The notes below the pieces were generated by a model. The model was not told the origin of the DNA and searched no databases. It saw nothing but the letters and a program-made list of their open reading frames with translations. 54,875 bases of DNA from positions 1-54,875 of the forward strand of contig JAMOVK010000032.1 in assembly GCA_027067775.1 (NCBI GenBank). Reading direction: 5' to 3'. Origin of the DNA: Deltaproteobacteria bacterium (lineage in GTDB: Bacteria; Desulfobacterota; Dissulfuribacteria; Dissulfuribacterales; QOAL01). Shown piece after piece: positions 1-54,875 of this stretch. The translations under genes and the position numbers were made by a program. Positions within the stretch are counted from its first letter, which is position 1. Every line of letters starts with the position of its first letter.

Positions 1-396
1 ACGCGGCCTCAAAAGGCCTTTCAGTCAGAAGGGTCTTCATATACACGCATAGTAGAGTGGTTCAGAGGGTTGTTTGCCTCTCCAAAGGTGGCATGGTCCT
101 TTTGTGCTGCTCAAGCTGTTGTGGTTGTCTTTGCATTTTTTGTCATTCATGGCCCCAAACCTCAGTTTGAGACCATGTCTTTGGCGCGTAATGGAGACAA
201 TGTGCCCAGATACAATATTGTCTTTACTCCTGAGGCCAGTCTGAAAGACGTGCTCACCTTTCTTGAAGAAAACCATATGAAAATAGTTGATGGGCCCTCT
301 AAAAAGGGAGTATTTGTGGTACAGGTTCACGATAGCAATGTAGTAGAAAGGATAAAGGGATCTAAAATTGTAGAGTTTTTGGCACCTGCATACTGA
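1..396 (+). CDS. Membrane anti-sigma factor, C-terminal part (5' end outside window)
   Basis: The frame is open to base 1, so the gene is cut by the window edge; the TTG at 70 is internal. Seen: about 20 polar residues, one hydrophobic segment (KVAWSFCAAQAVVVVFAFFV), then an exported domain of about 80 residues containing NIVFTPEASLKDVLTFLEE, IVDGPSKKGVFVVQV and a final FLAPAY. Family knowledge: this tail (a 'VFxPxAs...IVDGPs..GvY' pattern) is common in proteobacterial zf-HC2 anti-sigma factors encoded beside ECF sigma factors, often near S8 proteases. The zinc-binding N-terminus would lie upstream. The tail resembles a subtilisin propeptide (I9-like) in length and motif order, which fits the S8 protease two genes downstream. 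A 16-base gap to the barrel gene suggests one operon. The anti-sigma assignment is inference from the tail and context. Confidence 0.6.
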   Translation, partial: TRPQKAFQSEGSSYTRIVEWFRGLFASPKVAWSFCAAQAVVVVFAFFVIHGPKPQFETMSLARNGDNVPRYNIVFTPEASLKDVLTFLEENHMKIVDGPSKKGVFVVQVHDSNVVERIKGSKIVEFLAPAY

Positions 397-412
397 CAAA
401 AGGAAACTGTAA

Positions 413-2332
413 ATGACTGCTAAGCGTATCTGGGTCTTTCTTGTTTCAGGTATGGTGGTTTTGTCTTGGTTTGGTTTGGTGAGCGCAGGAGAAATAGAAT
501 TTTTAAGCCCAGCTCCTGAAAAGCTTGTGATCGGCAAGAGGCCGCTTTTCAAATGGAAGCTGCCCCAAGGTCTTGAAAGCTCGGAAGTGTTGATACTCCT
601 GGATGGTATGGACATAACCGAGTTGGTATCGTGTCAGGATGGCGTATGCTCGTTCAGGCCCATTCAGCCTTTGCCGGCAGGGGACCACGTTTTAGAGGTT
701 GACTGGCAGGACACGGAGCGAGGAACCGTTGTAGAGACCCTCAGCTTTTCATCTCGTCAGTCAAAACTGTTTAGAGAGATTTATTCCAAAAACTCTGCAG
801 GGGTCAACTATCAACTGGCAATACATAAGGATAATGCCCCCCAGCAGCCAAATTCCAGGATAGATGGATCCTTTAACACAAAAAACAGATTGCAGACCAG
901 GTACTGGACATTTTCTGCATCAGGCCAGGTTCGCTACGTGGATCAAGATCATCCAATTCAATCTCCAGAACAAAAGGGCTTTGATCTAATAAATTTTCTT
1001 TTGGAGTCTGTATATCAGCGTGGCAGTTTCAGAATGGATGCACAGTTTGGTGACATCACGGTAAATGAGACCGAAAACACCATAAACAACTATGCAAGAA
1101 AAGGCGCCCAGGTATTTTTTGATTATAAAGACTTTGGTATCCATCTCTTTTCTACCAATACAGCCCAATATTACGGTCTAAATGGAGGATTAGGGGTCGA
1201 TATTGATCCCAATGACAACCTTTACGGGGCCTCAGGAACCATGGGTTTTTTAGATAGACACGTCTTGCTAAAGGCAATATATGCAAAAGGTGGAGAAGAA
1301 GGCAGTTCCTTTGGAATATCCACCATCTCGGACAGACAACGGGGTAAGGTGGCAGGTGTCATGCTTGATTCAAACTGGTTTGATTCCAGGATGGCCATAA
1401 GGGCAGAGTATGATGTTACAGAATACGACAGCAGTTCCGAGGACGAGTTTGGGCCAGAAAGTGACAAGGCCTACAAGGCGTCCATATCATGGGATGACGA
1501 ATTTTTTGGAGTCTCTGGGCTATATGAATATATGGGACCAGACTATGAAGTAATAGGGAACCAGGGATTACCTAAAAATCGTGAGGGATTTACCCTTGGA
1601 AGTTGGCTGGCGCTGGATGTCCATAGATTTGAACTGCTGTTTTCCCGTTACAATGACAATGTTAAAGACGACAGGCTTTACCCCAGGGTCTACGACTATC
1701 AAGGTGGCATAAGGTATTTCTTTAACAAATATCCCACCGTTCCCATTTCCATTTATTATCAAAAGAATATTCAAAACAGTACAGATGAGCCTGAATATAC
1801 TCCAGAGATCTACTATGACACAGATACAGTCGGCGGTGATATTTCGTGGCTTCCAGGGAATTGGAGCTTTAATCTCCATACTGATTATTCCTATCAAAAT
1901 GACAAGGCCCACTCTACCGATGATACCGCAACCATTACTGTAACCTTTGCACCTGGATATACAGGCACCTGTTTCAGGATAAATCCAAGTTTTAGTTACA
2001 ACAAATCCATCGCTCACCTTACAGATGTGGAAACGGATACATACATGGCAAACTGGGATATGGAGTGGCAGCTTACAGATCGGATCGTCTGGTCATTTGC
2101 TGGAAATTTCAACTACACAACGGCAGACGACGACTCAATCGATATGCAGACCCTAGATCTCCATTCAAGGATTGCCTACACCTTGTTTAACAGTTGGTTA
2201 GGGCTGGTTGATCAGCCAACTGTTGGTTTTAGGACTCGTTACAACTGGCAAGATGACAAGACATACGGGCAAAGCGAGGACTCATTGGTTTTGATGATCG
2301 ACTTTACAAGCAACTTCAATTTCACCTTTTAG
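413..2332 (+). CDS. Outer-membrane beta-barrel protein with N-terminal Ig-like domain
   Basis: 639 residues. A signal peptide (MTAKRIWVFLVSGMVVLSWF, cleavage near LVSA-GE) is followed by a domain of about 95 residues (EIEFLSPAPEKLVIGKRPLF onward) that looks Ig-like, with a Cys pair around residues 74-80. The rest is rich in aromatic residues and alternating polar/hydrophobic strands (for example SFRMDAQFGDITVNETENTI) and ends NFNFTF. A C-terminal Phe after an amphipathic strand is the usual Bam-recognised signal of outer-membrane barrels. No named family is recognised. It sits 16 bases after the anti-sigma gene and 8 bases before the giant S8 protease ATG, so the three are probably co-transcribed. 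A translocation, anchoring or sensing role with the protease is inference. Confidence 0.75.
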   Translation: MTAKRIWVFLVSGMVVLSWFGLVSAGEIEFLSPAPEKLVIGKRPLFKWKLPQGLESSEVLILLDGMDITELVSCQDGVCSFRPIQPLPAGDHVLEVDWQDTERGTVVETLSFSSRQSKLFREIYSKNSAGVNYQLAIHKDNAPQQPNSRIDGSFNTKNRLQTRYWTFSASGQVRYVDQDHPIQSPEQKGFDLINFLLESVYQRGSFRMDAQFGDITVNETENTINNYARKGAQVFFDYKDFGIHLFSTNTAQYYGLNGGLGVDIDPNDNLYGASGTMGFLDRHVLLKAIYAKGGEEGSSFGISTISDRQRGKVAGVMLDSNWFDSRMAIRAEYDVTEYDSSSEDEFGPESDKAYKASISWDDEFFGVSGLYEYMGPDYEVIGNQGLPKNREGFTLGSWLALDVHRFELLFSRYNDNVKDDRLYPRVYDYQGGIRYFFNKYPTVPISIYYQKNIQNSTDEPEYTPEIYYDTDTVGGDISWLPGNWSFNLHTDYSYQNDKAHSTDDTATITVTFAPGYTGTCFRINPSFSYNKSIAHLTDVETDTYMANWDMEWQLTDRIVWSFAGNFNYTTADDDSIDMQTLDLHSRIAYTLFNSWLGLVDQPTVGFRTRYNWQDDKTYGQSEDSLVLMIDFTSNFNFTF

Positions 2333-2340
2333 GAGGAGTG

Positions 2341-5300
2341 ATGAAAAGGCTCTTCAGCGCTTTCTGTCTCTTTCTGTTACTGATTTTTTATACCTCTAGT
2401 GCATTAGCCATGACCCTCAATATCAATCCGAATCCTGCTAGGGTTGGTCAGGCAGTTACCATGAATATATCTTTGTCGCTTATGCCTAGTTATTTGATTA
2501 CAGCTTCTCCTTCTATCTATTGTGAGGTGTTAATAGATTATGGAGATGGTAGCAGCGGAAGGGCTGGTGTCTGCCGTTCCATGATATGCAATCTGACAGC
2601 ACACCATACCTATTCAAGTCCTGGAGAATATCTTGTTGTTGCTCGTGTAAATCCGAATAAATGTAATGCAAGGGTAAATGGTTCCAGAGGCAACGAGGCT
2701 ATATTATATATAAAATGCCGCGATCTGTCGTTTGCCTCTCCCTTTGTGTTGCCTAAAGGGCTGAAGTCAAAACAGTACAGTTACACCCTAAGGGCTACTG
2801 GTGGTCAGCCTCCATATTCCTTTTCTCTTTTAAGTGGCAACCTCCCTCCAGGGCTCACCCTTTCAAGTAGTGGTAATATATCTGGAATACCCACATCAAC
2901 TGGTAAATATTATTTTATGGCCCTTGTCAGGGATTCTTGTTCTGTAGGGGCTCAAAGAGACGCTAGCAGGTTTTTAATAGAGATAACCCAGCCCCAGTGT
3001 CCTGCTCTGGCTTGGCAATCGCCGTCTTTACTGCCAAAAGGCAAGGAAGGCGTTGGCTATTCCTACACACTACGCACAACAGGTGGTCAAGGGCCTGTTT
3101 ATTATCGTCTAACCAGTGGAAGCCTGCCCCCAGGCCTGTCCATATCAAGCTCTGGCGTGATATCAGGTACTCCCACACGGTTTGGGACATACAGGTTTTC
3201 AGTTATGGCCTATGATTCTTGTCCCAGTGGAACACAGAGGATTACCAAGGAGTTTACACTGGTTATTGAAAGGCGTGACTGTCGACACATGGCCTGGGGT
3301 GCTGTCTCCTTGCCGGAAGGGACTGTTGGTTCATATTATAGTTCTGGTCTTCAAGTAACAGGTGGAGAGCCTCCAATTAGTTTTATGGTTGTTGGAGGCA
3401 GTCTTCCACCAGGGCTGACACTTAGTCAAAATGGTATAATTTCAGGTACCCCGTCAAGTAAAGGCGTTTATTCTTTTAGGGTAAGGGTAACCGATTCCTG
3501 TTATCAGGGACATCAAAGACTGGAACGCGATTTTGCCATAAAGATCAATGAAAAAGTGGCTCAGCAACCAAGGCAGTGTCCAGAGCTTTTTATTACAACA
3601 AATCAAGATCTGCCAAAGGCCAAGGAAAAACAACATTACTCTATTCAGATAGCCACCTCTGGTGGAACGCCTCCTGTAAGATTTGCCATTTCTGGTGGGA
3701 GACTGCCTCCAGGTCTTGTTTTATCCAGTACAGGCCTTTTGTCAGGGGTTCCAACCCGGAAGGGCAAGTATCAGTTCGATATTACGGCTCAGGATTCGTG
3801 CGAAAGGGGTGCCAAGAGCAGCAGGCGTCATTTTCAGCTGATGGTAGAGTCTGTATCTCCTCCTGTCATAGAAAAAAAGAGACAGCTGTCTGTAAGTGTA
3901 TATCCTCACAGCGTTGTGATTCCAAGAGGTCTGCCAGCTAGTTTGAATTTGACCTACTCCTTTAGGGGAGACCATGATATCAGCACCAGGCTGAGCTCCC
4001 CCTCTGGGACGTTTGTCGCAAGGGGAAGGACAATTGGTTCCGTGCCAGTGGGCCTTACGGTTCATGTGAGTAATGGTAACGCCAGGGTTGCTGAGATGGT
4101 CAATATACCGGTGGCAGTTCTCAAAAGGGCAGAAAAACTTGGCACTACCAGATTCCAGTATGTTAGGCGTTTCAAAAACAGCGAATTTGATCTTCAGGCA
4201 ACAGTAAATATTACCATCACAACAGAGTCTGCAACCCCTTTTAGAATATCAAGACTTCAGCTCTACTTTGAAAATGACAGGGCGGAGATAACAATTCCAA
4301 AGGGCCAAAGGCCGCCAAAACTCTATGCTGAGATACGATATCTTGGAACGGGACTCCTTAAAGGTTACTGGGAGGTTGACGGAAGACCCTTGGCCAACGT
4401 ATTCAGGCACTTGACATATGGTAGAAGTATCACTCTGCAGCTGCCTGAAACAGCGGTGCTGCCAACCTTTGAGCCGGGAGTGCATAGGGTCAGGTTTGTT
4501 ATTACAGAGCCAAGGTTTGATGCTGAGCTGCCAGAGGCCATCTACTTTGTTACAGCCAAAACCTATCAGGTTAAGAAGATCAGGCTCCTTGCTCCTACAG
4601 ACAGTGCGAAACTTACCATCAACGGTCTTAGTTTTAGCTGGAAGGGGTTGGGGATCAGGCCATTTGCCTACCTCATAGAGTTTAGAGAAGAGCAAGATGG
4701 CAAGCCCTTGTTTTCTGCCTATGTGAAGGCGAATAAGTACACTGTTCCTGAGCAGATTGCGGTTAGATATTTTGCCTCTGCTCAGCAGATCTACTGGCAG
4801 GTCAAGGGCTTTGATAATGAAGGCAGATTGATTGGAAAGAGTGATGTCAGAAAGCTTGTTTTGGACAACAAGAGTGTCTACGTACCAGGACAGATAATCT
4901 TGACATGGGACAAGAAGGGGAAAACCTCAATACCCAAGCTAGAGCAGACCCTGGGTATTAAGCTACTTTACAAGTTTGAGCTAAAGACCACAGGTCAGAT
5001 CTGCGGTGTATTTTCAACAAATGGTCAGGATGTGATGCAGGTCATGAAAAGGGCCTCCAAGGTGTCTGTAATAAGACATGCCGAACCAAACTACATATAT
5101 CAGATCTTCACAGATCCCTTGTTTCACAGGCAGATTTTAGACGAATACCTGAATATTTCCCAACTAAGGTCTGTTGGCATGGGCAAGGGCAAGCTTGTAG
5201 CCATAGTTGATACAGGGGCAGATGCTGCCCATCCGGATCTTCAAGATGCCATAGTGGAGAAGAAGAATTTTGTCCATAACAGCAGGTACAGGTCCGAGAT

Positions 5301-5934
5301 TCACGGGACCGGCGTTTCTGGAATAATTGGAGCAAGAGTGAACAATATAGGTATAGAAGGGGTGGCACCTCTTGCCAAGTTGCTGGTATTAAGAGCATGC
5401 ATTCAGATAAAGAACGATCATGCAGAAGGGCAGTGTTATTCCGATTCCATATCAAGGGCCCTTGACTATGCAGTTGAAAAGGGTTCACAGGTGGTAAATA
5501 TGAGTCTTGGCGCCTATCAGGAAGATGGGATTGTTAGTGCCATTATCAAAAAAGGCAAGGAAAAGGGAATCGTCTTTGTGGCGCCTGCCGGAAACAGAGC
5601 AGATGCCCACAGACTCCCATTTCCTGCCAGACTCAAGGAAGTGGTCTCGGTTGGAGGAATATTGGAAGACGGCTCGTTGTTTCCAAACCCAACAGTTTGT
5701 AAAAAGGCAGACGTGGTGGTTCCTTGTCAAAATATCTTCACCACAGTTCCGGGAGGATATAATTTTTTAACTGGCACTTCCATGGCCTCTGCCCTGGTGG
5801 CAGGTTTCATTGCCATTGATATAAAACCACCAACAGGTTCCCATAATCCAGTTCAACCATTGGATTTGTGCAAGTGGCTAACAAATTCTCTGAAAAAAGA
5901 GGATATCTGTAAAGATAATTATAAAAAGTGGTAG
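2341..5934 (+). CDS. Large secreted S8 (subtilisin-like) serine protease with PKD and four He_PIG Ig-like repeats
   Basis: About 1197 residues. AGGAGG at 2331-2336 precedes GTG (2338) and ATG (2341); ATG is preferred. Order: signal peptide ending SSALA; a PKD-like domain (about 25-125, with DYGDGSS and HTYSSPGEY); four He_PIG-type repeats beginning near Cys126, 220, 314 and 413, each with LPPGL...G.ISGTP and a D(S)C pair; an all-beta middle part; a FN3-like stretch (about 750-835); an I9-like propeptide (about 845-920); then the S8 domain. The catalytic triad reads Asp957 (IVDTGAD), His988 (HGTGVSG) and Ser1147 (GTSMAS), with oxyanion Asn1085 (PAGN). The protease domain is at the extreme C-terminus, behind about 850 residues of adhesive-looking domains, an unusual order. 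It probably acts at or outside the outer membrane. Substrate unknown. Confidence 0.88.
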   Translation: MKRLFSAFCLFLLLIFYTSSALAMTLNINPNPARVGQAVTMNISLSLMPSYLITASPSIYCEVLIDYGDGSSGRAGVCRSMICNLTAHHTYSSPGEYLVVARVNPNKCNARVNGSRGNEAILYIKCRDLSFASPFVLPKGLKSKQYSYTLRATGGQPPYSFSLLSGNLPPGLTLSSSGNISGIPTSTGKYYFMALVRDSCSVGAQRDASRFLIEITQPQCPALAWQSPSLLPKGKEGVGYSYTLRTTGGQGPVYYRLTSGSLPPGLSISSSGVISGTPTRFGTYRFSVMAYDSCPSGTQRITKEFTLVIERRDCRHMAWGAVSLPEGTVGSYYSSGLQVTGGEPPISFMVVGGSLPPGLTLSQNGIISGTPSSKGVYSFRVRVTDSCYQGHQRLERDFAIKINEKVAQQPRQCPELFITTNQDLPKAKEKQHYSIQIATSGGTPPVRFAISGGRLPPGLVLSSTGLLSGVPTRKGKYQFDITAQDSCERGAKSSRRHFQLMVESVSPPVIEKKRQLSVSVYPHSVVIPRGLPASLNLTYSFRGDHDISTRLSSPSGTFVARGRTIGSVPVGLTVHVSNGNARVAEMVNIPVAVLKRAEKLGTTRFQYVRRFKNSEFDLQATVNITITTESATPFRISRLQLYFENDRAEITIPKGQRPPKLYAEIRYLGTGLLKGYWEVDGRPLANVFRHLTYGRSITLQLPETAVLPTFEPGVHRVRFVITEPRFDAELPEAIYFVTAKTYQVKKIRLLAPTDSAKLTINGLSFSWKGLGIRPFAYLIEFREEQDGKPLFSAYVKANKYTVPEQIAVRYFASAQQIYWQVKGFDNEGRLIGKSDVRKLVLDNKSVYVPGQIILTWDKKGKTSIPKLEQTLGIKLLYKFELKTTGQICGVFSTNGQDVMQVMKRASKVSVIRHAEPNYIYQIFTDPLFHRQILDEYLNISQLRSVGMGKGKLVAIVDTGADAAHPDLQDAIVEKKNFVHNSRYRSEIHGTGVSGIIGARVNNIGIEGVAPLAKLLVLRACIQIKNDHAEGQCYSDSISRALDYAVEKGSQVVNMSLGAYQEDGIVSAIIKKGKEKGIVFVAPAGNRADAHRLPFPARLKEVVSVGGILEDGSLFPNPTVCKKADVVVPCQNIFTTVPGGYNFLTGTSMASALVAGFIAIDIKPPTGSHNPVQPLDLCKWLTNSLKKEDICKDNYKKW

Positions 5935-5982
5935 TTCCTTAATAGATGGAATTACTGGAAGAGATAGGGGCGCCATTATTAA

Positions 5983-6015
5983 CAAGGCCTCTTCCAATGG
6001 ATGAAAGAGGCCTTG
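5983..6015. terminator. Convergent hairpin between protease and cyd operon
   Basis: A perfect 11-bp inverted repeat (CAAGGCCTCTT at 5983-5993, AAGAGGCCTTG at 6005-6015) with an 11-base loop lies between the ends of two convergent operons. Neither side has a good T-run, so it may act as a bidirectional or Rho-assisted terminator. Confidence 0.6.
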
Positions 6016-6040
6016 CAGGTAAGGTTATATAGTCTGTGTT

Positions 6041-6133
6041 CTATATAAGGTTGGTCTTCTTCAGTACTGCTACAGCACCCTGAAGAGAGACTACTATTGT
6101 TCCGATCCACAGTAGTATTAGTAAAGCCTGCAT
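6041..6133 (-). CDS. cydX: CydX-like small subunit of cytochrome bd (29-30 residue single-pass membrane peptide)
   Basis: Read directly on the minus strand: ATG at 6133-6131, TAG at 6043-6041. The peptide starts MQALLILLWIGTIVVSLQ and ends VLKKTNLI: one hydrophobic helix with a Trp near the N-terminus and a Lys-Lys stop-transfer end. A strong ribosome-binding site, AGGAGGG (6144-6138), sits four bases before the ATG, and the gene begins 12 bases after the cydB stop. Family knowledge: cytochrome bd oxidases in proteobacteria carry a 30-40 residue helix (CydX/CbdX) encoded right after cydB that stabilises the haem site. Position, size, topology and RBS all fit; no sequence signature was tested. 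It is too short for most gene callers. Confidence 0.75.
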   Translation of the reverse strand: MQALLILLWIGTIVVSLQGAVAVLKKTNLI

Positions 6134-6145
6134 TTTTCCCTCCTC

Positions 6146-7291
6146 TTAATAGTTTTCGCCAGCCTCTGGTCCTTCAAGTTCTTCTGCCTTTAGTTTCTGG
6201 CTGTCCATCTGTTTCCAGACATAGGCAATGTAGGCCAAGACAACTGGTATAATAAGTGCCACGTAGGTCATGGCAGTTAAGGTGTAGTGAGAACTAGATG
6301 CGTTGAATATGGTCAGGCTGGATTGGAGATCCACCTTTGAAGGGTAAAAGGGCGTGTTGTTGTATCCTGCAGTGGAGAAGACTGCCAGGCCAACAAGCAC
6401 TGTCCCAAGACCTGCAAACCAGATTCCGTTATCCTTGTTTTGAAATCTTGCAGAATAAACAGAAAATATGACAAGGCCCAGTCCAGCAAGAAGAATCAGT
6501 AAGACAATTGGCATTTCAATCAAGTTTTTGAGGTACTTGAAGGAGACCATGGAAACGGTTCCAGTTGCTGGATCAACTCCAAAGCCGTCCATTGTCAAAA
6601 GACCTATCAGCACGATCAGAAGGAATGGAAGAGCTGCTATAAAGTTTGAGAAAACGGCATTTCTTGTGCGTTTTTTAAACTCATCCATTCCTGTAAAGTC
6701 GATGTTGTTAAGCAGATACAAGGCTCCAAGTACCCTTGCATTAAATACCAGGAAAAGTCCAAGACTTACATTGAATATGTTCTGCGCTGCCTCAAGGCCT
6801 CTTAGGGGATTTGTCCACTTTACAAGATTGTACTCGTTAAGCACAAAATTTGAGCCTGTGAAAAAGGTTCCAACGGCAGTTCCAATTAGAAGTATACCAA
6901 CAGTACCGTTTATAAAAAGAAAGGCCTCATAGACCGTTGGGCCAAAGAGGTTATCCGGTTTTTTTCTATACTCAAAGCTTACGGCCTGGACTATGAAGGT
7001 GAACAGTATTGCAATCCACACCCAATAGGCCCCTCCAAAGCTTGTGGCGTAGAATTTAGGAAAGGCAGCAAAAAGTGCACCGCCAAACAGAACCAGTGTG
7101 GTAAAGGTAAGCTCCCACTTCCTGCCAATGGAGTTTATAATAAGAGATTTTTCTCTTTCAGACTTGCCAAGCTGCCATATCAAGGTCTGGCCTCCCTGCA
7201 CAAAGTTCAAAAAGAGAAAAAGTGAGCCCACCACTGAGGCCAGTAACCACCAAAGTTTTTGTAAGGTTGCCAGGTCAAGGTTTCCAAACAT
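6146..7291 (-). CDS. cydB: Cytochrome bd ubiquinol oxidase subunit II
   Basis: 381 residues, the usual CydB length. Several hydrophobic segments are visible, starting with LWWLLASVVGSLFLFLNFVQGG near the N-terminus and ending LIIPVVLAYIAYVWKQ. CydB is the structural partner of CydA in the quinol:O2 oxidoreductase of the inner membrane. The ATG (7291) lies two bases after the cydA stop, with AAAGGAGGT inside the end of cydA as its ribosome-binding site. In an organism that otherwise looks anaerobic, the oxidase most likely serves oxygen detoxification or microaerobic respiration (inference). Confidence 0.95.
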   Translation of the reverse strand: MFGNLDLATLQKLWWLLASVVGSLFLFLNFVQGGQTLIWQLGKSEREKSLIINSIGRKWELTFTTLVLFGGALFAAFPKFYATSFGGAYWVWIAILFTFIVQAVSFEYRKKPDNLFGPTVYEAFLFINGTVGILLIGTAVGTFFTGSNFVLNEYNLVKWTNPLRGLEAAQNIFNVSLGLFLVFNARVLGALYLLNNIDFTGMDEFKKRTRNAVFSNFIAALPFLLIVLIGLLTMDGFGVDPATGTVSMVSFKYLKNLIEMPIVLLILLAGLGLVIFSVYSARFQNKDNGIWFAGLGTVLVGLAVFSTAGYNNTPFYPSKVDLQSSLTIFNASSSHYTLTAMTYVALIIPVVLAYIAYVWKQMDSQKLKAEELEGPEAGENY

Positions 7292-7292
7292 G

Positions 7293-8831
7293 TTAGTTCA
7301 CCTCCTTTGGGCCTATCTGTATCTGCTTGAGCATGATCCTTATTTCAGCAATAAGAAGTAGAGTGAAGGTTGCCAGGAACATGAAGAAGGTTAGTTTTAC
7401 GTTTACAGGTGCGATATCGGTCCTGGCCACCGATACTGGCAAAAGTCCTTGGATTGCCCAAGGCTGTCTACCAACCTCAGCCACTACCCATCCTGCTTCT
7501 CCTGCTACAAAGGCGAGAATGAAAAAGATAATGCCTATAGGATAAAGCCAGGTTGCCGTTTCTATGTTTCCGCGTACAGAATAAAACAGAAAAAGGAAAA
7601 ATATGAGAATTATTCCAGTCCCTACTGCAGCCATTATATGAAAGGAATAGAATGTTATGGAAACTGGTGGTACAGCCTCCTTTGACGATCTTAGATGGCC
7701 GTATCCAAGAAAGTCTTTATACTTATTGAACTCGGAAAGGACAGAAGAGGCGGCAGAGAGATCGCCTTTCTTCTTTGCCTTTTTGTATTCATCAAGGTAC
7801 TTGACTGCAAGTTTTCCCTTTTTTACCATCTCTTCTACTCCTGTAATCCCTTGCTCCTTATTGCCAAATACAAGGTCATTAATGCCAGGGACAAAGCTTC
7901 CGGGCTCACGGTTGGCAAGAAGTGACAAAAGCCCCGGGATCTTAAACTCCACAACAAATGGATCCTGAAAATCGCCAGGTTCCTTCATGCCATTTACTAT
8001 TCCAAAGGCGACTATTGGCGCATCTGTAGTTCCGTCCCAAAGCCCCTCCATGGCTGCAAGCTTCATCGGCTGATGTTTTGCATCTATAAAGGCTGCCTCG
8101 TCTCCAGTAAAGGCAAGCATCAAAGACGCGATCAGGCCAAATACAGAAGCAACTATTATGCTCCTTTTGGCCATGAGCATGTGTCTTCTCTTTGCCAAAT
8201 AATATGAGGCAATTGCAATGACAAAAAGGGAAGAAAGGACAAAGCCAGAGGTTGTGGCATGGGTGAACTTGCTTATTGCATAGGGAGAAAAGACCACCTC
8301 AAAGAAATTTTTCATCTCAAATCGTGCAGTATCCGGATTGAAGGCCATGCCTGTTGGAAATTGCATCCAACCGTTGGCAACCAGTATCCAGAGTGCCGAC
8401 AGGTTTGAGCCAATTGCAACCATCCAGGTGGAAAAGAGATGAAATTTTTTAGAGACCCGATTCCAGCCAAAGAACATCACTGCAAAAAAAGTCGCCTCCA
8501 AAAAGAAGGCCACAATGCCTTCAATGGCAAGGGGTGCGCCAAATATGTCTCCAACCATCCAAGAGTAGTTGGCCCAGTTGGTTCCAAATTCAAACTCTAG
8601 AATAATCCCTGTTGCAACACCGATAGCAAAGTTAATCCCAAAGAGTTTCATCCAGAACTTGGTCAGCTCTTTCCACTCCTCCTTACCCGTCTTGACGTAA
8701 ATGGTTTCAAAAAAGGCACACAAAAACGTCAGCCCAAGGGTCAAGGGCACAAAGATCCAGTGATACATGGCAGTGAGTGCAAACTGTGCACGTGCCCAGT
8801 TGACCGTAGAAAGATCAATCTGTTCCAGCAT
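7293..8831 (-). CDS. cydA: Cytochrome bd ubiquinol oxidase subunit I
   Basis: 512 residues, family length. Haem ligands align by motif: His24 (AMYHW, b595), His191 (FTHATTSG) and Met400 (YSFHIM) for b558. Glu104 and Glu112 (LAIEGIVAFFLEATF) match the proton-channel/haem glutamates E99/E107 of E. coli. The quinol-binding Q-loop region begins near GDEAAFIDAKHQPMKLAAMEG (about 243-263), with a charged Lys-rich insert at 335-357. AGGAGGT precedes the ATG. The gene sits three bases after the DUF4492 gene and two bases before cydB. Function is certain from the ligands. Confidence 0.97.
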   Translation of the reverse strand: MLEQIDLSTVNWARAQFALTAMYHWIFVPLTLGLTFLCAFFETIYVKTGKEEWKELTKFWMKLFGINFAIGVATGIILEFEFGTNWANYSWMVGDIFGAPLAIEGIVAFFLEATFFAVMFFGWNRVSKKFHLFSTWMVAIGSNLSALWILVANGWMQFPTGMAFNPDTARFEMKNFFEVVFSPYAISKFTHATTSGFVLSSLFVIAIASYYLAKRRHMLMAKRSIIVASVFGLIASLMLAFTGDEAAFIDAKHQPMKLAAMEGLWDGTTDAPIVAFGIVNGMKEPGDFQDPFVVEFKIPGLLSLLANREPGSFVPGINDLVFGNKEQGITGVEEMVKKGKLAVKYLDEYKKAKKKGDLSAASSVLSEFNKYKDFLGYGHLRSSKEAVPPVSITFYSFHIMAAVGTGIILIFFLFLFYSVRGNIETATWLYPIGIIFFILAFVAGEAGWVVAEVGRQPWAIQGLLPVSVARTDIAPVNVKLTFFMFLATFTLLLIAEIRIMLKQIQIGPKEVN

Positions 8832-8834
8832 AAG

Positions 8835-9131
8835 TTACCTCCTGTGACTTAAGTATTGATGTTGTGTTTCATTGTCTTGATGATCCTGAATAGGGCTAGA
8901 AGGGGGAGTGGCCAGGGCTTCCAGTACGTGTTGGGCCTTTTGAGAGTCATTTTTGTAGACCTTGTCAAGGATATCGGGAAAGAAAAAGAACTTGAAAACG
9001 AAAACGATTACAAAGACCTTTATCAATATGATTTTCCAGAGGGTCCTACCCACAGTCATTGATTTAAAACCCTGCATATAGAAATAGGCTATTTTTTGCC
9101 AAAAACCTTTTATGAACTTCATGGTGGACAT
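8835..9131 (-). CDS. DUF4492 family membrane protein of the cytochrome bd operon
   Basis: 98 residues from the ATG at 9131. The core FYMQGFKSMTVGRTLWKII followed by LIKVFVIVFVFKFFFFPDIL is the DUF4492 signature: one or two membrane segments ending in an aromatic-rich FFFFP. Family knowledge: DUF4492 genes typically precede cydA in Desulfobacterota, Campylobacterota and Bacteroidota; their role in oxidase assembly is unproven. The open frame extends to a TTG at 9215, but the promoter predicted at 9203-9231 overlaps that TTG, so the ATG at 9131 (or 9122) is chosen. The only Shine-Dalgarno-like string (GGAG) is 13 bases before 9131, which is long. The tail after residue 65 is polar and low in complexity. 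Confidence 0.8.
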   Translation of the reverse strand: MSTMKFIKGFWQKIAYFYMQGFKSMTVGRTLWKIILIKVFVIVFVFKFFFFPDILDKVYKNDSQKAQHVLEALATPPSSPIQDHQDNETQHQYLSHRR

Positions 9132-9202
9132 TTTTAATGGTTTTCTCCAAATGGATCTGATAATATAGTAGCCGTTGGGGATAAAGTTGATTATTAAGAC
9201 AA

Positions 9203-9231
9203 TTTTTATCTTCAAGTTAAAAATCTGTCAA
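9203..9231 (-). promoter_or_regulatory. Sigma-70-type promoter of the cyd operon
   Basis: On the minus strand, TTGACA (9231-9226), 17 bases, then TAAAAA (9208-9203). The -35 is perfect and the -10 matches 4 of 6. The expected start near 9196 gives a leader of about 65 bases to the DUF4492 ATG. Confidence 0.55.
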
Positions 9232-9244
9232 GACAATTTTTGTC
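9232..9244. promoter_or_regulatory. 13-bp palindrome between divergent promoters (candidate operator)
   Basis: GACAA-TTT-TTGTC is a perfect inverted repeat touching the -35 box of the cyd promoter (9226-9231) and overlapping the -35 box of the divergent promoter (9240-9245). A 12-bp direct repeat AAGACAATTTTT occurs at 9196-9207 and 9230-9241. The binding protein is unknown. Confidence 0.45.
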
Positions 9245-9267
9245 AAAGTGTATTTTTCCAATAGAAT
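9240..9267 (+). promoter_or_regulatory. Sigma-70-type promoter of the LamG/ABC operon
   Basis: TTGTCA (9240-9245), 16 bases, TAGAAT (9262-9267; 5 of 6 to consensus). The expected start near 9274 gives a leader of about 40 bases to the ATG at 9315. The -35 overlaps the central palindrome. Confidence 0.5.
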
Positions 9268-9314
9268 TGTATCTAATTTCTAACATATCACCCAGAAAAA
9301 TGGAGGAAAGAAAA

Positions 9315-9998
9315 ATGTGGAAAGGATTCGTTGTTGGTAGTCTGGTTATCACTTTTATTTTTGGGCTTGCCCAGCCACTGTTGGCAAAAGACAGCAAGAT
9401 TAAAGAAAACGGGCTGCTTTTATGGGATTTTGAAGATGTGCCTGTGGGGAGTCTTCCAGAGGGTTGGAAGGTGGAGGCCACCCGGCAAAACGGACCTCTG
9501 GCCACCTGGGAGGTTGTTGAAGATAAAAGTGCTCCGTCAGGGGAAAAGGTCCTTGCACTAACAAAGATCAACCATCATTCAGGCAGTACATTCAACCTGT
9601 GTTGGACAGATAAGGTGGTTTTCAAAGATGGTACAATCACAGTGTTGTTCAGGCCTGTTAGTGGCAGGATTGATCAAGGTGGAGGGATCATGTGGCGTAT
9701 TCAAGACAGGAATAACTACTATATTGCTAGATTTAACCCTTTAGAAGACAACTTCAGGATCTACTATGTATCAAATGGACACAGGATGATGATGAACAGT
9801 GCCCGCGTGTCTCTTTCCACCAACAAGTGGCACTCAATGAAAATAGTCCAGCATGGTGATGCTTACGAGTGCTACCTTAATGGAAAAAGATTCCTGCATG
9901 GCACTGATAATCACTTTGAAAAAAGCGGTGGGGTTGGATTGTGGACAAAGGCAGATGCTGTAACATCTTTTGATGATTTTAAGGTGGAGCCGAGGTAG
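9315..9998 (+). CDS. Secreted LamG/concanavalin-A-like domain protein
   Basis: 227 residues from the ATG at 9315, preceded by TGGAGGAAAG. A signal peptide (MWKGFVVGSLVITFIFGLAQ, cleavage near LLAK-DS) is followed by one jelly-roll-like domain: LLWDFEDVPVGSLPEGW, GGGIMWRIQDRNNYYIARFN, WHSMKIVQHGDAYECYLNGK and GGVGLWTKADAVTSFDDFKV. This pattern matches the LamG/3-keto-disaccharide-hydrolase-like (DUF1080) fold, a carbohydrate- or ligand-binding sandwich; no catalytic residues can be assigned. An upstream in-frame start at 9240 would lie in the promoter and is rejected. It ends three bases before the ABC binding-protein gene, so it probably belongs to that import operon as a periplasmic accessory (inference). 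Confidence 0.75.
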   Translation: MWKGFVVGSLVITFIFGLAQPLLAKDSKIKENGLLLWDFEDVPVGSLPEGWKVEATRQNGPLATWEVVEDKSAPSGEKVLALTKINHHSGSTFNLCWTDKVVFKDGTITVLFRPVSGRIDQGGGIMWRIQDRNNYYIARFNPLEDNFRIYYVSNGHRMMMNSARVSLSTNKWHSMKIVQHGDAYECYLNGKRFLHGTDNHFEKSGGVGLWTKADAVTSFDDFKVEPR

Positions 9999-10000
9999 CA

Positions 10001-11062
10001 ATGGCAAAGCAAATGAAAAATATCAGTCAAGGGCCTATTTTTTTGATATTAGGTCTTGCTGTCTTGTCCGTGGTTGTTGTGTTTTTTCTTAACGGCTGTT
10101 CCCAGCAGGATGCTTCTTCCAAAAAGACCGTGGTTGTCTATGTGTCGGAAGATCAGGTCTTTTCAGAACCTATTCTGGCAGATTTTGAGAGGAAGACAGG
10201 TATTAAGGTAAGGGCCCTGTTTGATACAGAAGAGGCCAAGAGTACTGGTGTGATGAATCGGCTTCTGGCTGAAAAACGAAATCCACAGGCTGATGTATAT
10301 TGGGCTAACGAACCTATAAGGGCACAAATTCTAAAAGACAAGGGGATTGCAGCCCCCTATCTTTCAAAGAACGCCAAGGGAATTCCGGCTACCTTCAAAG
10401 ATCCTGAAGGTTACTGGACAGGTTTTTCAGCCAGGGCCAGGGTGCTTATCGTAAATGCAAAGGTGCAAGATAATCCCAGGTCTGTGATGGATTTTGTGTC
10501 ACCTAAATGGAAGGGGAGGGCAGTTATTGCAAATCCCCTTTTTGGCACCACCACTGCCCACATTGCCGCCCTTTTCACTGTGCTTGGAGATGAACAGGCA
10601 AAGAGATTCATGGAAAAGATGAAGGCTAATCGGGTAGCAGTCTCAACAAGTAATGGAGAAAGCGCAGACTTTGTGGCATCAGGCCGTTATGATTTTAGCT
10701 TGGTAGACAGTGATGATGCAGTCAATAGAATAAAACAGGGAAGATCTGTAAGGATGGTATATCCGGATCAGGAAGAGGGAGGTCTTGGTTGTTTTATCGT
10801 TCCCAATGTGGTGGTTTTGATAAAGGGTGGACCTCATCCAAAAGAGGCAAAAAAGCTTATTGATTATCTTCTTTCAAAAGAGGTGGAAAAGAGGTTGGCT
10901 TTTGCAGACTGTGCGCAAATACCGCTTCACCAAGGAGTTGAAATGCCTTCATGGCTTAGATCTCTTGATCAAATCCGTATCATGAAGGTGGATTACGGTC
11001 AGGTTGCCAAAAAAATGCTTGAAATCCAACCCCTTTTGAAGGAATGGGTCGGTCTTAAATGA
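10001..11062 (+). CDS. Periplasmic substrate-binding lipoprotein of a ferric-iron-type ABC importer
   Basis: 353 residues. The signal segment ends in a lipobox, FLNGC, with Cys33 as the lipidated residue. The mature protein begins KKTVVVYVSEDQVFSEPILADFE and contains FERKTGIKV, AEKRNPQADVYWANEP and SPKWKGRAVIANPLFG, the usual pattern of FbpA/FutA and related type II binding proteins (SBP_bac family). The paired tyrosines that bind Fe3+ near the C-terminus of classical FbpA are not evident; the corresponding region reads MVYPDQEEGGLGCFIVPN. The substrate could therefore be iron, another oxyanion-metal complex, or a phosphonate-type compound. It overlaps the permease by four bases (ATGA). Confidence 0.85.
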   Translation: MAKQMKNISQGPIFLILGLAVLSVVVVFFLNGCSQQDASSKKTVVVYVSEDQVFSEPILADFERKTGIKVRALFDTEEAKSTGVMNRLLAEKRNPQADVYWANEPIRAQILKDKGIAAPYLSKNAKGIPATFKDPEGYWTGFSARARVLIVNAKVQDNPRSVMDFVSPKWKGRAVIANPLFGTTTAHIAALFTVLGDEQAKRFMEKMKANRVAVSTSNGESADFVASGRYDFSLVDSDDAVNRIKQGRSVRMVYPDQEEGGLGCFIVPNVVVLIKGGPHPKEAKKLIDYLLSKEVEKRLAFADCAQIPLHQGVEMPSWLRSLDQIRIMKVDYGQVAKKMLEIQPLLKEWVGLK

Positions 11063-12654
11063 CAAAAAGGATCCTGCTTTGGGCAGCAGTTTCCCCGCTC
11101 TTTATCTGTGGTCTGCTGCCCATTATTTTCATGTTGGTATCTAGTACAGTTGCAGATGGAGAATTCACATTCAGTGCATACTCAGAGCTTTTAGGCTCGA
11201 CGCGTCAATGGCTCCTTCTTGAAAATTCATTGATCCTTGCAGGTATTGTGGCCTTCAGCGTCACCATTATAGGAGTTTCTTTTGGGATTCTAATTGGAAA
11301 GAGCGACCTTCCCCTGAAGAAATGGCTTCTTTTTATCCTTTGTATCCCAATACTTATCCCTCCATACATAGTTGCCGTAGCATGGGACCAGTTGCTTGCC
11401 CCTGGCCAGGGTCCGCTGCTGCTTTTCCCACAACCATGGCATGAAAAGGTTCACAGACTTCTTTTTGGCCTTGCTGGTTCGGTTTTTGTCCTTTCTACAG
11501 TTTACCTGCCGATTCCTCTTTTACTCACCTCCTTCTTTGTTAGAACCGTTAATCCTAGGTTTGAAGAGGCAGCCCGCCTGAATGCTGCCTGGCCAAGAGT
11601 AATAAGACAGATCACATTGCCTTTGATATGGCCAGGCATTCTCCTTGCCAGTATGTTGGTCTTTGTTTTAACAATAGGCCAGTTAAGCGTTCCTTCCTAT
11701 TTACGTTTTCAGGTCTTTTCTGTTGAAAGTTTTACACGTTTTTCAGCACTTTACGATTTTAAAGGAGCCACGGCAAACAGCATACCTCTGGCTGTCATGG
11801 TTCTGCCCTTGTTGTTCCTCGAAGTCTGTTTGGCCAAAAAATGGAACCTTTTTACCTCTGGAATGGTTCAGGCAAGGGGCCTTTTGCAAATAAGGCTTGG
11901 CAAATGGAAAAGGCCTGCCTTTATTTTGGTCTTTGTTTTTGCCTTTATCTTCGTGGTCCTGCCTCTTGGATATTTAGTCATTAATTCTTGTCAAAAGGGT
12001 GTGTACCTCAGGGCCATTGAAATGGCAGGGGAACCGCTTAAAAGAAGTTTTTTCTACAGCGCAGTTGCTGCCTCCATTTTGAGCATTTGTGGATTTATGG
12101 CTGCCTATGCCATAAAAAACCAGGCAATATGTTGCTGGCGTCTAGTGAATATGGCGGGTCTTTTTCTTTTTGCCCTGCCTGGAACCGTGCTTGGCATAGG
12201 ATTGATAGGTCTCTGGAATACTAAATGGACCCATTTTGTATACGGTTCAATGTCCATAGTGATCATGGGATATGTTGCCAAGTATTATATTTTGTCGGTA
12301 AAGGTGATAGAGGGACGATTTTTGCAGATCCCTTCTTCCATGGAGGAGGCAGCCCAGCTTGCAGGTGCATCATGGTTAAGGCGCATGATATCGGTGCTTT
12401 TTCCCCTGTCTAGAAGGTGGGTTTTTGCATCATGGCTTTGTGTCTTTATATTTTGTCTTAGAGATACAGACATCACCATGTTGGTCTATCCCCCTGGATG
12501 TGACACATTGCCAGTACGTATATTTACTACCATGGCCAATGGAAGCCCACAGCTTGTTGCTGCCATGTGTGTTTTGATGGTGCTTTCAGTCGTGGTGCCA
12601 GCGGCCTTTGTGTGGATTACATTGATGGCATCTGGGAGATGGGAAAATGTCTGA
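11059..12654 (+). CDS. ABC importer permease with two fused transmembrane domains (FbpB/SfuB type)
   Basis: 531 residues forming two copies of the BPD_transp_1 unit in one chain, about 12 membrane helices. EAA-like loops are present in both halves: FEEAARLNAAWPRVIRQITLPL (about residues 170-190) and MEEAAQLAGASWLRRMISVLF (near 430-450). Such fused permeases are typical of ferric-iron importers (SfuB/FbpB) and the related phosphonate/thiamine group. It starts inside the stop of the binding-protein gene (ATGA) and overlaps the ATPase gene by eight bases, so the three proteins are translationally coupled. Confidence 0.92.
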   Translation: MTKRILLWAAVSPLFICGLLPIIFMLVSSTVADGEFTFSAYSELLGSTRQWLLLENSLILAGIVAFSVTIIGVSFGILIGKSDLPLKKWLLFILCIPILIPPYIVAVAWDQLLAPGQGPLLLFPQPWHEKVHRLLFGLAGSVFVLSTVYLPIPLLLTSFFVRTVNPRFEEAARLNAAWPRVIRQITLPLIWPGILLASMLVFVLTIGQLSVPSYLRFQVFSVESFTRFSALYDFKGATANSIPLAVMVLPLLFLEVCLAKKWNLFTSGMVQARGLLQIRLGKWKRPAFILVFVFAFIFVVLPLGYLVINSCQKGVYLRAIEMAGEPLKRSFFYSAVAASILSICGFMAAYAIKNQAICCWRLVNMAGLFLFALPGTVLGIGLIGLWNTKWTHFVYGSMSIVIMGYVAKYYILSVKVIEGRFLQIPSSMEEAAQLAGASWLRRMISVLFPLSRRWVFASWLCVFIFCLRDTDITMLVYPPGCDTLPVRIFTTMANGSPQLVAAMCVLMVLSVVVPAAFVWITLMASGRWENV

Positions 12655-13315
12655 GAACAGTATGGTATGTTTGGAATCTGTCTCTTTTTCTATTAATGGA
12701 CGACAGATATTAAAGGATGTAAGTCTTAACATCCCTCACGGAACAAGGCTTGTCCTTCTTGGTCCTTCAGGCTGTGGCAAGACTACACTGCTTAGATTAA
12801 TAGCTGGTTTTAACGCTCCAGATACCGGGTCCATCTTTATAAATAACACAGTAGTGTCCCAAAACGGTAGGGTTGTTGTTCCTCCAGAAAGGCGAAACAT
12901 CGGGTTTGTATTTCAGGATCTTGCCCTGTGGCCACACATGAGTGTTTATGGCAATCTGGAGTTTGGACTTAGGGTCAGGGGGGTCTCCAAATCCCATAGA
13001 AGAAAGCGTATCTTAAAAATGCTTGAAATGACCGATCTTGCTGGAATGGAAAGGCGCAGGCCTTACGAACTTTCTGGAGGTCAGCAGCAAAGGGTGGCCC
13101 TCGCCCGAGCGCTTGTAACAGATCCGGAGCTTGTTTTGATGGACGAACCTTTGTCAAGTCTCGACTGGGATCTTAGGAGGCGCATTGCAGCTGAGATATG
13201 CAAACTCCAAAAAGATCTTGGCTTCACCATGATTTATGTCACCCACGACAAGGAAGAGACAAACCAGCTTGCAACCCAGGTGGTTATTATGAAGGCCGGC
13301 ACTGTTAGTTGTTAG
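12647..13315 (+). CDS. ABC importer ATPase, short FbpC/PotA-type
   Basis: 222 residues. Walker A GPSGCGKT (39-46), Q-loop VFQD (88-91), signature LSGGQ (142-146), Walker B VLMDEP (162-167), D-loop SSLDW and switch His (VTHDKEET) are all present. FbpC/PotA ATPases usually run to 330-370 residues because of a C-terminal TOBE regulatory domain; this one stops right after the nucleotide-binding domain (MKAGTVSC), so the regulatory domain is missing. It could be a natural short form. The operon ends here and is followed by a hairpin at 13360-13386. Confidence 0.92.
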   Translation: MSENSMVCLESVSFSINGRQILKDVSLNIPHGTRLVLLGPSGCGKTTLLRLIAGFNAPDTGSIFINNTVVSQNGRVVVPPERRNIGFVFQDLALWPHMSVYGNLEFGLRVRGVSKSHRRKRILKMLEMTDLAGMERRRPYELSGGQQQRVALARALVTDPELVLMDEPLSSLDWDLRRRIAAEICKLQKDLGFTMIYVTHDKEETNQLATQVVIMKAGTVSC

Positions 13316-13359
13316 ATAACAACATGCTTTTGGAGCTAGATAGGGGTGAAAAGAGAAAA

Positions 13360-13386
13360 GGGGTTACGACTTTTTGCCGTAACCCC
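13360..13386. terminator. Bidirectional hairpin terminator (ABC operon / tRNA-fMet)
   Basis: GGGGTTACG (13360-13368) pairs perfectly with CGTAACCCC (13378-13386) around a nine-base loop. On the minus strand it is followed by CTTTTCTCTTTTC, a good U-rich tail for the tRNA transcript; on the plus strand the tail is weaker (CTGATTTTCTT). Confidence 0.75.
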
Positions 13387-13396
13387 CTGATTTTCT

Positions 13397-13473
<77 letters not shown>

Positions 13474-13598
13474 GCAGATGTGTGTTAAATTTAATAATCA
13501 TGATGAAGTTACTTGTCAATACTCTTGTTCTGGATCCGTTCCTTTAAGAAGGAGCGGCAATGTACCTGATTTTTTTATAATGTCTTCGGGGACTTATT

Positions 13599-14180
13599 AT
13601 GGTAAACGACGCAGTGGTCATAATGGCGGGAGGCAGGAGCAAAAGATTTGGTTCCAACAAGGCCCTGGTATCCTGGAAGGGCAAAACTTTAATAGAAAAT
13701 GTTTTGGAAAAGGCAGCAAGAGCATGTCCAAACCTTGTTCTTTCAGTGGCAAAGCCAGATGACTTCCGCTGGCTGGACGTTCAGAAGGTTGTGGATCGTA
13801 TAAAAGGAATAGGGCCAATGGGTGGACTTTATTCCTGTCTCAAAACCCTTCCTTACGAAAATGTTCTGCTTGTGGCCTGTGATATGCCCATGTTAAGCCC
13901 GGAGTTAATCGGTTTCATGCTCGAATATCAGTGTGACGAACCAATTTTGATCCCTAGGACAGGTGAAAGGCTTCATCCCCTTCATGCTCGTTATCACAGA
14001 AGCCTACTGCCGGTGATAGAAAAGCTTATCACAAAAAACCGCTACAAAATGGCAGAGCTTTTCAATGAGGTCCCTGTTAATGTAATTACACCTTCTGATG
14101 TGAAACCCATTGATCTCGGTTTTTGTCTTTCAAACATCAATACTCCTGATGACCTAAAAAAGATAAAAAATATTTTTTAG
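13599..14180 (+). CDS. mobA: Molybdenum cofactor guanylyltransferase MobA-like
   Basis: 193 residues. The N-terminal nucleotide-binding motif IMAGGRSKRFGSNKAL is the LAGGxSxRMGxxKA signature of MobA/NTP transferases; VACDMPMLSPELI carries the metal-binding Asp; RLHPLHARYHRSLLPVIEK and INTPDDLKK match the family's C-terminal part. MobA attaches GMP to molybdopterin to form the bis-MGD cofactor used by DMSO-reductase-family enzymes, in the cytoplasm. No other Mo-cofactor genes are near, so relaxed specificity (another sugar- or nucleotide-transferase substrate) cannot be excluded. The ribosome-binding site is weak (GGGGAC). Confidence 0.85.
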   Translation: MVNDAVVIMAGGRSKRFGSNKALVSWKGKTLIENVLEKAARACPNLVLSVAKPDDFRWLDVQKVVDRIKGIGPMGGLYSCLKTLPYENVLLVACDMPMLSPELIGFMLEYQCDEPILIPRTGERLHPLHARYHRSLLPVIEKLITKNRYKMAELFNEVPVNVITPSDVKPIDLGFCLSNINTPDDLKKIKNIF

Positions 14181-14279
14181 CATCAAACCAGAGTCTCATT
14201 ATGTTCAATAACTGTTGCCTGCAAAGATCATGTAGTTTAGACTGGCAGGGCCGTTAAACAAATTCTACAGGAAAATAAA

Positions 14280-15188
14280 ATGTCACTTAAGCACTTAGAA
14301 AAGAGAATAGACAAGGCCCTAAAAAAGGGGCAGAAAGACAGCGTTGTTGAACCGGTCAGACTCGACAGGGATAGTAAGTTCAAATTTCGCTGTTATCCCG
14401 GGGTGAGCTGTTTTACAAAATGCTGCAGGAACATGAATATCATTCTCACCCCTTATGATATTATCAGACTGAAACACCGGCTGGGCCTTTCGTCTGACCT
14501 GTTTTTAAGACTTTATACAGAACCAGAGCTTCTGGGCATAACCAGGATTCCAGTAGCCAGGCTCAAGATGCTTGAAGATGAAGATGGTAGATGTCCTTTT
14601 GTGACAAAGGACGGATGTCAGGTCTATTCTGACAGACCCGTGTGCTGCCGTTACTATCCGGTTGGACTTGCCAGTCTGAGACAGCAGGAACAGCATGCTG
14701 GCGAGGAAGAGGAGTTTTTCTTTTTGGTTAAGGAGCCGCATTGCAAGGGATTTGAAGAAGACACGGAATGGACAGTGGAGTCGTGGAGGCAGGATCAGGG
14801 CTCGGATTTCTACGACAGGATGAATCGTGAATGGATGGAGCTGCTGCTGCGCAAACGTTCTTTTGGAGAAGAGACAGAGATGCCTCCAAAGGCCAGGGAA
14901 CTCTTTTTCATGGTTTCAACCAATATGGAACGGTTCAGGAATTTTGTGTTTGAAAGCCGTTTCCTGGATACCTACGTTGTTGATGGAAAGGTGCTTAGAA
15001 AGATACTTGAAGATGATGTAGAACTTATGCAGTTTGGTTTTGAGTATCTAAAGGTGGCAGTTTTTGGAGCTGAGTCTGATGTGATAAAATTGAGGGAGGA
15101 TATCCTTAACGCAACCGTTAAGAAAATTATCAAACGTAGGAAAAAAAGACGCAGGAGACTTGAGCGTCTGGCGAAAGGTCGCAGATAG
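14280..15188 (+). CDS. YkgJ-family cysteine-cluster (putative metal-binding) protein
   Basis: 302 residues. Cysteine pattern: Cys38, Cys44, Cys48-Cys49 (CYPGVSCFTKCC), Cys105, Cys113, Cys122-Cys123 (RPVCCRYYPVG) and Cys155, the YkgJ/CxxCxxCC arrangement predicted to bind zinc or an Fe-S cluster. The molecular function of the family is unknown. The first 25 and last 25 residues are strongly basic (KKIIKRRKKRRRRLERLAKG), suggesting nucleic-acid or ribosome contact (inference). AGGAAA lies before the ATG. It follows mobA by about 100 bases and precedes an ABC ATPase gene by 32 bases. Confidence 0.85.
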   Translation: MSLKHLEKRIDKALKKGQKDSVVEPVRLDRDSKFKFRCYPGVSCFTKCCRNMNIILTPYDIIRLKHRLGLSSDLFLRLYTEPELLGITRIPVARLKMLEDEDGRCPFVTKDGCQVYSDRPVCCRYYPVGLASLRQQEQHAGEEEEFFFLVKEPHCKGFEEDTEWTVESWRQDQGSDFYDRMNREWMELLLRKRSFGEETEMPPKARELFFMVSTNMERFRNFVFESRFLDTYVVDGKVLRKILEDDVELMQFGFEYLKVAVFGAESDVIKLREDILNATVKKIIKRRKKRRRRLERLAKGRR

Positions 15189-15220
15189 CGCAGTAGGATA
15201 GGCCTCTTTCTGCAGTTTAA

Positions 15221-15952
15221 GTGGAACTATCAGTCCGAAATATCAGCTTTGGCTACAAAGAAGCAGAATATCTCCTCTTTCACAGACTGAATTTCCATAT
15301 TACATCGCCAGGTTTTTATTCCCTGTTTGGTTTTTCAGGTTGTGGCAAATCCACCTTGGCAAGGATTATTGCAGGTCTTTTAAGTCCACAAGAGGGAATT
15401 GTCCAAAAAGATCATATTCACACCATCTTACTTTGTTACAACACGGAGCGACTGCCCGGATGGTTGTCTATAGGGCGTCACCTTGAAAGTGTTAAGGCAA
15501 AACGGGTCTCGATGCAGGATCTGGAATTTATAGTGGATCAGTTGGGTTTACATCCTCTTCTTGGTAAAAAATTTTTTAGATTATCCATGGGCCAAAAGAA
15601 TAGGGCAAATCTTGCAAGATACCTTGTGCAGGATTTTGATATGCTCATATGTGATGAGGTTTTGGCCAATGTAGATGAACCTTCAAGAAATCACATCCTA
15701 GCCATAGTCAAGGAAAAATTTTGTAAAGATAAGATCGTCTTTTATATCTCTCACAATGTTGATGAGGTCTGTTTTTTTTCCAAAAAGGTGTTTGTTATCT
15801 CTGGTGGAACATCCGAAACAAAAAGGCTCGTTGAAATTCCAGGAATTGATGGAATAAAAAGACAGCGTGACCCCGGTATGGACGAGTTGGTCCAAAATAC
15901 AATTTTTAAGGTCTTGATGGCTGCCTCTAGTTCACAAGGAAGGGAGCGATGA
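15221..15952 (+). CDS. ABC transporter ATPase (SsuB/TauB-like, degenerate motifs)
   Basis: 243 residues from a GTG start (GTG-GAA-CTA). Walker A GFSGCGKST (37-45), signature LSMGQ (121-125, second Gly changed to Met), Walker B MLICDEV (141-147) and switch His178 (YISHN) are present. The Q-loop is atypical: where SsuB-type proteins have F-Q before the 'LLPW' loop, this protein reads LLCYNTERLPGW, so the usual Gln is missing. ATGA overlap with the permease gene that follows shows they are a pair. No periplasmic binding protein is encoded nearby. Confidence 0.85.
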   Translation: MELSVRNISFGYKEAEYLLFHRLNFHITSPGFYSLFGFSGCGKSTLARIIAGLLSPQEGIVQKDHIHTILLCYNTERLPGWLSIGRHLESVKAKRVSMQDLEFIVDQLGLHPLLGKKFFRLSMGQKNRANLARYLVQDFDMLICDEVLANVDEPSRNHILAIVKEKFCKDKIVFYISHNVDEVCFFSKKVFVISGGTSETKRLVEIPGIDGIKRQRDPGMDELVQNTIFKVLMAASSSQGRER

Positions 15953-16686
15953 GGCTTTTCCAGTTTTCCATCATATTTTTATTTTTTCTTTCCATGATAG
16001 AAGGGGTAAAGTATGCAACTGGCCTTTCCGACTATTTAATCCCGCCTCTATCTGAAATCACGGCCATGATCCTTGGCAGGTGGCGTGATTTTTTAGTGCC
16101 CTCGTTGAACACTCTGGGTGTGGCAATAGGGGGGCATTGCCTTGCCATTATCCTTGCAGTTGTGGTTGCCTTTTGGGCTAGGGGCGGCTCTATCTTATCC
16201 AATATGATTAAGACTGCAGCATATAATCTTCAGGCTTACCCGGTGGTGGCTATAGCGCCCTTGGTCTTCATCTTTCTTGGAGACGGCCTGGTCTCAAGGC
16301 TGCTTATTGCTACCCTTATTTGTTATTTTCCTTTACTTTTAAACTTTCTTGGAATCTTTTCTTCTTCAGTAGAGGAAGTAGAACATTTTTTTATGCAAAC
16401 CGGCAGGCTTGACAGCATGATGGAGATAACCATCAGAGTCTTTGAAAACCTTGATAAAATGATAACCGTGATTGCAGGAAGTGCCACCTTGGCAATGGTA
16501 GGGACCATTGTGGCAGAATTCTTGGCTGCTACCATGGGCATTGGCTATGTAATTAGAAAGGCCCTTTATCAGAACAATCTTGCAGCTATCCTTGCCTGTC
16601 TTCTTTACATAGGTTTTTGTTCTTCCCTGTATCTAATGGCAGTGGAGGGAATGGGCCGATTTATAAAGAGACAGCTTCTCACCTGA
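15949..16686 (+). CDS. ABC transporter permease (SsuC/TauC family)
   Basis: 245 residues with about six membrane segments. After the first helix comes ATGLSDYLIPPLSEI, the typical nitrate/sulfonate/taurine permease start (LPPPSxI). The EAA loop is only weakly conserved (VEHFFMQTGRLDSMMEITIR). It starts inside the ATPase stop codon. With no substrate-binding gene in the operon, the substrate (sulfonate, nitrate, thiamine precursor or other) cannot be named; the binding protein may be encoded elsewhere. Confidence 0.85.
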   Translation: MRLFQFSIIFLFFLSMIEGVKYATGLSDYLIPPLSEITAMILGRWRDFLVPSLNTLGVAIGGHCLAIILAVVVAFWARGGSILSNMIKTAAYNLQAYPVVAIAPLVFIFLGDGLVSRLLIATLICYFPLLLNFLGIFSSSVEEVEHFFMQTGRLDSMMEITIRVFENLDKMITVIAGSATLAMVGTIVAEFLAATMGIGYVIRKALYQNNLAAILACLLYIGFCSSLYLMAVEGMGRFIKRQLLT

Positions 16687-16705
16687 GATTGGTAAGCGGC
16701 TTTCT

Positions 16706-17347
16706 TTAATGAATCAACTTGCCAAAGCGATTCCAGCGTATCCCATGGGAGTCTGAATCCCAACTAAAGTAGATTATAAAGGCCTTGCCCTTTACATCTT
16801 TTACAGGCACAAATCCCCAGAAACGGCTGTCAAAACTTTGATCCCTGTTGTCTCCCATAACAAAGAGTTTCTCCGGGGGAACCTTGATGGGGCCAAGGTT
16901 GTCTCTGGGGCTGACCCCTGCTGGAAGTATGTTTGGATCTGTATGTTGTACCCCAGGAGGGTCTTTAAAGGGCTTTCCATTAACAAAAACCTTCTTGTTT
17001 ATGATCTGGATGGTGTCTCCTCCTACGCCTATCACCCTTTTGATAAAATCCTTATCCCTTTCCAATGGAAAAATGAATACGATAACATCTCCCCGCTGGG
17101 GCTTGTCCAGGTCTATCCATGTGGTGCGCGTAAGTGGATTTTTGACTCCATATATAAATTTGTTAACTAGTATGTGGTCTCCAATGAGCAGGGTTTGGAT
17201 CATGGAGCCAGAAGGGATCTTAAATGCCTGTACTATAAAGGTCCTGACGAACAGGGCAATAACAAGGGCAATAAGAATTGCCTGGGCATATTCTTTTAAG
17301 GTATTTATATCAAAAAATGGAAAGGGATTTGAGGTGTTTGATTTCAT
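16706..17347 (-). CDS. lepB: Signal peptidase I
   Basis: 213 residues. An N-terminal membrane anchor (QAILIALVIALFVRTFIVQA) precedes the catalytic Ser48 in FKIPSGSM and Lys103 in DKDFIKRVIGVGGD; the C-terminal box GDNRDQSFDSRFWGFV is also complete. This Ser/Lys protease removes signal peptides of exported proteins on the periplasmic face. It follows lepA by 43 bases on the same strand, a common lepA-lepB arrangement. It converges with the ABC permease gene (19-base gap), with no clear terminator between them. Confidence 0.97.
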   Translation of the reverse strand: MKSNTSNPFPFFDINTLKEYAQAILIALVIALFVRTFIVQAFKIPSGSMIQTLLIGDHILVNKFIYGVKNPLTRTTWIDLDKPQRGDVIVFIFPLERDKDFIKRVIGVGGDTIQIINKKVFVNGKPFKDPPGVQHTDPNILPAGVSPRDNLGPIKVPPEKLFVMGDNRDQSFDSRFWGFVPVKDVKGKAFIIYFSWDSDSHGIRWNRFGKLIH

Positions 17348-17390
17348 GGGGTGCTATGTTAGTGCCTGCCTGCAGGATATGCAAGGCACA

Positions 17391-19190
17391 TTATACCTTC
17401 AGAACACTTAGAAAGGCCTCCTGGGGAATTTCAATCTGTCCCACTTGCTTCATTCTTCTTTTGCCTTCTTTTTGTTTTTCAAGGAGCTTCCTCTTTCTTG
17501 TGATGTCTCCCCCGTAGCACTTGGCTGTGACGTCTTTTCTTAAAGGAGGTATACGTTCCCTGGCTATAACCTTGCTGCCTATAGCTGCCTGTATGACCAC
17601 CTCAAACAGTTGACGGGGAATTATCTTTCTAAGTTTTGAAACAAGCTCCCTTCCCCGGTAATAGGCCTTGTCTTTATGTACAATTACCGAAAGGGCATCC
17701 ACCGGCTGTTTGTTGATAAGAATGTCTAGCTTGACAAGTTTGGCAGGCCTGTATTCTAGAAAATCATAGTCGATAGACGCATAGCCTCTGCTGACCGATT
17801 TGAGCTTGTCGTAGAAATCAAGCACGATTTCATTAAAGGGCAACTCGTATTTTAAAAGGACCCTTTCTGCCGTAAGGTAGGTCATGTCCTTCTGTTTGCC
17901 CCTTTTTTCATCACAAAGGGTCATAACAGGCCCTACAAACTCCTTTGGGACATAGATCTCCATCTCCACATAAGGCTCGGAAATAGACTTGATTTGGCCA
18001 GGTTCTGGCATCTGGGCAGGATTGTGAATGGTCAGTTCCTCTCCAGAAGTAAGTTCCACCTTGTATGCCACTGCAGGTGCGGTTGTAATGAGGGTGAGTT
18101 CAAATTCTCTTTCCAGGCGCTCCTGAACAATATCCATGTGTAATAGGCCAAGAAAACCGCATCTAAATCCAAAGCCAAGGGCTGTTGAACTTTCAGGTTC
18201 ATATGTAAAGGCCGGATCGTTAAGCCAGAGTTTTTCCACCGCCTCCTTAAGCTGATCATACTGGCCTGTATCCACAGGATAAAGACCGCAAAAGACCATA
18301 GGTTTTACAGGCTTAAACCCGGGCAGGGGAGTATTGGCTGGTCTTTTGGCTTCTGTAAGGGTATCTCCGATCTGTGTATCTCTTACATTCTTGATCCCTG
18401 CAACCACGAACCCCACCTGTCCCGGCCCTAGTGCTTCAACGTCTACGCCCTGAGGGGAAAATACGCCAATTCTGAGAGCCTCGTATTTTTTGCCATTTGA
18501 CATCATCATGAGTTGCATGCCCTTTTTTAGGGTGCCCTGCATTACCCGAACCAGTACTATGGCACCTTGATACGGATCAAACCATGAGTCAAAAATTAGC
18601 GCCTTAAGAGGAGCCTCAGGGTCTCCCTTTGGAGGTGGAACCTTGTTAACAATGGCCTCAAGCACCTCTTGTGTACCTATTCCTTCCTTGGCACTTACAA
18701 GAATGGCGTCCGATGCGTCCAGGCCAATGATGTCTTCTATCTGCTGAACAACAGCGTCGGGATCAGCACTAGGAAGATCGATCTTGTTCAAGACAGGGAT
18801 GATCTCAAGATCGTTTTCAAGGGCAAGATAGACATTAGCCAGGGTCTGGGCTTCAACCCCTTGGGTGGCGTCTACTACCAAAAGAGCACCCTCACAGGCT
18901 GCAAGGCTTCTTGACACCTCGTAAGAAAAATCCACATGGCCAGGTGTGTCTATAAGGTTCAACAGGTATCTGTTACCATCTTTGGCATCATAGAATAGAC
19001 GGGCTGTCTGGGCCTTTATGGTAATCCCTCGTTCCCTTTCAATGTCCATCTGGTCCAAAAATTGCTTTTTCATTTCTCTGGCAGTCACACTACCAGTAAA
19101 TTCGAGGATTCTGTCCGCAAGAGTGGACTTTCCGTGGTCAATATGGGCGATAATAGAAAAATTTCTTATGCGATTTATATCAATTTTCAT
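17391..19190 (-). CDS. lepA: Elongation factor 4 (back-translocase LepA)
   Basis: 599 residues, the family length. G-domain motifs: G1 [10 protein letters not shown]3 DTPGH, G4 NKID, with [14 protein letters not shown] between. The LepA-specific C-terminal domain is present ([20 protein letters not shown]). LepA is a ribosome-bound GTPase that back-translocates or aids initiation under stress. First gene of a lepA-lepB operon, divergent from the pilus operon; a candidate promoter lies at 19253-19280. The ribosome-binding site is weak (GGAAAAA). Confidence 0.98.
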
Positions 19191-19252
19191 GGTTTTTTAA
19201 TTTTTCCGGCTCCAGTGGCGTTTATCGGACGTATAAGAATTTAAGGCCAGTA

Positions 19253-19280
19253 ATGATAACTTTCAAATTTTTTTAGACAA
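19253..19280 (-). promoter_or_regulatory. Candidate promoter of lepA-lepB
   Basis: Minus strand: TTGTCT (19280-19275), 16 bases, TATCAT (19258-19253; 5 of 6 to consensus). The start near 19246 would give a 56-base leader. It lies in the 172-base divergent gap with pilM; no equally clear promoter is seen for pilM. Confidence 0.4.
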
Positions 19281-19362
19281 GTATTTTAAACCCCTTTAGG
19301 AAAAATTTATTGGTGCCGAACAGGATAATAACATGAAAAAAACAGGAAGCTTCTAAAGAGAC

Positions 19363-20436
19363 ATGAAAAAATTCAATCTCAAAGAACTATTTAAGAAGAA
19401 ACCACAGTCCACCCTCGGAGTTGATCTTGGTTCTCATACCATAAAAGTGGTGGAACTAACAGGAAACGGAGGTCAAAGACGAGTTAAAAAGGTTGGACGG
19501 GCCCTTCTGCCGCAGGGCGCCATTGTAGATGGTTCCATAAAAGAACATGATGTGGTTCTGGAAGTGCTTGAACATCTGTTGTCTAACCTTCAACCGTCCC
19601 TAAAGAGGGCCTCTACTTCCATTTCAGGCTATTCAGTCATTGTAAAAAGGATACATGTCCCATATATGACAGAAAAGGAGATGGAAGAAAATCTTATTAT
19701 TGAGGCTGAAAAGTATGTTCCTTTTGAAATTTCAGATGTCTATATAGATTTCAGTGTCCTTAAGACATATCCAGAAGAGAACGGTGGAAGCGACATATTC
19801 CTGGTGGCAGCCAAAAAGGAGATTGTTGATGAGTATGCCAATCTTCTCGAGGGGGTTGGCCTGACCCCGGCTGTCATTGATGTTGATGCCTTTACCCTGG
19901 TCAATGCCTTTGAACTAGCATTTGGCGAGGTGGAAGAACCTGCAGTTCTCATAGACATTGGGGCAAGCAAGACCAATCTGAACATTGTCAAGAAGGGCAT
20001 GCCCATTTTTACCAGGGATATGAACATAGGGGGGGAACAGCTTACCGAGGCGATTCAGGAAGCAACAGGCCTTAACAGAGAAGATGCAGAAACAGTAAAG
20101 ATAAGCGGAACCAAAGACAAAGTCCTGGCAAGAGAAATTACCGGTGTTGTGCAAGAGATTTCAGAACTATGGGGTAAGGAAATAAAAAAGGCCATAAGTT
20201 TTTTCAAGTCAAGCGCATCGCCGGAAGAATTTCCAACCTGTGTTTTTATAAGCGGTGGCACGTCCATGTTAAAGGGCCTTGAAGACTATTTTTCAGATGC
20301 TTTAGGCCTTGAAACACGGAGACTGAATGCATTTGCAGGCCAAGAGCCTGACAGGGATATAGACGAGAAATATCTGCAAAGCATATCCCCACAAATGGCA
20401 ATTGCCAGCGGATTGGCCATAAGGAGTGCAGGATAG
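19363..20436 (+). CDS. pilM: Type IV pilus assembly ATPase-fold protein PilM
   Basis: 357 residues of the actin/FtsA fold. The phosphate-1 motif is TLGVDLGSHTIKVVEL (about 17-32), phosphate-2 is AVLIDIGASKTNLNIV, and the adenosine motif is CVFISGGTSMLKGLEDYF. PilM is cytoplasmic and binds the N-terminal INLLP motif of PilN to build the inner-membrane alignment complex. Weak RBS (AAAGAGAC) before ATG 19363. It starts a tight operon pilM-N-O-P-(STN/TPR)-secretin that lacks the pilin and motor genes, which must be elsewhere. Confidence 0.95.
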   Translation: MKKFNLKELFKKKPQSTLGVDLGSHTIKVVELTGNGGQRRVKKVGRALLPQGAIVDGSIKEHDVVLEVLEHLLSNLQPSLKRASTSISGYSVIVKRIHVPYMTEKEMEENLIIEAEKYVPFEISDVYIDFSVLKTYPEENGGSDIFLVAAKKEIVDEYANLLEGVGLTPAVIDVDAFTLVNAFELAFGEVEEPAVLIDIGASKTNLNIVKKGMPIFTRDMNIGGEQLTEAIQEATGLNREDAETVKISGTKDKVLAREITGVVQEISELWGKEIKKAISFFKSSASPEEFPTCVFISGGTSMLKGLEDYFSDALGLETRRLNAFAGQEPDRDIDEKYLQSISPQMAIASGLAIRSAG

Positions 20437-20978
20437 TGATATCTATAAATCTTTTACCAGTCAGGGAATGGAAGAAACGAGAGGCGGTCAGGAAACAAGT
20501 CTCCATATTCTTCCTATCTTTTATACTGTTGCTTGCCGGTCTGTTTGCCGTGGGTTTTGCCATCCAAGGCAAGGTTTCAGCACAGAGAAAGGAACTTAAA
20601 AGACTGGAAGCAAGAAAAGCCCAACTTGCCTACGTAGACAGAAAGATAACCCAGGCTAAAAGAAAGAGTAAAGAAATCGAGGCGAAGTTTCAGGCAATAG
20701 AGAAGTTGCAGCAGGGCAGAACCCGCACGGTAAGGGTGTTGGATGAGATTGTAACGTGTCTGCCTATAGACAGGCTGTGGCTAAAGGGGCTTGAACTAAA
20801 GGCCGGAAAGCTGAAGCTGTCAGGTATTGCATTGGACAATCACACCGTGGCCCTTTTCATGAGAAGGTTGGACGCCTCTCCGTTAACCAAAAAGGTAAGA
20901 CTGGTGAATACCAGGAGGCAGAAGATACAGGGACACGAACTGATGCAGTTTGATTTAATGGTCGATCTGGCCAGTTAA
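20436..20978 (+). CDS. pilN: Type IV pilus assembly protein PilN
   Basis: 180 residues, GTG start overlapping the last base of the pilM stop. The N-terminal MISINLLPVREWKKRE is the PilM-binding INLLP motif; one membrane helix follows (about residues 24-45), then a coiled coil (about 46-90) and a small ferredoxin-like domain containing LKLSGIALDNHTVALFMRRL. PilN with PilO forms the periplasmic scaffold between PilM and the secretin. Confidence 0.93.
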   Translation: MISINLLPVREWKKREAVRKQVSIFFLSFILLLAGLFAVGFAIQGKVSAQRKELKRLEARKAQLAYVDRKITQAKRKSKEIEAKFQAIEKLQQGRTRTVRVLDEIVTCLPIDRLWLKGLELKAGKLKLSGIALDNHTVALFMRRLDASPLTKKVRLVNTRRQKIQGHELMQFDLMVDLAS

Positions 20979-21008
20979 TTAAAAGGATATGAGATACAGG
21001 TTGATGCT

Positions 21009-21776
21009 ATGTCCTTAAAAGACAAATTCAAGATAAAGATCCCAGCAACCCTCTTTGATACGGTCTACAGTATGCCTATCTGGCAAAAAGCCTTGATATT
21101 CATGATTTCTTGGCTGCTGCCCATCGGACTTTTTTGGTATCTGTTTCTGTCTGCCAGAATAGGTGAAATTGATTCCATCTCAACCAAGATTCCTAAACTC
21201 AGGCAGGAGATTGCCATACTTGAACAAAAGAGCAAGCAGATACCAAAGCTGGAAAAGGAACTGAAGGAGATGGAGGGAATACTAAAGCAGGCAATGAAAC
21301 TTCTTCCAGAAAAAGAAGACATTCCCTCAGTTCTCACTGAAATATCTTCTTTAGGCAATGAGGCACGGCTGGAGTTTCAGGCCTTTAAACCGGGTAACGA
21401 GCGGATAAACAATTTTTATGCGGCAATTCCGGTTTCTCTGGAGCTTGAGGGCCCATTTCACAACACGGTGGTATTTTTCGATAGGATTAGCAGGATGGCT
21501 CGAATTGTACATATAGAGGATGTGACCATGGGAAGGGCAAAAGAGAGTTCCCAGATATGGAGTCAGGCAGTGAACAAAGAAAATGGATCCACAAAGACTT
21601 CATCAGCCAAGGCTTCCCAGGCAAATTCAAAATCAACAGGCATGGACAGTAAAGGAGTTGTCCAGCGTGGTAGCAATTGGGTGATTCACACGAAATGTAC
21701 AGCAGTTACCTACAGATTTTTAACGCCCGAAGAACAAAAGAGGGCCAAAGCGAAAGGCAAGAAGAAAAGAAGATAA
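21009..21776 (+). CDS. pilO: Type IV pilus assembly protein PilO
   Basis: 255 residues. A membrane helix (about 26-47, FMISWLLPIGLFWYLFLSAR) is followed by a coiled coil (IPKLRQEIAILEQKSKQIP) and a C-terminal domain with ISSLGNEARLEFQAFKPG and VSLELEGPFHNTVVFFDRIS, typical PilO elements. After about residue 185 there is a low-complexity Ser/Lys/Ala-rich insert (KENGSTKTSSAKASQANSKS) before the last strand, and a strongly basic tail. It pairs with PilN in the periplasm. Confidence 0.92.
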   Translation: MSLKDKFKIKIPATLFDTVYSMPIWQKALIFMISWLLPIGLFWYLFLSARIGEIDSISTKIPKLRQEIAILEQKSKQIPKLEKELKEMEGILKQAMKLLPEKEDIPSVLTEISSLGNEARLEFQAFKPGNERINNFYAAIPVSLELEGPFHNTVVFFDRISRMARIVHIEDVTMGRAKESSQIWSQAVNKENGSTKTSSAKASQANSKSTGMDSKGVVQRGSNWVIHTKCTAVTYRFLTPEEQKRAKAKGKKKRR

Positions 21777-21820
21777 TCATGGGCACCATTTGGTACAGAA
21801 TCAAAGGTGGGAGTTGGCAA

Positions 21821-22387
21821 ATGTATAAGATTTCTTTGCCCCTAATTTTTTCGATTTTCCTGTTATCTGGTCCAATGACCATGTCTTCGTTAGCTACCAA
21901 AGACGTAAAACAGGACAACAACAAAGCCAGCAAAAATATCTCTGAGAAAATTGCACAGTACAAAAAGAGATTGGAAAGACTGTTGTCACCTGTGGATTAC
22001 CATTATGTGGCAGCAGGAAAACCTGATCCATTTAAGCCTTTTTTCAGGACCGAGATGAAAAAAGGTGTTCGGGCAAACTCTAAAACTGTGAAAAAAAGGC
22101 CTGAAAGTTGTGATGCACCGCTTGAATGCATGGATGTGGGTCAGCTTACCCTGGTCGGCATAGTACTGCAGTCAGATGGAAATGCTTTAGCCATGGCACA
22201 GGATGCCTCTGGCATTGGCTATACGCTAAGAGTTGGAACAAGAATAGGTTACAACAATGGCAAGGTGGTATCCATTGCCAGGGACAGGGTTGTTGTAAGG
22301 GAAAAGGTAGAAGACCTTAGAGGGAAGCCTACTTTTAGGGATAGAACATTATATCTCCATCCGGAGGAAGGTGATGAATCTAGTTAA
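21821..22387 (+). CDS. pilP: Pilus assembly protein PilP-like
   Basis: 188 residues from the ATG at 21821 (GGTGGGAG seven bases upstream); an in-frame ATG at 21779 just after pilO is the alternative. A hydrophobic N-terminus (MYKISLPLIFSIFLLSG) resembles a signal peptide, but without the lipobox Cys that classical PilP lipoproteins carry. Then come GKPDPFKPFF and the beta domain LECMDVGQLTLVGIVLQ... DASGIGYTLRVGTRIGYNNGKV, which match PilP. PilP links PilN/PilO to the secretin. It overlaps the following gene by 14 bases. Confidence 0.88.
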   Translation: MYKISLPLIFSIFLLSGPMTMSSLATKDVKQDNNKASKNISEKIAQYKKRLERLLSPVDYHYVAAGKPDPFKPFFRTEMKKGVRANSKTVKKRPESCDAPLECMDVGQLTLVGIVLQSDGNALAMAQDASGIGYTLRVGTRIGYNNGKVVSIARDRVVVREKVEDLRGKPTFRDRTLYLHPEEGDESS

Positions 22388-23612
22388 AAAGAGAAAAACA
22401 GTTTTTTGGCCAACCATCGTCTTTATTTTTATGGTGGGGCTTCAGGTGGCATATACACCTGTGGGGGTTATAGATGTTTGGGCATCAAAAGAAAAGTCCG
22501 ATGTTGACTACTGGCTAAAGGAACTCAAAAATAGACAGCCCCAAAAGAATCTAAAGGTTGCCTCTGTAAAAAGAGGAGCACAGTTGATAGCTGCCAGCGA
22601 TGCTCCCAAGACAAAAATAGTTGCCAAAAGAAACGACGGTAACCTTACCGGACCAAAGAAGATAAGCGTGGATTTTTACAAGGTGGATCTACACAATGTC
22701 TTTAGGCTTCTTGGACAGGTAAGTGGAAAAAATGTTGTGGTTGATGAGGGAGTAAAAGGCACGCTCACCCTTGCCTTGGATAATGTACCTTGGACCTTTG
22801 TTCTGGAAGTGATTAAAAATCTTAAGGGGTTAGAGAGCATAGAAAAAAACAATACCATAATGATCTATCCAAAGAAAAAGTCCATCGAATGGGCTGGAGA
22901 GACAGGGGGATCCGGAACCCTGGAGACGGTTGCCGGCACCATGGAGATAACCAGAAAGGCCAGGGCTGCCAAACGCCTTAATGTGGAAAACAAATACAAG
23001 TCTTCCACTCCTCTTAAACAGATACTAAAGGCTGAAAAGCTTATTAAAAAGGCCGCTGCCCAGGAAAAAAGGGGCAATATTTTTGGAGCATATGAATCTC
23101 TTAAAAAGGCCGCTGAACTCTGGCCAGATAACCTCAAGCTTCTTGATAAGCTTGCTGCCTTGGCACTTCAAAGAAACGATAATCTCGCTGCCTTCAACTA
23201 TGCCAAAAGGGCACTAAAACTGGACAATAAGGATGCTGAAGCAGCGGCTATAGCAGCAGTTGCCCTTGCCAGAATGGATAGGCCAGAGGATGCAAAAGAG
23301 TATTTCGAGCTTGCCATGAGCATCAAGCCTACCAAAGACACTTTGTGGAACTATGCAGTATTTTCGTTTTCACAAGGAAATTACAGGCAGGCGCTTAGGC
23401 TCATTAACAGGATCGAGGCAAATTACAATATCACACCGGATATGCTTATGCTAAAGGCGCAGTGTTATGAATACCTCTCAAGAATTCCACAGGCAGTTGC
23501 AGAATACAGAGCGCTCTTGTCATCAGGCAGCAACGTGCCAAAAGAGATGGAAAAATTCGCAAAATTGAGGCTAAGCGCACTAACTGGCACATCTTCTGGA
23601 TCTAATAAATAA
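22374..23612 (+). CDS. STN/secretin-N-like and TPR protein inside the pilus operon
   Basis: 412 residues from ATG 22374 (GTG at 22371 is in frame; GGAGGAAG lies just upstream). An N-terminal hydrophobic segment (VFWPTIVFIFMVGLQVAY) is followed by an STN-like domain at about 95-155 (KISVDFYKVDLHNVFRLLGQ and GTLTLALDNVPWTFVLEVIK), as found at the start of secretins, then a helical TPR region (about 215-400: AAELWPDNLKLLDKLAALAL, ALKLDNKDAEAAAIAAVALA, MSIKPTKDTLWNYAVFSFSQ). Family knowledge: separate TPR pilotins (PilF/Tgl) assist secretin assembly. A protein carrying both a secretin-type domain and TPRs, directly before the secretin gene, may be a dedicated secretin assembly factor (inference); MshN of MSHA operons is the nearest analogue by position. 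Confidence 0.75.
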   Translation: MNLVKKRKTVFWPTIVFIFMVGLQVAYTPVGVIDVWASKEKSDVDYWLKELKNRQPQKNLKVASVKRGAQLIAASDAPKTKIVAKRNDGNLTGPKKISVDFYKVDLHNVFRLLGQVSGKNVVVDEGVKGTLTLALDNVPWTFVLEVIKNLKGLESIEKNNTIMIYPKKKSIEWAGETGGSGTLETVAGTMEITRKARAAKRLNVENKYKSSTPLKQILKAEKLIKKAAAQEKRGNIFGAYESLKKAAELWPDNLKLLDKLAALALQRNDNLAAFNYAKRALKLDNKDAEAAAIAAVALARMDRPEDAKEYFELAMSIKPTKDTLWNYAVFSFSQGNYRQALRLINRIEANYNITPDMLMLKAQCYEYLSRIPQAVAEYRALLSSGSNVPKEMEKFAKLRLSALTGTSSGSNK

Positions 23613-23625
23613 AGGAGGTCTTAAA

Positions 23626-25428
23626 ATGCCCGCTCCTATCAAAAAAATACATACAGCCAGATTTCGTATGTACATTGTCCTTGTGGCTTTAATCTTATTT
23701 GGTGGTGGTTGTGCTCAACACAATTTAAACAATCCTGTCCAACCACCGGAAAAGACCAAGCCCTCGGTAAAGTCTCAACAGGTAAACAAATCTGTAAAGG
23801 CCCAATCAGAGCCGATTCCCCTTAGGCCTTCAAATTTCAAGCCTGAAATCCGCTGGAAACCTTCTTACAGTTTGTCAGAGGTTCATATAAATACGAAAGA
23901 TGCCAAGCTGCCGGAGATGCTGGTAGGGGCTAACATAAATTCGAAAAACGGACGGGTACCTCTCCACGAGGTTATAAAATCCTTAGCCGATTTGAAGGGA
24001 ATGAATGTCAGCTGGTCAAGCGATGTGGATCAGGATGCGTTGGTAAATGTAAATATCAAGGCAAATGCCAACTTTTGGGATGCTCTGAGTGATGTGTTAA
24101 GACAGGTAGACTATTTCTACGAGTTCAAAAATCGTACAATAGTGGTGAAATACAAGGATACGAAACGTTTTCATATCACTTGTCCGTTTCTTACTGGCAG
24201 TTATCGTACCTCAGTAGGGGGCGACTTTTTGGGAAATGCTGGAGAGATAGACACTGGCCTTCGGGGGGAGCTGGGAGTTGAGCACACCGATGAAGATATA
24301 GATATCTGGAAGACTATAGAAGAGAACCTGGGCAGGATCCTTGACCTTGCAACGCTAAATGTACCTGAACGTACTGGAGAATCTCTCGATCAGGCCAGAA
24401 TAGAGGCACTTTGTCGCACAAGGTACCCTAACAACCCTGCTCAACAGGCCCTTTGTGTAAGGCAAGAACAGGCAAGGGTGGAGCTTGAAGGATCAAACGC
24501 CAATAACCAGCAAAGCGATGGGCGTCAGGTGATCCAGGGAACAGGTGAAGGGACAAGAAAAGGCTTCTATTTCACCATTGACAAGCCTCTTGGAATTGTA
24601 ACTGTAACAGCGCCTCGTTCTATTTTGGAAAAAGTAGAAGATTATCTTGATCACCTGCACGAGATGCTTTCAAAGCAGGTAGTAATAGAGGCAAAGATTA
24701 TAGAAGTTGATTTGGACGATTCCAATACAAAAGGTGTTGATTGGAGTGGCCTTCTCAAAGACTCTGCCTTTAATTTTCACATGACATTTGGAAAGAATGG
24801 CCAGATCTATCCCACCGATGGAATCAAGTTTCTTGAAAGCGTGACCATGACAAGAGAACCTTTTGATTTGGTGCTCAACTTTCTTGATGAATTTGGGAAT
24901 GTAAAGGTGCTATCAAACCCCAAACTTTCTTTGTTAAATGGACAGCCGGCTATGATAACCGGTGGTAAAACCACCCGGTACATAGATCGTGTAACAACTG
25001 TAGTAAATGATACAGGAAATGGCGCAACGACTTCCTACACCATAGAGACCAGGGACATTTTATCGGGAATCGGGCTTGGAGTTATAGCAAACATCGAGTC
25101 CGATGATGAAATAGTCCTTCAGCTTACTCCTGTAAACAGTCGTCTGGCAAAGATCACTCCTCGCCAGTTTGGCTCTTTTCTTACTGGATATGCAGAAGTT
25201 GATCTGCCTGAGGTAAACCTCAGGGAAATGACCACAATGGCCAGGGTAAAAAGTGGCCATCTTCTGGTTATTGGCGGCATTATCGACGACATGGAAGGTG
25301 TTGAAGGAAACAAGGTTCCCTTTCTTGGAGATTTACCCCTTGTTGGCTGGGCATTTAAAAGCGAACGGAAGTTTAAGAAAAAGAGGGAGCTTGTTATTCT
25401 GTTAAGACCACAGATAGTAGATATATAG
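23626..25428 (+). CDS. pilQ: Outer-membrane secretin, PilQ/MshL family
   Basis: 600 residues after AAAGGAGGT. Lipoprotein signal with lipobox FGGGC (Cys29). The N-terminal part has an STN/N1-type domain (VPLHEVIKSLADLKGMNVSW... FWDALSDVLRQVDYFYEF); FLTGSYRTSVGGDFLGN resembles the MshL-specific segment. The secretin core runs from about 345 to 600: VVIEAKIIEVDLDDSNTKGV, VKVLSNPKLSLLNGQPAMI, VDLPEVNLREMTTMARVKSG and NKVPFLGDLPLVGWAFKSER. It forms the outer-membrane pore through which the pilus leaves the cell. Being a lipoprotein, it may reach the outer membrane by the Lol route. Terminator at 25462-25488 follows. Confidence 0.93.
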   Translation: MPAPIKKIHTARFRMYIVLVALILFGGGCAQHNLNNPVQPPEKTKPSVKSQQVNKSVKAQSEPIPLRPSNFKPEIRWKPSYSLSEVHINTKDAKLPEMLVGANINSKNGRVPLHEVIKSLADLKGMNVSWSSDVDQDALVNVNIKANANFWDALSDVLRQVDYFYEFKNRTIVVKYKDTKRFHITCPFLTGSYRTSVGGDFLGNAGEIDTGLRGELGVEHTDEDIDIWKTIEENLGRILDLATLNVPERTGESLDQARIEALCRTRYPNNPAQQALCVRQEQARVELEGSNANNQQSDGRQVIQGTGEGTRKGFYFTIDKPLGIVTVTAPRSILEKVEDYLDHLHEMLSKQVVIEAKIIEVDLDDSNTKGVDWSGLLKDSAFNFHMTFGKNGQIYPTDGIKFLESVTMTREPFDLVLNFLDEFGNVKVLSNPKLSLLNGQPAMITGGKTTRYIDRVTTVVNDTGNGATTSYTIETRDILSGIGLGVIANIESDDEIVLQLTPVNSRLAKITPRQFGSFLTGYAEVDLPEVNLREMTTMARVKSGHLLVIGGIIDDMEGVEGNKVPFLGDLPLVGWAFKSERKFKKKRELVILLRPQIVDI

Positions 25429-25461
25429 AATCCAGTTTATTTAACCATCAGGTGCATGCAG

Positions 25462-25488
25462 GGGCCGCTTAAGCGGCCCTTTTCTTTT
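25462..25488 (+). terminator. Rho-independent terminator of the pilus operon
   Basis: GGGCCGCTT (25462-25470) and AAGCGGCCC (25471-25479) form a G+C-rich stem with a TTAA loop, followed directly by TTTTCTTTT. Confidence 0.9.
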
Positions 25489-25578
25489 CCAAAATGTCTT
25501 TTTCTGATAAATATAAGGTACCCTTGTAATCATCTGTTGACAGACAGCAACATTTTCGCCCGTAAAAGAAGGTCGAGC

Positions 25579-28062
25579 ATGCCTTTCACACTCTTTAAGT
25601 ACTGGACTTATCAATTTTTCGCCCCAGGGACGCTGGCAAAGAAAAAGTACGAGGCTTTTAAGCAAATCCTCGTTGCAGATAGGCAGGCCCATATACATCT
25701 GGCAGAGCTTGAAGAAATATATTACGGGGACAAAGAGGTCGACTGTTTCCGTATTGTCAATATATATGAAAATCTTTCTGCAGAAGTCAAAAAGATGGTC
25801 AAGGGATTAATGGAGCTGGCTCCATTCAGATATGCAAGTCTAAAAGATTATTTCAAAAAGATAGATTTTTACTGCAGGCTTGTGTTGGAACCAAAATATT
25901 ACAGCATCTCTCCTCCTTTTATTCTTGATCCGGACTCTGATGCAGATGTTTCCGAAATCCTATTAGGGGGAAAAGGGTATAATCTTTTCAGATTGACCAA
26001 AGAGCTGAATCTGCCAGTACCTCATTTTTTTGTAATAACAACCCATGCCTTTTTCTATTTTTTGGAGTGTATTGACGGCATTTCGCTGTTAAAACAGGAA
26101 CTTTCCAGAATATCCATATCCGATCCGAAAAAGCTGGAAGCCGGTTCCCAAAGGATTTTGTCGCACCTCAGGAACACAGAGATACCAACTTTCTTACGAG
26201 CAGAAATTGAAAAGGCCCTGGAAAAAAGATTTAGTAATGTGTCCAGGAAAAAGTTTTCTGTCAGATCCAGTGCGGTTGCCGAAGACAGTAGCAGCTCATT
26301 TGCAGGGCAATATTTATCTGTCATAGGGGTTCCAGGATCTGAAGTGGTTGCATCATATAAAAGGGTGCTGGAAAGCAAATATACATCCAATGCCATATTT
26401 TATCGTATCAAAAATGGGTATTGCGATCTGGAAACTCCCATGGCTGTGATTGTACAGGAAATGATAGAACCCTTATGTGCCGGTGTAGCTTATTCTCAAG
26501 ACCCTGGGTTAGATAAAGGAGGAACCATACTAATATTTGCAAGCCATGGTCTGGGCGAGAACGTGGTTTCAGGAAAGACAAGGCCGGAAGAAATAAGGAT
26601 AGACAGAGGGAAGATGACAGTAGAGTCAGATTCAGGGATGGCCAGATGCCCCTTTTTAAACAATCATATATTACTCAGGCTGGCTTCTTGGCTTATGGAT
26701 ATAGAGAAACTGCTTGGCTGCCCAATTGACATGGAATGGTGTCTTGCTCAGGATGAGCAGCCCAGGATCCTTCAGGCCAGACCATTAGGGCTTAAAAGCA
26801 ATCCAGAAACTCAATCTCTGGTTAAAAAGATCAATATAACAGACAAACCCATTATGTCCGGAGGACAGAGTGCATCAGGGGGATGTGCCTCCGGTCGGAT
26901 ACACAAGGTGACAAGTAGATCCGAGCTTATCTCAATACAAAAAGGGGCAATTCTTCTTTCAAGGACTGCTCCGCCAGATTATGTAATGGTATTTGATAGG
27001 ATCAAGGCCATGATCAGTGAGGAGGGAAGCCCGGCTAGCCACTGCGCCTCGGTAGCAAGAGAGATGGGAATACCCTATATATGTGGACTTAAGGGAGCTA
27101 TGGAAGGCCTAAAACATGGTCAAATAGTGACAGTAGATGCAGACAGATGTGCAATTTTTCCAGGTGTATTAGAGGAATGCGCATCATATAAAAACAAGGC
27201 CCGAACTGAAGCAAAACAAAAACCAGTTTTTTCCATGCTCAAGCAGCTCATGGAACTTGCTTGCAAGTTAAACCTTGTTGACCCAAATTCAAAAGATTTT
27301 AGGCCGGAAGGGTGCAGATCCATTCATGACATAATACGCTTTGTCCATGAAACATCTATGCGGGAGATGTTTTCCATTGGTGACCAAGCTGGTTTTGGAG
27401 GAAAAGGTGTAAAAAAACTCAGAGATAGTCTTCCTCTTCTTTTTTATGTTTTAGATGTAGGCGGAGGGCTCAAGGACGAAGCTGGTGATGTGGAAGAAAT
27501 AACCATAGGGCATGTGGCCTCTATCCCTATGAAGGCTTTTTGGAAAGGTCTATCAGATCCATCCATTAAGTGGTCTGAGACGCATCACTTTGCATGGGAA
27601 GACTATGACAAGATAGTTTTGGCCGGAGGAATTGTAAGTGTGGATTCTGCACAACTGTCCAGTTATGCCATACTGGCAAGCGATTATATGAACCTCAATA
27701 TTCGTTTTGGCTATCATTTTGTACAAATAGATGCCCTATGTACCCAGGACAGGGATACCAATTATATCAAATTTAGATTCTCTGGCGGTGGAGGTACTAC
27801 CGAAGGCAAGTTTCTGAGGACACAGTTTTTGCTATATGTCTTGAGAAAACTGGGTTTTGAGGCAGACAATACCGGAGAACTAGTAGATGGAAAGATCAGC
27901 CAGATATCATGCGATCGTTCCCAGGAGATACTTGTTCAGCTAGGCCGCTTAGTAGGAATCACAAAGCTCATGGACATTCATCTCAAACCTGATACTGATG
28001 TGACATCACTGGCTGAGGATTTCTTGCAGGGAAGATCAGATTTTTCAAGCAGTAGCAGATAG
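25579..28062 (+). CDS. PEP-synthase-like protein: PEP/pyruvate-binding and phosphohistidine domains with an unusual C-terminal domain
   Basis: 827 residues from the ATG at 25579 (GAAGG upstream; the frame extends to 25456 but that part overlaps the terminator). Domains: about 100 residues of unknown N-terminus; an ATP-grasp PPDK_N domain (about 115-405: GGKGYNLFRLTKEL, FSVRSSAVAEDSSSSFAGQY, PMAVIVQEMIEP, MEWCLAQDEQPRILQARPLG); a swivelling phosphohistidine domain (about 440-530) with His488 in SEEGSPASHCASVAREMGIP. Classical PEP synthases then carry a PEP-binding TIM barrel; here it is replaced by about 295 residues I do not recognise (VLDVGGGLKDEAGDVEEITI, FGYHFVQIDALCTQDRDTNY, KFRFSGGGGTTEGKFL). 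Phosphotransfer to His488 is likely, the final acceptor unknown. A phosphatase gene follows nine bases later. Confidence 0.85.
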   Translation: MPFTLFKYWTYQFFAPGTLAKKKYEAFKQILVADRQAHIHLAELEEIYYGDKEVDCFRIVNIYENLSAEVKKMVKGLMELAPFRYASLKDYFKKIDFYCRLVLEPKYYSISPPFILDPDSDADVSEILLGGKGYNLFRLTKELNLPVPHFFVITTHAFFYFLECIDGISLLKQELSRISISDPKKLEAGSQRILSHLRNTEIPTFLRAEIEKALEKRFSNVSRKKFSVRSSAVAEDSSSSFAGQYLSVIGVPGSEVVASYKRVLESKYTSNAIFYRIKNGYCDLETPMAVIVQEMIEPLCAGVAYSQDPGLDKGGTILIFASHGLGENVVSGKTRPEEIRIDRGKMTVESDSGMARCPFLNNHILLRLASWLMDIEKLLGCPIDMEWCLAQDEQPRILQARPLGLKSNPETQSLVKKINITDKPIMSGGQSASGGCASGRIHKVTSRSELISIQKGAILLSRTAPPDYVMVFDRIKAMISEEGSPASHCASVAREMGIPYICGLKGAMEGLKHGQIVTVDADRCAIFPGVLEECASYKNKARTEAKQKPVFSMLKQLMELACKLNLVDPNSKDFRPEGCRSIHDIIRFVHETSMREMFSIGDQAGFGGKGVKKLRDSLPLLFYVLDVGGGLKDEAGDVEEITIGHVASIPMKAFWKGLSDPSIKWSETHHFAWEDYDKIVLAGGIVSVDSAQLSSYAILASDYMNLNIRFGYHFVQIDALCTQDRDTNYIKFRFSGGGGTTEGKFLRTQFLLYVLRKLGFEADNTGELVDGKISQISCDRSQEILVQLGRLVGITKLMDIHLKPDTDVTSLAEDFLQGRSDFSSSSR

Positions 28063-28071
28063 AAAATTTCT

Positions 28072-29139
28072 ATGTCCCGTTACGAAATTACATGGATCAC
28101 TCCTAACCTGGCCGTGGGATACGCCCCTATGTCCTACGAGGATTTAGAGACCATTAAAAAGGCGGGTATTACTGCCATAGTCAATCTTTGCGGTGAATAT
28201 TGTGATCTGCATGAGATAGAAGAAAAGGCAGGGTTTGATGTCTATTATCTGCCCATTCCAGATGAACATGCTCCTGATATGGAAGCCATGGAAAAGGCCC
28301 TTGACTGGCTAGATGAGGCAATCTTTCTTGGAAAAAAGGTCTTGGTTCACTGTAAGCATGGCATTGGAAGGACAGGTACCTTTGTCACTGCTTATCTTAT
28401 AAGAAAAGGGTTGGGCTATAAAAAAGCCAGTGAAATGCTTAAAGGGACGAGGGCGGGCTCTAGCTCCTGGAGTCAGTGGAGACTTCTAAAGCAGTACGAT
28501 AAACAGGAAAAACCTCTTAGTATCCGTGAGCCAAATCTAGAAAACAGGGAAAGTGTAGACCTTTCGGTCTACTTCTCTAAATATGAAGAGATACTAGAGG
28601 TGGTAGATTCAATGGTGCCAAAAGACGCCTCGGTTTGTGGCAAGGATAACATTGACTGTTGTCACCAATACTTTGAGTTGTCTTTTCTGGAAAGTCTTTA
28701 TATCCATTCCTGGATAAATAGGGTGCTGAAGCTCGACGAACGTCATAAACTTGTGGAAAAGGCCAACCAACAATTTAAAAAGGAAAAGGAGCTTAAAACG
28801 GCCTTTACTATCGGTAACAACTTTGAAACTAACCAGGAATTTCAAAATGCTTATAAAGACCAAGGACTGGAATGTTCCCTTTTGATAAAGGATAAATGCA
28901 TTATTTTTCCAAAGAGACCGGTTAGGTGCAGAACCTTTGGTATGGATATTGACAGGGATAAACTGTCATCCATTGAAAATCTAATTATCGAGATCTCAAG
29001 AATGCTTTTTTTTGCTTTGTCTGGAAAGTTCCTTCAAGAGAATAGATTGAGGTTTTCAATGGCCGAGGTGGTTTCGGGACGTTTCATGGAGAGTTATTTC
29101 AGATATGCTGCGACTAAATCTGGCGATCTTCCTATATAA
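28072..29139 (+). CDS. Dual-specificity phosphatase fused to a YkgJ-like cysteine-cluster domain
   Basis: 355 residues. Residues 1-145 are a cysteine phosphatase (DSP/PTP) domain: the P-loop HCKHGIGRTGT has catalytic Cys94 and Arg100, and Asp64 in LPIPDEHAPD is the likely general acid. Residues 160-355 hold cysteines at 189, 196-197 (CGKDNIDCC), 268, 276 and 286 (RPVRCRTFGMD), the order seen in YkgJ-type Cys-cluster proteins, probably a Zn or Fe-S site. The fusion is unusual. It sits nine bases after the PEP-synthase-like gene, which suggests coupled expression. A role in dephosphorylating or redox-tuning the partner protein is inference; classical PEP synthase is regulated by a different, DUF299-type enzyme. 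Confidence 0.82.
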   Translation: MSRYEITWITPNLAVGYAPMSYEDLETIKKAGITAIVNLCGEYCDLHEIEEKAGFDVYYLPIPDEHAPDMEAMEKALDWLDEAIFLGKKVLVHCKHGIGRTGTFVTAYLIRKGLGYKKASEMLKGTRAGSSSWSQWRLLKQYDKQEKPLSIREPNLENRESVDLSVYFSKYEEILEVVDSMVPKDASVCGKDNIDCCHQYFELSFLESLYIHSWINRVLKLDERHKLVEKANQQFKKEKELKTAFTIGNNFETNQEFQNAYKDQGLECSLLIKDKCIIFPKRPVRCRTFGMDIDRDKLSSIENLIIEISRMLFFALSGKFLQENRLRFSMAEVVSGRFMESYFRYAATKSGDLPI

Positions 29140-29276
29140 ATAAGATTCTGATACGGGTTTGTTTTTATCTGTCTTCCAATCGGAAGTCGGGAAATAAATT
29201 TTTTTGAATTTTTAGCTTGGTACTATATTCTTCAACAAGCTTCAGAAAAGGGGAATTCCCCATTTCACAGTTACAG

Positions 29277-29304
29277 CCTTATGGCATATTGACCTATCAT
29301 AAGG
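29277..29304. promoter_or_regulatory. Inverted repeat over the -35 of the DUF2760-Hsp70 promoter (candidate operator)
   Basis: CCTTATG (29277-29283) and CATAAGG (29298-29304) are perfect 7-bp arms, 14 bases apart, enclosing the candidate -35 box. A second palindrome, GGGGAATTCCCC (29250-29261), lies just upstream. Confidence 0.35.
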
Positions 29305-29317
29305 CGGGAATTATTGT
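29289..29317 (+). promoter_or_regulatory. Candidate promoter of the DUF2760-Hsp70-HEAT operon
   Basis: TTGACC (29289-29294), 17 bases, TATTGT (29312-29317; 4 of 6). The start near 29324 would leave a leader of about 29 bases before the ATG at 29353. Confidence 0.4.
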
Positions 29318-29352
29318 CCTGTGGTGGAAAAAACTCATAAGGATGGCAAGAC

Positions 29353-30051
29353 ATGAAAAAAGGTACGATCTTAACCATATCGTTTTTATTTTTTGCATGT
29401 GTTAGTGGACTTGCAGGCTACATAGTGTATATGCACCAAGACATTTTTCCTCTGGACAACAAAGATTGGCAGGGCTGGGCCATGGTTGCCGGTCCAATGG
29501 TGGCCTGGCTCCTGTTTGCCCTTGTTGTTTCTGCATTACCATCTGAAAAGGGCCTGGTCCAAGAGGATCTTGAAGACAGAGAAGACCAGGAAAAGACCTT
29601 GCATGAACCCCCTGAAGATGTCCTTTCTTCTCACAAGGATGAAGAGAAAGAGATTGAGGAACTGTATCCCAAAGAGGTGGCAGTAGTTCAACTTCTTGGC
29701 CTTCTTCAAAGGGAAGGGCGTCTTATTGATTTTCTTCAAGAAGACATTGAGCCTTACGATGATGCCCAAATCGGTGCTGCTGTTAGAGAGGTGCATAGAG
29801 GTTGCCGGGCAGCCCTTATGGACACACTGGAACTCAAACCGGTGCTTGAGACAGGCGAAGGCAGTGAGGTGGAGATAGAAGAGGATTTTGATCCTTCAAA
29901 GATCCGTCTTATTGGCAACCTGCACGGTAATCCTCCCTACAAAGGAATCATAAGGCATGGCGGTTGGAGATTTACCAAGCTTAATCTTCCCAAATGGACT
30001 GGCAAGGAAAAGACCGATGTTATAGCACCTGCTGAGGTGGAAATACAGTAA
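29353..30051 (+). CDS. DUF2760 domain membrane protein
   Basis: 232 residues. Two N-terminal hydrophobic segments (ILTISFLFFACVSGLAGYIV and WAMVAGPMVAWLLFALVVSA), an acidic linker (about 65-105), then the DUF2760 core: AVVQLLGLLQREGRLIDFLQ, EDIEPYDDAQIGAAVREVHR and HGNPPYKGIIRHGGWRF. The family's function is unknown, but it is regularly encoded next to Hsp70-family proteins (established gene-neighbourhood knowledge). Here it is 37 bases before such a gene, probably as its membrane partner (inference). Confidence 0.88.
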   Translation: MKKGTILTISFLFFACVSGLAGYIVYMHQDIFPLDNKDWQGWAMVAGPMVAWLLFALVVSALPSEKGLVQEDLEDREDQEKTLHEPPEDVLSSHKDEEKEIEELYPKEVAVVQLLGLLQREGRLIDFLQEDIEPYDDAQIGAAVREVHRGCRAALMDTLELKPVLETGEGSEVEIEEDFDPSKIRLIGNLHGNPPYKGIIRHGGWRFTKLNLPKWTGKEKTDVIAPAEVEIQ

Positions 30052-30088
30052 CAGCAGTAACATAGGATATTGTTTGTAAAAACCAGAT

Positions 30089-31903
30089 ATGAATAAGGAA
30101 CGAGAATCGCGTTTTGTAGTAGGAATCGATCTTGGAACCACCAATAGTGTGCTTTCGTTTATAGACCTGGAAAAAGATGAAAATGATCAGGACCAGATTG
30201 AGATTTTTGATGTCCCCCAGATAGAATCTCCTGGAGAGATTAGAGAGTACAGGCTTCTCCCTTCATTTATCTACTTGCCAACTGACAAGGAAAAGGAAGG
30301 CGGTGGGCTGGTCATGCCCTGGGACCCTTTTGGCGAGCGGGTTGTTGGAAAGTGGGCAAGAAAGAGGGGGGCTGAGGTCCCTGGCAGGCTGATTGCCTCT
30401 GCCAAGAGCTGGCTTTGTCATACCGGCGTTGACAGAACAGCGGCCATTCTTCCGTTAGATGCGGCAGAAGATGTCCAGAAACTGTCGCCAATCGTTGCCA
30501 CGGCAACCTTTTTACGCCATTTTAAGGCCGCCTGGAACCACAGGTTTGCTAAGGAGCCCGGGCTAAATCTTGAAGACCAACAGGTGTATGTGACTATACC
30601 AGCCTCATTCGATGCAGTTGCCCGAGACTTAACCGTTCAGGCAGCAGCCTCTGCGGGCCTTTCCAATATTACCCTTCTTGAGGAGCCCCAGGCGGCCTTT
30701 TATGCCTGGCTCCACAACATGGGACAGGACTGGAAAAAGCATGTTGAGCCAGGAGACATCATCCTTGTGGTAGACGTTGGTGGAGGTACCTCTGATTTTA
30801 GCCTTATTCAGGTCAGCAGCAAAGACAACGTGTTAATCCTTGAAAGGCTGGCAGTTGGAGAGCATCTCCTCCTCGGCGGGGATAACATGGATCTTACGCT
30901 TACCCATGTCCTGTTTGAACAGCTTAAAGAAAAAGGCCATAAACTGGATCAAGGACAATTCCAAAGCCTGTGGAACAACGTAAGGCTTGCAAAGGAAAAA
31001 CTTTTTGCCGACGGTTCACTGGATGAGGTACCAGTTGTGATACCAGGGCGCGGCTCTGGCCTTGTTGGTGGAACCATTAGAACCAGCCTTACAAGGGAAC
31101 TTGTAACAAAGGTAATCTTAGAGGGTTTCTTTCCTGAATGCCAGGTAACTGACATGCCTCATGAAAGAAAGAGACTAGGCCTGAGAGAGCTTGGTTTGCC
31201 CTACTGTTCCGATACTGGGATAACCCGTCATCTTGCCAAGTTTTTAACAGCCCAGGGTCAGGCACTGGAAATGAATGGTCCGGTTATACCTACTGCTGTG
31301 CTTTTTAATGGTGGAGTGTTCAAGGCCGAGGTGCTAAGGCAAAGGGTTATGTCCGTACTTACTGAGTGGGCTGGACAAGATAAAGAACCCAGGGAGCTTA
31401 TGGGTACGGATCTTGATCTTGCCGTTTCAAGGGGTGCTGCTCACTTTGGCCTTGTACAGCTTGGAGAAGGCATAAAAATACGGGGAGGAACCGGAAGATC
31501 CTATTATATAGCAGTGGAATCTACCGGACTTGCCATACCGGGAATGCCTCCTGTAATTAAAGCACTTTGTGTAGTTCCCAAGGGTCTGGAAGAAGGAACC
31601 GTAGTAGATATCCCGGAACAGGAGTTTGGCCTGGTTGTAGGTCAGGAAGTGGAGTTCCAATTTATGGGTTCCAGTATAAGGCCTGGAGATAAACCGGGAG
31701 ATCTTGTTTCTTCATGGCAAGATGATGAGATAGAACCTGTCAGCACATTGCGTACCAGGCTCGAGGCTCCAGGCGTTGAGCCAGGCACGGTTATACCAGT
31801 GACCCTACAGGCAGAGGTGACAGAAATAGGCACCCTGTCTCTTTCCCTTGTTTCAAAGGAAAGAGGGTTAAAATTTGATCTGGAGTTTGATGTAAGACAT
31901 TGA
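30089..31903 (+). CDS. Hsp70-family ATPase (DnaK-related, non-canonical)
   Basis: 604 residues. Actin-fold ATPase motifs: phosphate-1 FVVGIDLGTTNSVLSFI, phosphate-2 ILVVDVGGGTSDFSL, an EEPQAAFYAWL connect region and the adenosine-motif-like AVLFNGGVFKAEVL. The N-terminal domain carries large insertions, and the C-terminal part is a short beta-rich domain (GTVIPVTLQAEVTEIGTLSL) without the DnaK helical lid or EEVD-like tail. It belongs to the Hsp70 group found beside DUF2760 genes, not to housekeeping DnaK. No DnaJ or GrpE gene is near. It overlaps the HEAT-repeat gene by four bases. Confidence 0.93.
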   Translation: MNKERESRFVVGIDLGTTNSVLSFIDLEKDENDQDQIEIFDVPQIESPGEIREYRLLPSFIYLPTDKEKEGGGLVMPWDPFGERVVGKWARKRGAEVPGRLIASAKSWLCHTGVDRTAAILPLDAAEDVQKLSPIVATATFLRHFKAAWNHRFAKEPGLNLEDQQVYVTIPASFDAVARDLTVQAAASAGLSNITLLEEPQAAFYAWLHNMGQDWKKHVEPGDIILVVDVGGGTSDFSLIQVSSKDNVLILERLAVGEHLLLGGDNMDLTLTHVLFEQLKEKGHKLDQGQFQSLWNNVRLAKEKLFADGSLDEVPVVIPGRGSGLVGGTIRTSLTRELVTKVILEGFFPECQVTDMPHERKRLGLRELGLPYCSDTGITRHLAKFLTAQGQALEMNGPVIPTAVLFNGGVFKAEVLRQRVMSVLTEWAGQDKEPRELMGTDLDLAVSRGAAHFGLVQLGEGIKIRGGTGRSYYIAVESTGLAIPGMPPVIKALCVVPKGLEEGTVVDIPEQEFGLVVGQEVEFQFMGSSIRPGDKPGDLVSSWQDDEIEPVSTLRTRLEAPGVEPGTVIPVTLQAEVTEIGTLSLSLVSKERGLKFDLEFDVRH

Positions 31904-32778
31904 AAAAACCGGTGATACCCTTTGACCTTGCACAGAGGGTCATTAATCATGCAAAATGTTATATTGATAATCCTGGACTGATACTTAAAGAAAGACACAG
32001 GGCCATACCATTACTGCTAAAGGCCCTGAAGGCAGGAGATATTAGCCTTAGAAAACAGATTATCCTGCTGCTTGGAAGCGTAGCAAAGGAGGAAATTTAC
32101 TGGCCTCTTTACGAGATAATGAAGGATGAGAAAGAACCTGATGAACTCAGGGATCAGGCAGCAATCCATCTGGCCGTGATAGGCCCTTTTCTTGACGATC
32201 CACAGGCCCTGATACGCAAACTCATGAATGACATCTCTAGCCCTGATCGTGAAGTAAGAACCAGGGCCATAGTGGCTCTTGGATGGGAGGGTAATCTTTC
32301 TGCAGTGCTTCCACTTATAGAATGTATCTATCAGCCTGATCAAGAAATCCAGGAAGTTGCGGTAAACGCATTGTGCAATCTTAAAGACAGCAGGCTTATA
32401 GGGCTTCTCGCCGACCGGCTAAAGACCTGTTCTTTTGATCAGAAACGTGCGATTCTTTTTAATCTGTGGCGTTTTAAAGACAAGGAAGACGAAGTTGCAG
32501 CCATATATAAAAAGGAATTGGAAACAGGGGATCCGGCTCTCAAGCTGGATGTACTTATTCTTCTTGGACAACTTGATGTTCGGCCTGAAAATGAACAGGT
32601 GTACAGAGAATTGTTAAGGGATAGGAGTGCCAAAATCCGTGCCCTGGCCCTTGAACGTCTTGGGGAGCTGAATGTGCTTAGCCAGGAAGAAATCCTGGTC
32701 TTTTTGGATGATAACTCCATGGATGTCAAACGTGCTGCACTCGTTCTTCTTCAAAAGATAAGGGAGCAGTCATCCTGA
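31900..32778 (+). CDS. HEAT-repeat protein
   Basis: 292 residues from a TTG start that overlaps the Hsp70 stop (TTGA). Five to seven helical repeats are visible, for example GDISLRKQIILLLGSVAKEE, SSPDREVRTRAIVALGWEGN, QPDQEIQEVAVNALCNLKDS and DRSAKIRALALERLGELNVL, with the typical HEAT pattern of paired helices with Asp/Arg at the turn. HEAT solenoids bind other proteins; translational coupling to the Hsp70 gene suggests a cofactor or nucleotide-exchange/substrate adaptor for it (inference). Confidence 0.85.
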   Translation: MKKPVIPFDLAQRVINHAKCYIDNPGLILKERHRAIPLLLKALKAGDISLRKQIILLLGSVAKEEIYWPLYEIMKDEKEPDELRDQAAIHLAVIGPFLDDPQALIRKLMNDISSPDREVRTRAIVALGWEGNLSAVLPLIECIYQPDQEIQEVAVNALCNLKDSRLIGLLADRLKTCSFDQKRAILFNLWRFKDKEDEVAAIYKKELETGDPALKLDVLILLGQLDVRPENEQVYRELLRDRSAKIRALALERLGELNVLSQEEILVFLDDNSMDVKRAALVLLQKIREQSS

Positions 32779-32824
32779 AAAGGCACTACGCAAAAACGAG
32801 TACAGGTACGAAAGGGCTTAAAAA

Positions 32825-33463
32825 GTGAAAAAGTCTGTTGTTATTGTCTACTATTCTTTCAGTACACAGACGGCCAAGCTTGTTCACAGGCTGAGAAAAG
32901 GGTTCAGGCAAAGCGGGTTTCAGGTTGAAACCCTCAAGATTGTGCCTTGCAAAAAGCTTTCTTTTCCTCTGCACAGCGTTCCAAAGACCATCCTTATGAT
33001 GCTTACCACCTTTTTGAGAAAAAGGGTTAAAATAAGGCCTGTTGACAAGGCCCTTATCAAGTCCTCCGATCTTGTGGTACTTGCCGGACCAACATGGTCA
33101 TACAATCCAAGTGGCCCAATCCTTGATTTTCTTGACAGATACTCTCACCTTTTAAAGGATAAATATGTCTTGCCTGTGATCTCGTGCCGAAAATACTGGC
33201 GGACCCATTTCAACTACTTGAGAAAAAAGATCGACTCTGCTGGTGGCAGATGCATGAATCCCCTGGTGTTTACCCATAAGGTAAAGGAACCTTGGAGTAC
33301 CATTGGAACCTTTATGACTATCGCCGGGATCAGTCCCCGCTCCTTCAGGTTCATGCGTAAACATTACCCTCGTTATGGCCACAACCATGCACAGCTTGAA
33401 GAGATGGAAAAGAAAGCCAAGGAGCTGGCCAACTCGATAAAAAGAAAGTCAGAGCCAACCTGA
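32825..33463 (+). CDS. Flavodoxin-fold NAD(P)H-dependent oxidoreductase-like protein
   Basis: 212 residues, GTG start. VVIVYYSFSTQTAKLVHRL is the FMN phosphate-binding loop (S-x-S/T-x-x-T-x-x) of the flavodoxin fold; SSDLVVLAGPTWSYNPSGPI is the second FMN-contacting loop; YVLPVISCRKYWRTHFNYL covers the third strand. The C-terminal 60 residues (ISPRSFRFMRKHYPRYGHNH) are specific to a subgroup I cannot name. It trails the Hsp70/HEAT genes by 46 bases on the same strand. Confidence 0.75.
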   Translation: MKKSVVIVYYSFSTQTAKLVHRLRKGFRQSGFQVETLKIVPCKKLSFPLHSVPKTILMMLTTFLRKRVKIRPVDKALIKSSDLVVLAGPTWSYNPSGPILDFLDRYSHLLKDKYVLPVISCRKYWRTHFNYLRKKIDSAGGRCMNPLVFTHKVKEPWSTIGTFMTIAGISPRSFRFMRKHYPRYGHNHAQLEEMEKKAKELANSIKRKSEPT

Positions 33464-33465
33464 TT

Positions 33466-34236
33466 CTATTTCTCCAGTTTGGTTATCTCAGCATCCTCAA
33501 TAAGTACCGGATAAAAGTAACCAGCTCCTATGTCTTTGTCTTTGTGTAGTATTCCTTTAATCAAGACCTTATCTCCAACTGAGGGGGATGCCTTCGTGGT
33601 AACGGTAATATCGAAATTTTTTTCTTTTTCAGTACCTGTTCCGTCCTGACAATGAACCCAATTTTTGCCAAGGATGTTCTTGGAAATTTTAACCACCACT
33701 GCCTTTAAAACCACCTGTTTTCCATCAAGTTCTTTGGCCTTTTGGTAGGCCATCTGTACAGTAATGGCGCCAGGACCAGAAGCAGGAGTTATCTTTACAT
33801 CCTTCTTTTCAACCCTGGATGTACCAGAATGGGCCTGAGCCGCCATATCAGACCTGTTTGATGCCTTGGCTTCCATGGGTGGTGATACTGCTCCCTGGGA
33901 AAAGATGATGGTTTCAAAGGTTCGGTTTAGGCTCTTGCTGTGAAAATTTTTCATAACCTGTCCAGGATATAGCATGACCTCATCTCCCACCTTTACCTTC
34001 ATGGGAGGCACAGCCACCCAGCTTTTTCTGCCATCGAACTCAAGGAGAATATATGTGTACCCCCCTCCATCCATGGTCTCTTTTACAGTGCCGTAAAGAT
34101 AGCCGGCCTGCTTGGCCCGACTGGCTGCATCAGATTTCTTTGTCGATTTTTCTGCTTTTTTCTCTTCACTGCCCTGGCAAGCTGTCAGCAAAAGGGCTAA
34201 AAACAAAGTCAACGGTATTAGATATCTTTTCAGCAT
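33466..34236 (-). CDS. Periplasmic lipoprotein with NrfJ-like and OB-fold domains
   Basis: 256 residues from the ATG at 34236 (GGAG eight bases upstream; the frame opens earlier but MLKRYLIPLTLFLALLL is the evident signal). Lipobox LLTAC with Cys20. First domain: GTVKETMDGGGYTYILLEFD... WVAVPPMKVKVGDEVMLYPG and FHSKSLNRTFETIIFSQG, as in NrfJ-type proteins of cytochrome nitrite reductase systems and similar lipoproteins. Second domain: LDGKQVVLKAVVVKISKNIL... WVHCQDGTGTEKEKNFDITV, an OB-fold (tRNA-anti-like). Ligand unknown. It forms an operon with the Smr gene (42 bases upstream). Confidence 0.75.
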   Translation of the reverse strand: MLKRYLIPLTLFLALLLTACQGSEEKKAEKSTKKSDAASRAKQAGYLYGTVKETMDGGGYTYILLEFDGRKSWVAVPPMKVKVGDEVMLYPGQVMKNFHSKSLNRTFETIIFSQGAVSPPMEAKASNRSDMAAQAHSGTSRVEKKDVKITPASGPGAITVQMAYQKAKELDGKQVVLKAVVVKISKNILGKNWVHCQDGTGTEKEKNFDITVTTKASPSVGDKVLIKGILHKDKDIGAGYFYPVLIEDAEITKLEK

Positions 34237-34278
34237 AATTTTCTCCATTTCCGCAAGTAGTCTGATTCTCAAAGTTTT

Positions 34279-34545
34279 TTACTTCAGATAAACAAACGTT
34301 GCTCCCCAGTGGCCAGAGTCATGCCCTGCCATCTTATAGGATTTGACAATATCTAGTCTCTTCAAGATAGAGTGCACAGACCTTCTAAGGGTACCAGTCC
34401 CTTTCCCATGCACTATTCTGACCTCCTTTATACCAGCTTCCCTGCATAGCTTCAAATATTCAGGTATTAAAGAACCTATATCCTTTGGATTGAAGGTATG
34501 GAGGTCGAGTTCTCCATTTATGTTAATTTTTACAACCGGCTCCAC
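34279..34545 (-). CDS. Small Smr-domain protein
   Basis: 88 residues from a GTG start. The whole protein is one Smr (MutS2 C-terminal) domain: LDLHTFNPKDIGSLIPEYL, EVRIVHGKGTGTLRRSVHSI and GHWGATFVYLK carry the family's LDLHG-like, HGxGxG and GxTxVxL motifs. Smr domains are structure-specific nucleases or RNA-binding modules acting on branched DNA or collided ribosomes. Stand-alone Smr proteins of this size are common. Confidence 0.92.
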   Translation of the reverse strand: MEPVVKININGELDLHTFNPKDIGSLIPEYLKLCREAGIKEVRIVHGKGTGTLRRSVHSILKRLDIVKSYKMAGHDSGHWGATFVYLK

Positions 34546-34674
34546 TTGTTCACTGTTTATTCAAGGGGAAAAGAGACTGGTTTTTCTTCTTTTAATCCCC
34601 ATCTGCTGTTAATATTGAATTTCTATATTTTCTGCAACATCTCAGAAAATTGAAACCTTTTCAAGGAGTTCGAA

Positions 34675-35007
34675 ATGCAACAGTATATTGTAGATGAACT
34701 TAGAGGAAACGAGATCGAAAGAATAATAGCATACCTGAAAAGGAGCTGTGAAAAAAGTGCACTTGACAATCTATTCTGGCTAGAGCTTCCAGACGATATT
34801 TTAACACCCTTGCAATATGAGCACAGGGACTGCCGCCCTTTTTGTATAGGGATAGAGGTTGCTGAAGACAAGGTGATTTTTGAAATGCTTGTTCGTAGCC
34901 GGCAAAAATTGAGGTGCAGCTGCATTTCCTATGCGTCCAACCAACAGAGACAGTTTATCCTAAATTTTGCAGATACCCTTTTAAAGGAAAGCGATATAAA
35001 GGCATAG
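34675..35007 (+). CDS. Hypothetical protein, about 110 residues
   Basis: Not recognised. It has AAGGAG seven bases before the ATG and ends eight bases before the HAD phosphatase gene, whose ribosome-binding site follows its stop. Alpha/beta-looking sequence with Cys at 25, 53, 57, 80 and 82 (RDCRPFCIGIEV, LRCSCISYAS). The Cys spacing might bind a metal, but no motif is diagnostic. Close spacing with the next gene argues that it is real and co-expressed. Confidence 0.65.
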   Translation: MQQYIVDELRGNEIERIIAYLKRSCEKSALDNLFWLELPDDILTPLQYEHRDCRPFCIGIEVAEDKVIFEMLVRSRQKLRCSCISYASNQQRQFILNFADTLLKESDIKA

Positions 35008-35015
35008 GAGGAGTT

Positions 35016-36125
35016 ATGGACGGTTTCCAGCTTAACATAGACTGTGAAGGGCCACTTACTCAGAATGATAACGCCTTTGAACTGTGCCAGGAGTTTATTC
35101 CATCAGGAGGGGCCTTTTTTTCAATAGTGTCCAAGTACGATGATTTTCTGGCTGACGTTATCCACAAACCTGGATACAAGGCAGGGGACACCTTAAAGCT
35201 TGTCCTGCCTTTTTTAAAGGCATTTGATGTAACCCATGAAATGATGGAAGAGTTTTCAGAAAGGACGCTGCTTCTTCTGCCTGGGACAGAGACAATGTTG
35301 CCTAGGTTAAATGAGCTTCTTCCAAGTTTTATAATCAGCACCAGTTACAAGCCTTACATAGAAGCCCTGTGTAATTTGACATCCTTTCCGATGGAAAACT
35401 GTTACTGTACAGTTGTCAACCTGGACAAATATTTCATAGAAGATCAAGAAAAACAGCAGCTAAGGAAACTGGCCAAGGAAATTGCCCAAATGGAGATGCT
35501 GCAATGGGACGATGATGCAAAGGGTGTGAAAGATCTTGACAAAGTACACCGGAAGACTGTTGAAAGACTGGATGAGATCTTCTGGAAGATTATTCCCTCT
35601 ATGGGTATTGGAAGGATACTGGATGAAGTAAATCCCATTGGCGGAGTAGAAAAGGCAAGGGCGGTGGAAGACAGTGTTAAGAGAACGGGACTCAAGCTTG
35701 ACAGGGTTATCTATGCTGGAGACAGCATAACTGACTGTCAGGCCCTGGATCTTGTAAAGGGTGCTGGAGGAGTAGCAATATCCTTTAACGGAAACCGTTA
35801 TGCAATAAGGAGTGCGGACTATGCCATTGTTTCGTCAAATACCTGTATAATTTATGGCATGTGCAATCTTGTTTTAAACAGAGGAAAGGAGATACTAAAA
35901 GAGTTTCCTGTTGATAAAAAAGGAAAAATTGATCTCAAAAAGTTGCTCGAAGAGTTAAGTAACATATCTTTAGAACAGGAAATTCTTAATCAGATAACCA
36001 GTGCAGTAAAAAAGGACGAACTGGAGATTTATCAAATATCCAAGACCGATGTGGATAAACTCGTCTGTCTTAGCGAGAGGGTACGCAAAGAGGTGCGCGG
36101 TCACAAGGTAGGAGAATTGGGATAG
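35016..36125 (+). CDS. HAD-family phosphatase, archaeal EhaR-like type
   Basis: 369 residues from the ATG at 35016 (AGGAGGAG upstream). HAD motif I is shifted to IDCEGPLT (nucleophile Asp9, second acid Glu11 instead of Asp), as in a family best known from methanogens (the EhaR-like 'energy-converting hydrogenase A subunit R' group). Motif II is probably SFIISTSYKPYIEAL; motif IV is VIYAGDSITDCQALDLV; a large cap domain (about 130-225) separates them. The substrate is unknown. Bacterial members occur mainly in sulfate reducers and relatives (general knowledge, not checked). Confidence 0.8.
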   Translation: MDGFQLNIDCEGPLTQNDNAFELCQEFIPSGGAFFSIVSKYDDFLADVIHKPGYKAGDTLKLVLPFLKAFDVTHEMMEEFSERTLLLLPGTETMLPRLNELLPSFIISTSYKPYIEALCNLTSFPMENCYCTVVNLDKYFIEDQEKQQLRKLAKEIAQMEMLQWDDDAKGVKDLDKVHRKTVERLDEIFWKIIPSMGIGRILDEVNPIGGVEKARAVEDSVKRTGLKLDRVIYAGDSITDCQALDLVKGAGGVAISFNGNRYAIRSADYAIVSSNTCIIYGMCNLVLNRGKEILKEFPVDKKGKIDLKKLLEELSNISLEQEILNQITSAVKKDELEIYQISKTDVDKLVCLSERVRKEVRGHKVGELG

Positions 36126-36138
36126 GCCTGGAGGTTTT

Positions 36139-37227
36139 CTACTCTAAAAGGGAGGCAATCTCTTCAACGAGCCTTTTATTGTCCATGTGAAGACGCGGGC
36201 TTATCCTTATGTATTCTCCTTGAAGCCCTTTGAAATTGTTGCAATTTCTTATAAGTATACCTTTTCTTTTAAGGGCCTCTGTCAACTCTTGTGCACTGAG
36301 TCCACCCTTGAGACTGAAGAGTGCGTAATGACATCTGCCTTCTACATAATAGAAACCATCCATGCGTGAAAGGGCCTCTACTATAAATTCCTTTTCATCT
36401 TGACAAATCTGTCTGACATCTTTTTCAAATTCTGGATGTTTCAAAAGGAATTCCAGGGCAAGTTGGGCCATTCGGTTGACAGCCCATGGTCTCATTTGAC
36501 GGGCAAGGCGCCTGCCTGGAATGCCTGTATTTACCATGCAACCTACCCTAAGACCTGGAATGCCGTATATCTTGGAAAAGGAACGAAGTATCACAACATT
36601 TTCAGGGCATCTGAGAGATAAAAGGGAAGAAAAGCTGTCTTCATCAACAAAAGGGGCATAGGATTCATCAACAATCCATGTGGTGGAGTCGGGTTTTCTA
36701 TTTATCACCTCAAGAAGCCTTTCTGGTTTTATAAAAAGCCCGGTAGGATTGTTTGGATTGCAAATAAAAACAAGACTTCTGGTAAGCTTATCGTCATCAA
36801 GATGGTCTACAGACTCTAATAGCCTATTCTCCATCTCTTTGCTACCATTTGGAAAGGAGCCAAGAGAACATACTTCTATTCCTTCTGAAAGGGAGGCATC
36901 TTCATAATCTGCATATGTTGGATAGGCTATGTAGACCCTCTTGGGTTTAAGTATGCGGGGAAGACCAAAGATCCACTGGGTGGTGCCACTTCCTATTAGG
37001 AAGTCATTCCTGTCAAGGGAATACCTTGTGGCGAGTAACTGCCTGATGGTAGCGCAGTCAACCTCAGGCAACAGATGCATTTGGTCTATGTTATCGCACA
37101 GATACTCTTTGAATCCTTGGGGGTAGGGGAGGGGGCTACAGTTTGAGCTGAAATCAAGGACCTCTTCGGGCCTTATGCCCAGCTGCCTTGCTATTGTGTA
37201 GACGTCTCCCCCGTGACCAAAAAGCAT
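36139..37227 (-). CDS. PLP aminotransferase fold, CobD (threonine-phosphate decarboxylase)/HisC-like
   Basis: 362 residues. The N-terminus FGHGGDVYTIARQLGIRPEE... VLDFSSNCSPLPYP is the CobD-type HGG...DFSxNxxPLG start. PLP residues: SLVFICNPNNPTG, WIVDESYAPFVDE and the Schiff-base Lys in ILRSFSKIYGIPGLRVG; the phosphate/carboxylate Arg is in YIRISPRL. CobD makes aminopropanol phosphate for the cobalamin nucleotide loop. No other cobalamin gene is near, and HisC is the closest alternative; the N-terminal motif favours CobD. It starts two bases after the SLOG-like gene stop, so they are co-transcribed. Confidence 0.8.
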   Translation of the reverse strand: MLFGHGGDVYTIARQLGIRPEEVLDFSSNCSPLPYPQGFKEYLCDNIDQMHLLPEVDCATIRQLLATRYSLDRNDFLIGSGTTQWIFGLPRILKPKRVYIAYPTYADYEDASLSEGIEVCSLGSFPNGSKEMENRLLESVDHLDDDKLTRSLVFICNPNNPTGLFIKPERLLEVINRKPDSTTWIVDESYAPFVDEDSFSSLLSLRCPENVVILRSFSKIYGIPGLRVGCMVNTGIPGRRLARQMRPWAVNRMAQLALEFLLKHPEFEKDVRQICQDEKEFIVEALSRMDGFYYVEGRCHYALFSLKGGLSAQELTEALKRKGILIRNCNNFKGLQGEYIRISPRLHMDNKRLVEEIASLLE

Positions 37228-37229
37228 AT

Positions 37230-37790
37230 CTATTCCTTTGGTGGTCCAAAAGACCTTTCAAAAAGTTCTTCTATAGCCTTTTTGCCCTCTTCAGTAAGAT
37301 ACCTTGTGCCTGTACCTGCAAAGGTCTTGTGTTCAATCTTTGGTACATCTTCTACCCACTTGCCTTCTTTCCAGGTGAACCATTGGTTTTTATCCTGGTC
37401 AAACACGCTAACCGGCCGGTTGAAAAGTTTTGCAAGTTCAACGGCCCAGCCAGTGCCACCTTTAACTGTGTCATCTGGGCGGATCCAGCCTATAGCAAAG
37501 ACCTGGTACCCGTTGTTGACTATGTGAAATATGGACTGGATGACCTTTCTTATCTTGTCTGCTTCAGCATATGTCCTTCCCATACGCTTGGAAACAATCT
37601 CCATAGAAATGTCACCCTGTTTAAGCTCCTCTTCACTTAAGACCCTGACATCTTTCACTCTGTCAAGTTTATGGCCTTTAAAGGAAAAGTTTACCTCATT
37701 AATTCCCCATCTTTCGGCACATCTTCCAAATTCTGCCTCTGCTCCTCTTAATCCCCCACTAAAAAGGGTATAATTTGATCTGTCAGTCAT
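37230..37790 (-). CDS. SLOG/LOG-like nucleotide-binding-fold protein, conserved hypothetical
   Basis: 186 residues after AAGGAG. TLFSGGLRGAEAEFGRCAER is a Rossmann-type SGGxxGxxxxxxxxA motif near the N-terminus, as in the SLOG/YpsA-like superfamily; VNNGYQVFAIGWIRPDD and VKGGTGWAVELAKLFNRPVS form a second nucleotide-contact region. SLOG proteins sense or process nucleotides and cytokinin-like molecules; the function of this subgroup is unknown. It is followed at once by the CobD/HisC-like gene. Confidence 0.7.
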   Translation of the reverse strand: MTDRSNYTLFSGGLRGAEAEFGRCAERWGINEVNFSFKGHKLDRVKDVRVLSEEELKQGDISMEIVSKRMGRTYAEADKIRKVIQSIFHIVNNGYQVFAIGWIRPDDTVKGGTGWAVELAKLFNRPVSVFDQDKNQWFTWKEGKWVEDVPKIEHKTFAGTGTRYLTEEGKKAIEELFERSFGPPKE

Positions 37791-37996
37791 TTTAGGTCTC
37801 CTTGTCTTTATCGTTACTTTTTACAAATTGTATGTAGTTTGGGGTTTTCCAAATAGAATTGGAGCAGCCTTGTGTAAACCATTTAGAGAAAATATGCAAC
37901 CAATATAAGAACATTTTTTATTTTTAATCTCTATTGTCTGTTTAAAAGGTCCTCTGAAAATCTTTGATCATCTAAAAGGCAAGTTAGTTGTTAAGC

Positions 37997-38593
37997 TTAG
38001 TTACCCATTAACTGTTTTATTTTTTCCCTAAGTTCTAAAAGGGCCTTGCCCCTATGGCTGATCCTGTTTTTTTCCTCTTGAGTAAGTTGGGCCATGGTTC
38101 TTGAATCACCCTCTGGAATAAAAATGGGATCGTATCCAAAACCCTGGTTTCCTTTGGGAGCGTGCGTTATCCTGCCTCTGCATATTCCTTCTGCACTTAC
38201 CCACTTGCCATCTGGCCGGTAGGCAACAATTACACATCTGAACTGTGCATCCCTTTTATCGTCTGGCACGTCCTTCATCTCTTGTAAAAGCTTAAGATAG
38301 TTTTCTTGGTCAGATGCCTTCTCGCCAGCGTATCTTGCTGAAAAGACTCCTGGTCTGCCATTAAGGGCCTCTACCTCAAGACCTGAGTCGTCTGCGATTG
38401 CCATAAGTCCTGTTCTTTCAGCAACTGTCCGAGCCTTTTTCATGGCGTTGTCAAAAAATGTAACACCATCTTCTTCTATTTCTCCAATGTTATCAAATTG
38501 GTCAAGGGGTACTATCTGCAAGTCAAAATCAGCTAAAAGATTTTGAAGCTCTTTAAGTTTCCCCCTGTTTTTGGTTGCGATTACAGCCTTCAA
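37997..38593 (-). CDS. rdgB: XTP/dITP diphosphatase (non-canonical purine NTP pyrophosphatase)
   Basis: 198 residues. Family marks: the N-terminal IATKNRGKLKEL phosphate-binding strand, EEDGVTFFDNAMKKA, ADDSGLEVEALNGRPGVFSA with catalytic Asp, GFGYDPIFIPEG, and ISHRGKALLEL. It hydrolyses dITP and XTP to monophosphates to keep them out of DNA. Its start codon lies 41 bases inside the upstream polyferredoxin gene, a long overlap that suggests translational coupling. Confidence 0.96.
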   Translation of the reverse strand: MKAVIATKNRGKLKELQNLLADFDLQIVPLDQFDNIGEIEEDGVTFFDNAMKKARTVAERTGLMAIADDSGLEVEALNGRPGVFSARYAGEKASDQENYLKLLQEMKDVPDDKRDAQFRCVIVAYRPDGKWVSAEGICRGRITHAPKGNQGFGYDPIFIPEGDSRTMAQLTQEEKNRISHRGKALLELREKIKQLMGN

Positions 38594-39467
38594 TGTCTAG
38601 ATTTTCTCCTTTCATAATGCTTGAAAACTCTATTGTTACGGCTCCACCTGGACAGAGTACGTAACATCTTAAACATCTTATGCATTTTGTAGAATTTATA
38701 TCGTCCTTGCCAGTGGCAAAAAGGACACCTGTTGGACATACCAGTTCACAGGCATGGCAGTCAACGCATGTTCCCTGATTGAATCTGAGCCGAAGCCAAC
38801 TAACCTTGTTAAACATGCCAAACAACAACCCCAAGGGACATACAGCCCTACAAAAAGGTCTTGTAGTTACCATGCTCCATATGACAAAAAGGGATAATAT
38901 GCCGAGCTTGCCAAAAAAAAGCGCACCCACTGCCGTTCTTAGCTCTGGTGACATTATTAAAAGAGGGATGCCTGCCTCCAGGGTGCCTGCCGGACAAAGG
39001 TATTTGCAAAACCATGTCTGCCCAAAACCGAAACTATCCACAAACCAGAGAGGAAGGACAAAGACCAGCAGAAAAAGGCTGATGTAGCGGCCAATGGAAA
39101 GGGGCCTCCAAAACTCGATCTTGGGGAGGCGTATCTTGAATAGCAGATCCTGGATCAGTCCAAAGGGACAAAACCAGCCACAGGGCATCCTGCCTACAAG
39201 AGAGGCGACCATGCCCAAAGAGCCAATGACATACAGGCCAAGGTTCATCTTTCCTGCTGCAAGGCTTGCCTTGAGACTTGCAAATACATTTTGAAGGGCG
39301 CCAAGCGGACATGCCCATGGGGCAGCAGGGCATGAGTAGCAATTGAGGCCTGGGAAACAGATATGCTTCAACGGCCCCTTATAAATAGGACTGGAGGGGG
39401 TTATCCATAGCCTGCAGTTAGCCAAAAGGGCAGAGACAATCTGGACTATGTGCCTGAATCGTTCCAT
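38553..39467 (-). CDS. NapH/MauN-like membrane polyferredoxin (4Fe-4S binding)
   Basis: 304 residues. Several membrane segments carry paired-Cys motifs CGWFCPFG, CKYLCPAG and CRAVCPLG typical of the NapH/RdxA fold, and an N-terminal CYSCPAAPWACPLGAL. A soluble C-terminal ferredoxin domain has two [4Fe-4S] motifs, CVDCHACELVCP and CIRCLRCYVLCP. Such proteins move electrons between quinol or cytoplasmic carriers and periplasmic partners. It is encoded right after the CxxC micro-protein (nine-base gap), a pairing known for CD1871A-type peptides. The partner redox enzyme is not visible here. Confidence 0.9.
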   Translation of the reverse strand: MERFRHIVQIVSALLANCRLWITPSSPIYKGPLKHICFPGLNCYSCPAAPWACPLGALQNVFASLKASLAAGKMNLGLYVIGSLGMVASLVGRMPCGWFCPFGLIQDLLFKIRLPKIEFWRPLSIGRYISLFLLVFVLPLWFVDSFGFGQTWFCKYLCPAGTLEAGIPLLIMSPELRTAVGALFFGKLGILSLFVIWSMVTTRPFCRAVCPLGLLFGMFNKVSWLRLRFNQGTCVDCHACELVCPTGVLFATGKDDINSTKCIRCLRCYVLCPGGAVTIEFSSIMKGENLDIEGCNRNQKQGET

Positions 39468-39476
39468 TTTTTTATC

Positions 39477-39611
39477 TTAGTCAATGCCAATACAGCTGAG
39501 ACATATAGTAACAGCCTTTTGAAAGACGTCGTTTGGCTCACCAAGTACGATACCTGCAACCGTAACCAGACAAAAAAAGATGAAAAAAAGCAAAGGAGTA
39601 CGGCTTTTCAT
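39477..39611 (-). CDS. CD1871A-like CxxC micro-protein (44 residues)
   Basis: Read from the minus strand: ATG 39611-39609, TAA at 39479-39477. The peptide begins MKSRTPLLFFIFFCLVTVAG (signal/anchor helix) and ends FQKAVTICLSCIGID. The C-terminal K.VxICLxCIGI with a CxxC pair is the hallmark of CD1871A-family CXXC peptides, which accompany polyferredoxins. The start overlaps the stop of the thiamine-binding gene as ATGA, giving translational coupling, and the polyferredoxin starts nine bases after its stop. It is too short for many gene finders. Confidence 0.82.
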   Translation of the reverse strand: MKSRTPLLFFIFFCLVTVAGIVLGEPNDVFQKAVTICLSCIGID

Positions 39612-39904
39612 AATTTTTCTTCCACAGACTTGGTCTTTTGGCCCATAGAGACGTGCTTGTCACGCCTGTCGTCTAGCTTGATAACTGTGTAGACCCTTTT
39701 GATGTCGCTAATAAACATGGCTTCGTGAAGCTTGGTGGCTAGAGCAAAAAGCTCGCTTGCCTCTCCTTGTACCGTTGTACCCATGTCATGGAGTTTATAT
39801 GGCAGTCCACTGTTTCTGATTATGCTAACCACTGTTGCTACATGTTGTGAAAGGCTGGTGCTGCCTGTTCCTATTGGTACAGTACTTATCTCCATAAAGG
39901 CCAT
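39608..39904 (-). CDS. MTH1187/YkoF-type thiamine-binding protein (DUF77)
   Basis: 98 residues from the ATG at 39904 (AAGGAGG eight bases upstream). MEISTVPIGTGSTSLSQHVA, SGLPYKLHDMGTTVQGEASE and IKRVYTVIKLDDRRDK match the MTH1187 family, a ferredoxin-like fold that binds thiamine or its pyrimidine precursor. First gene of the operon thiamine-binding, CxxC peptide, polyferredoxin, rdgB. No TPP riboswitch consensus was found upstream. The link between this protein and the redox genes is unexplained. Confidence 0.88.
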   Translation of the reverse strand: MAFMEISTVPIGTGSTSLSQHVATVVSIIRNSGLPYKLHDMGTTVQGEASELFALATKLHEAMFISDIKRVYTVIKLDDRRDKHVSMGQKTKSVEEKL

Positions 39905-40006
39905 AGAATCCTCCTTGATGTGAGGCTTGAGGTTCATTTGATCGTTATAGGAAGTTATCCATAATGGGTGCGAGGGGTGTGATTAGGGATTCTGTTAAGA
40001 TTAAGA

Positions 40007-40082
40007 TGGAGGCGGCGCCCGGATTCGAACCGGGGAATAACGGTTTTGCAGACCGTCGCCTTAGCCACTTGGCTACGCCGCC
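40007..40082 (-). tRNA. tRNA-Cys (anticodon GCA), CCA encoded
   Basis: Reading 40082 to 40007: acceptor GGCGGCG/CGCCGCC, D-arm GCCA...GGC, anticodon loop TCTGCAAAA closed by ACGG/CCGT, T-arm CCCGG-TTCGAAT-CCGGG, then TCCA. U73 is the known identity base for cysteinyl-tRNA synthetase. Confidence 0.96.
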
Positions 40083-40136
40083 TGGGAACGATAGCTTCAA
40101 TAACATAAGGAGTATCTTTTGACAAGTGTAAAGGTT

Positions 40137-41150
40137 CTATAACGGGATGTTCATATTTTTTAATCCCTCAACAAGCTTTGAAAACTGTTCAGGATAAAGG
40201 GATTGGGGGCCGTCTGACATGGCCTTTTCAGGATGATTGTGTACCTCAACTATAAGGGCATCCACTCCAGTAGCTGCCGCAGCCCTGGCAAGAGGAATCA
40301 CCTGGTCTCTACGGCCTGCGGCATGACTTGGATCAACCACAATGGGTAAGTGACTTTCCTGTCTCATATATGGTATGGCGTTTATGTCTAAGGTGTTTCT
40401 GGAGTGTCTTGTAAAGGTCCTGATACCTCTTTCGCATAGCATGACCTGGTTATTTCCTTCAGACATGATGTATTCTGCCGCCATGAGAAATTCATCCATA
40501 GTAGCCCACATACCTCTTTTTAAAAGAACAGGCTTTTTTGCCTGGCCTGCTCTTCTTAGAAGCCGGTAGTTTTGCATGTTTCTGGTGCCTATCTGTATTA
40601 TGTCTGTATATTCTTCTACAATATCCAAGACCTCGTGATCTGTGGCTTCGGTTACTATATACAATCCGGTCTCTTCCCGAACTTTTGCAAGTATTTCAAG
40701 CCCCTTGACTCCAAGACCCTGAAAGGAATATGGAGATGAGCGTGGCTTGAACGCCCCGCCTCTGAATATGGTGGCTCCTGCCTCCTTTACTGCATGGGCG
40801 ATCTCCAGAGCCTGACTTTCAGATTCTACTGCACAGGGTCCAGCCATGAGTATGAGGCTACCGTCTCCAATGCGCAGCGCTTTGTCATTCTGTCCAAGTT
40901 CAACTATTGTGTTTTCCGGGTGCATTTCCCGGCTTACCAGCTTGTATGGCTTTGATACAGGGATTACGTCCCTGACCCCAGGCATATCCAGAAACAAGGC
41001 AGGGTCAACAGGACCTTTGTTTCTTAAAACCCCAATAGCAGTCCTTTCTCCTCCTGGGATCGGTTTGGCCTGCCACCCGTACTTTTCAATTCTTTCAACA
41101 ACAGCTGCAAGCTCTTCCGGACTTGCAGCCTTGTCCATTACGATAAGCAT
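40137..41150 (-). CDS. aroF: 3-deoxy-7-phosphoheptulonate (DAHP) synthase with N-terminal ferredoxin-like regulatory domain
   Basis: 337 residues, the length of the Thermotoga-type enzyme. The N-terminal 75 residues (MLIVMDKAASPEELAAVVER... AIGVLRNKG) form the ferredoxin-like allosteric domain; the barrel has LMAGPCAVESESQALEIAHA, GATIFRGGAFKPRSSPYSFQ, KPVLLKRGMWATMDEFLMAA and PIVVDPSHAAGRRD. It condenses PEP and erythrose-4-phosphate, the first step of aromatic amino-acid synthesis. TAGGAGGT precedes the ATG, directly after the T-rich tail of a strong hairpin (41161-41217), which may attenuate it. Confidence 0.97.
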   Translation of the reverse strand: MLIVMDKAASPEELAAVVERIEKYGWQAKPIPGGERTAIGVLRNKGPVDPALFLDMPGVRDVIPVSKPYKLVSREMHPENTIVELGQNDKALRIGDGSLILMAGPCAVESESQALEIAHAVKEAGATIFRGGAFKPRSSPYSFQGLGVKGLEILAKVREETGLYIVTEATDHEVLDIVEEYTDIIQIGTRNMQNYRLLRRAGQAKKPVLLKRGMWATMDEFLMAAEYIMSEGNNQVMLCERGIRTFTRHSRNTLDINAIPYMRQESHLPIVVDPSHAAGRRDQVIPLARAAAATGVDALIVEVHNHPEKAMSDGPQSLYPEQFSKLVEGLKNMNIPL

Positions 41151-41160
41151 TGGACCTCCT

Positions 41161-41217
41161 ATAAAAATAAAAAGCTTCTTGTCAAGATATTATCATAAAC
41201 CTGATTGACAAGAAGCT
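41161..41217 (-). terminator. Rho-independent terminator / possible attenuator upstream of DAHP synthase
   Basis: AGCTTCTTGTCAA (41173-41185) and TTGACAAGAAGCT (41205-41217) are perfect 13-bp arms with a 19-base loop. On the minus strand they are followed by TTTTTATTTTTA and then the aroF ribosome-binding site. It terminates the fmdB transcript or controls aroF. Confidence 0.75.
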
Positions 41218-41255
41218 CAAAGCTAATTTGACAAAACAGTAATGATATCAGACCA

Positions 41256-41543
41256 TCATGTTGAACAGGACGATTTGCCCTTGCAACTGCTACAGGTACT
41301 GTTCGTTGATTTGGCCGATGTTGTTTTGTTAGATTGGGATTTCTTAGATTGTCCCTTATTCTTTTTACCCGCGTAATCAGTTACATACCAACCCGAACCT
41401 TTGAGACGAAAGGTGGACTGGGAAATAAGCTTCTTCATTGGACCACCACATGACTCGCACTTCTCAAGGGGTGGGTCTGTTATCTTTTGCCAGTGTTCAA
41501 CTATATTTCCACATGATTGGCATTCATATTCATAAATTGGCAT
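41256..41543 (-). CDS. FmdB-family zinc-ribbon protein
   Basis: 95 residues. MPIYEYECQSCG...EKCESCGGPMKKLIS is the FmdB/CxxC_CxxC_SSSS zinc ribbon (Cys8, Cys11, Cys29, Cys32); GSGWYVTDYAGKK is the second conserved part. The C-terminus is a low-complexity Lys/Ser/Thr linker ending TCSSCKGKSSCST, a second Cys cluster. These small proteins are regarded as regulators; function unproven. It follows the HExxH gene by 15 bases. Confidence 0.93.
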   Translation of the reverse strand: MPIYEYECQSCGNIVEHWQKITDPPLEKCESCGGPMKKLISQSTFRLKGSGWYVTDYAGKKNKGQSKKSQSNKTTSAKSTNSTCSSCKGKSSCST

Positions 41544-41558
41544 AATTAAAATACCTCC

Positions 41559-42074
41559 TTAATTCATAGATAGGCTTATGGTCTTACCGTTAAAAAAATT
41601 TATAACCGTATCAAGATGGGACATCTTGACCTTGCTAAGCACGGCCTCGGTTAAATCATGGACCTTATTCTCTTCATCAATCTTATCTTCAAGATTTGCT
41701 GCGCACTCAAATCGTGAAAAGCGAACCATATGAATGAGTTCGTGTGTCATCACATAGAGAAGAAAAGGCAGCATCAAAGACAAACGCCCCCTGGTGACCC
41801 TGAGAACCCTGGGGTCAAGAACCAACACCTTGTAAAGACATCTTGTGTCCGTGCCAAAAAATTTTTCATGCCAGTTGTTGCCGTATTTTTCCAAGTGTGC
41901 ATAAACCCCTTTGGGAAAGGTCGCCTTTCTTTCATCTTTAAGTGTTCTCACCTCATAGGGATTTTTCAACCAATAGTCAGTTGTAAGACCGAAGCAATCG
42001 CTTATTATTTCCTCTGACAAAGATACTGCATCACTTAGAATTTTCAGATGAACTGGCTGAAACAAAGGCCCCAT
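41559..42074 (-). CDS. HExxH putative metallopeptidase, conserved hypothetical
   Basis: 171 residues. A zinc-metallopeptidase motif HELIH (His111-His115) sits in the helix YVMTHELIHMVRF, with His139 or Glu134/Glu135 downstream (EENKVHDLTEAV) as possible third ligand, a short-spacer gluzincin-like layout. The N-terminal half is mixed alpha/beta (VLVLDPRVLRVTRGRLSL). No signal peptide, so probably cytoplasmic. Family not recognised; substrates unknown. It is co-oriented with and close to the FmdB-type gene. Confidence 0.72.
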   Translation of the reverse strand: MGPLFQPVHLKILSDAVSLSEEIISDCFGLTTDYWLKNPYEVRTLKDERKATFPKGVYAHLEKYGNNWHEKFFGTDTRCLYKVLVLDPRVLRVTRGRLSLMLPFLLYVMTHELIHMVRFSRFECAANLEDKIDEENKVHDLTEAVLSKVKMSHLDTVINFFNGKTISLSMN

Positions 42075-42164
42075 AACACATTAAACCCTTTATTTCATTT
42101 GTCAGTTAAGTTAGTTCTGGCTTCTTTGGGTGTCAAGATGCTCCCAACTGGGAAAGAAGGTTAT

Positions 42165-42959
42165 CTACGAGTAATCAAAATCAATTTCTCCAGAGTCGAC
42201 AACATGGATCTTTCCATTGCCTTCTTTTACAATCAGCCGGCCAACAGAATCCAGACCAGTAATGGTACCGTTTATATGCCGTCCTTGCTTTTCAAAATAG
42301 ATCTGCCTTCCGATACACATGGCCTCTTGAATCCATTGGTGGAGCAAGATATCAATATTTCCCTGGTCAACATCTTGTAAAATTTTTTCTATCTCTACAG
42401 ACAAGACCTTAAGTAGTCTTTCGGCTGTAACATACAGACCATGTTCTTCAAGAGTAGTGACCTTTTTTGAAAGTTCTTTTGAAAACTGGCTTGCATTTCC
42501 CTTAAGATTTACGCCAATACCTGCCACTATAACAGATCGATCATTAACGGTGGCTGCCTGACAAAGGATGCCGCTTACCTTCTGTTTCCCAACGAGTATG
42601 TCATTGGGCCACTTGATGGAAACCTCACGATCAGACAGGCCAAGTTTCTTCAAGGCCCTTGAAACGCCAAGCCCACAAAGCAGTGTTAAGGTGGGTGGAT
42701 ATTGTATGGCTGAAGGAGGTTCCAAAACAAAGGAACAAAAAAGGTGCTCTCCCTGTCCCTGTTCCCATTTTCGCCCCATGCGCCCCATGCCCCTGGTCTG
42801 TCTTTTGGCATGTACCACAAGGCCTGGGCATTTAAGTAGCTCTGGGTTGGACATGCAGAGCCTGTTTGTAGAATCAACCTCTTCTAAAAAAAGAAGGGAC
42901 CTGCCTGCAAAGACATGGTCCCTTAAAAAGGGTTTTATTAACTCCTTGAAACTAGTCAA
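42165..42959 (-). CDS. birA: Biotin--protein ligase, monofunctional
   Basis: 264 residues from a TTG start (the next ATG is too far in). Family motifs: FLEEVDSTNRLCM, VVHAKRQTRGMGRMGRKWEQ (biotin-AMP loop), VSIKWPNDILVGKQKVSGIL with the catalytic Lys, and VIVAGIGVNLKG. The N-terminal DNA-binding HTH of E. coli BirA is absent, so it is a pure ligase. Its start overlaps the stop of the biotin-carrying carboxylase subunit gene by eight bases, so ligase and substrate are translationally coupled. Confidence 0.95.
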   Translation of the reverse strand: MTSFKELIKPFLRDHVFAGRSLLFLEEVDSTNRLCMSNPELLKCPGLVVHAKRQTRGMGRMGRKWEQGQGEHLFCSFVLEPPSAIQYPPTLTLLCGLGVSRALKKLGLSDREVSIKWPNDILVGKQKVSGILCQAATVNDRSVIVAGIGVNLKGNASQFSKELSKKVTTLEEHGLYVTAERLLKVLSVEIEKILQDVDQGNIDILLHQWIQEAMCIGRQIYFEKQGRHINGTITGLDSVGRLIVKEGNGKIHVVDSGEIDFDYS

Positions 42960-44988
42960 GTTTTTTCAAAACAAAAAGCAGTTGTCCTTCCTGAACCTGG
43001 TCGTTTAGTTTAACTGCTATTTCTTCCACAACGGCATCAAATGGGGCCACAATGGCATTTTCCATCTTCATGGCCTCAAGGTTTGCAATTTCTTCACCCT
43101 GATGGACTATATCCCCAACCTTTATGGTTCCCCTGTCTGGATTTCCAATACGCCAGACATTGCCATTTATTGGAGCACCAATCTCGTTCTCTCCCTTGGC
43201 CATTCTGATTTCCACCTTTTTGGCCCTGGGTGTCTCAACCTTGTAGACCTTGGTCTTGTTGTTGATCTTCATTACTACATGGATGAGACCTTCGTGTTCC
43301 GTACCGATCGATAACAGCTCGATACAGTAAGGTTTGCCCTGAAGCTCAAACTCAACCTTGTCGCCAGGTGTTTTCAGGCCTTCTCTCCACACGTCTGTAG
43401 GTAACACCAATGGGGTATCTCCATATTTTTCCCTGAAATCGATGTAGGTGACCGTGTCTTTTGGATGCATAAGGTACAGGGTAAATTCCTCATCAGTAGG
43501 TTCCCTACCAAGGGTTACACCAAGGTCTGTCTTTATCCTTTCCAGATCGTCCGGCTTTACCGAGTCCAGAGGAGAGGAGTCGTCTCTTTCCTTGATTTTT
43601 TCTTCCCACTCATCCCCAAAGGTACTCTGATACACCCAGTCAGCAGGCCAGCCCTGCGGAAGCCTGCCATAACCGCCAAGAAGAAGATTTTTAAAGTCTC
43701 CCGGAGCATGCCTGAATAGCTGAAGAAGCTCCTCTTGTTCCTTGGGCTCCATGGCATCGAAGTCCTGATTCTTTTCCTCCACGAACTTTGTCATGAGTTC
43801 AATTATGTGCTTGACCCCGGTTTCCCCAAGCTCTTTTTCATATTTGTTAATTATGCCACTGCATGTAACCCAGGTAATCTGGGAACCAGGAGTAACATCA
43901 AAGTACTTGACAATCTTATTGTAAAGGGACATCAGCTTTAGGATGGCAGGCATTAGGTGGAGAAAACCGCCTTTTTCAGCCTGTTCAAAAGAGCTTGGAA
44001 AGGCACCCCCTGGCATCCTGTGGGAAGTCACCTGGTGGTCAAATCCCTTAAATGGAGACTCTGCCCATTCGTAATGACCAATCCAGTCTCTAATCTTTTG
44101 AACGGCCTTTACGCACTCTTCACGATTTAGGACAACAGGGATGCCAGACTCTTCAAGATAGCTCTGGAGGCCAAGTATTGGAGGCTGCCCATAGAATCTT
44201 GTAAGTGAATCCTCTTCGGCATCTAAGATTTTTGCCCCTGCCTTGGCTGCGGCAAGAAGTGCAGGCATTGCAAGACCGTCTGTTGCATGGCGGTGATACT
44301 GGATAATAAGGTCTGGATACTTCTGTTTTATGGCATCCACCAGACTCCTTATCCTTTCAGGGCTTCCGACCCCTGCCATGTCCTTTATGCAAAGGACTAT
44401 TTCATCCACTCCACCGCACAGACTTACTATGTCATCCACAACGCTCAGATAGTATTCGTTGGTTGTCCACTCAGCTTGGGTAAAGGAGATAGCTGGCTGA
44501 AACAGCCTGTTCCTTTTCATGACGATTTCAGCAACTGTACGCATGTTGCGCACGTCGTTTAAAAAGGAAAAACATCGCCATACGTCTATATCTACCCTTT
44601 CTACCACATATTCAATGACATTTTTGGGATAGGGTCTGTAACCCCACAGGTTGGTCTCCCTGATGAGGGTCTGAAGCATAACACTTGGCATCTTTTCCCT
44701 GAGAATCTCGATCTCTTCAAAAGGGCTCTCTTTCCTGTTCATGATACCAACATGCCATCTGGCCCCTCCATGACATTCAGAACTGAAAAGGAGCATGTCT
44801 TCATAGTAAGGACAAAGGGTAGAAAGGTCATGTATGCGGTGACGGTTTTTAAAGTCAGACTGCCCTGCATCCCTCATGCCTGTGCAGGTGAGGGCAACAC
44901 CTTCTAGCTCGCGCAGAAACCTGACGATCTCGGCTGGCGTCATGCCAGGCTTAATCCAGTTGTCTTTTGTTATCTCATTTACTTTCAT
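42952..44988 (-). CDS. pycB: Pyruvate carboxylase subunit B (carboxyltransferase and biotin carrier)
   Basis: 678 residues from the ATG at 44988 (GGAG ten bases upstream); an open frame to 45012 overlaps the partner and is not used. The carboxyltransferase barrel has GMRDAGQS, FLNDVRNMRTVAEIVM, KDMAGVGSPERIRSLVDAIK and the metal-binding YHRHATDGLAMPALLAA; the PYC/OADA domain follows, and a C-terminal biotinyl domain with EAMKMEN, Lys641 being the biotinylated residue. It transfers CO2 from biotin to pyruvate to give oxaloacetate. HRHATDG in place of the usual HCHATSG-like string is a small deviation. Oxaloacetate decarboxylase alpha is the alternative, but no membrane beta/gamma subunits are near. 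Confidence 0.93.
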   Translation of the reverse strand: MKVNEITKDNWIKPGMTPAEIVRFLRELEGVALTCTGMRDAGQSDFKNRHRIHDLSTLCPYYEDMLLFSSECHGGARWHVGIMNRKESPFEEIEILREKMPSVMLQTLIRETNLWGYRPYPKNVIEYVVERVDIDVWRCFSFLNDVRNMRTVAEIVMKRNRLFQPAISFTQAEWTTNEYYLSVVDDIVSLCGGVDEIVLCIKDMAGVGSPERIRSLVDAIKQKYPDLIIQYHRHATDGLAMPALLAAAKAGAKILDAEEDSLTRFYGQPPILGLQSYLEESGIPVVLNREECVKAVQKIRDWIGHYEWAESPFKGFDHQVTSHRMPGGAFPSSFEQAEKGGFLHLMPAILKLMSLYNKIVKYFDVTPGSQITWVTCSGIINKYEKELGETGVKHIIELMTKFVEEKNQDFDAMEPKEQEELLQLFRHAPGDFKNLLLGGYGRLPQGWPADWVYQSTFGDEWEEKIKERDDSSPLDSVKPDDLERIKTDLGVTLGREPTDEEFTLYLMHPKDTVTYIDFREKYGDTPLVLPTDVWREGLKTPGDKVEFELQGKPYCIELLSIGTEHEGLIHVVMKINNKTKVYKVETPRAKKVEIRMAKGENEIGAPINGNVWRIGNPDRGTIKVGDIVHQGEEIANLEAMKMENAIVAPFDAVVEEIAVKLNDQVQEGQLLFVLKKLD

Positions 44989-44989
44989 G

Positions 44990-46447
44990 CTACATCCACT
45001 CCTGTGGGCCAAGGGCCGTTATTTCAGCCACGTATTTTGCTATCTTCAAGACCTCGTCCTGGGTATCCTTTTCTTTAAACATGGAAACCAGTTCATCCAG
45101 GTGATTTTCAATAAACCTTGTTGAGAACTCTCCTCGCTTAAAGGCCTCATGCCTTATTATGCTCAGGAGCAAAGGAGTTAAGGTTTTAACTCCCTCTATT
45201 CTGAGGTTTCTGCTCAAGGTCCTGTCCATGACCTTGATGGCTCCCTCCCTGGTTCTGCCCGTTGTCATGATAAGCATGGTCAGGGAATCGTAATAGGGAG
45301 GGATGTCTGCACCTTCATAAACTCCTGTTGCGATTCTTAGCCATGGGCCGGTAGGAAACTGAAGTCTGGAAATCGTACCAAAAGAGGGGCTGAAGGTCTT
45401 TGGATCTTCCGCATTTACTCGAACCTCCAGGGCCCATCTGTTCATGTGTATACGTTCCTGAGAAAGCTCGAGTTCCTTGTTTTCCACAACGTCCATCATC
45501 AGGCCGACGATATCAAGGCCTGTAATAAGCTCTGTGACTCCATGTTCAACTTGGAGCCTGGTGTTAACCTCGAGGAAGTAGAAACGCTTGGTTGAACTGT
45601 CAAATATGAACTCCACTGTTCCGGCAGTATTGTAGCCAATCTCTCTCATCAGCCTTATGGCTGTGTAACATATTTCATGTCGGATGTTTTCATCTATGGA
45701 AGGAGAGGGGGCCTCTTCAATGATTTTCTGATTCCTTCTTTGAAGGGTGCATTCCCTTTCAAAGAGGTGAAAAACGTTTCCATAGTTGTCAGATACAATC
45801 TGTACTTCTATATGGCGTCCACGCTCTATATATTTTTCAGCAAGCAGGGTATCATCGCCAAAGCTTTTTTTGGCCTCGCTTTTGGCCTGAGCAAGGGCCA
45901 TTGGAAGCTCAGAGGCATTTGAGACCTTGACCATTCCCTTTCCGCCTCCTCCAGAGGCTGCTTTGATCATGATGGGATATTCGACATTTTCTTTATCCAT
46001 CCATTCCTTAATCTGTTCCACATCTTTTACATTGCTAATGCCAGGAATGGTGGGCACATTGGCCTTTTGGGCCCTCCTCTTCGCCTCTATCTTATCTCCC
46101 ATCATACGAATAACCTTAGGGTCTGGACCAACCCATTTGAGCCCGGCATCCTTAACCATTTCAGCAAAGTCAGCATTCTCAGCCAAAAAGCCCCAGCCTG
46201 GATGAATGGCGTCGGCCTTTGTCTTGTGGGCTGCCTCGATCATCTTTTCCATGTTAAGATAGGATTCAATCGGAGGGGCCTCTCCAATGTGAATGGCCTC
46301 GTCTGCCATCATAACGTGATAGGCCAGCCTGTCGGGTGTGCTATATACTGCCACGGTGGGTACCCTTCTGTCCCTGCAGGTATGCATGATTCTAACGGCA
46401 GGTACACCCCTGTTGGCAATGAGCATCTTTTTAATGTCTTCAGCCAT
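44990..46447 (-). CDS. pycA: Biotin carboxylase (pyruvate carboxylase subunit A)
   Basis: 485 residues. ATP-grasp domains: KKMLIANRGVPAVRIMHTCR, AIHPGWGFLAENADFAEMVK, IKAASGGGGKGM (glycine loop), LLAEKYIERGRHIEVQIVSD, and LEVNTRLQVEHGVTELITGL with catalytic residues. It is slightly longer than AccC (about 450), with a C-terminal tail (about 450-485) typical of PycA. It carboxylates biotin using ATP and bicarbonate. GGAG precedes the ATG. The pycB gene starts one base after its stop. Confidence 0.95.
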   Translation of the reverse strand: MAEDIKKMLIANRGVPAVRIMHTCRDRRVPTVAVYSTPDRLAYHVMMADEAIHIGEAPPIESYLNMEKMIEAAHKTKADAIHPGWGFLAENADFAEMVKDAGLKWVGPDPKVIRMMGDKIEAKRRAQKANVPTIPGISNVKDVEQIKEWMDKENVEYPIMIKAASGGGGKGMVKVSNASELPMALAQAKSEAKKSFGDDTLLAEKYIERGRHIEVQIVSDNYGNVFHLFERECTLQRRNQKIIEEAPSPSIDENIRHEICYTAIRLMREIGYNTAGTVEFIFDSSTKRFYFLEVNTRLQVEHGVTELITGLDIVGLMMDVVENKELELSQERIHMNRWALEVRVNAEDPKTFSPSFGTISRLQFPTGPWLRIATGVYEGADIPPYYDSLTMLIMTTGRTREGAIKVMDRTLSRNLRIEGVKTLTPLLLSIIRHEAFKRGEFSTRFIENHLDELVSMFKEKDTQDEVLKIAKYVAEITALGPQEWM

Positions 46448-46755
46448 CTGTCGCTCCTTTTAAATCAACAGTCTAAATGCGTGGTTAGGCCCTAGCGCAA
46501 TCTTTTATATCACGTCAAGAAATTTCTGTTTGGTTACTGTTAGGAAGGGAAGATAAGATTTTCAACTTTGATAGAAGGTATAAATTAAATCCTTCCATCA
46601 ACAAGGTAAATACTAAAAAACCCTGTCTTGACGTAAAGAGCAGGCCTAAAAAAATAACCTTGTAAAGAACCGGCTAGTTAACCTAACAAAACAAGAGGCG
46701 AATTTCAAGTCAGACTAGATCTATCAGGCCTCTTTTGTCTGAAGGCCCGGTTCTT
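46448..46755. other. 308-base intergenic region upstream of pycA-pycB-birA
   Basis: No gene seen. It is A+T-rich and must contain the pyc promoter, but no clear -35/-10 pair stands out. Two features: 9-bp inverted repeats ACGTCAAGA (46512-46520) and TCTTGACGT (46626-46634), 105 bases apart, and AAGAGGC/GCCTCTT arms near 46693-46733 that could form a long-loop terminator for the UPF0173 gene. Confidence 0.4.
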
Positions 46756-47469
46756 CTAGTCAAGCTCCACACTCTGTCCTGGAGAAAGAACTATCAGATC
46801 TGCCTCTATATGGTGTGCCTTAAGCTGTCTTTCAAACTCTCCTACGGTTCCAGTAAGTGCAGGGAAGGTACCGTAGTGCATAGGAACTATTATCTTTGAA
46901 TCAATGAGTTTGCAGGCATAAGCAGCCTCTTTTGGTCCCATGACATAGTGGTCTCCGATGGGTATAAGTGCCACTTTGGGCTGGTAAAGGTTACCTATTA
47001 TTGCCATATCACCAAATAGAGCAGTATCTCCTGCATGGTATATTTTTGTCCCATCCTCTAGACCAACCACAAATCCGGCCGCTTCTCCTGCGTAAAAAAG
47101 ATCTTGCCCTTCCTGGATAGACGAACTGTGTACGGCATGCACCATAGTTATTGACACCCCTTTGGTAATATAGGTTCCTCCAATATTCATTCCTGTAACG
47201 TTTGGAAAGCCTTTGGTGAGCAGATACTGCTGTATCTCGTGAATGGCTACTATTTCTGTGGCAGATGAGGTTGCCATCTCCATACAGTTTCCAAGATGGT
47301 CACCATGTCCATGTGTTACCAAGATGAGATCGGCCTCGGTATCTTTCTTTGCATCTTCAGGAGCACTGGGATTGTCAAGCCATGGGTCTATCCAGATCCT
47401 GAGCCCCTTTTTGGTAGTAATACAAAAGGCGGAATGACCATAAAAGGTAAGTATATTTGATTTAATCAT
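46756..47469 (-). CDS. Metal-dependent hydrolase, UPF0173 (YtkL-like) beta-lactamase fold
   Basis: 237 residues. Metallo-beta-lactamase motif LILVTHGHGDHLG (HxHxDH), then HAVHSSSIQEG, the Asp in KIYHAGDTALF and the terminal His in IIVPMHYGTFP, with FYGHSAFCI at the N-terminus as typical for UPF0173. Two metals are expected. Substrate unknown; some relatives are lactonases or nucleotide hydrolases. It overlaps the HD-domain gene by eight bases, so the two are coupled. Confidence 0.93.
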   Translation of the reverse strand: MIKSNILTFYGHSAFCITTKKGLRIWIDPWLDNPSAPEDAKKDTEADLILVTHGHGDHLGNCMEMATSSATEIVAIHEIQQYLLTKGFPNVTGMNIGGTYITKGVSITMVHAVHSSSIQEGQDLFYAGEAAGFVVGLEDGTKIYHAGDTALFGDMAIIGNLYQPKVALIPIGDHYVMGPKEAAYACKLIDSKIIVPMHYGTFPALTGTVGEFERQLKAHHIEADLIVLSPGQSVELD

Positions 47470-48022
47470 TACAGTTCCTCCTGAATATGATGTTTAATTT
47501 AATCGGTTTAATGTCTAGCCTGTCAAATATAATCTTTTCCATATGGAGGCCTTGTCTGTAGAGCTCGTCTATCCGTTTTATGCTTTTTTCATTATGACCA
47601 TATCTTTTGAATAGATCTTCAAACCTCTCTTCCAGACTTACAACACTTGTATGTTTTACACGTTTGTCTGCATAGTTGACAACAAGTTCCTCGCAAATCT
47701 GTCCAGCCGAAAGTAGAGTCGGATCAAGGTGCACGTGAGATTCTACTATTCTGGCAACATCTTCGTAACCAATGTCTGTAATTATTTTTGCACCTATAAT
47801 GGCATGATCACCACCGTATAAAACCGATTTGTACTTGGCCACATCATGAAGAAGCCCTCCTGCCTGCAAAAGAGGAATGGAAATGTTACAGCCGGTTTCT
47901 CTTAGCATATTGCCAATAAACACCGCTACCTTGGCTACCTTGACACAGTGTCTGATAATGTGAACCGGATTATGATATTGTTTCAAGATCTTGATGGCTG
48001 TTTTGTCATTGGGAATCTTCAT
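47462..48022 (-). CDS. HD-domain phosphohydrolase
   Basis: 186 residues. HD motif GGLLHDVAKYK (His59, Asp60), upstream His25 (HIIRHCVKVA) and downstream HAIIGAKIITDIG and VESHVHLDP give the usual H...HD...H...H metal set. Such small HD proteins are phosphodiesterases or nucleotidases. The first 16 bases include a palindrome CATATTT-TG-AAATATG (48020-48035) overlapping the start codon. It overlaps the UPF0173 gene at its stop. Confidence 0.9.
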   Translation of the reverse strand: MKIPNDKTAIKILKQYHNPVHIIRHCVKVAKVAVFIGNMLRETGCNISIPLLQAGGLLHDVAKYKSVLYGGDHAIIGAKIITDIGYEDVARIVESHVHLDPTLLSAGQICEELVVNYADKRVKHTSVVSLEERFEDLFKRYGHNEKSIKRIDELYRQGLHMEKIIFDRLDIKPIKLNIIFRRNCND

Positions 48023-48150
48023 ATTTTGAAATATGACAAATAAACTTTTGTGTTACAATAATAGGTGTCTTTCATTCTATGAAATTATTTGAAAGTGAAT
48101 CAGATTAAGGACCGGTTTTTTTTCTTTGGACTAGGACTATAACGGGGTGA

Positions 48151-48492
48151 ATGGAGGGTAATGTGAAAAGGTTCAGGCAATTTCTTGGTAAAAAACTTGA
48201 TATCCAAAGGGCTACAAATGAACCAGAACTTTCCAGATGGAACATCAAGGTTAGATACGCCCCGGAGGTGCCAGAAGATTTTGATGAGTATGAATTTGGT
48301 ATAGACTATAAGAACGAACAGGATGTAGGTTTCCTGGTTGCAATTGAGAGGGGGAAAATCGCAAGGCTCCTTTTTGGCTGGACTGTACCCGAAAACCCTG
48401 ACATGTTAAGACCCATGTCTGATAATGAACTAGAAGGCCTGCTAGATGCTAAAGGAAGGGACCTTATTGAATTTTTCCATTTTGTAACTTGA
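48151..48492 (+). CDS. Hypothetical protein, about 110 residues
   Basis: Not recognised. Two starts are possible: ATG 48151, or GTG 48163, which has GGAGG five bases upstream and gives MKRFRQFLGKKLDIQR. Rich in acidic residues (VPEDFDEYEFGIDYKNEQDV) with a conserved-looking ARLLFGWTVPENPDMLRPMS. No signal peptide or membrane segment. It lies 21 bases before the peroxiredoxin gene, probably in one operon. Confidence 0.65.
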   Translation: MEGNVKRFRQFLGKKLDIQRATNEPELSRWNIKVRYAPEVPEDFDEYEFGIDYKNEQDVGFLVAIERGKIARLLFGWTVPENPDMLRPMSDNELEGLLDAKGRDLIEFFHFVT

Positions 48493-48513
48493 TAATGCAT
48501 AGAGGATAGGAGC

Positions 48514-49020
48514 ATGCTTGAGATAGGAGAAAAGGCGCCTGAATTCTCGTTAAAGGATTCAGAAGGCAGAGATGTTCGGCTTTCAGATTTTAAGGGTAAG
48601 TGGATAGTATTGTATTTTTATCCTAGGGATAACACCTCTGGATGTACGAAAGAGGCGTGTGATTTTACAGAACTTTTACCCCGTTTCAAAGATAGTGGTG
48701 CTATTGTTTTAGGAGTGAGCCCTGATACGCCAGAAAGTCACAAAAAGTTTGCTGAAAAACACAATCTCCAGGTTGTTCTTCTTTCAGACCCACAAAAAGA
48801 GGTGTTAAAGGCTTACGGAGCTTGGGGAAAAAAGAAGAACTACGGAAGAGAATACGAAGGGGTGATAAGATCCACCTTTCTCATAGATCCTGATGGCAAG
48901 ATTGCCTGGAAGTGGAAAAACGTTCGTGTCCGCACTAAGAGAAAGGGCCAGGAAGTCCGGCATGCGGATCAGGTGCTGGAAAAGCTCGAGTCGTTACAGG
49001 CAAAAGGTCAACAGTCATGA
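48514..49020 (+). CDS. bcp: Thiol peroxidase, BCP/PrxQ family
   Basis: 168 residues. YPRDNTSGCTKEACDF carries the peroxidatic Cys44 and resolving Cys49 with the PrxQ spacing of five; APEFSLKDSEGRDVRLSDF is the family N-terminus and VIRSTFLIDPDGKI the C-terminal strand. It reduces hydroperoxides using thioredoxin, in the cytoplasm. It overlaps the DUF89 gene by four bases (ATGA). Confidence 0.96.
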   Translation: MLEIGEKAPEFSLKDSEGRDVRLSDFKGKWIVLYFYPRDNTSGCTKEACDFTELLPRFKDSGAIVLGVSPDTPESHKKFAEKHNLQVVLLSDPQKEVLKAYGAWGKKKNYGREYEGVIRSTFLIDPDGKIAWKWKNVRVRTKRKGQEVRHADQVLEKLESLQAKGQQS

Positions 49021-49886
49021 AGATGCATCTTGATTGTCCGGAGTGTTTTGTAAGACAGGCCATCAGGACTGGTCAGCTTCTTCGTTGTCCTAATTCGGTG
49101 TTGTGGGACCTGGTAAAAGGATGTGGAACAATTTTGTCTCAGATAGAACATGAATTTTCTCCTCCGCAAAATGCAGTGGCCCTGTACGACATGATCTCCT
49201 TAAAGGTTGGAAAAGAGGATCCATTCTATCAACTTAAGAAGGAAAGCACTCAACAGGCGCTTGCCCTGTATCCAAGGCTTAAAGAGAAGATAAAAAATTC
49301 TGCTGACCCTCTTGATACTGCCTTGCGGCTTGCCGCATGCGGAAACGTGGTAGATTATGGTGTTTCATCTGATTTTGATCTAATGAAAGAGGTGGAAGAG
49401 GTCTTTAACGCCGACTTCTTTCATTACGAATATGAAGAATTCGCTGAAAAATTACATCAAGTTGACTGGATACTTTATATAGGAGATAACTGTGGGGAAT
49501 CTGTTTTTGATAGGATGCTTATTGAAGAGCTTGGGATACCTGTCAAATACGCAGTCAGAGGTGGTCCTATAATTAATGATGTCACCAAAGAAGATGCTGT
49601 TGATGCAGGCATAGATCAGGTGGCTGAGATAGTGTCTACTGGCTGCCGGGCCCCTGGCATAGTCTTTGACTGGTGTTCTGACGAATTCAAGGCCTTGTAT
49701 GATTCTGCACCTATGATAATAAGCAAGGGTCAGGGAAACTTTGAGACCCTTTCCGATGAAAAAAGAGAAATTTTTTTCATTTTTAAGATAAAATGTAAGG
49801 TGGTGGCAAGTTTTCTAGACTCTCCTTTAAATAGCATGTTTTTTGGTAGAACCAAGACAGTGGCTCTAGATCCTAATGGATCCTAG
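49017..49886 (+). CDS. DUF89 (ARMT1-like) metal-dependent damage-control phosphatase
   Basis: 289 residues. N-terminal HLDCPECFVRQAIRT Cys motif, IGDNCGESVFDRMLIEEL (metal-binding Asp/Asn), YAVRGGPIINDVTKEDA and SKGQGNFETLSD are the DUF89 hallmarks. Family members dephosphorylate damaged or excess sugar phosphates and similar metabolites. The start is the ATG at 49017 overlapping the peroxiredoxin stop; ATG 49023 is also possible. Pairing with a peroxidase fits a metabolite-repair theme (inference). Confidence 0.93.
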   Translation: MKMHLDCPECFVRQAIRTGQLLRCPNSVLWDLVKGCGTILSQIEHEFSPPQNAVALYDMISLKVGKEDPFYQLKKESTQQALALYPRLKEKIKNSADPLDTALRLAACGNVVDYGVSSDFDLMKEVEEVFNADFFHYEYEEFAEKLHQVDWILYIGDNCGESVFDRMLIEELGIPVKYAVRGGPIINDVTKEDAVDAGIDQVAEIVSTGCRAPGIVFDWCSDEFKALYDSAPMIISKGQGNFETLSDEKREIFFIFKIKCKVVASFLDSPLNSMFFGRTKTVALDPNGS

Positions 49887-49912
49887 CGGCCTTGCTTCAC
49901 CTCTTTTTAAGC

Positions 49913-49940
49913 TTGATTTTTATCATACGCTCATTATATT
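49913..49940 (+). promoter_or_regulatory. Promoter of the DUF5320 gene
   Basis: TTGATT (49913-49918), 16 bases, TATATT (49935-49940; 5 of 6). A leader of about 30 bases carries AAAGGAGGTG before the ATG. Confidence 0.5.
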
Positions 49941-49977
49941 TTAAGACAATATTATAGAAAAAGGAGGTGAAAAGACT

Positions 49978-50256
49978 ATGCCTGGATTTAATGCAACAGG
50001 TCCCTTTGGCGCAGGGCCAGGAACTGGAAGAAGACGCGGACGTTGTTTCGGATTTGGAAACGCATCCAATCAAGACAGAGGCTGGTTTGGCTTTGGAAGA
50101 AGAGGCGGACGCGGTTTTTGTAGATGGCAGCCAGGCTGGGGCAGAAGGGGATTCTTTTCTGGCTCAGATGAGAAGGAATTGCTCTTACAAGAAAAATCCT
50201 GGTTAGAAAGAAGGCTTTCTGATATCAGAGAAAGACTTTCTTCCTTCGGCTCCTAA
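49978..50256 (+). CDS. DUF5320 Gly/Arg-rich small protein
   Basis: 92 residues. MPGFNATGPFGAGPGTGRRR is the DUF5320 start (MPGxxxTGPxGxGPxTGRxxG); a Gly/Arg/Trp/Phe-rich middle (FGRRGGRGFCRWQPGWGRRG) is followed by a short coiled coil (DEKELLLQEKSWLERRLSDI). Family knowledge: common in anaerobes, often near NifB/NifX-type or Mrp Fe-S proteins; function unknown. Excellent ribosome-binding site and its own promoter and terminator, so probably monocistronic and well expressed. Confidence 0.92.
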   Translation: MPGFNATGPFGAGPGTGRRRGRCFGFGNASNQDRGWFGFGRRGGRGFCRWQPGWGRRGFFSGSDEKELLLQEKSWLERRLSDIRERLSSFGS

Positions 50257-50275
50257 AAAGCCCACTTGAAGCTAT

Positions 50276-50323
50276 CAGAAACCTTGGTCCAGCCACCGAG
50301 GTTTCTGGTGGTTTATCTTTTTT
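50276..50323 (+). terminator. Rho-independent terminator after DUF5320 gene
   Basis: CAGAAACCTTGG (50276-50287) pairs with CCGAGGTTTCTG (50296-50307), 12 bp with one G-U, loop of eight, then a T-run TCTTTTTTC at 50316-50324. Confidence 0.8.
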
Positions 50324-50394
50324 CTCCAACTAAAAATACTCGAAAAAAACTTCCGTGCGTGTAAGATAGGCCAGAAAAAAACGGGATATTCCAC

Positions 50395-51543
50395 TTGAGA
50401 ATTCTCCAAAAAGCTGTCTTAAAGGCACTGGCAAAGACAAAAAAAAGGCCCCTTTCTGTTACGCTTGACAAGTTCAGGCCCCAAGAGGTTAAAAAGACAT
50501 TGGTGGTTTCCTCTACTGCCATTGGAGATGCACTTTTTGCCGTGCCAGGCATACGGGCTCTCAAGACCCTGCTTCCAGAGGCCAAAATTGATTTTATGGT
50601 CAGGGACAAGGTAGCTGGTCTGTTTGCAAATTTTCCCTTAATTGATGATCTGTTGGTCTACAGAGGCAGGTACAAAAATGCCCTTGGGCTTTTATCCGCC
50701 TTGCGAAAGAAAAGATACGATCTTTGCATTGTTTTTCATGACAGTGATCCATGTCCTGTGGAAGTGGCCCATGTGGCGAACATTCCCTTTATCTTTAGAA
50801 TAGGTCAAAAGGATCATAAGACTGCACACTTGTTAACAAAGCGGATCCCCTATGACAATACCAAGCATGCCATAGATCAAAGACTCGAGGTGCTAAGACA
50901 CGTATTTAGGGTACCCTTGAACCATCCAAGGGATCTGAGAATGGAGCTTCCAGTAAATGAAGAGGAACTCAAGGTATTTAGGCAAAGGTACTTACACCCT
51001 TTTAAAGATGTCACCAGAGAAGACCATGCAATCATGACAGTGGCATTTCAATTTTCTGCCTCTGGATCTTATAAGGAATGGCCAGAAGAAAACTTTGTTG
51101 AACTTGGAAAACGCCTTATCAAAAATAAATACAGGGTTGTTCTAATAGGTGGCCCATCTGACAGACCTCGGGCAGAACGTTTGTTGCAGGCCATAAGTGA
51201 AGGTACAGACGGTGAGTGTGTGTTGAATCTGGCAGGTCAGATAGATCTTAAGCACTTACCAGTGGCCTTAAAGGCTGTAGATCTTTTAGTAACAAACGAT
51301 ACAGGGCCTTTGCATGTAGCAATATCAGTAGGTACAAGGACCGTTTCCCTCTTTGTGCCTAGCAATGTGGCAGGAACAGGGCCAATACAGGATCTGCATT
51401 TACACAAGGTGATAACCAAGCCCAAACCCTGCAATCCATGTATTGAAAAGTATTGCAAGCAGGCCACCTGTATGGGACTGATAGGTGTTGATGAGGTTTT
51501 TGATCAGGTACAGAATTCCTTAGCTCAAAAACGTAATGAATAA
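50395..51543 (+). CDS. Glycosyltransferase family 9 (heptosyltransferase-like)
   Basis: 382 residues from a TTG start (MRILQKAVLKALAKTKK). VVSSTAIGDALFAVPGIRAL is the GT9 N-terminal motif (IGDxxxTTPxIRAL), and NDTGPLHVAISVGTRTVSLF the nucleotide-sugar-binding part; the tail KPCNPCIEKYCKQATCM is a Cys-rich finish often seen in GT9 proteins. It transfers heptose or a similar sugar to the LPS core on the inner leaflet. The first 30 residues are basic. It overlaps the tandem kinase gene by eight bases. Confidence 0.92.
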   Translation: MRILQKAVLKALAKTKKRPLSVTLDKFRPQEVKKTLVVSSTAIGDALFAVPGIRALKTLLPEAKIDFMVRDKVAGLFANFPLIDDLLVYRGRYKNALGLLSALRKKRYDLCIVFHDSDPCPVEVAHVANIPFIFRIGQKDHKTAHLLTKRIPYDNTKHAIDQRLEVLRHVFRVPLNHPRDLRMELPVNEEELKVFRQRYLHPFKDVTREDHAIMTVAFQFSASGSYKEWPEENFVELGKRLIKNKYRVVLIGGPSDRPRAERLLQAISEGTDGECVLNLAGQIDLKHLPVALKAVDLLVTNDTGPLHVAISVGTRTVSLFVPSNVAGTGPIQDLHLHKVITKPKPCNPCIEKYCKQATCMGLIGVDEVFDQVQNSLAQKRNE

Positions 51544-53068
51544 AGAACAGCTAATCTCAGTTCCTGCTGATTTGACATGGATCTTGTTTGAAGGGGATAA
51601 AGATTCCTCCCCTTTTAAAGATGAAGAGTTTATCCTTCTTAAGCAGCGGCCCCACAGAAAGGTTTTTAAGGGAAAAGAGGTTTTTGTAAAGGCCTTTAGG
51701 CTGAGCACTGCAGAAAGATTATTCAAAAGGGATGGCGCCCTTAAGGAGTTTACCATTTCAAAAGTCTTGTACGAACAAAGGGCAAGGGCACCGAAACCAT
51801 TAGGACTCGGAAAGTGGAAGGGATGGAGGTTTTTTGTATCTCAAAGGATTGAGGGAATATGCCTTGACAGTTTTTTTAAAGAGGAGTGGAGAGGACTTTC
51901 TACTCAGGAAAAGATCCTTTATATTAAAAAATTTTCTCATTTTTTAAGTGACTTAGCTCATTGTGGGCTAATGCAACCTGATTTTCATCTTAACAACGTA
52001 TTGCTTGATATCCAAAGGGATGATTTTGTCTTAATAGATCTTCACAGGGCAGAGTGGATAGGCAGACCCCTTTCCAATGAACTGGTCTGTGAACAGCTTA
52101 GATATATTCTACCCTCTCTTTCAGGTTATCTAAGCAGATATGAACTACTCAAGGCTACCGCCATTGTCTCAAGATGGCTACCTGATTTGAAGGTAAGGAG
52201 TAGTCGCTTTTTTATCCAGCAGATCGCCTATAAAGACGTTGCCCAAAACTGCAAGAAAAAGGCAAAAAGACGGCTTAAACGGATATTGCTTAAAAAAAAG
52301 GAGAACGGAATCAGGTTGCTAACCACAAGGTCTGTAGGCGAGGATCTGGCTCTTACTATTGGAAACTCTATTTTATCTCGAGTTAATAAACCACAGCCCC
52401 TTTCTGATGATGCCATTTTAAAGGACTCAAAACATACCTTGTGTTTTAGGATGCAGTTTGAAGACCGTCCCTATTTTATAAAATGCTATCGAAGTTCAGG
52501 TAGTCTCAAGAGCTTGTCATATTTGGTTAGACTGCCACGGGCAATAAAGGCATGGAATGCCTCATGGCACCTTCATTATCTTGGTATCAACACCCTCTTA
52601 CCAATAGTTGCCATTCAAACACCAAATCCGTGGAATAAGATCTATGGTTTTATAGTATATCCATGGAATAACGAGGTTGCTTCTACAAAACAGCAGATAA
52701 AAGATACTGTTCGGGACAAGACCGAATCTCACCATATGATAAACACTCTTGCCTTTTTTATATGGGATATGCACCAAAAGGGTGTATTTCATGGTGACTG
52801 CAAGATAACCAACTTTGTTTTGTCACAGGATCGCAAGGATCTAATGATATTTGATCTGGACTCTAGCAGGTTTCTAAATACTGTTCCAGATAGACTCCGC
52901 ATCAAAGACCTTGCAGTCATGGCAAGATCTCTTGAAAAGTTGACAGGGTCTACGCAAGAGGTTACCCAACGACTTTTTCTAGCCTATTGCAGGTACCATG
53001 TACCTTGGCAAAAGGATTTTCATGGCCTGCTGAACAAGGTGATAAGCAAGGTGAGCCAAAGGAAATGA
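51536..53068 (+). CDS. Tandem two-domain protein-kinase-fold protein (LPS-core kinase-like)
   Basis: 510 residues with two kinase-fold halves. Half 1 (about 30-240): VAIK-like Lys52 (EVFVKAF), Glu71, catalytic-loop QPDFHLNNVLL (Asp149, Asn154) and metal-binding IDLHRAEW (Asp168). Half 2 (about 275-500): Lys316 (YFIKCY), FHGDCKITNFVL (Asp421, Asn426) and FDLDSS (Asp440). Each keeps the phosphotransfer set in the style of the WaaP/RfaP/InaA lipopolysaccharide kinases. A basic linker (KKKAKRRLKRILLKKKENG) joins the halves. Two active kinase domains in one chain, between two glycosyltransferase genes, suggest phosphorylation of two sugars, or one active and one regulatory domain. Confidence 0.85.
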   Translation: MNKEQLISVPADLTWILFEGDKDSSPFKDEEFILLKQRPHRKVFKGKEVFVKAFRLSTAERLFKRDGALKEFTISKVLYEQRARAPKPLGLGKWKGWRFFVSQRIEGICLDSFFKEEWRGLSTQEKILYIKKFSHFLSDLAHCGLMQPDFHLNNVLLDIQRDDFVLIDLHRAEWIGRPLSNELVCEQLRYILPSLSGYLSRYELLKATAIVSRWLPDLKVRSSRFFIQQIAYKDVAQNCKKKAKRRLKRILLKKKENGIRLLTTRSVGEDLALTIGNSILSRVNKPQPLSDDAILKDSKHTLCFRMQFEDRPYFIKCYRSSGSLKSLSYLVRLPRAIKAWNASWHLHYLGINTLLPIVAIQTPNPWNKIYGFIVYPWNNEVASTKQQIKDTVRDKTESHHMINTLAFFIWDMHQKGVFHGDCKITNFVLSQDRKDLMIFDLDSSRFLNTVPDRLRIKDLAVMARSLEKLTGSTQEVTQRLFLAYCRYHVPWQKDFHGLLNKVISKVSQRK

Positions 53069-54216
53069 AAAGGCTGTCGGTTCTGTTTGATTGGGATGCA
53101 GTTGTGAGAAACCCGTATTCTGGTTTTTATACCTTTGGCACAGGCCTCATAAATGAGTTTTCAAATCTCAATCTGCCAGTTGACATGACCCTTTTTTTTC
53201 AAAAGCGCTACAAACGGCAAACTGATACCTTTTTTCAAAAACTCTCTAGGCAACAGCAGGCAAGGTTAAATCTCAAGAGCACTTGTATAAAGTTCAGATG
53301 GCTTGAAAGTATTTGGGAAATTCTTGCAATACCCTCCCTGGAATCAATCGCAGGCCATTATCAAATGTATCACTGTTTTCATCATTTTATGCCACGTAAG
53401 TTTAAAGGTGTAAAAATTTTGACCGTTCATGATCTCAGGCGTTACAAGCTTCCCCACCTGTATCCCAGATCAAGATTACGTCCCTTTGAAAGAGCAGTTA
53501 AGAGGGCAAATCACTTCATCTGTGTATCAGAGGCTACCAAAAAGGATCTATGTTCAACGTTTGACATCAATAAGGGTAGGGTAGATGTGGTGCATCTGGC
53601 AACCAATATAAATGTCATGACAGAGGATGCAAGAAATGCCAAACTTTACGTTCGTAGGGAGCTTAAAAAAAGAGGTATTCCGCAACTGCCGTATCTACTT
53701 GCTTTTTCATCAAAGGATCGCAGAAAGAACATCTCTGTCATAGCACGGGCATTTGATCTTGCCAGGAAGGCCACGGGTCAAGACATTATGCTTTTGATAA
53801 TAGGCTCCATAAATTTGATAGATAAAAAAGAAATTTCAAAAATAGATAACGTCTTTTGGCTTGGGGAGGTAGAAGAGGTATATCCGTGGCTTTATCAATC
53901 ACAAACTCTTGTATTTACAAGTCTTTATGAGGGCTTTGGCCTTCCAATTCTTGAAGCTTTCACGGCTAAGGTCCCAGTCATTACTTCAAATTGTTCATCA
54001 ATGCCAGAGGTAGCGGGAGAGGCTGCACTTTTAGTGGATCCTCGTAACATAAGGGATATTTCAGAGGGTATAAAGACTGTTTGCATGGACGAAAACTTGA
54101 GAAACGAACTTGTAGCCAAAGGGGAGAAAAGGGCAAAAGAATTTAGCTGGGAGAAGAGTGCCAGGCAAACCTTTGAAATTTACCAAAAGGTATTCAACGG
54201 TTCTTCAGTTGTTTAG
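53065..54216 (+). CDS. Glycosyltransferase family 4
   Basis: 383 residues from the ATG at 53065, overlapping the kinase stop (ATGA); an open frame to 52987 is not used. GT4 features: VKILTVHDLRRYKLPHLYPR, NHFICVSEATKKDLCSTFDI, AFSSKDRRKNISVIARAFDL and the nucleotide-sugar motif YEGFGLPILEAFTAKVPVIT with SMPEVAGEAALLVDP. It adds a hexose or similar sugar in the cytoplasm. With GT9 and the kinase it forms a small surface-glycan (LPS-core) operon. Confidence 0.92.
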   Translation: MKRLSVLFDWDAVVRNPYSGFYTFGTGLINEFSNLNLPVDMTLFFQKRYKRQTDTFFQKLSRQQQARLNLKSTCIKFRWLESIWEILAIPSLESIAGHYQMYHCFHHFMPRKFKGVKILTVHDLRRYKLPHLYPRSRLRPFERAVKRANHFICVSEATKKDLCSTFDINKGRVDVVHLATNINVMTEDARNAKLYVRRELKKRGIPQLPYLLAFSSKDRRKNISVIARAFDLARKATGQDIMLLIIGSINLIDKKEISKIDNVFWLGEVEEVYPWLYQSQTLVFTSLYEGFGLPILEAFTAKVPVITSNCSSMPEVAGEAALLVDPRNIRDISEGIKTVCMDENLRNELVAKGEKRAKEFSWEKSARQTFEIYQKVFNGSSVV

Positions 54217-54225
54217 TTGAAAAGG

Positions 54226-54837
54226 TCAATCCTGTTTTTTTTCTCTCTTTTCTTTTTGCAAACGTCTCATTCGAAGATGCAGCACCTGACGGCTGAATAT
54301 GTGTTCGATAAGTTTTTCCTTATCATCTTCGGTTATCCAAATGAACTTCAGTCCAGCAAACCAGCCATCACTCTTTTTTTCTGTGCGTACCACTTGTCCA
54401 AAGCAGGTAAAAAAATAGTGTTCCGGAAGAAGCCCTATTGATAGACTGAGAATTGTGCCTTTTGAAAGTTCTTCTTTGGCAAGAAAGCCAAGACCCTTTG
54501 CACTAAGATCAACCTTGTAAAGCTTGTTTGGTACGCTACCCCTGTCACACATTTCCTCAGTGCCAATGAGCCCCAGTATCATGTTCAGTTTTTGATCTAC
54601 AATCTCAAGGACTGCTGCAAGATCCTTGTCCCTGTCTTTGATGTTTTTGAGATGTTTCTTAATGTCTTTCTGAAAGGTAGGGTGGCAAGAGTCTACCCAT
54701 GGGTCTTCAACGCCTTCCATGTATTCGCGCACCCTTGACTTAAATTCTTCTGGGGTAACGGGATGGTAAGATAAAAGAACCCTGTCCTTAATCCTTATAG
54801 AATCTCTTTGTTCTGTATTTTCCCTATTCATAATCAT
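54226..54837 (-). CDS. PilZ-domain protein with helical insertion
   Basis: 203 residues from ATG 54837 (or 54831). RIKDRVLLSYHPV gives the RxxxR motif and VDLSAKGLGF the (D/N)xSxxG motif of c-di-GMP-binding PilZ domains, but about 85 residues, largely helical (RDKDLAAVLEIVDQKLNMIL), separate them where a canonical PilZ has some 20-30. The C-terminus is a basic helix (VLHLRMRRLQKEKREKKQD). Likely a c-di-GMP effector for motility or the surface glycans; a role in pilus control is only inferred. Convergent with the GT4 gene. Confidence 0.82.
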   Translation of the reverse strand: MIMNRENTEQRDSIRIKDRVLLSYHPVTPEEFKSRVREYMEGVEDPWVDSCHPTFQKDIKKHLKNIKDRDKDLAAVLEIVDQKLNMILGLIGTEEMCDRGSVPNKLYKVDLSAKGLGFLAKEELSKGTILSLSIGLLPEHYFFTCFGQVVRTEKKSDGWFAGLKFIWITEDDKEKLIEHIFSRQVLHLRMRRLQKEKREKKQD

Positions 54838-54875
54838 TAATCCATTGGAAGCGGTTCTTGCTTTAATACGCCTTT

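Follow-up and report, generated by a model that had tools for sequence, protein, structure and literature searches.

A PEP-synthase-like protein lacking the PEP barrel and its paired phosphatase/Cys-cluster fusion in sulfate reducers and relatives: a candidate phosphorylation switch

Two neighbouring genes of a Deltaproteobacteria bacterium (contig JAMOVK010000032.1 of a 2.4-Mb draft genome) raise the question of what a PEP-synthase-like protein without the PEP barrel might phosphorylate, and what the phosphatase encoded directly behind it does. We refer to the two proteins as P1 and P2, and to the whole analysed stretch of 54,875 nucleotides as the window. The P1 stop and the P2 start are separated by 9 bases on the same strand (Table 1), and the coordinates, lengths and motifs that the original prediction had given for both proteins were borne out on re-check. 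The pair is flanked by pil genes upstream and an Hsp70-like gene downstream. A terminator scan, in which shuffled sequences overall yielded about as many sites, found five terminator-like sites, of which the hairpin preceding P1 is the richest in G-C; because this hairpin separates the pair from the upstream PilQ-like/pil genes, the pair looks like a unit of its own. In the window, no two-component gene adjoins the pair and no sigma-54 promoter site precedes P1; among 51 orthologues, 8 had a sigma-54 site upstream of P1 where shuffles predict 7.5%, and these sites were mostly far upstream and partly near-copies. A role in anti-phage defence was also considered and dropped, as PADLOC gave no match.

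Table 1. Positions of the P1-P2 features within the window.
Feature	Position	Strand	Remarks
Intrinsic-terminator-like hairpin, 9 pairs (7 G-C)	25460..25481	+	between PilQ-like gene and P1
P1, 827 aa, PEP-synthase-like without PEP barrel	25579..28062	+	start Met agrees with orthologues
P1 N-terminal all-helical region, residues 1-112	25579..25914	+	AlphaFold secondary structure; retained in short forms
P1 ATP-grasp (PPDK_N), residues 128-412	25960..26814	+	Pfam, E 5e-61
P1 phosphohistidine swivel (PEP-utilizers), residues 453-523	26935..27147	+	Pfam, E 3e-20
His488 codon, motif EGSPASHCASVARE, Ala486 at regulatory-Thr place of PEP synthases	27040..27042	+	
P1 C-terminal domain, unclassified, residues 545-827	27211..28059	+	His583-Asp584, His590, His713, Asp718, Gly736-Gly737, Arg747 conserved
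P2, 355 aa, DSP phosphatase and Cys-cluster domain fusion	28072..29139	+	
P2 dual-specificity phosphatase domain, residues 7-144	28090..28503	+	most conserved part of module
P2 P-loop, Cys94 to Arg100, CKHGIGR	28351..28371	+	
P2 Cys-cluster domain, residues 186-345; C189, C196, C197, C268, C276, C286	28627..29106	+	

The front half of P1 carries both hallmarks of a PEP synthase, namely a PPDK_N ATP-grasp with its catalytic residues and a phospho-His swivel domain. Residues K132, R229, D236, E386, Q399, R401 and H488 do not vary among the 51 aligned rows, and we take them to be equivalent to the ATP-binding and catalytic residues of PPDK. Judged by the two Pfam domains and these invariant residues, the front half appears catalytically intact, as the original prediction had supposed. 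Since the catalytic residues are identical in 51/51 P1 rows and in 42/42 P2 rows, the domains of the two proteins are not chance matches. In PEP synthases, a regulatory Thr stands two places before the catalytic His (PMC12167813), and their GGxT[SC]H motif is absent from P1; the motif around His488 is GSxAxH, with Ala486 in 48 of 51 orthologues. Although the same genome separately encodes a canonical PpsA (G000:C150, motif GGRTCH), no PF03618 (DUF299) protein was found in it. Both the Ala and the missing PF03618 protein agree with the proposal that P1 is independent of DUF299 regulators.

The C-terminal region of P1 is where it departs from PEP synthases. Pfam gave no match after residue 523, and no family was significant in any of 43 members of the C-terminal domain. 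The profile of these members aligned with the PpsA barrel at a probability of 0.2% and with the enzyme I (EI) barrel at 1.0%, against 99.2% (E 2.7e-19) for the positive control, the PpsA barrel aligned with the EI barrel by the same program (hhalign); a whole-genome search with PF02896 matched PpsA and EI only. The Pfam searches, hhalign with its working control and the PF02896 search rule out a PEP barrel as the C-terminus, so that the absence of the TIM barrel, a central claim of the original prediction, holds. A PDB profile search with the domain gave no convincing solved structure; two weak matches to viral papain-like proteases (E about 0.02, short overlap) were judged to be chance. AlphaFold modelled P1 with a mean pLDDT of 82.9, parts of residues 600-609 and 669-693 being uncertain, and in our reading the model predicts helices plus a group of consecutive strands in the C-terminal domain, unlike eight alternating strands and helices. 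Foldseek with the whole model, in which the C-terminus was not separately reported, matched entries of the ATP-grasp/His type in PDB and BFVD, the best being rifampin phosphotransferase (RPH). The C-terminal region is conserved about as well as the N-terminal region and better than the ATP-grasp (mean identity to the window protein 45% for the C-terminal domain versus 37% over 51 rows). His583, Asp584, His590, His713, Gly736, Gly737, Arg747, Gly789 and Asp799 (P1 numbering) are common to the paralogues; in the orthologue rows His583 is kept in 49/51, and the other C-terminal residues counted there in 51/51. This conservation pattern resembles that of an active or binding site.

P2 has the features of a dual-specificity phosphatase (DSP): the HCX5R P-loop, the general-acid Asp and the DSP fold. 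Pfam DSPc covers residues 26-144 with HC94xxGxGR100TG and Asp64, and D64, H93, C94 and R100 are identical in 42/42 rows. The AlphaFold model (mean pLDDT 87) matches Tk-PTP and DUSPs by fold in its DSP half, and no DUF299 (PF03618) domain was matched in P2. In the second half, the conserved Cys ligands of PF03692 (CxxCxxCC/YkgJ) are present, with C197, C268, C276 and C286 kept in 42/42 rows, C189 in 41/42 and C196 in 36/42. The window P2 scored 16.6 bits for PF03692, under the Pfam cut-off of 23, and the family was recognised in 12 of the 42 orthologues (best E 3.7e-5). Of the phosphatase-YkgJ fusion proposed originally, the fusion of a DSP to a Cys-cluster domain thus stands, whereas the YkgJ assignment is sub-threshold in the window P2, which is divergent. 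Mean identity to the window protein over the 42 rows is 73% for the DSP but 35% for the Cys domain, the least conserved part of the module. In FliB, a CX4CX3CC motif resembling PF03692 holds a [4Fe-4S] cluster (PMC8598068), and by analogy the Cys domain of P2 is probably a metal or Fe-S site.

We then compared the locus across genomes. By coordinate comparison, the C-terminal domain of P1 adjoins P2 in 32 of 33 relative genomes with a full P2, the exception being G031. A contig scan gave 80 loci, four of which start inside or just before P2; among the 76 informative ones, P1 lies directly upstream of P2 on the same strand in 70, with the adjacency at one locus (L160) assigned by hand. The 33 genomes and the contig-scan loci overlap in some genomes. 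At the six exceptions, where P2 lies away from P1 (L135, L140, L147, L154, L157 and L159), P2 stands beside two-component genes, and at L159 P1 and P2 are separated by a CheY-like gene and a histidine kinase. In the cultivated Desulfacinum hydrothermale, 3.5 kb lie between the two genes. Histidine kinases occur at 34/80 contig-scan loci, CheY-like receivers at 33/80 and sigma-54 activators at 31/80. The contig-scan loci come from Desulfobacterota (sulfate reducers and relatives), apart from one record assigned to Nitrospirae and a few whose labels go no further than Pseudomonadota or Proteobacteria. In the P1 tree, the P2-linked proteins form one clade together with a sister group that has a C-terminal extension and includes two divergently placed P2 pairs, and linkage to P2 requires 2 changes versus 15.5 in shuffles. 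The original prediction of a two-gene module had been staked on a C-terminus outside the PEP barrel and on adjacency in related genomes, and we found both.

The C-terminal domain of P1 defines a large, unnamed paralogous family, in which P1 makes up one branch. This domain was found in 86 of 198 sampled genomes, with four copies in the present genome and up to 12 elsewhere, and a literature search for the family by name found nothing in openly licensed PMC papers. The paralogues retain the His, and their neighbours include histidine kinases, CheY-like receivers, sigma-54 activators, TauE transporters and universal stress proteins (Usp). The size of the family and its two-component ties had been overlooked in the earlier annotation. 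One paralogue clade stands consistently tail-to-tail with a PPP-type metallophosphatase unrelated to P2, and two unrelated phosphatases thus accompany two branches of one family. Among candidate phosphate acceptors, HisKA-only proteins gave their strongest matches mostly in P2-bearing genomes, a profile blurred by weaker kinase matches everywhere.

A lineage with shortened P1 bears on the target of P2. In G023 (a single contig) and G024, P1 has only 393 residues: the ATP-grasp and His488 are missing, so that the N-terminal helical part leads straight into the C-terminal domain, and an orthologous P2 still adjoins this short P1; the P2 match of G023 is listed with one in-frame stop. Since the two short forms are sisters in the tree, the loss of the core was probably one event. 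Both genomes also carry full-length paralogues, which could act in trans. As P2 persists beside a P1 without His488, it seems to follow the N- and C-terminal part rather than the phospho-His, and the His488 phosphate is unlikely to be its only target. The proposal that P2 removes the His488 phosphate is weakened accordingly.

Taken together, we tentatively favour, at somewhat less than even confidence, the reading that P1 and P2 form an antagonistic phosphotransferase/phosphatase switch, probably a regulatory one. The swivel mechanism is established for RPH (PMC4844700) and HpeHI (PMC12167813), and by likeness to these enzymes the chemistry of the first half of P1 is well founded. We infer that the ATP-grasp would load the ATP beta-phosphate onto His488, yielding AMP and Pi, and that the swivel domain would carry it to the C-terminal domain, which would replace the PEP barrel and hold the acceptor. 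P2, as a Cys-dependent DSP, would strip the phosphate from the acceptor or from the N- and C-terminal part of P1, and its Cys domain may set P2 activity, possibly by sensing redox state, or serve docking. Given the two-component genes that surround the other members of the P1 family, such a switch would most likely be regulatory rather than catabolic. We count for it the invariant catalytic residues of both proteins, their conserved adjacency and clade-specific pairing, the signalling neighbours of the family, the RPH fold match and the metallophosphatase clade, an independent phosphatase pairing within the family. Counted against it are the missing two-component gene beside the window pair, the core-less P1 that keeps P2, the few genomes in which P2 is apart from P1, and the Cys domain with its low conservation and sub-threshold score.

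The strongest competitor, possible but clearly less probable, is that P1 is a metabolic dikinase for a phenol, amine, alcohol or sugar bound by the C-terminal domain, with P2 as a metabolite phosphatase preventing overshoot. The characterised barrel-less relatives use small molecules (PMC4844700, PMC12167813, PMC7500099), such enzymes do occur in sulfate reducers, the closest fold match of P1 is one of them, RPH, and the invariant His/Asp/Glu residues of the C-terminal domain look like an active site; however, the pair has no conserved catabolic neighbours, the genes conserved beside it being signalling genes, and up to 12 paralogues per genome with clade-specific phosphatases suggest dedicated partners. 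The model of the original prediction, a self-contained device in which P1 autophosphorylates and P2 directly dephosphorylates His488, draws on the immediate adjacency, the co-distribution and the intact active sites of both proteins, but we consider it unlikely, given the short P1 forms and the chemistry involved: the classical substrates of DSP/PTP enzymes are Ser/Thr/Tyr or other phosphoesters, not phosphoramidates.

It is less likely still that the adjacency lacks a joint function, or that P1 serves mainly as a scaffold by means of its N- and C-terminal parts, the dikinase core being of secondary importance. The persistence of the core-less forms and the better conservation of the C-terminal domain than of the ATP-grasp would fit this, but the core residues are invariant in 51 rows, and without a joint function, adjacency over many families in such varied gene neighbourhoods would be difficult to account for. 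Least probable of all, and very improbable in our view, is a dikinase/glucan-phosphatase pair acting on a storage polysaccharide like plant glucan water dikinase with laforin/SEX4. The enzyme classes are the same, the C-terminal extension of the P1 sister group looks jelly-roll-like by eye, and a glycogen-phosphorylase-like gene adjoins one pair (L089); against this, the window P1 and P2 contain no carbohydrate-binding domain, and that neighbour is a single isolated case, as conserved glycogen genes are absent from the neighbourhoods of the 80 loci.

Returning to the phosphorylation switch, the near-constant pairing of P1 with P2 in sulfate reducers suggests that they form an on/off phosphate switch not described before. 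Most of what is known about swivel dikinases comes from metabolism and antibiotic resistance, and the literature calls the group largely unexplored; the P1 family is a large branch whose C-terminal domain matches no searched library, which lies in signalling neighbourhoods and in which phosphatases follow particular branches. If the switch is real, it would parallel two-component signalling but be built on a dikinase, with a possible redox input through the DSP/Cys fusion. A more far-reaching version, which we regard as doubtful, is an undescribed class of phosphosignalling in sulfate reducers, in which barrel-less His-swivel dikinases would use the ATP beta-phosphate to phosphorylate either regulatory proteins or the C-terminal domain of the dikinase itself; branches of the family would be opposed by phosphatases of their own (here one gated by an Fe-S cluster), and the family would be wired into two-component circuits. 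Because the pair is small and is conserved, also in the cultivated D. hydrothermale, these ideas are readily testable.

Finally, we compared both proteins with the closest known systems. The DSP half of P2 (residues 7-144) shares fold and signature with small DSPs (Tk-PTP 5Z5A, VHZ/DUSP23 4ERC and ShufPTP 9E9L; TM about 0.8 on the target), but unlike these P2 has the Cys-cluster fusion and the tight linkage to P1. With YkgJ/FliB (PF03692; PMC8598068) it shares six conserved Cys and an RPxxCR motif, whereas its spacing is CX6CC instead of CX2CX2CC or CX4CX3CC, and nothing in P2 points to a methyltransferase. By its sequence, P2 is thus a DSP whose second half is YkgJ-like, at a score below the threshold for membership. 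DUF299 (PSRP) is likewise a phosphatase-bearing partner of a dikinase (PEP synthase, PPDK), but it is an unrelated protein, P1 lacks the Thr that it targets, and the genome has none. PpsA and P1 share the ATP-grasp and the His, and P1 differs in the lost barrel, the change of Thr to Ala and the lack of a DUF299 partner; the absent barrel and regulatory Thr rule out P1 as a PEP synthase. RPH (PDB 5HV1/5FBS; PMC4844700), like P1, combines an ATP-grasp with a His swivel domain and no PEP barrel, but its order is ATP-grasp, rifampin-binding domain and C-terminal His, while that of P1 is ATP-grasp, His and the new domain; this order and an NCBIfam RPH score of 170 against a cut-off of 999 exclude P1 as an RPH. 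The phenolic dikinases HpeHI/CreHI/PpsAB (PMC12167813; Desulfatiglans anilini Pas, PMC7500099) also have a PEP-synthase-type ATP-grasp and His domain without the barrel, but consist of two proteins with an RPH-like acceptor part, encoded in aromatic catabolism clusters; P1, as in its full-length orthologues, is a single chain of 827 residues, which rules out a split phenolic dikinase, and its C-terminal domain matched none of the structures searched. At the ATP/His step, P1 most probably works like PEP synthase, RPH and the phenolic dikinases.

Twelve loci carry a gene of neighbour cluster 8 close to the genes for P1, the PEP-synthase-like protein without the PEP barrel, and P2, the phosphatase with a Cys-cluster domain. 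The cluster 8 products are GAF-PAS proteins that end in HisKA, with an intact H-box and a conserved tail (DYVGxTKIVDL), and they lack a HATPase_c domain. It is possible that these proteins are phosphate acceptors without a kinase of their own. A small His-rich membrane protein (cluster 7; motif HGxPEGLYVHQxAH), whose gene is directly followed on its 3' side by that of a membrane histidine kinase, is a possible haem or quinone sensor that was found repeatedly close to P2.

Natural variants of P1 were also observed. The 393-residue forms are missing both the ATP-grasp and the His domain, and P2 still adjoins them. A sister group carries about 200 additional C-terminal residues, which by eye resemble a LamG/DUF1080-like jelly-roll domain. 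In genomes G086 and G121, P2 adjoins the gene of this sister group in divergent orientation.

Features near P1, P2 and their relatives (L, loci; G000, source genome)
Feature	Location	Remark
PilM/N/O/P/Q-like operon	window 19363-25428	upstream of P1/P2
Hsp70-like gene, then putative HEAT-repeat gene	window 30089-32778	
Extended P1 sister group	L035, L036, L037, L090	
Short P1 forms	L164:6827-8005, L081:9307-10488	
GAF-PAS-HisKA protein	L160:13382-15028	with homologues, cluster 8
His-rich membrane protein and histidine kinase	L164:9758-11838	cluster 7
P1-family paralogue clade beside PPP-type metallophosphatase	G000:C48 (L071:5436-8777); L178, L179, L181, L183, L188	

Since the PilM/N/O/P/Q-like operon adjoins P1/P2 in close relatives only, its position is probably incidental. 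Downstream, the Hsp70-like gene is followed by one whose product appears to consist of HEAT repeats. Elsewhere, a C48 paralogue and its CheY-like gene are succeeded by a larger Hsp70-related gene (DUF3731). Members of this distinct paralogue clade lie tail-to-tail with a PPP-type metallophosphatase gene, which makes an independent, second pairing with a phosphatase.
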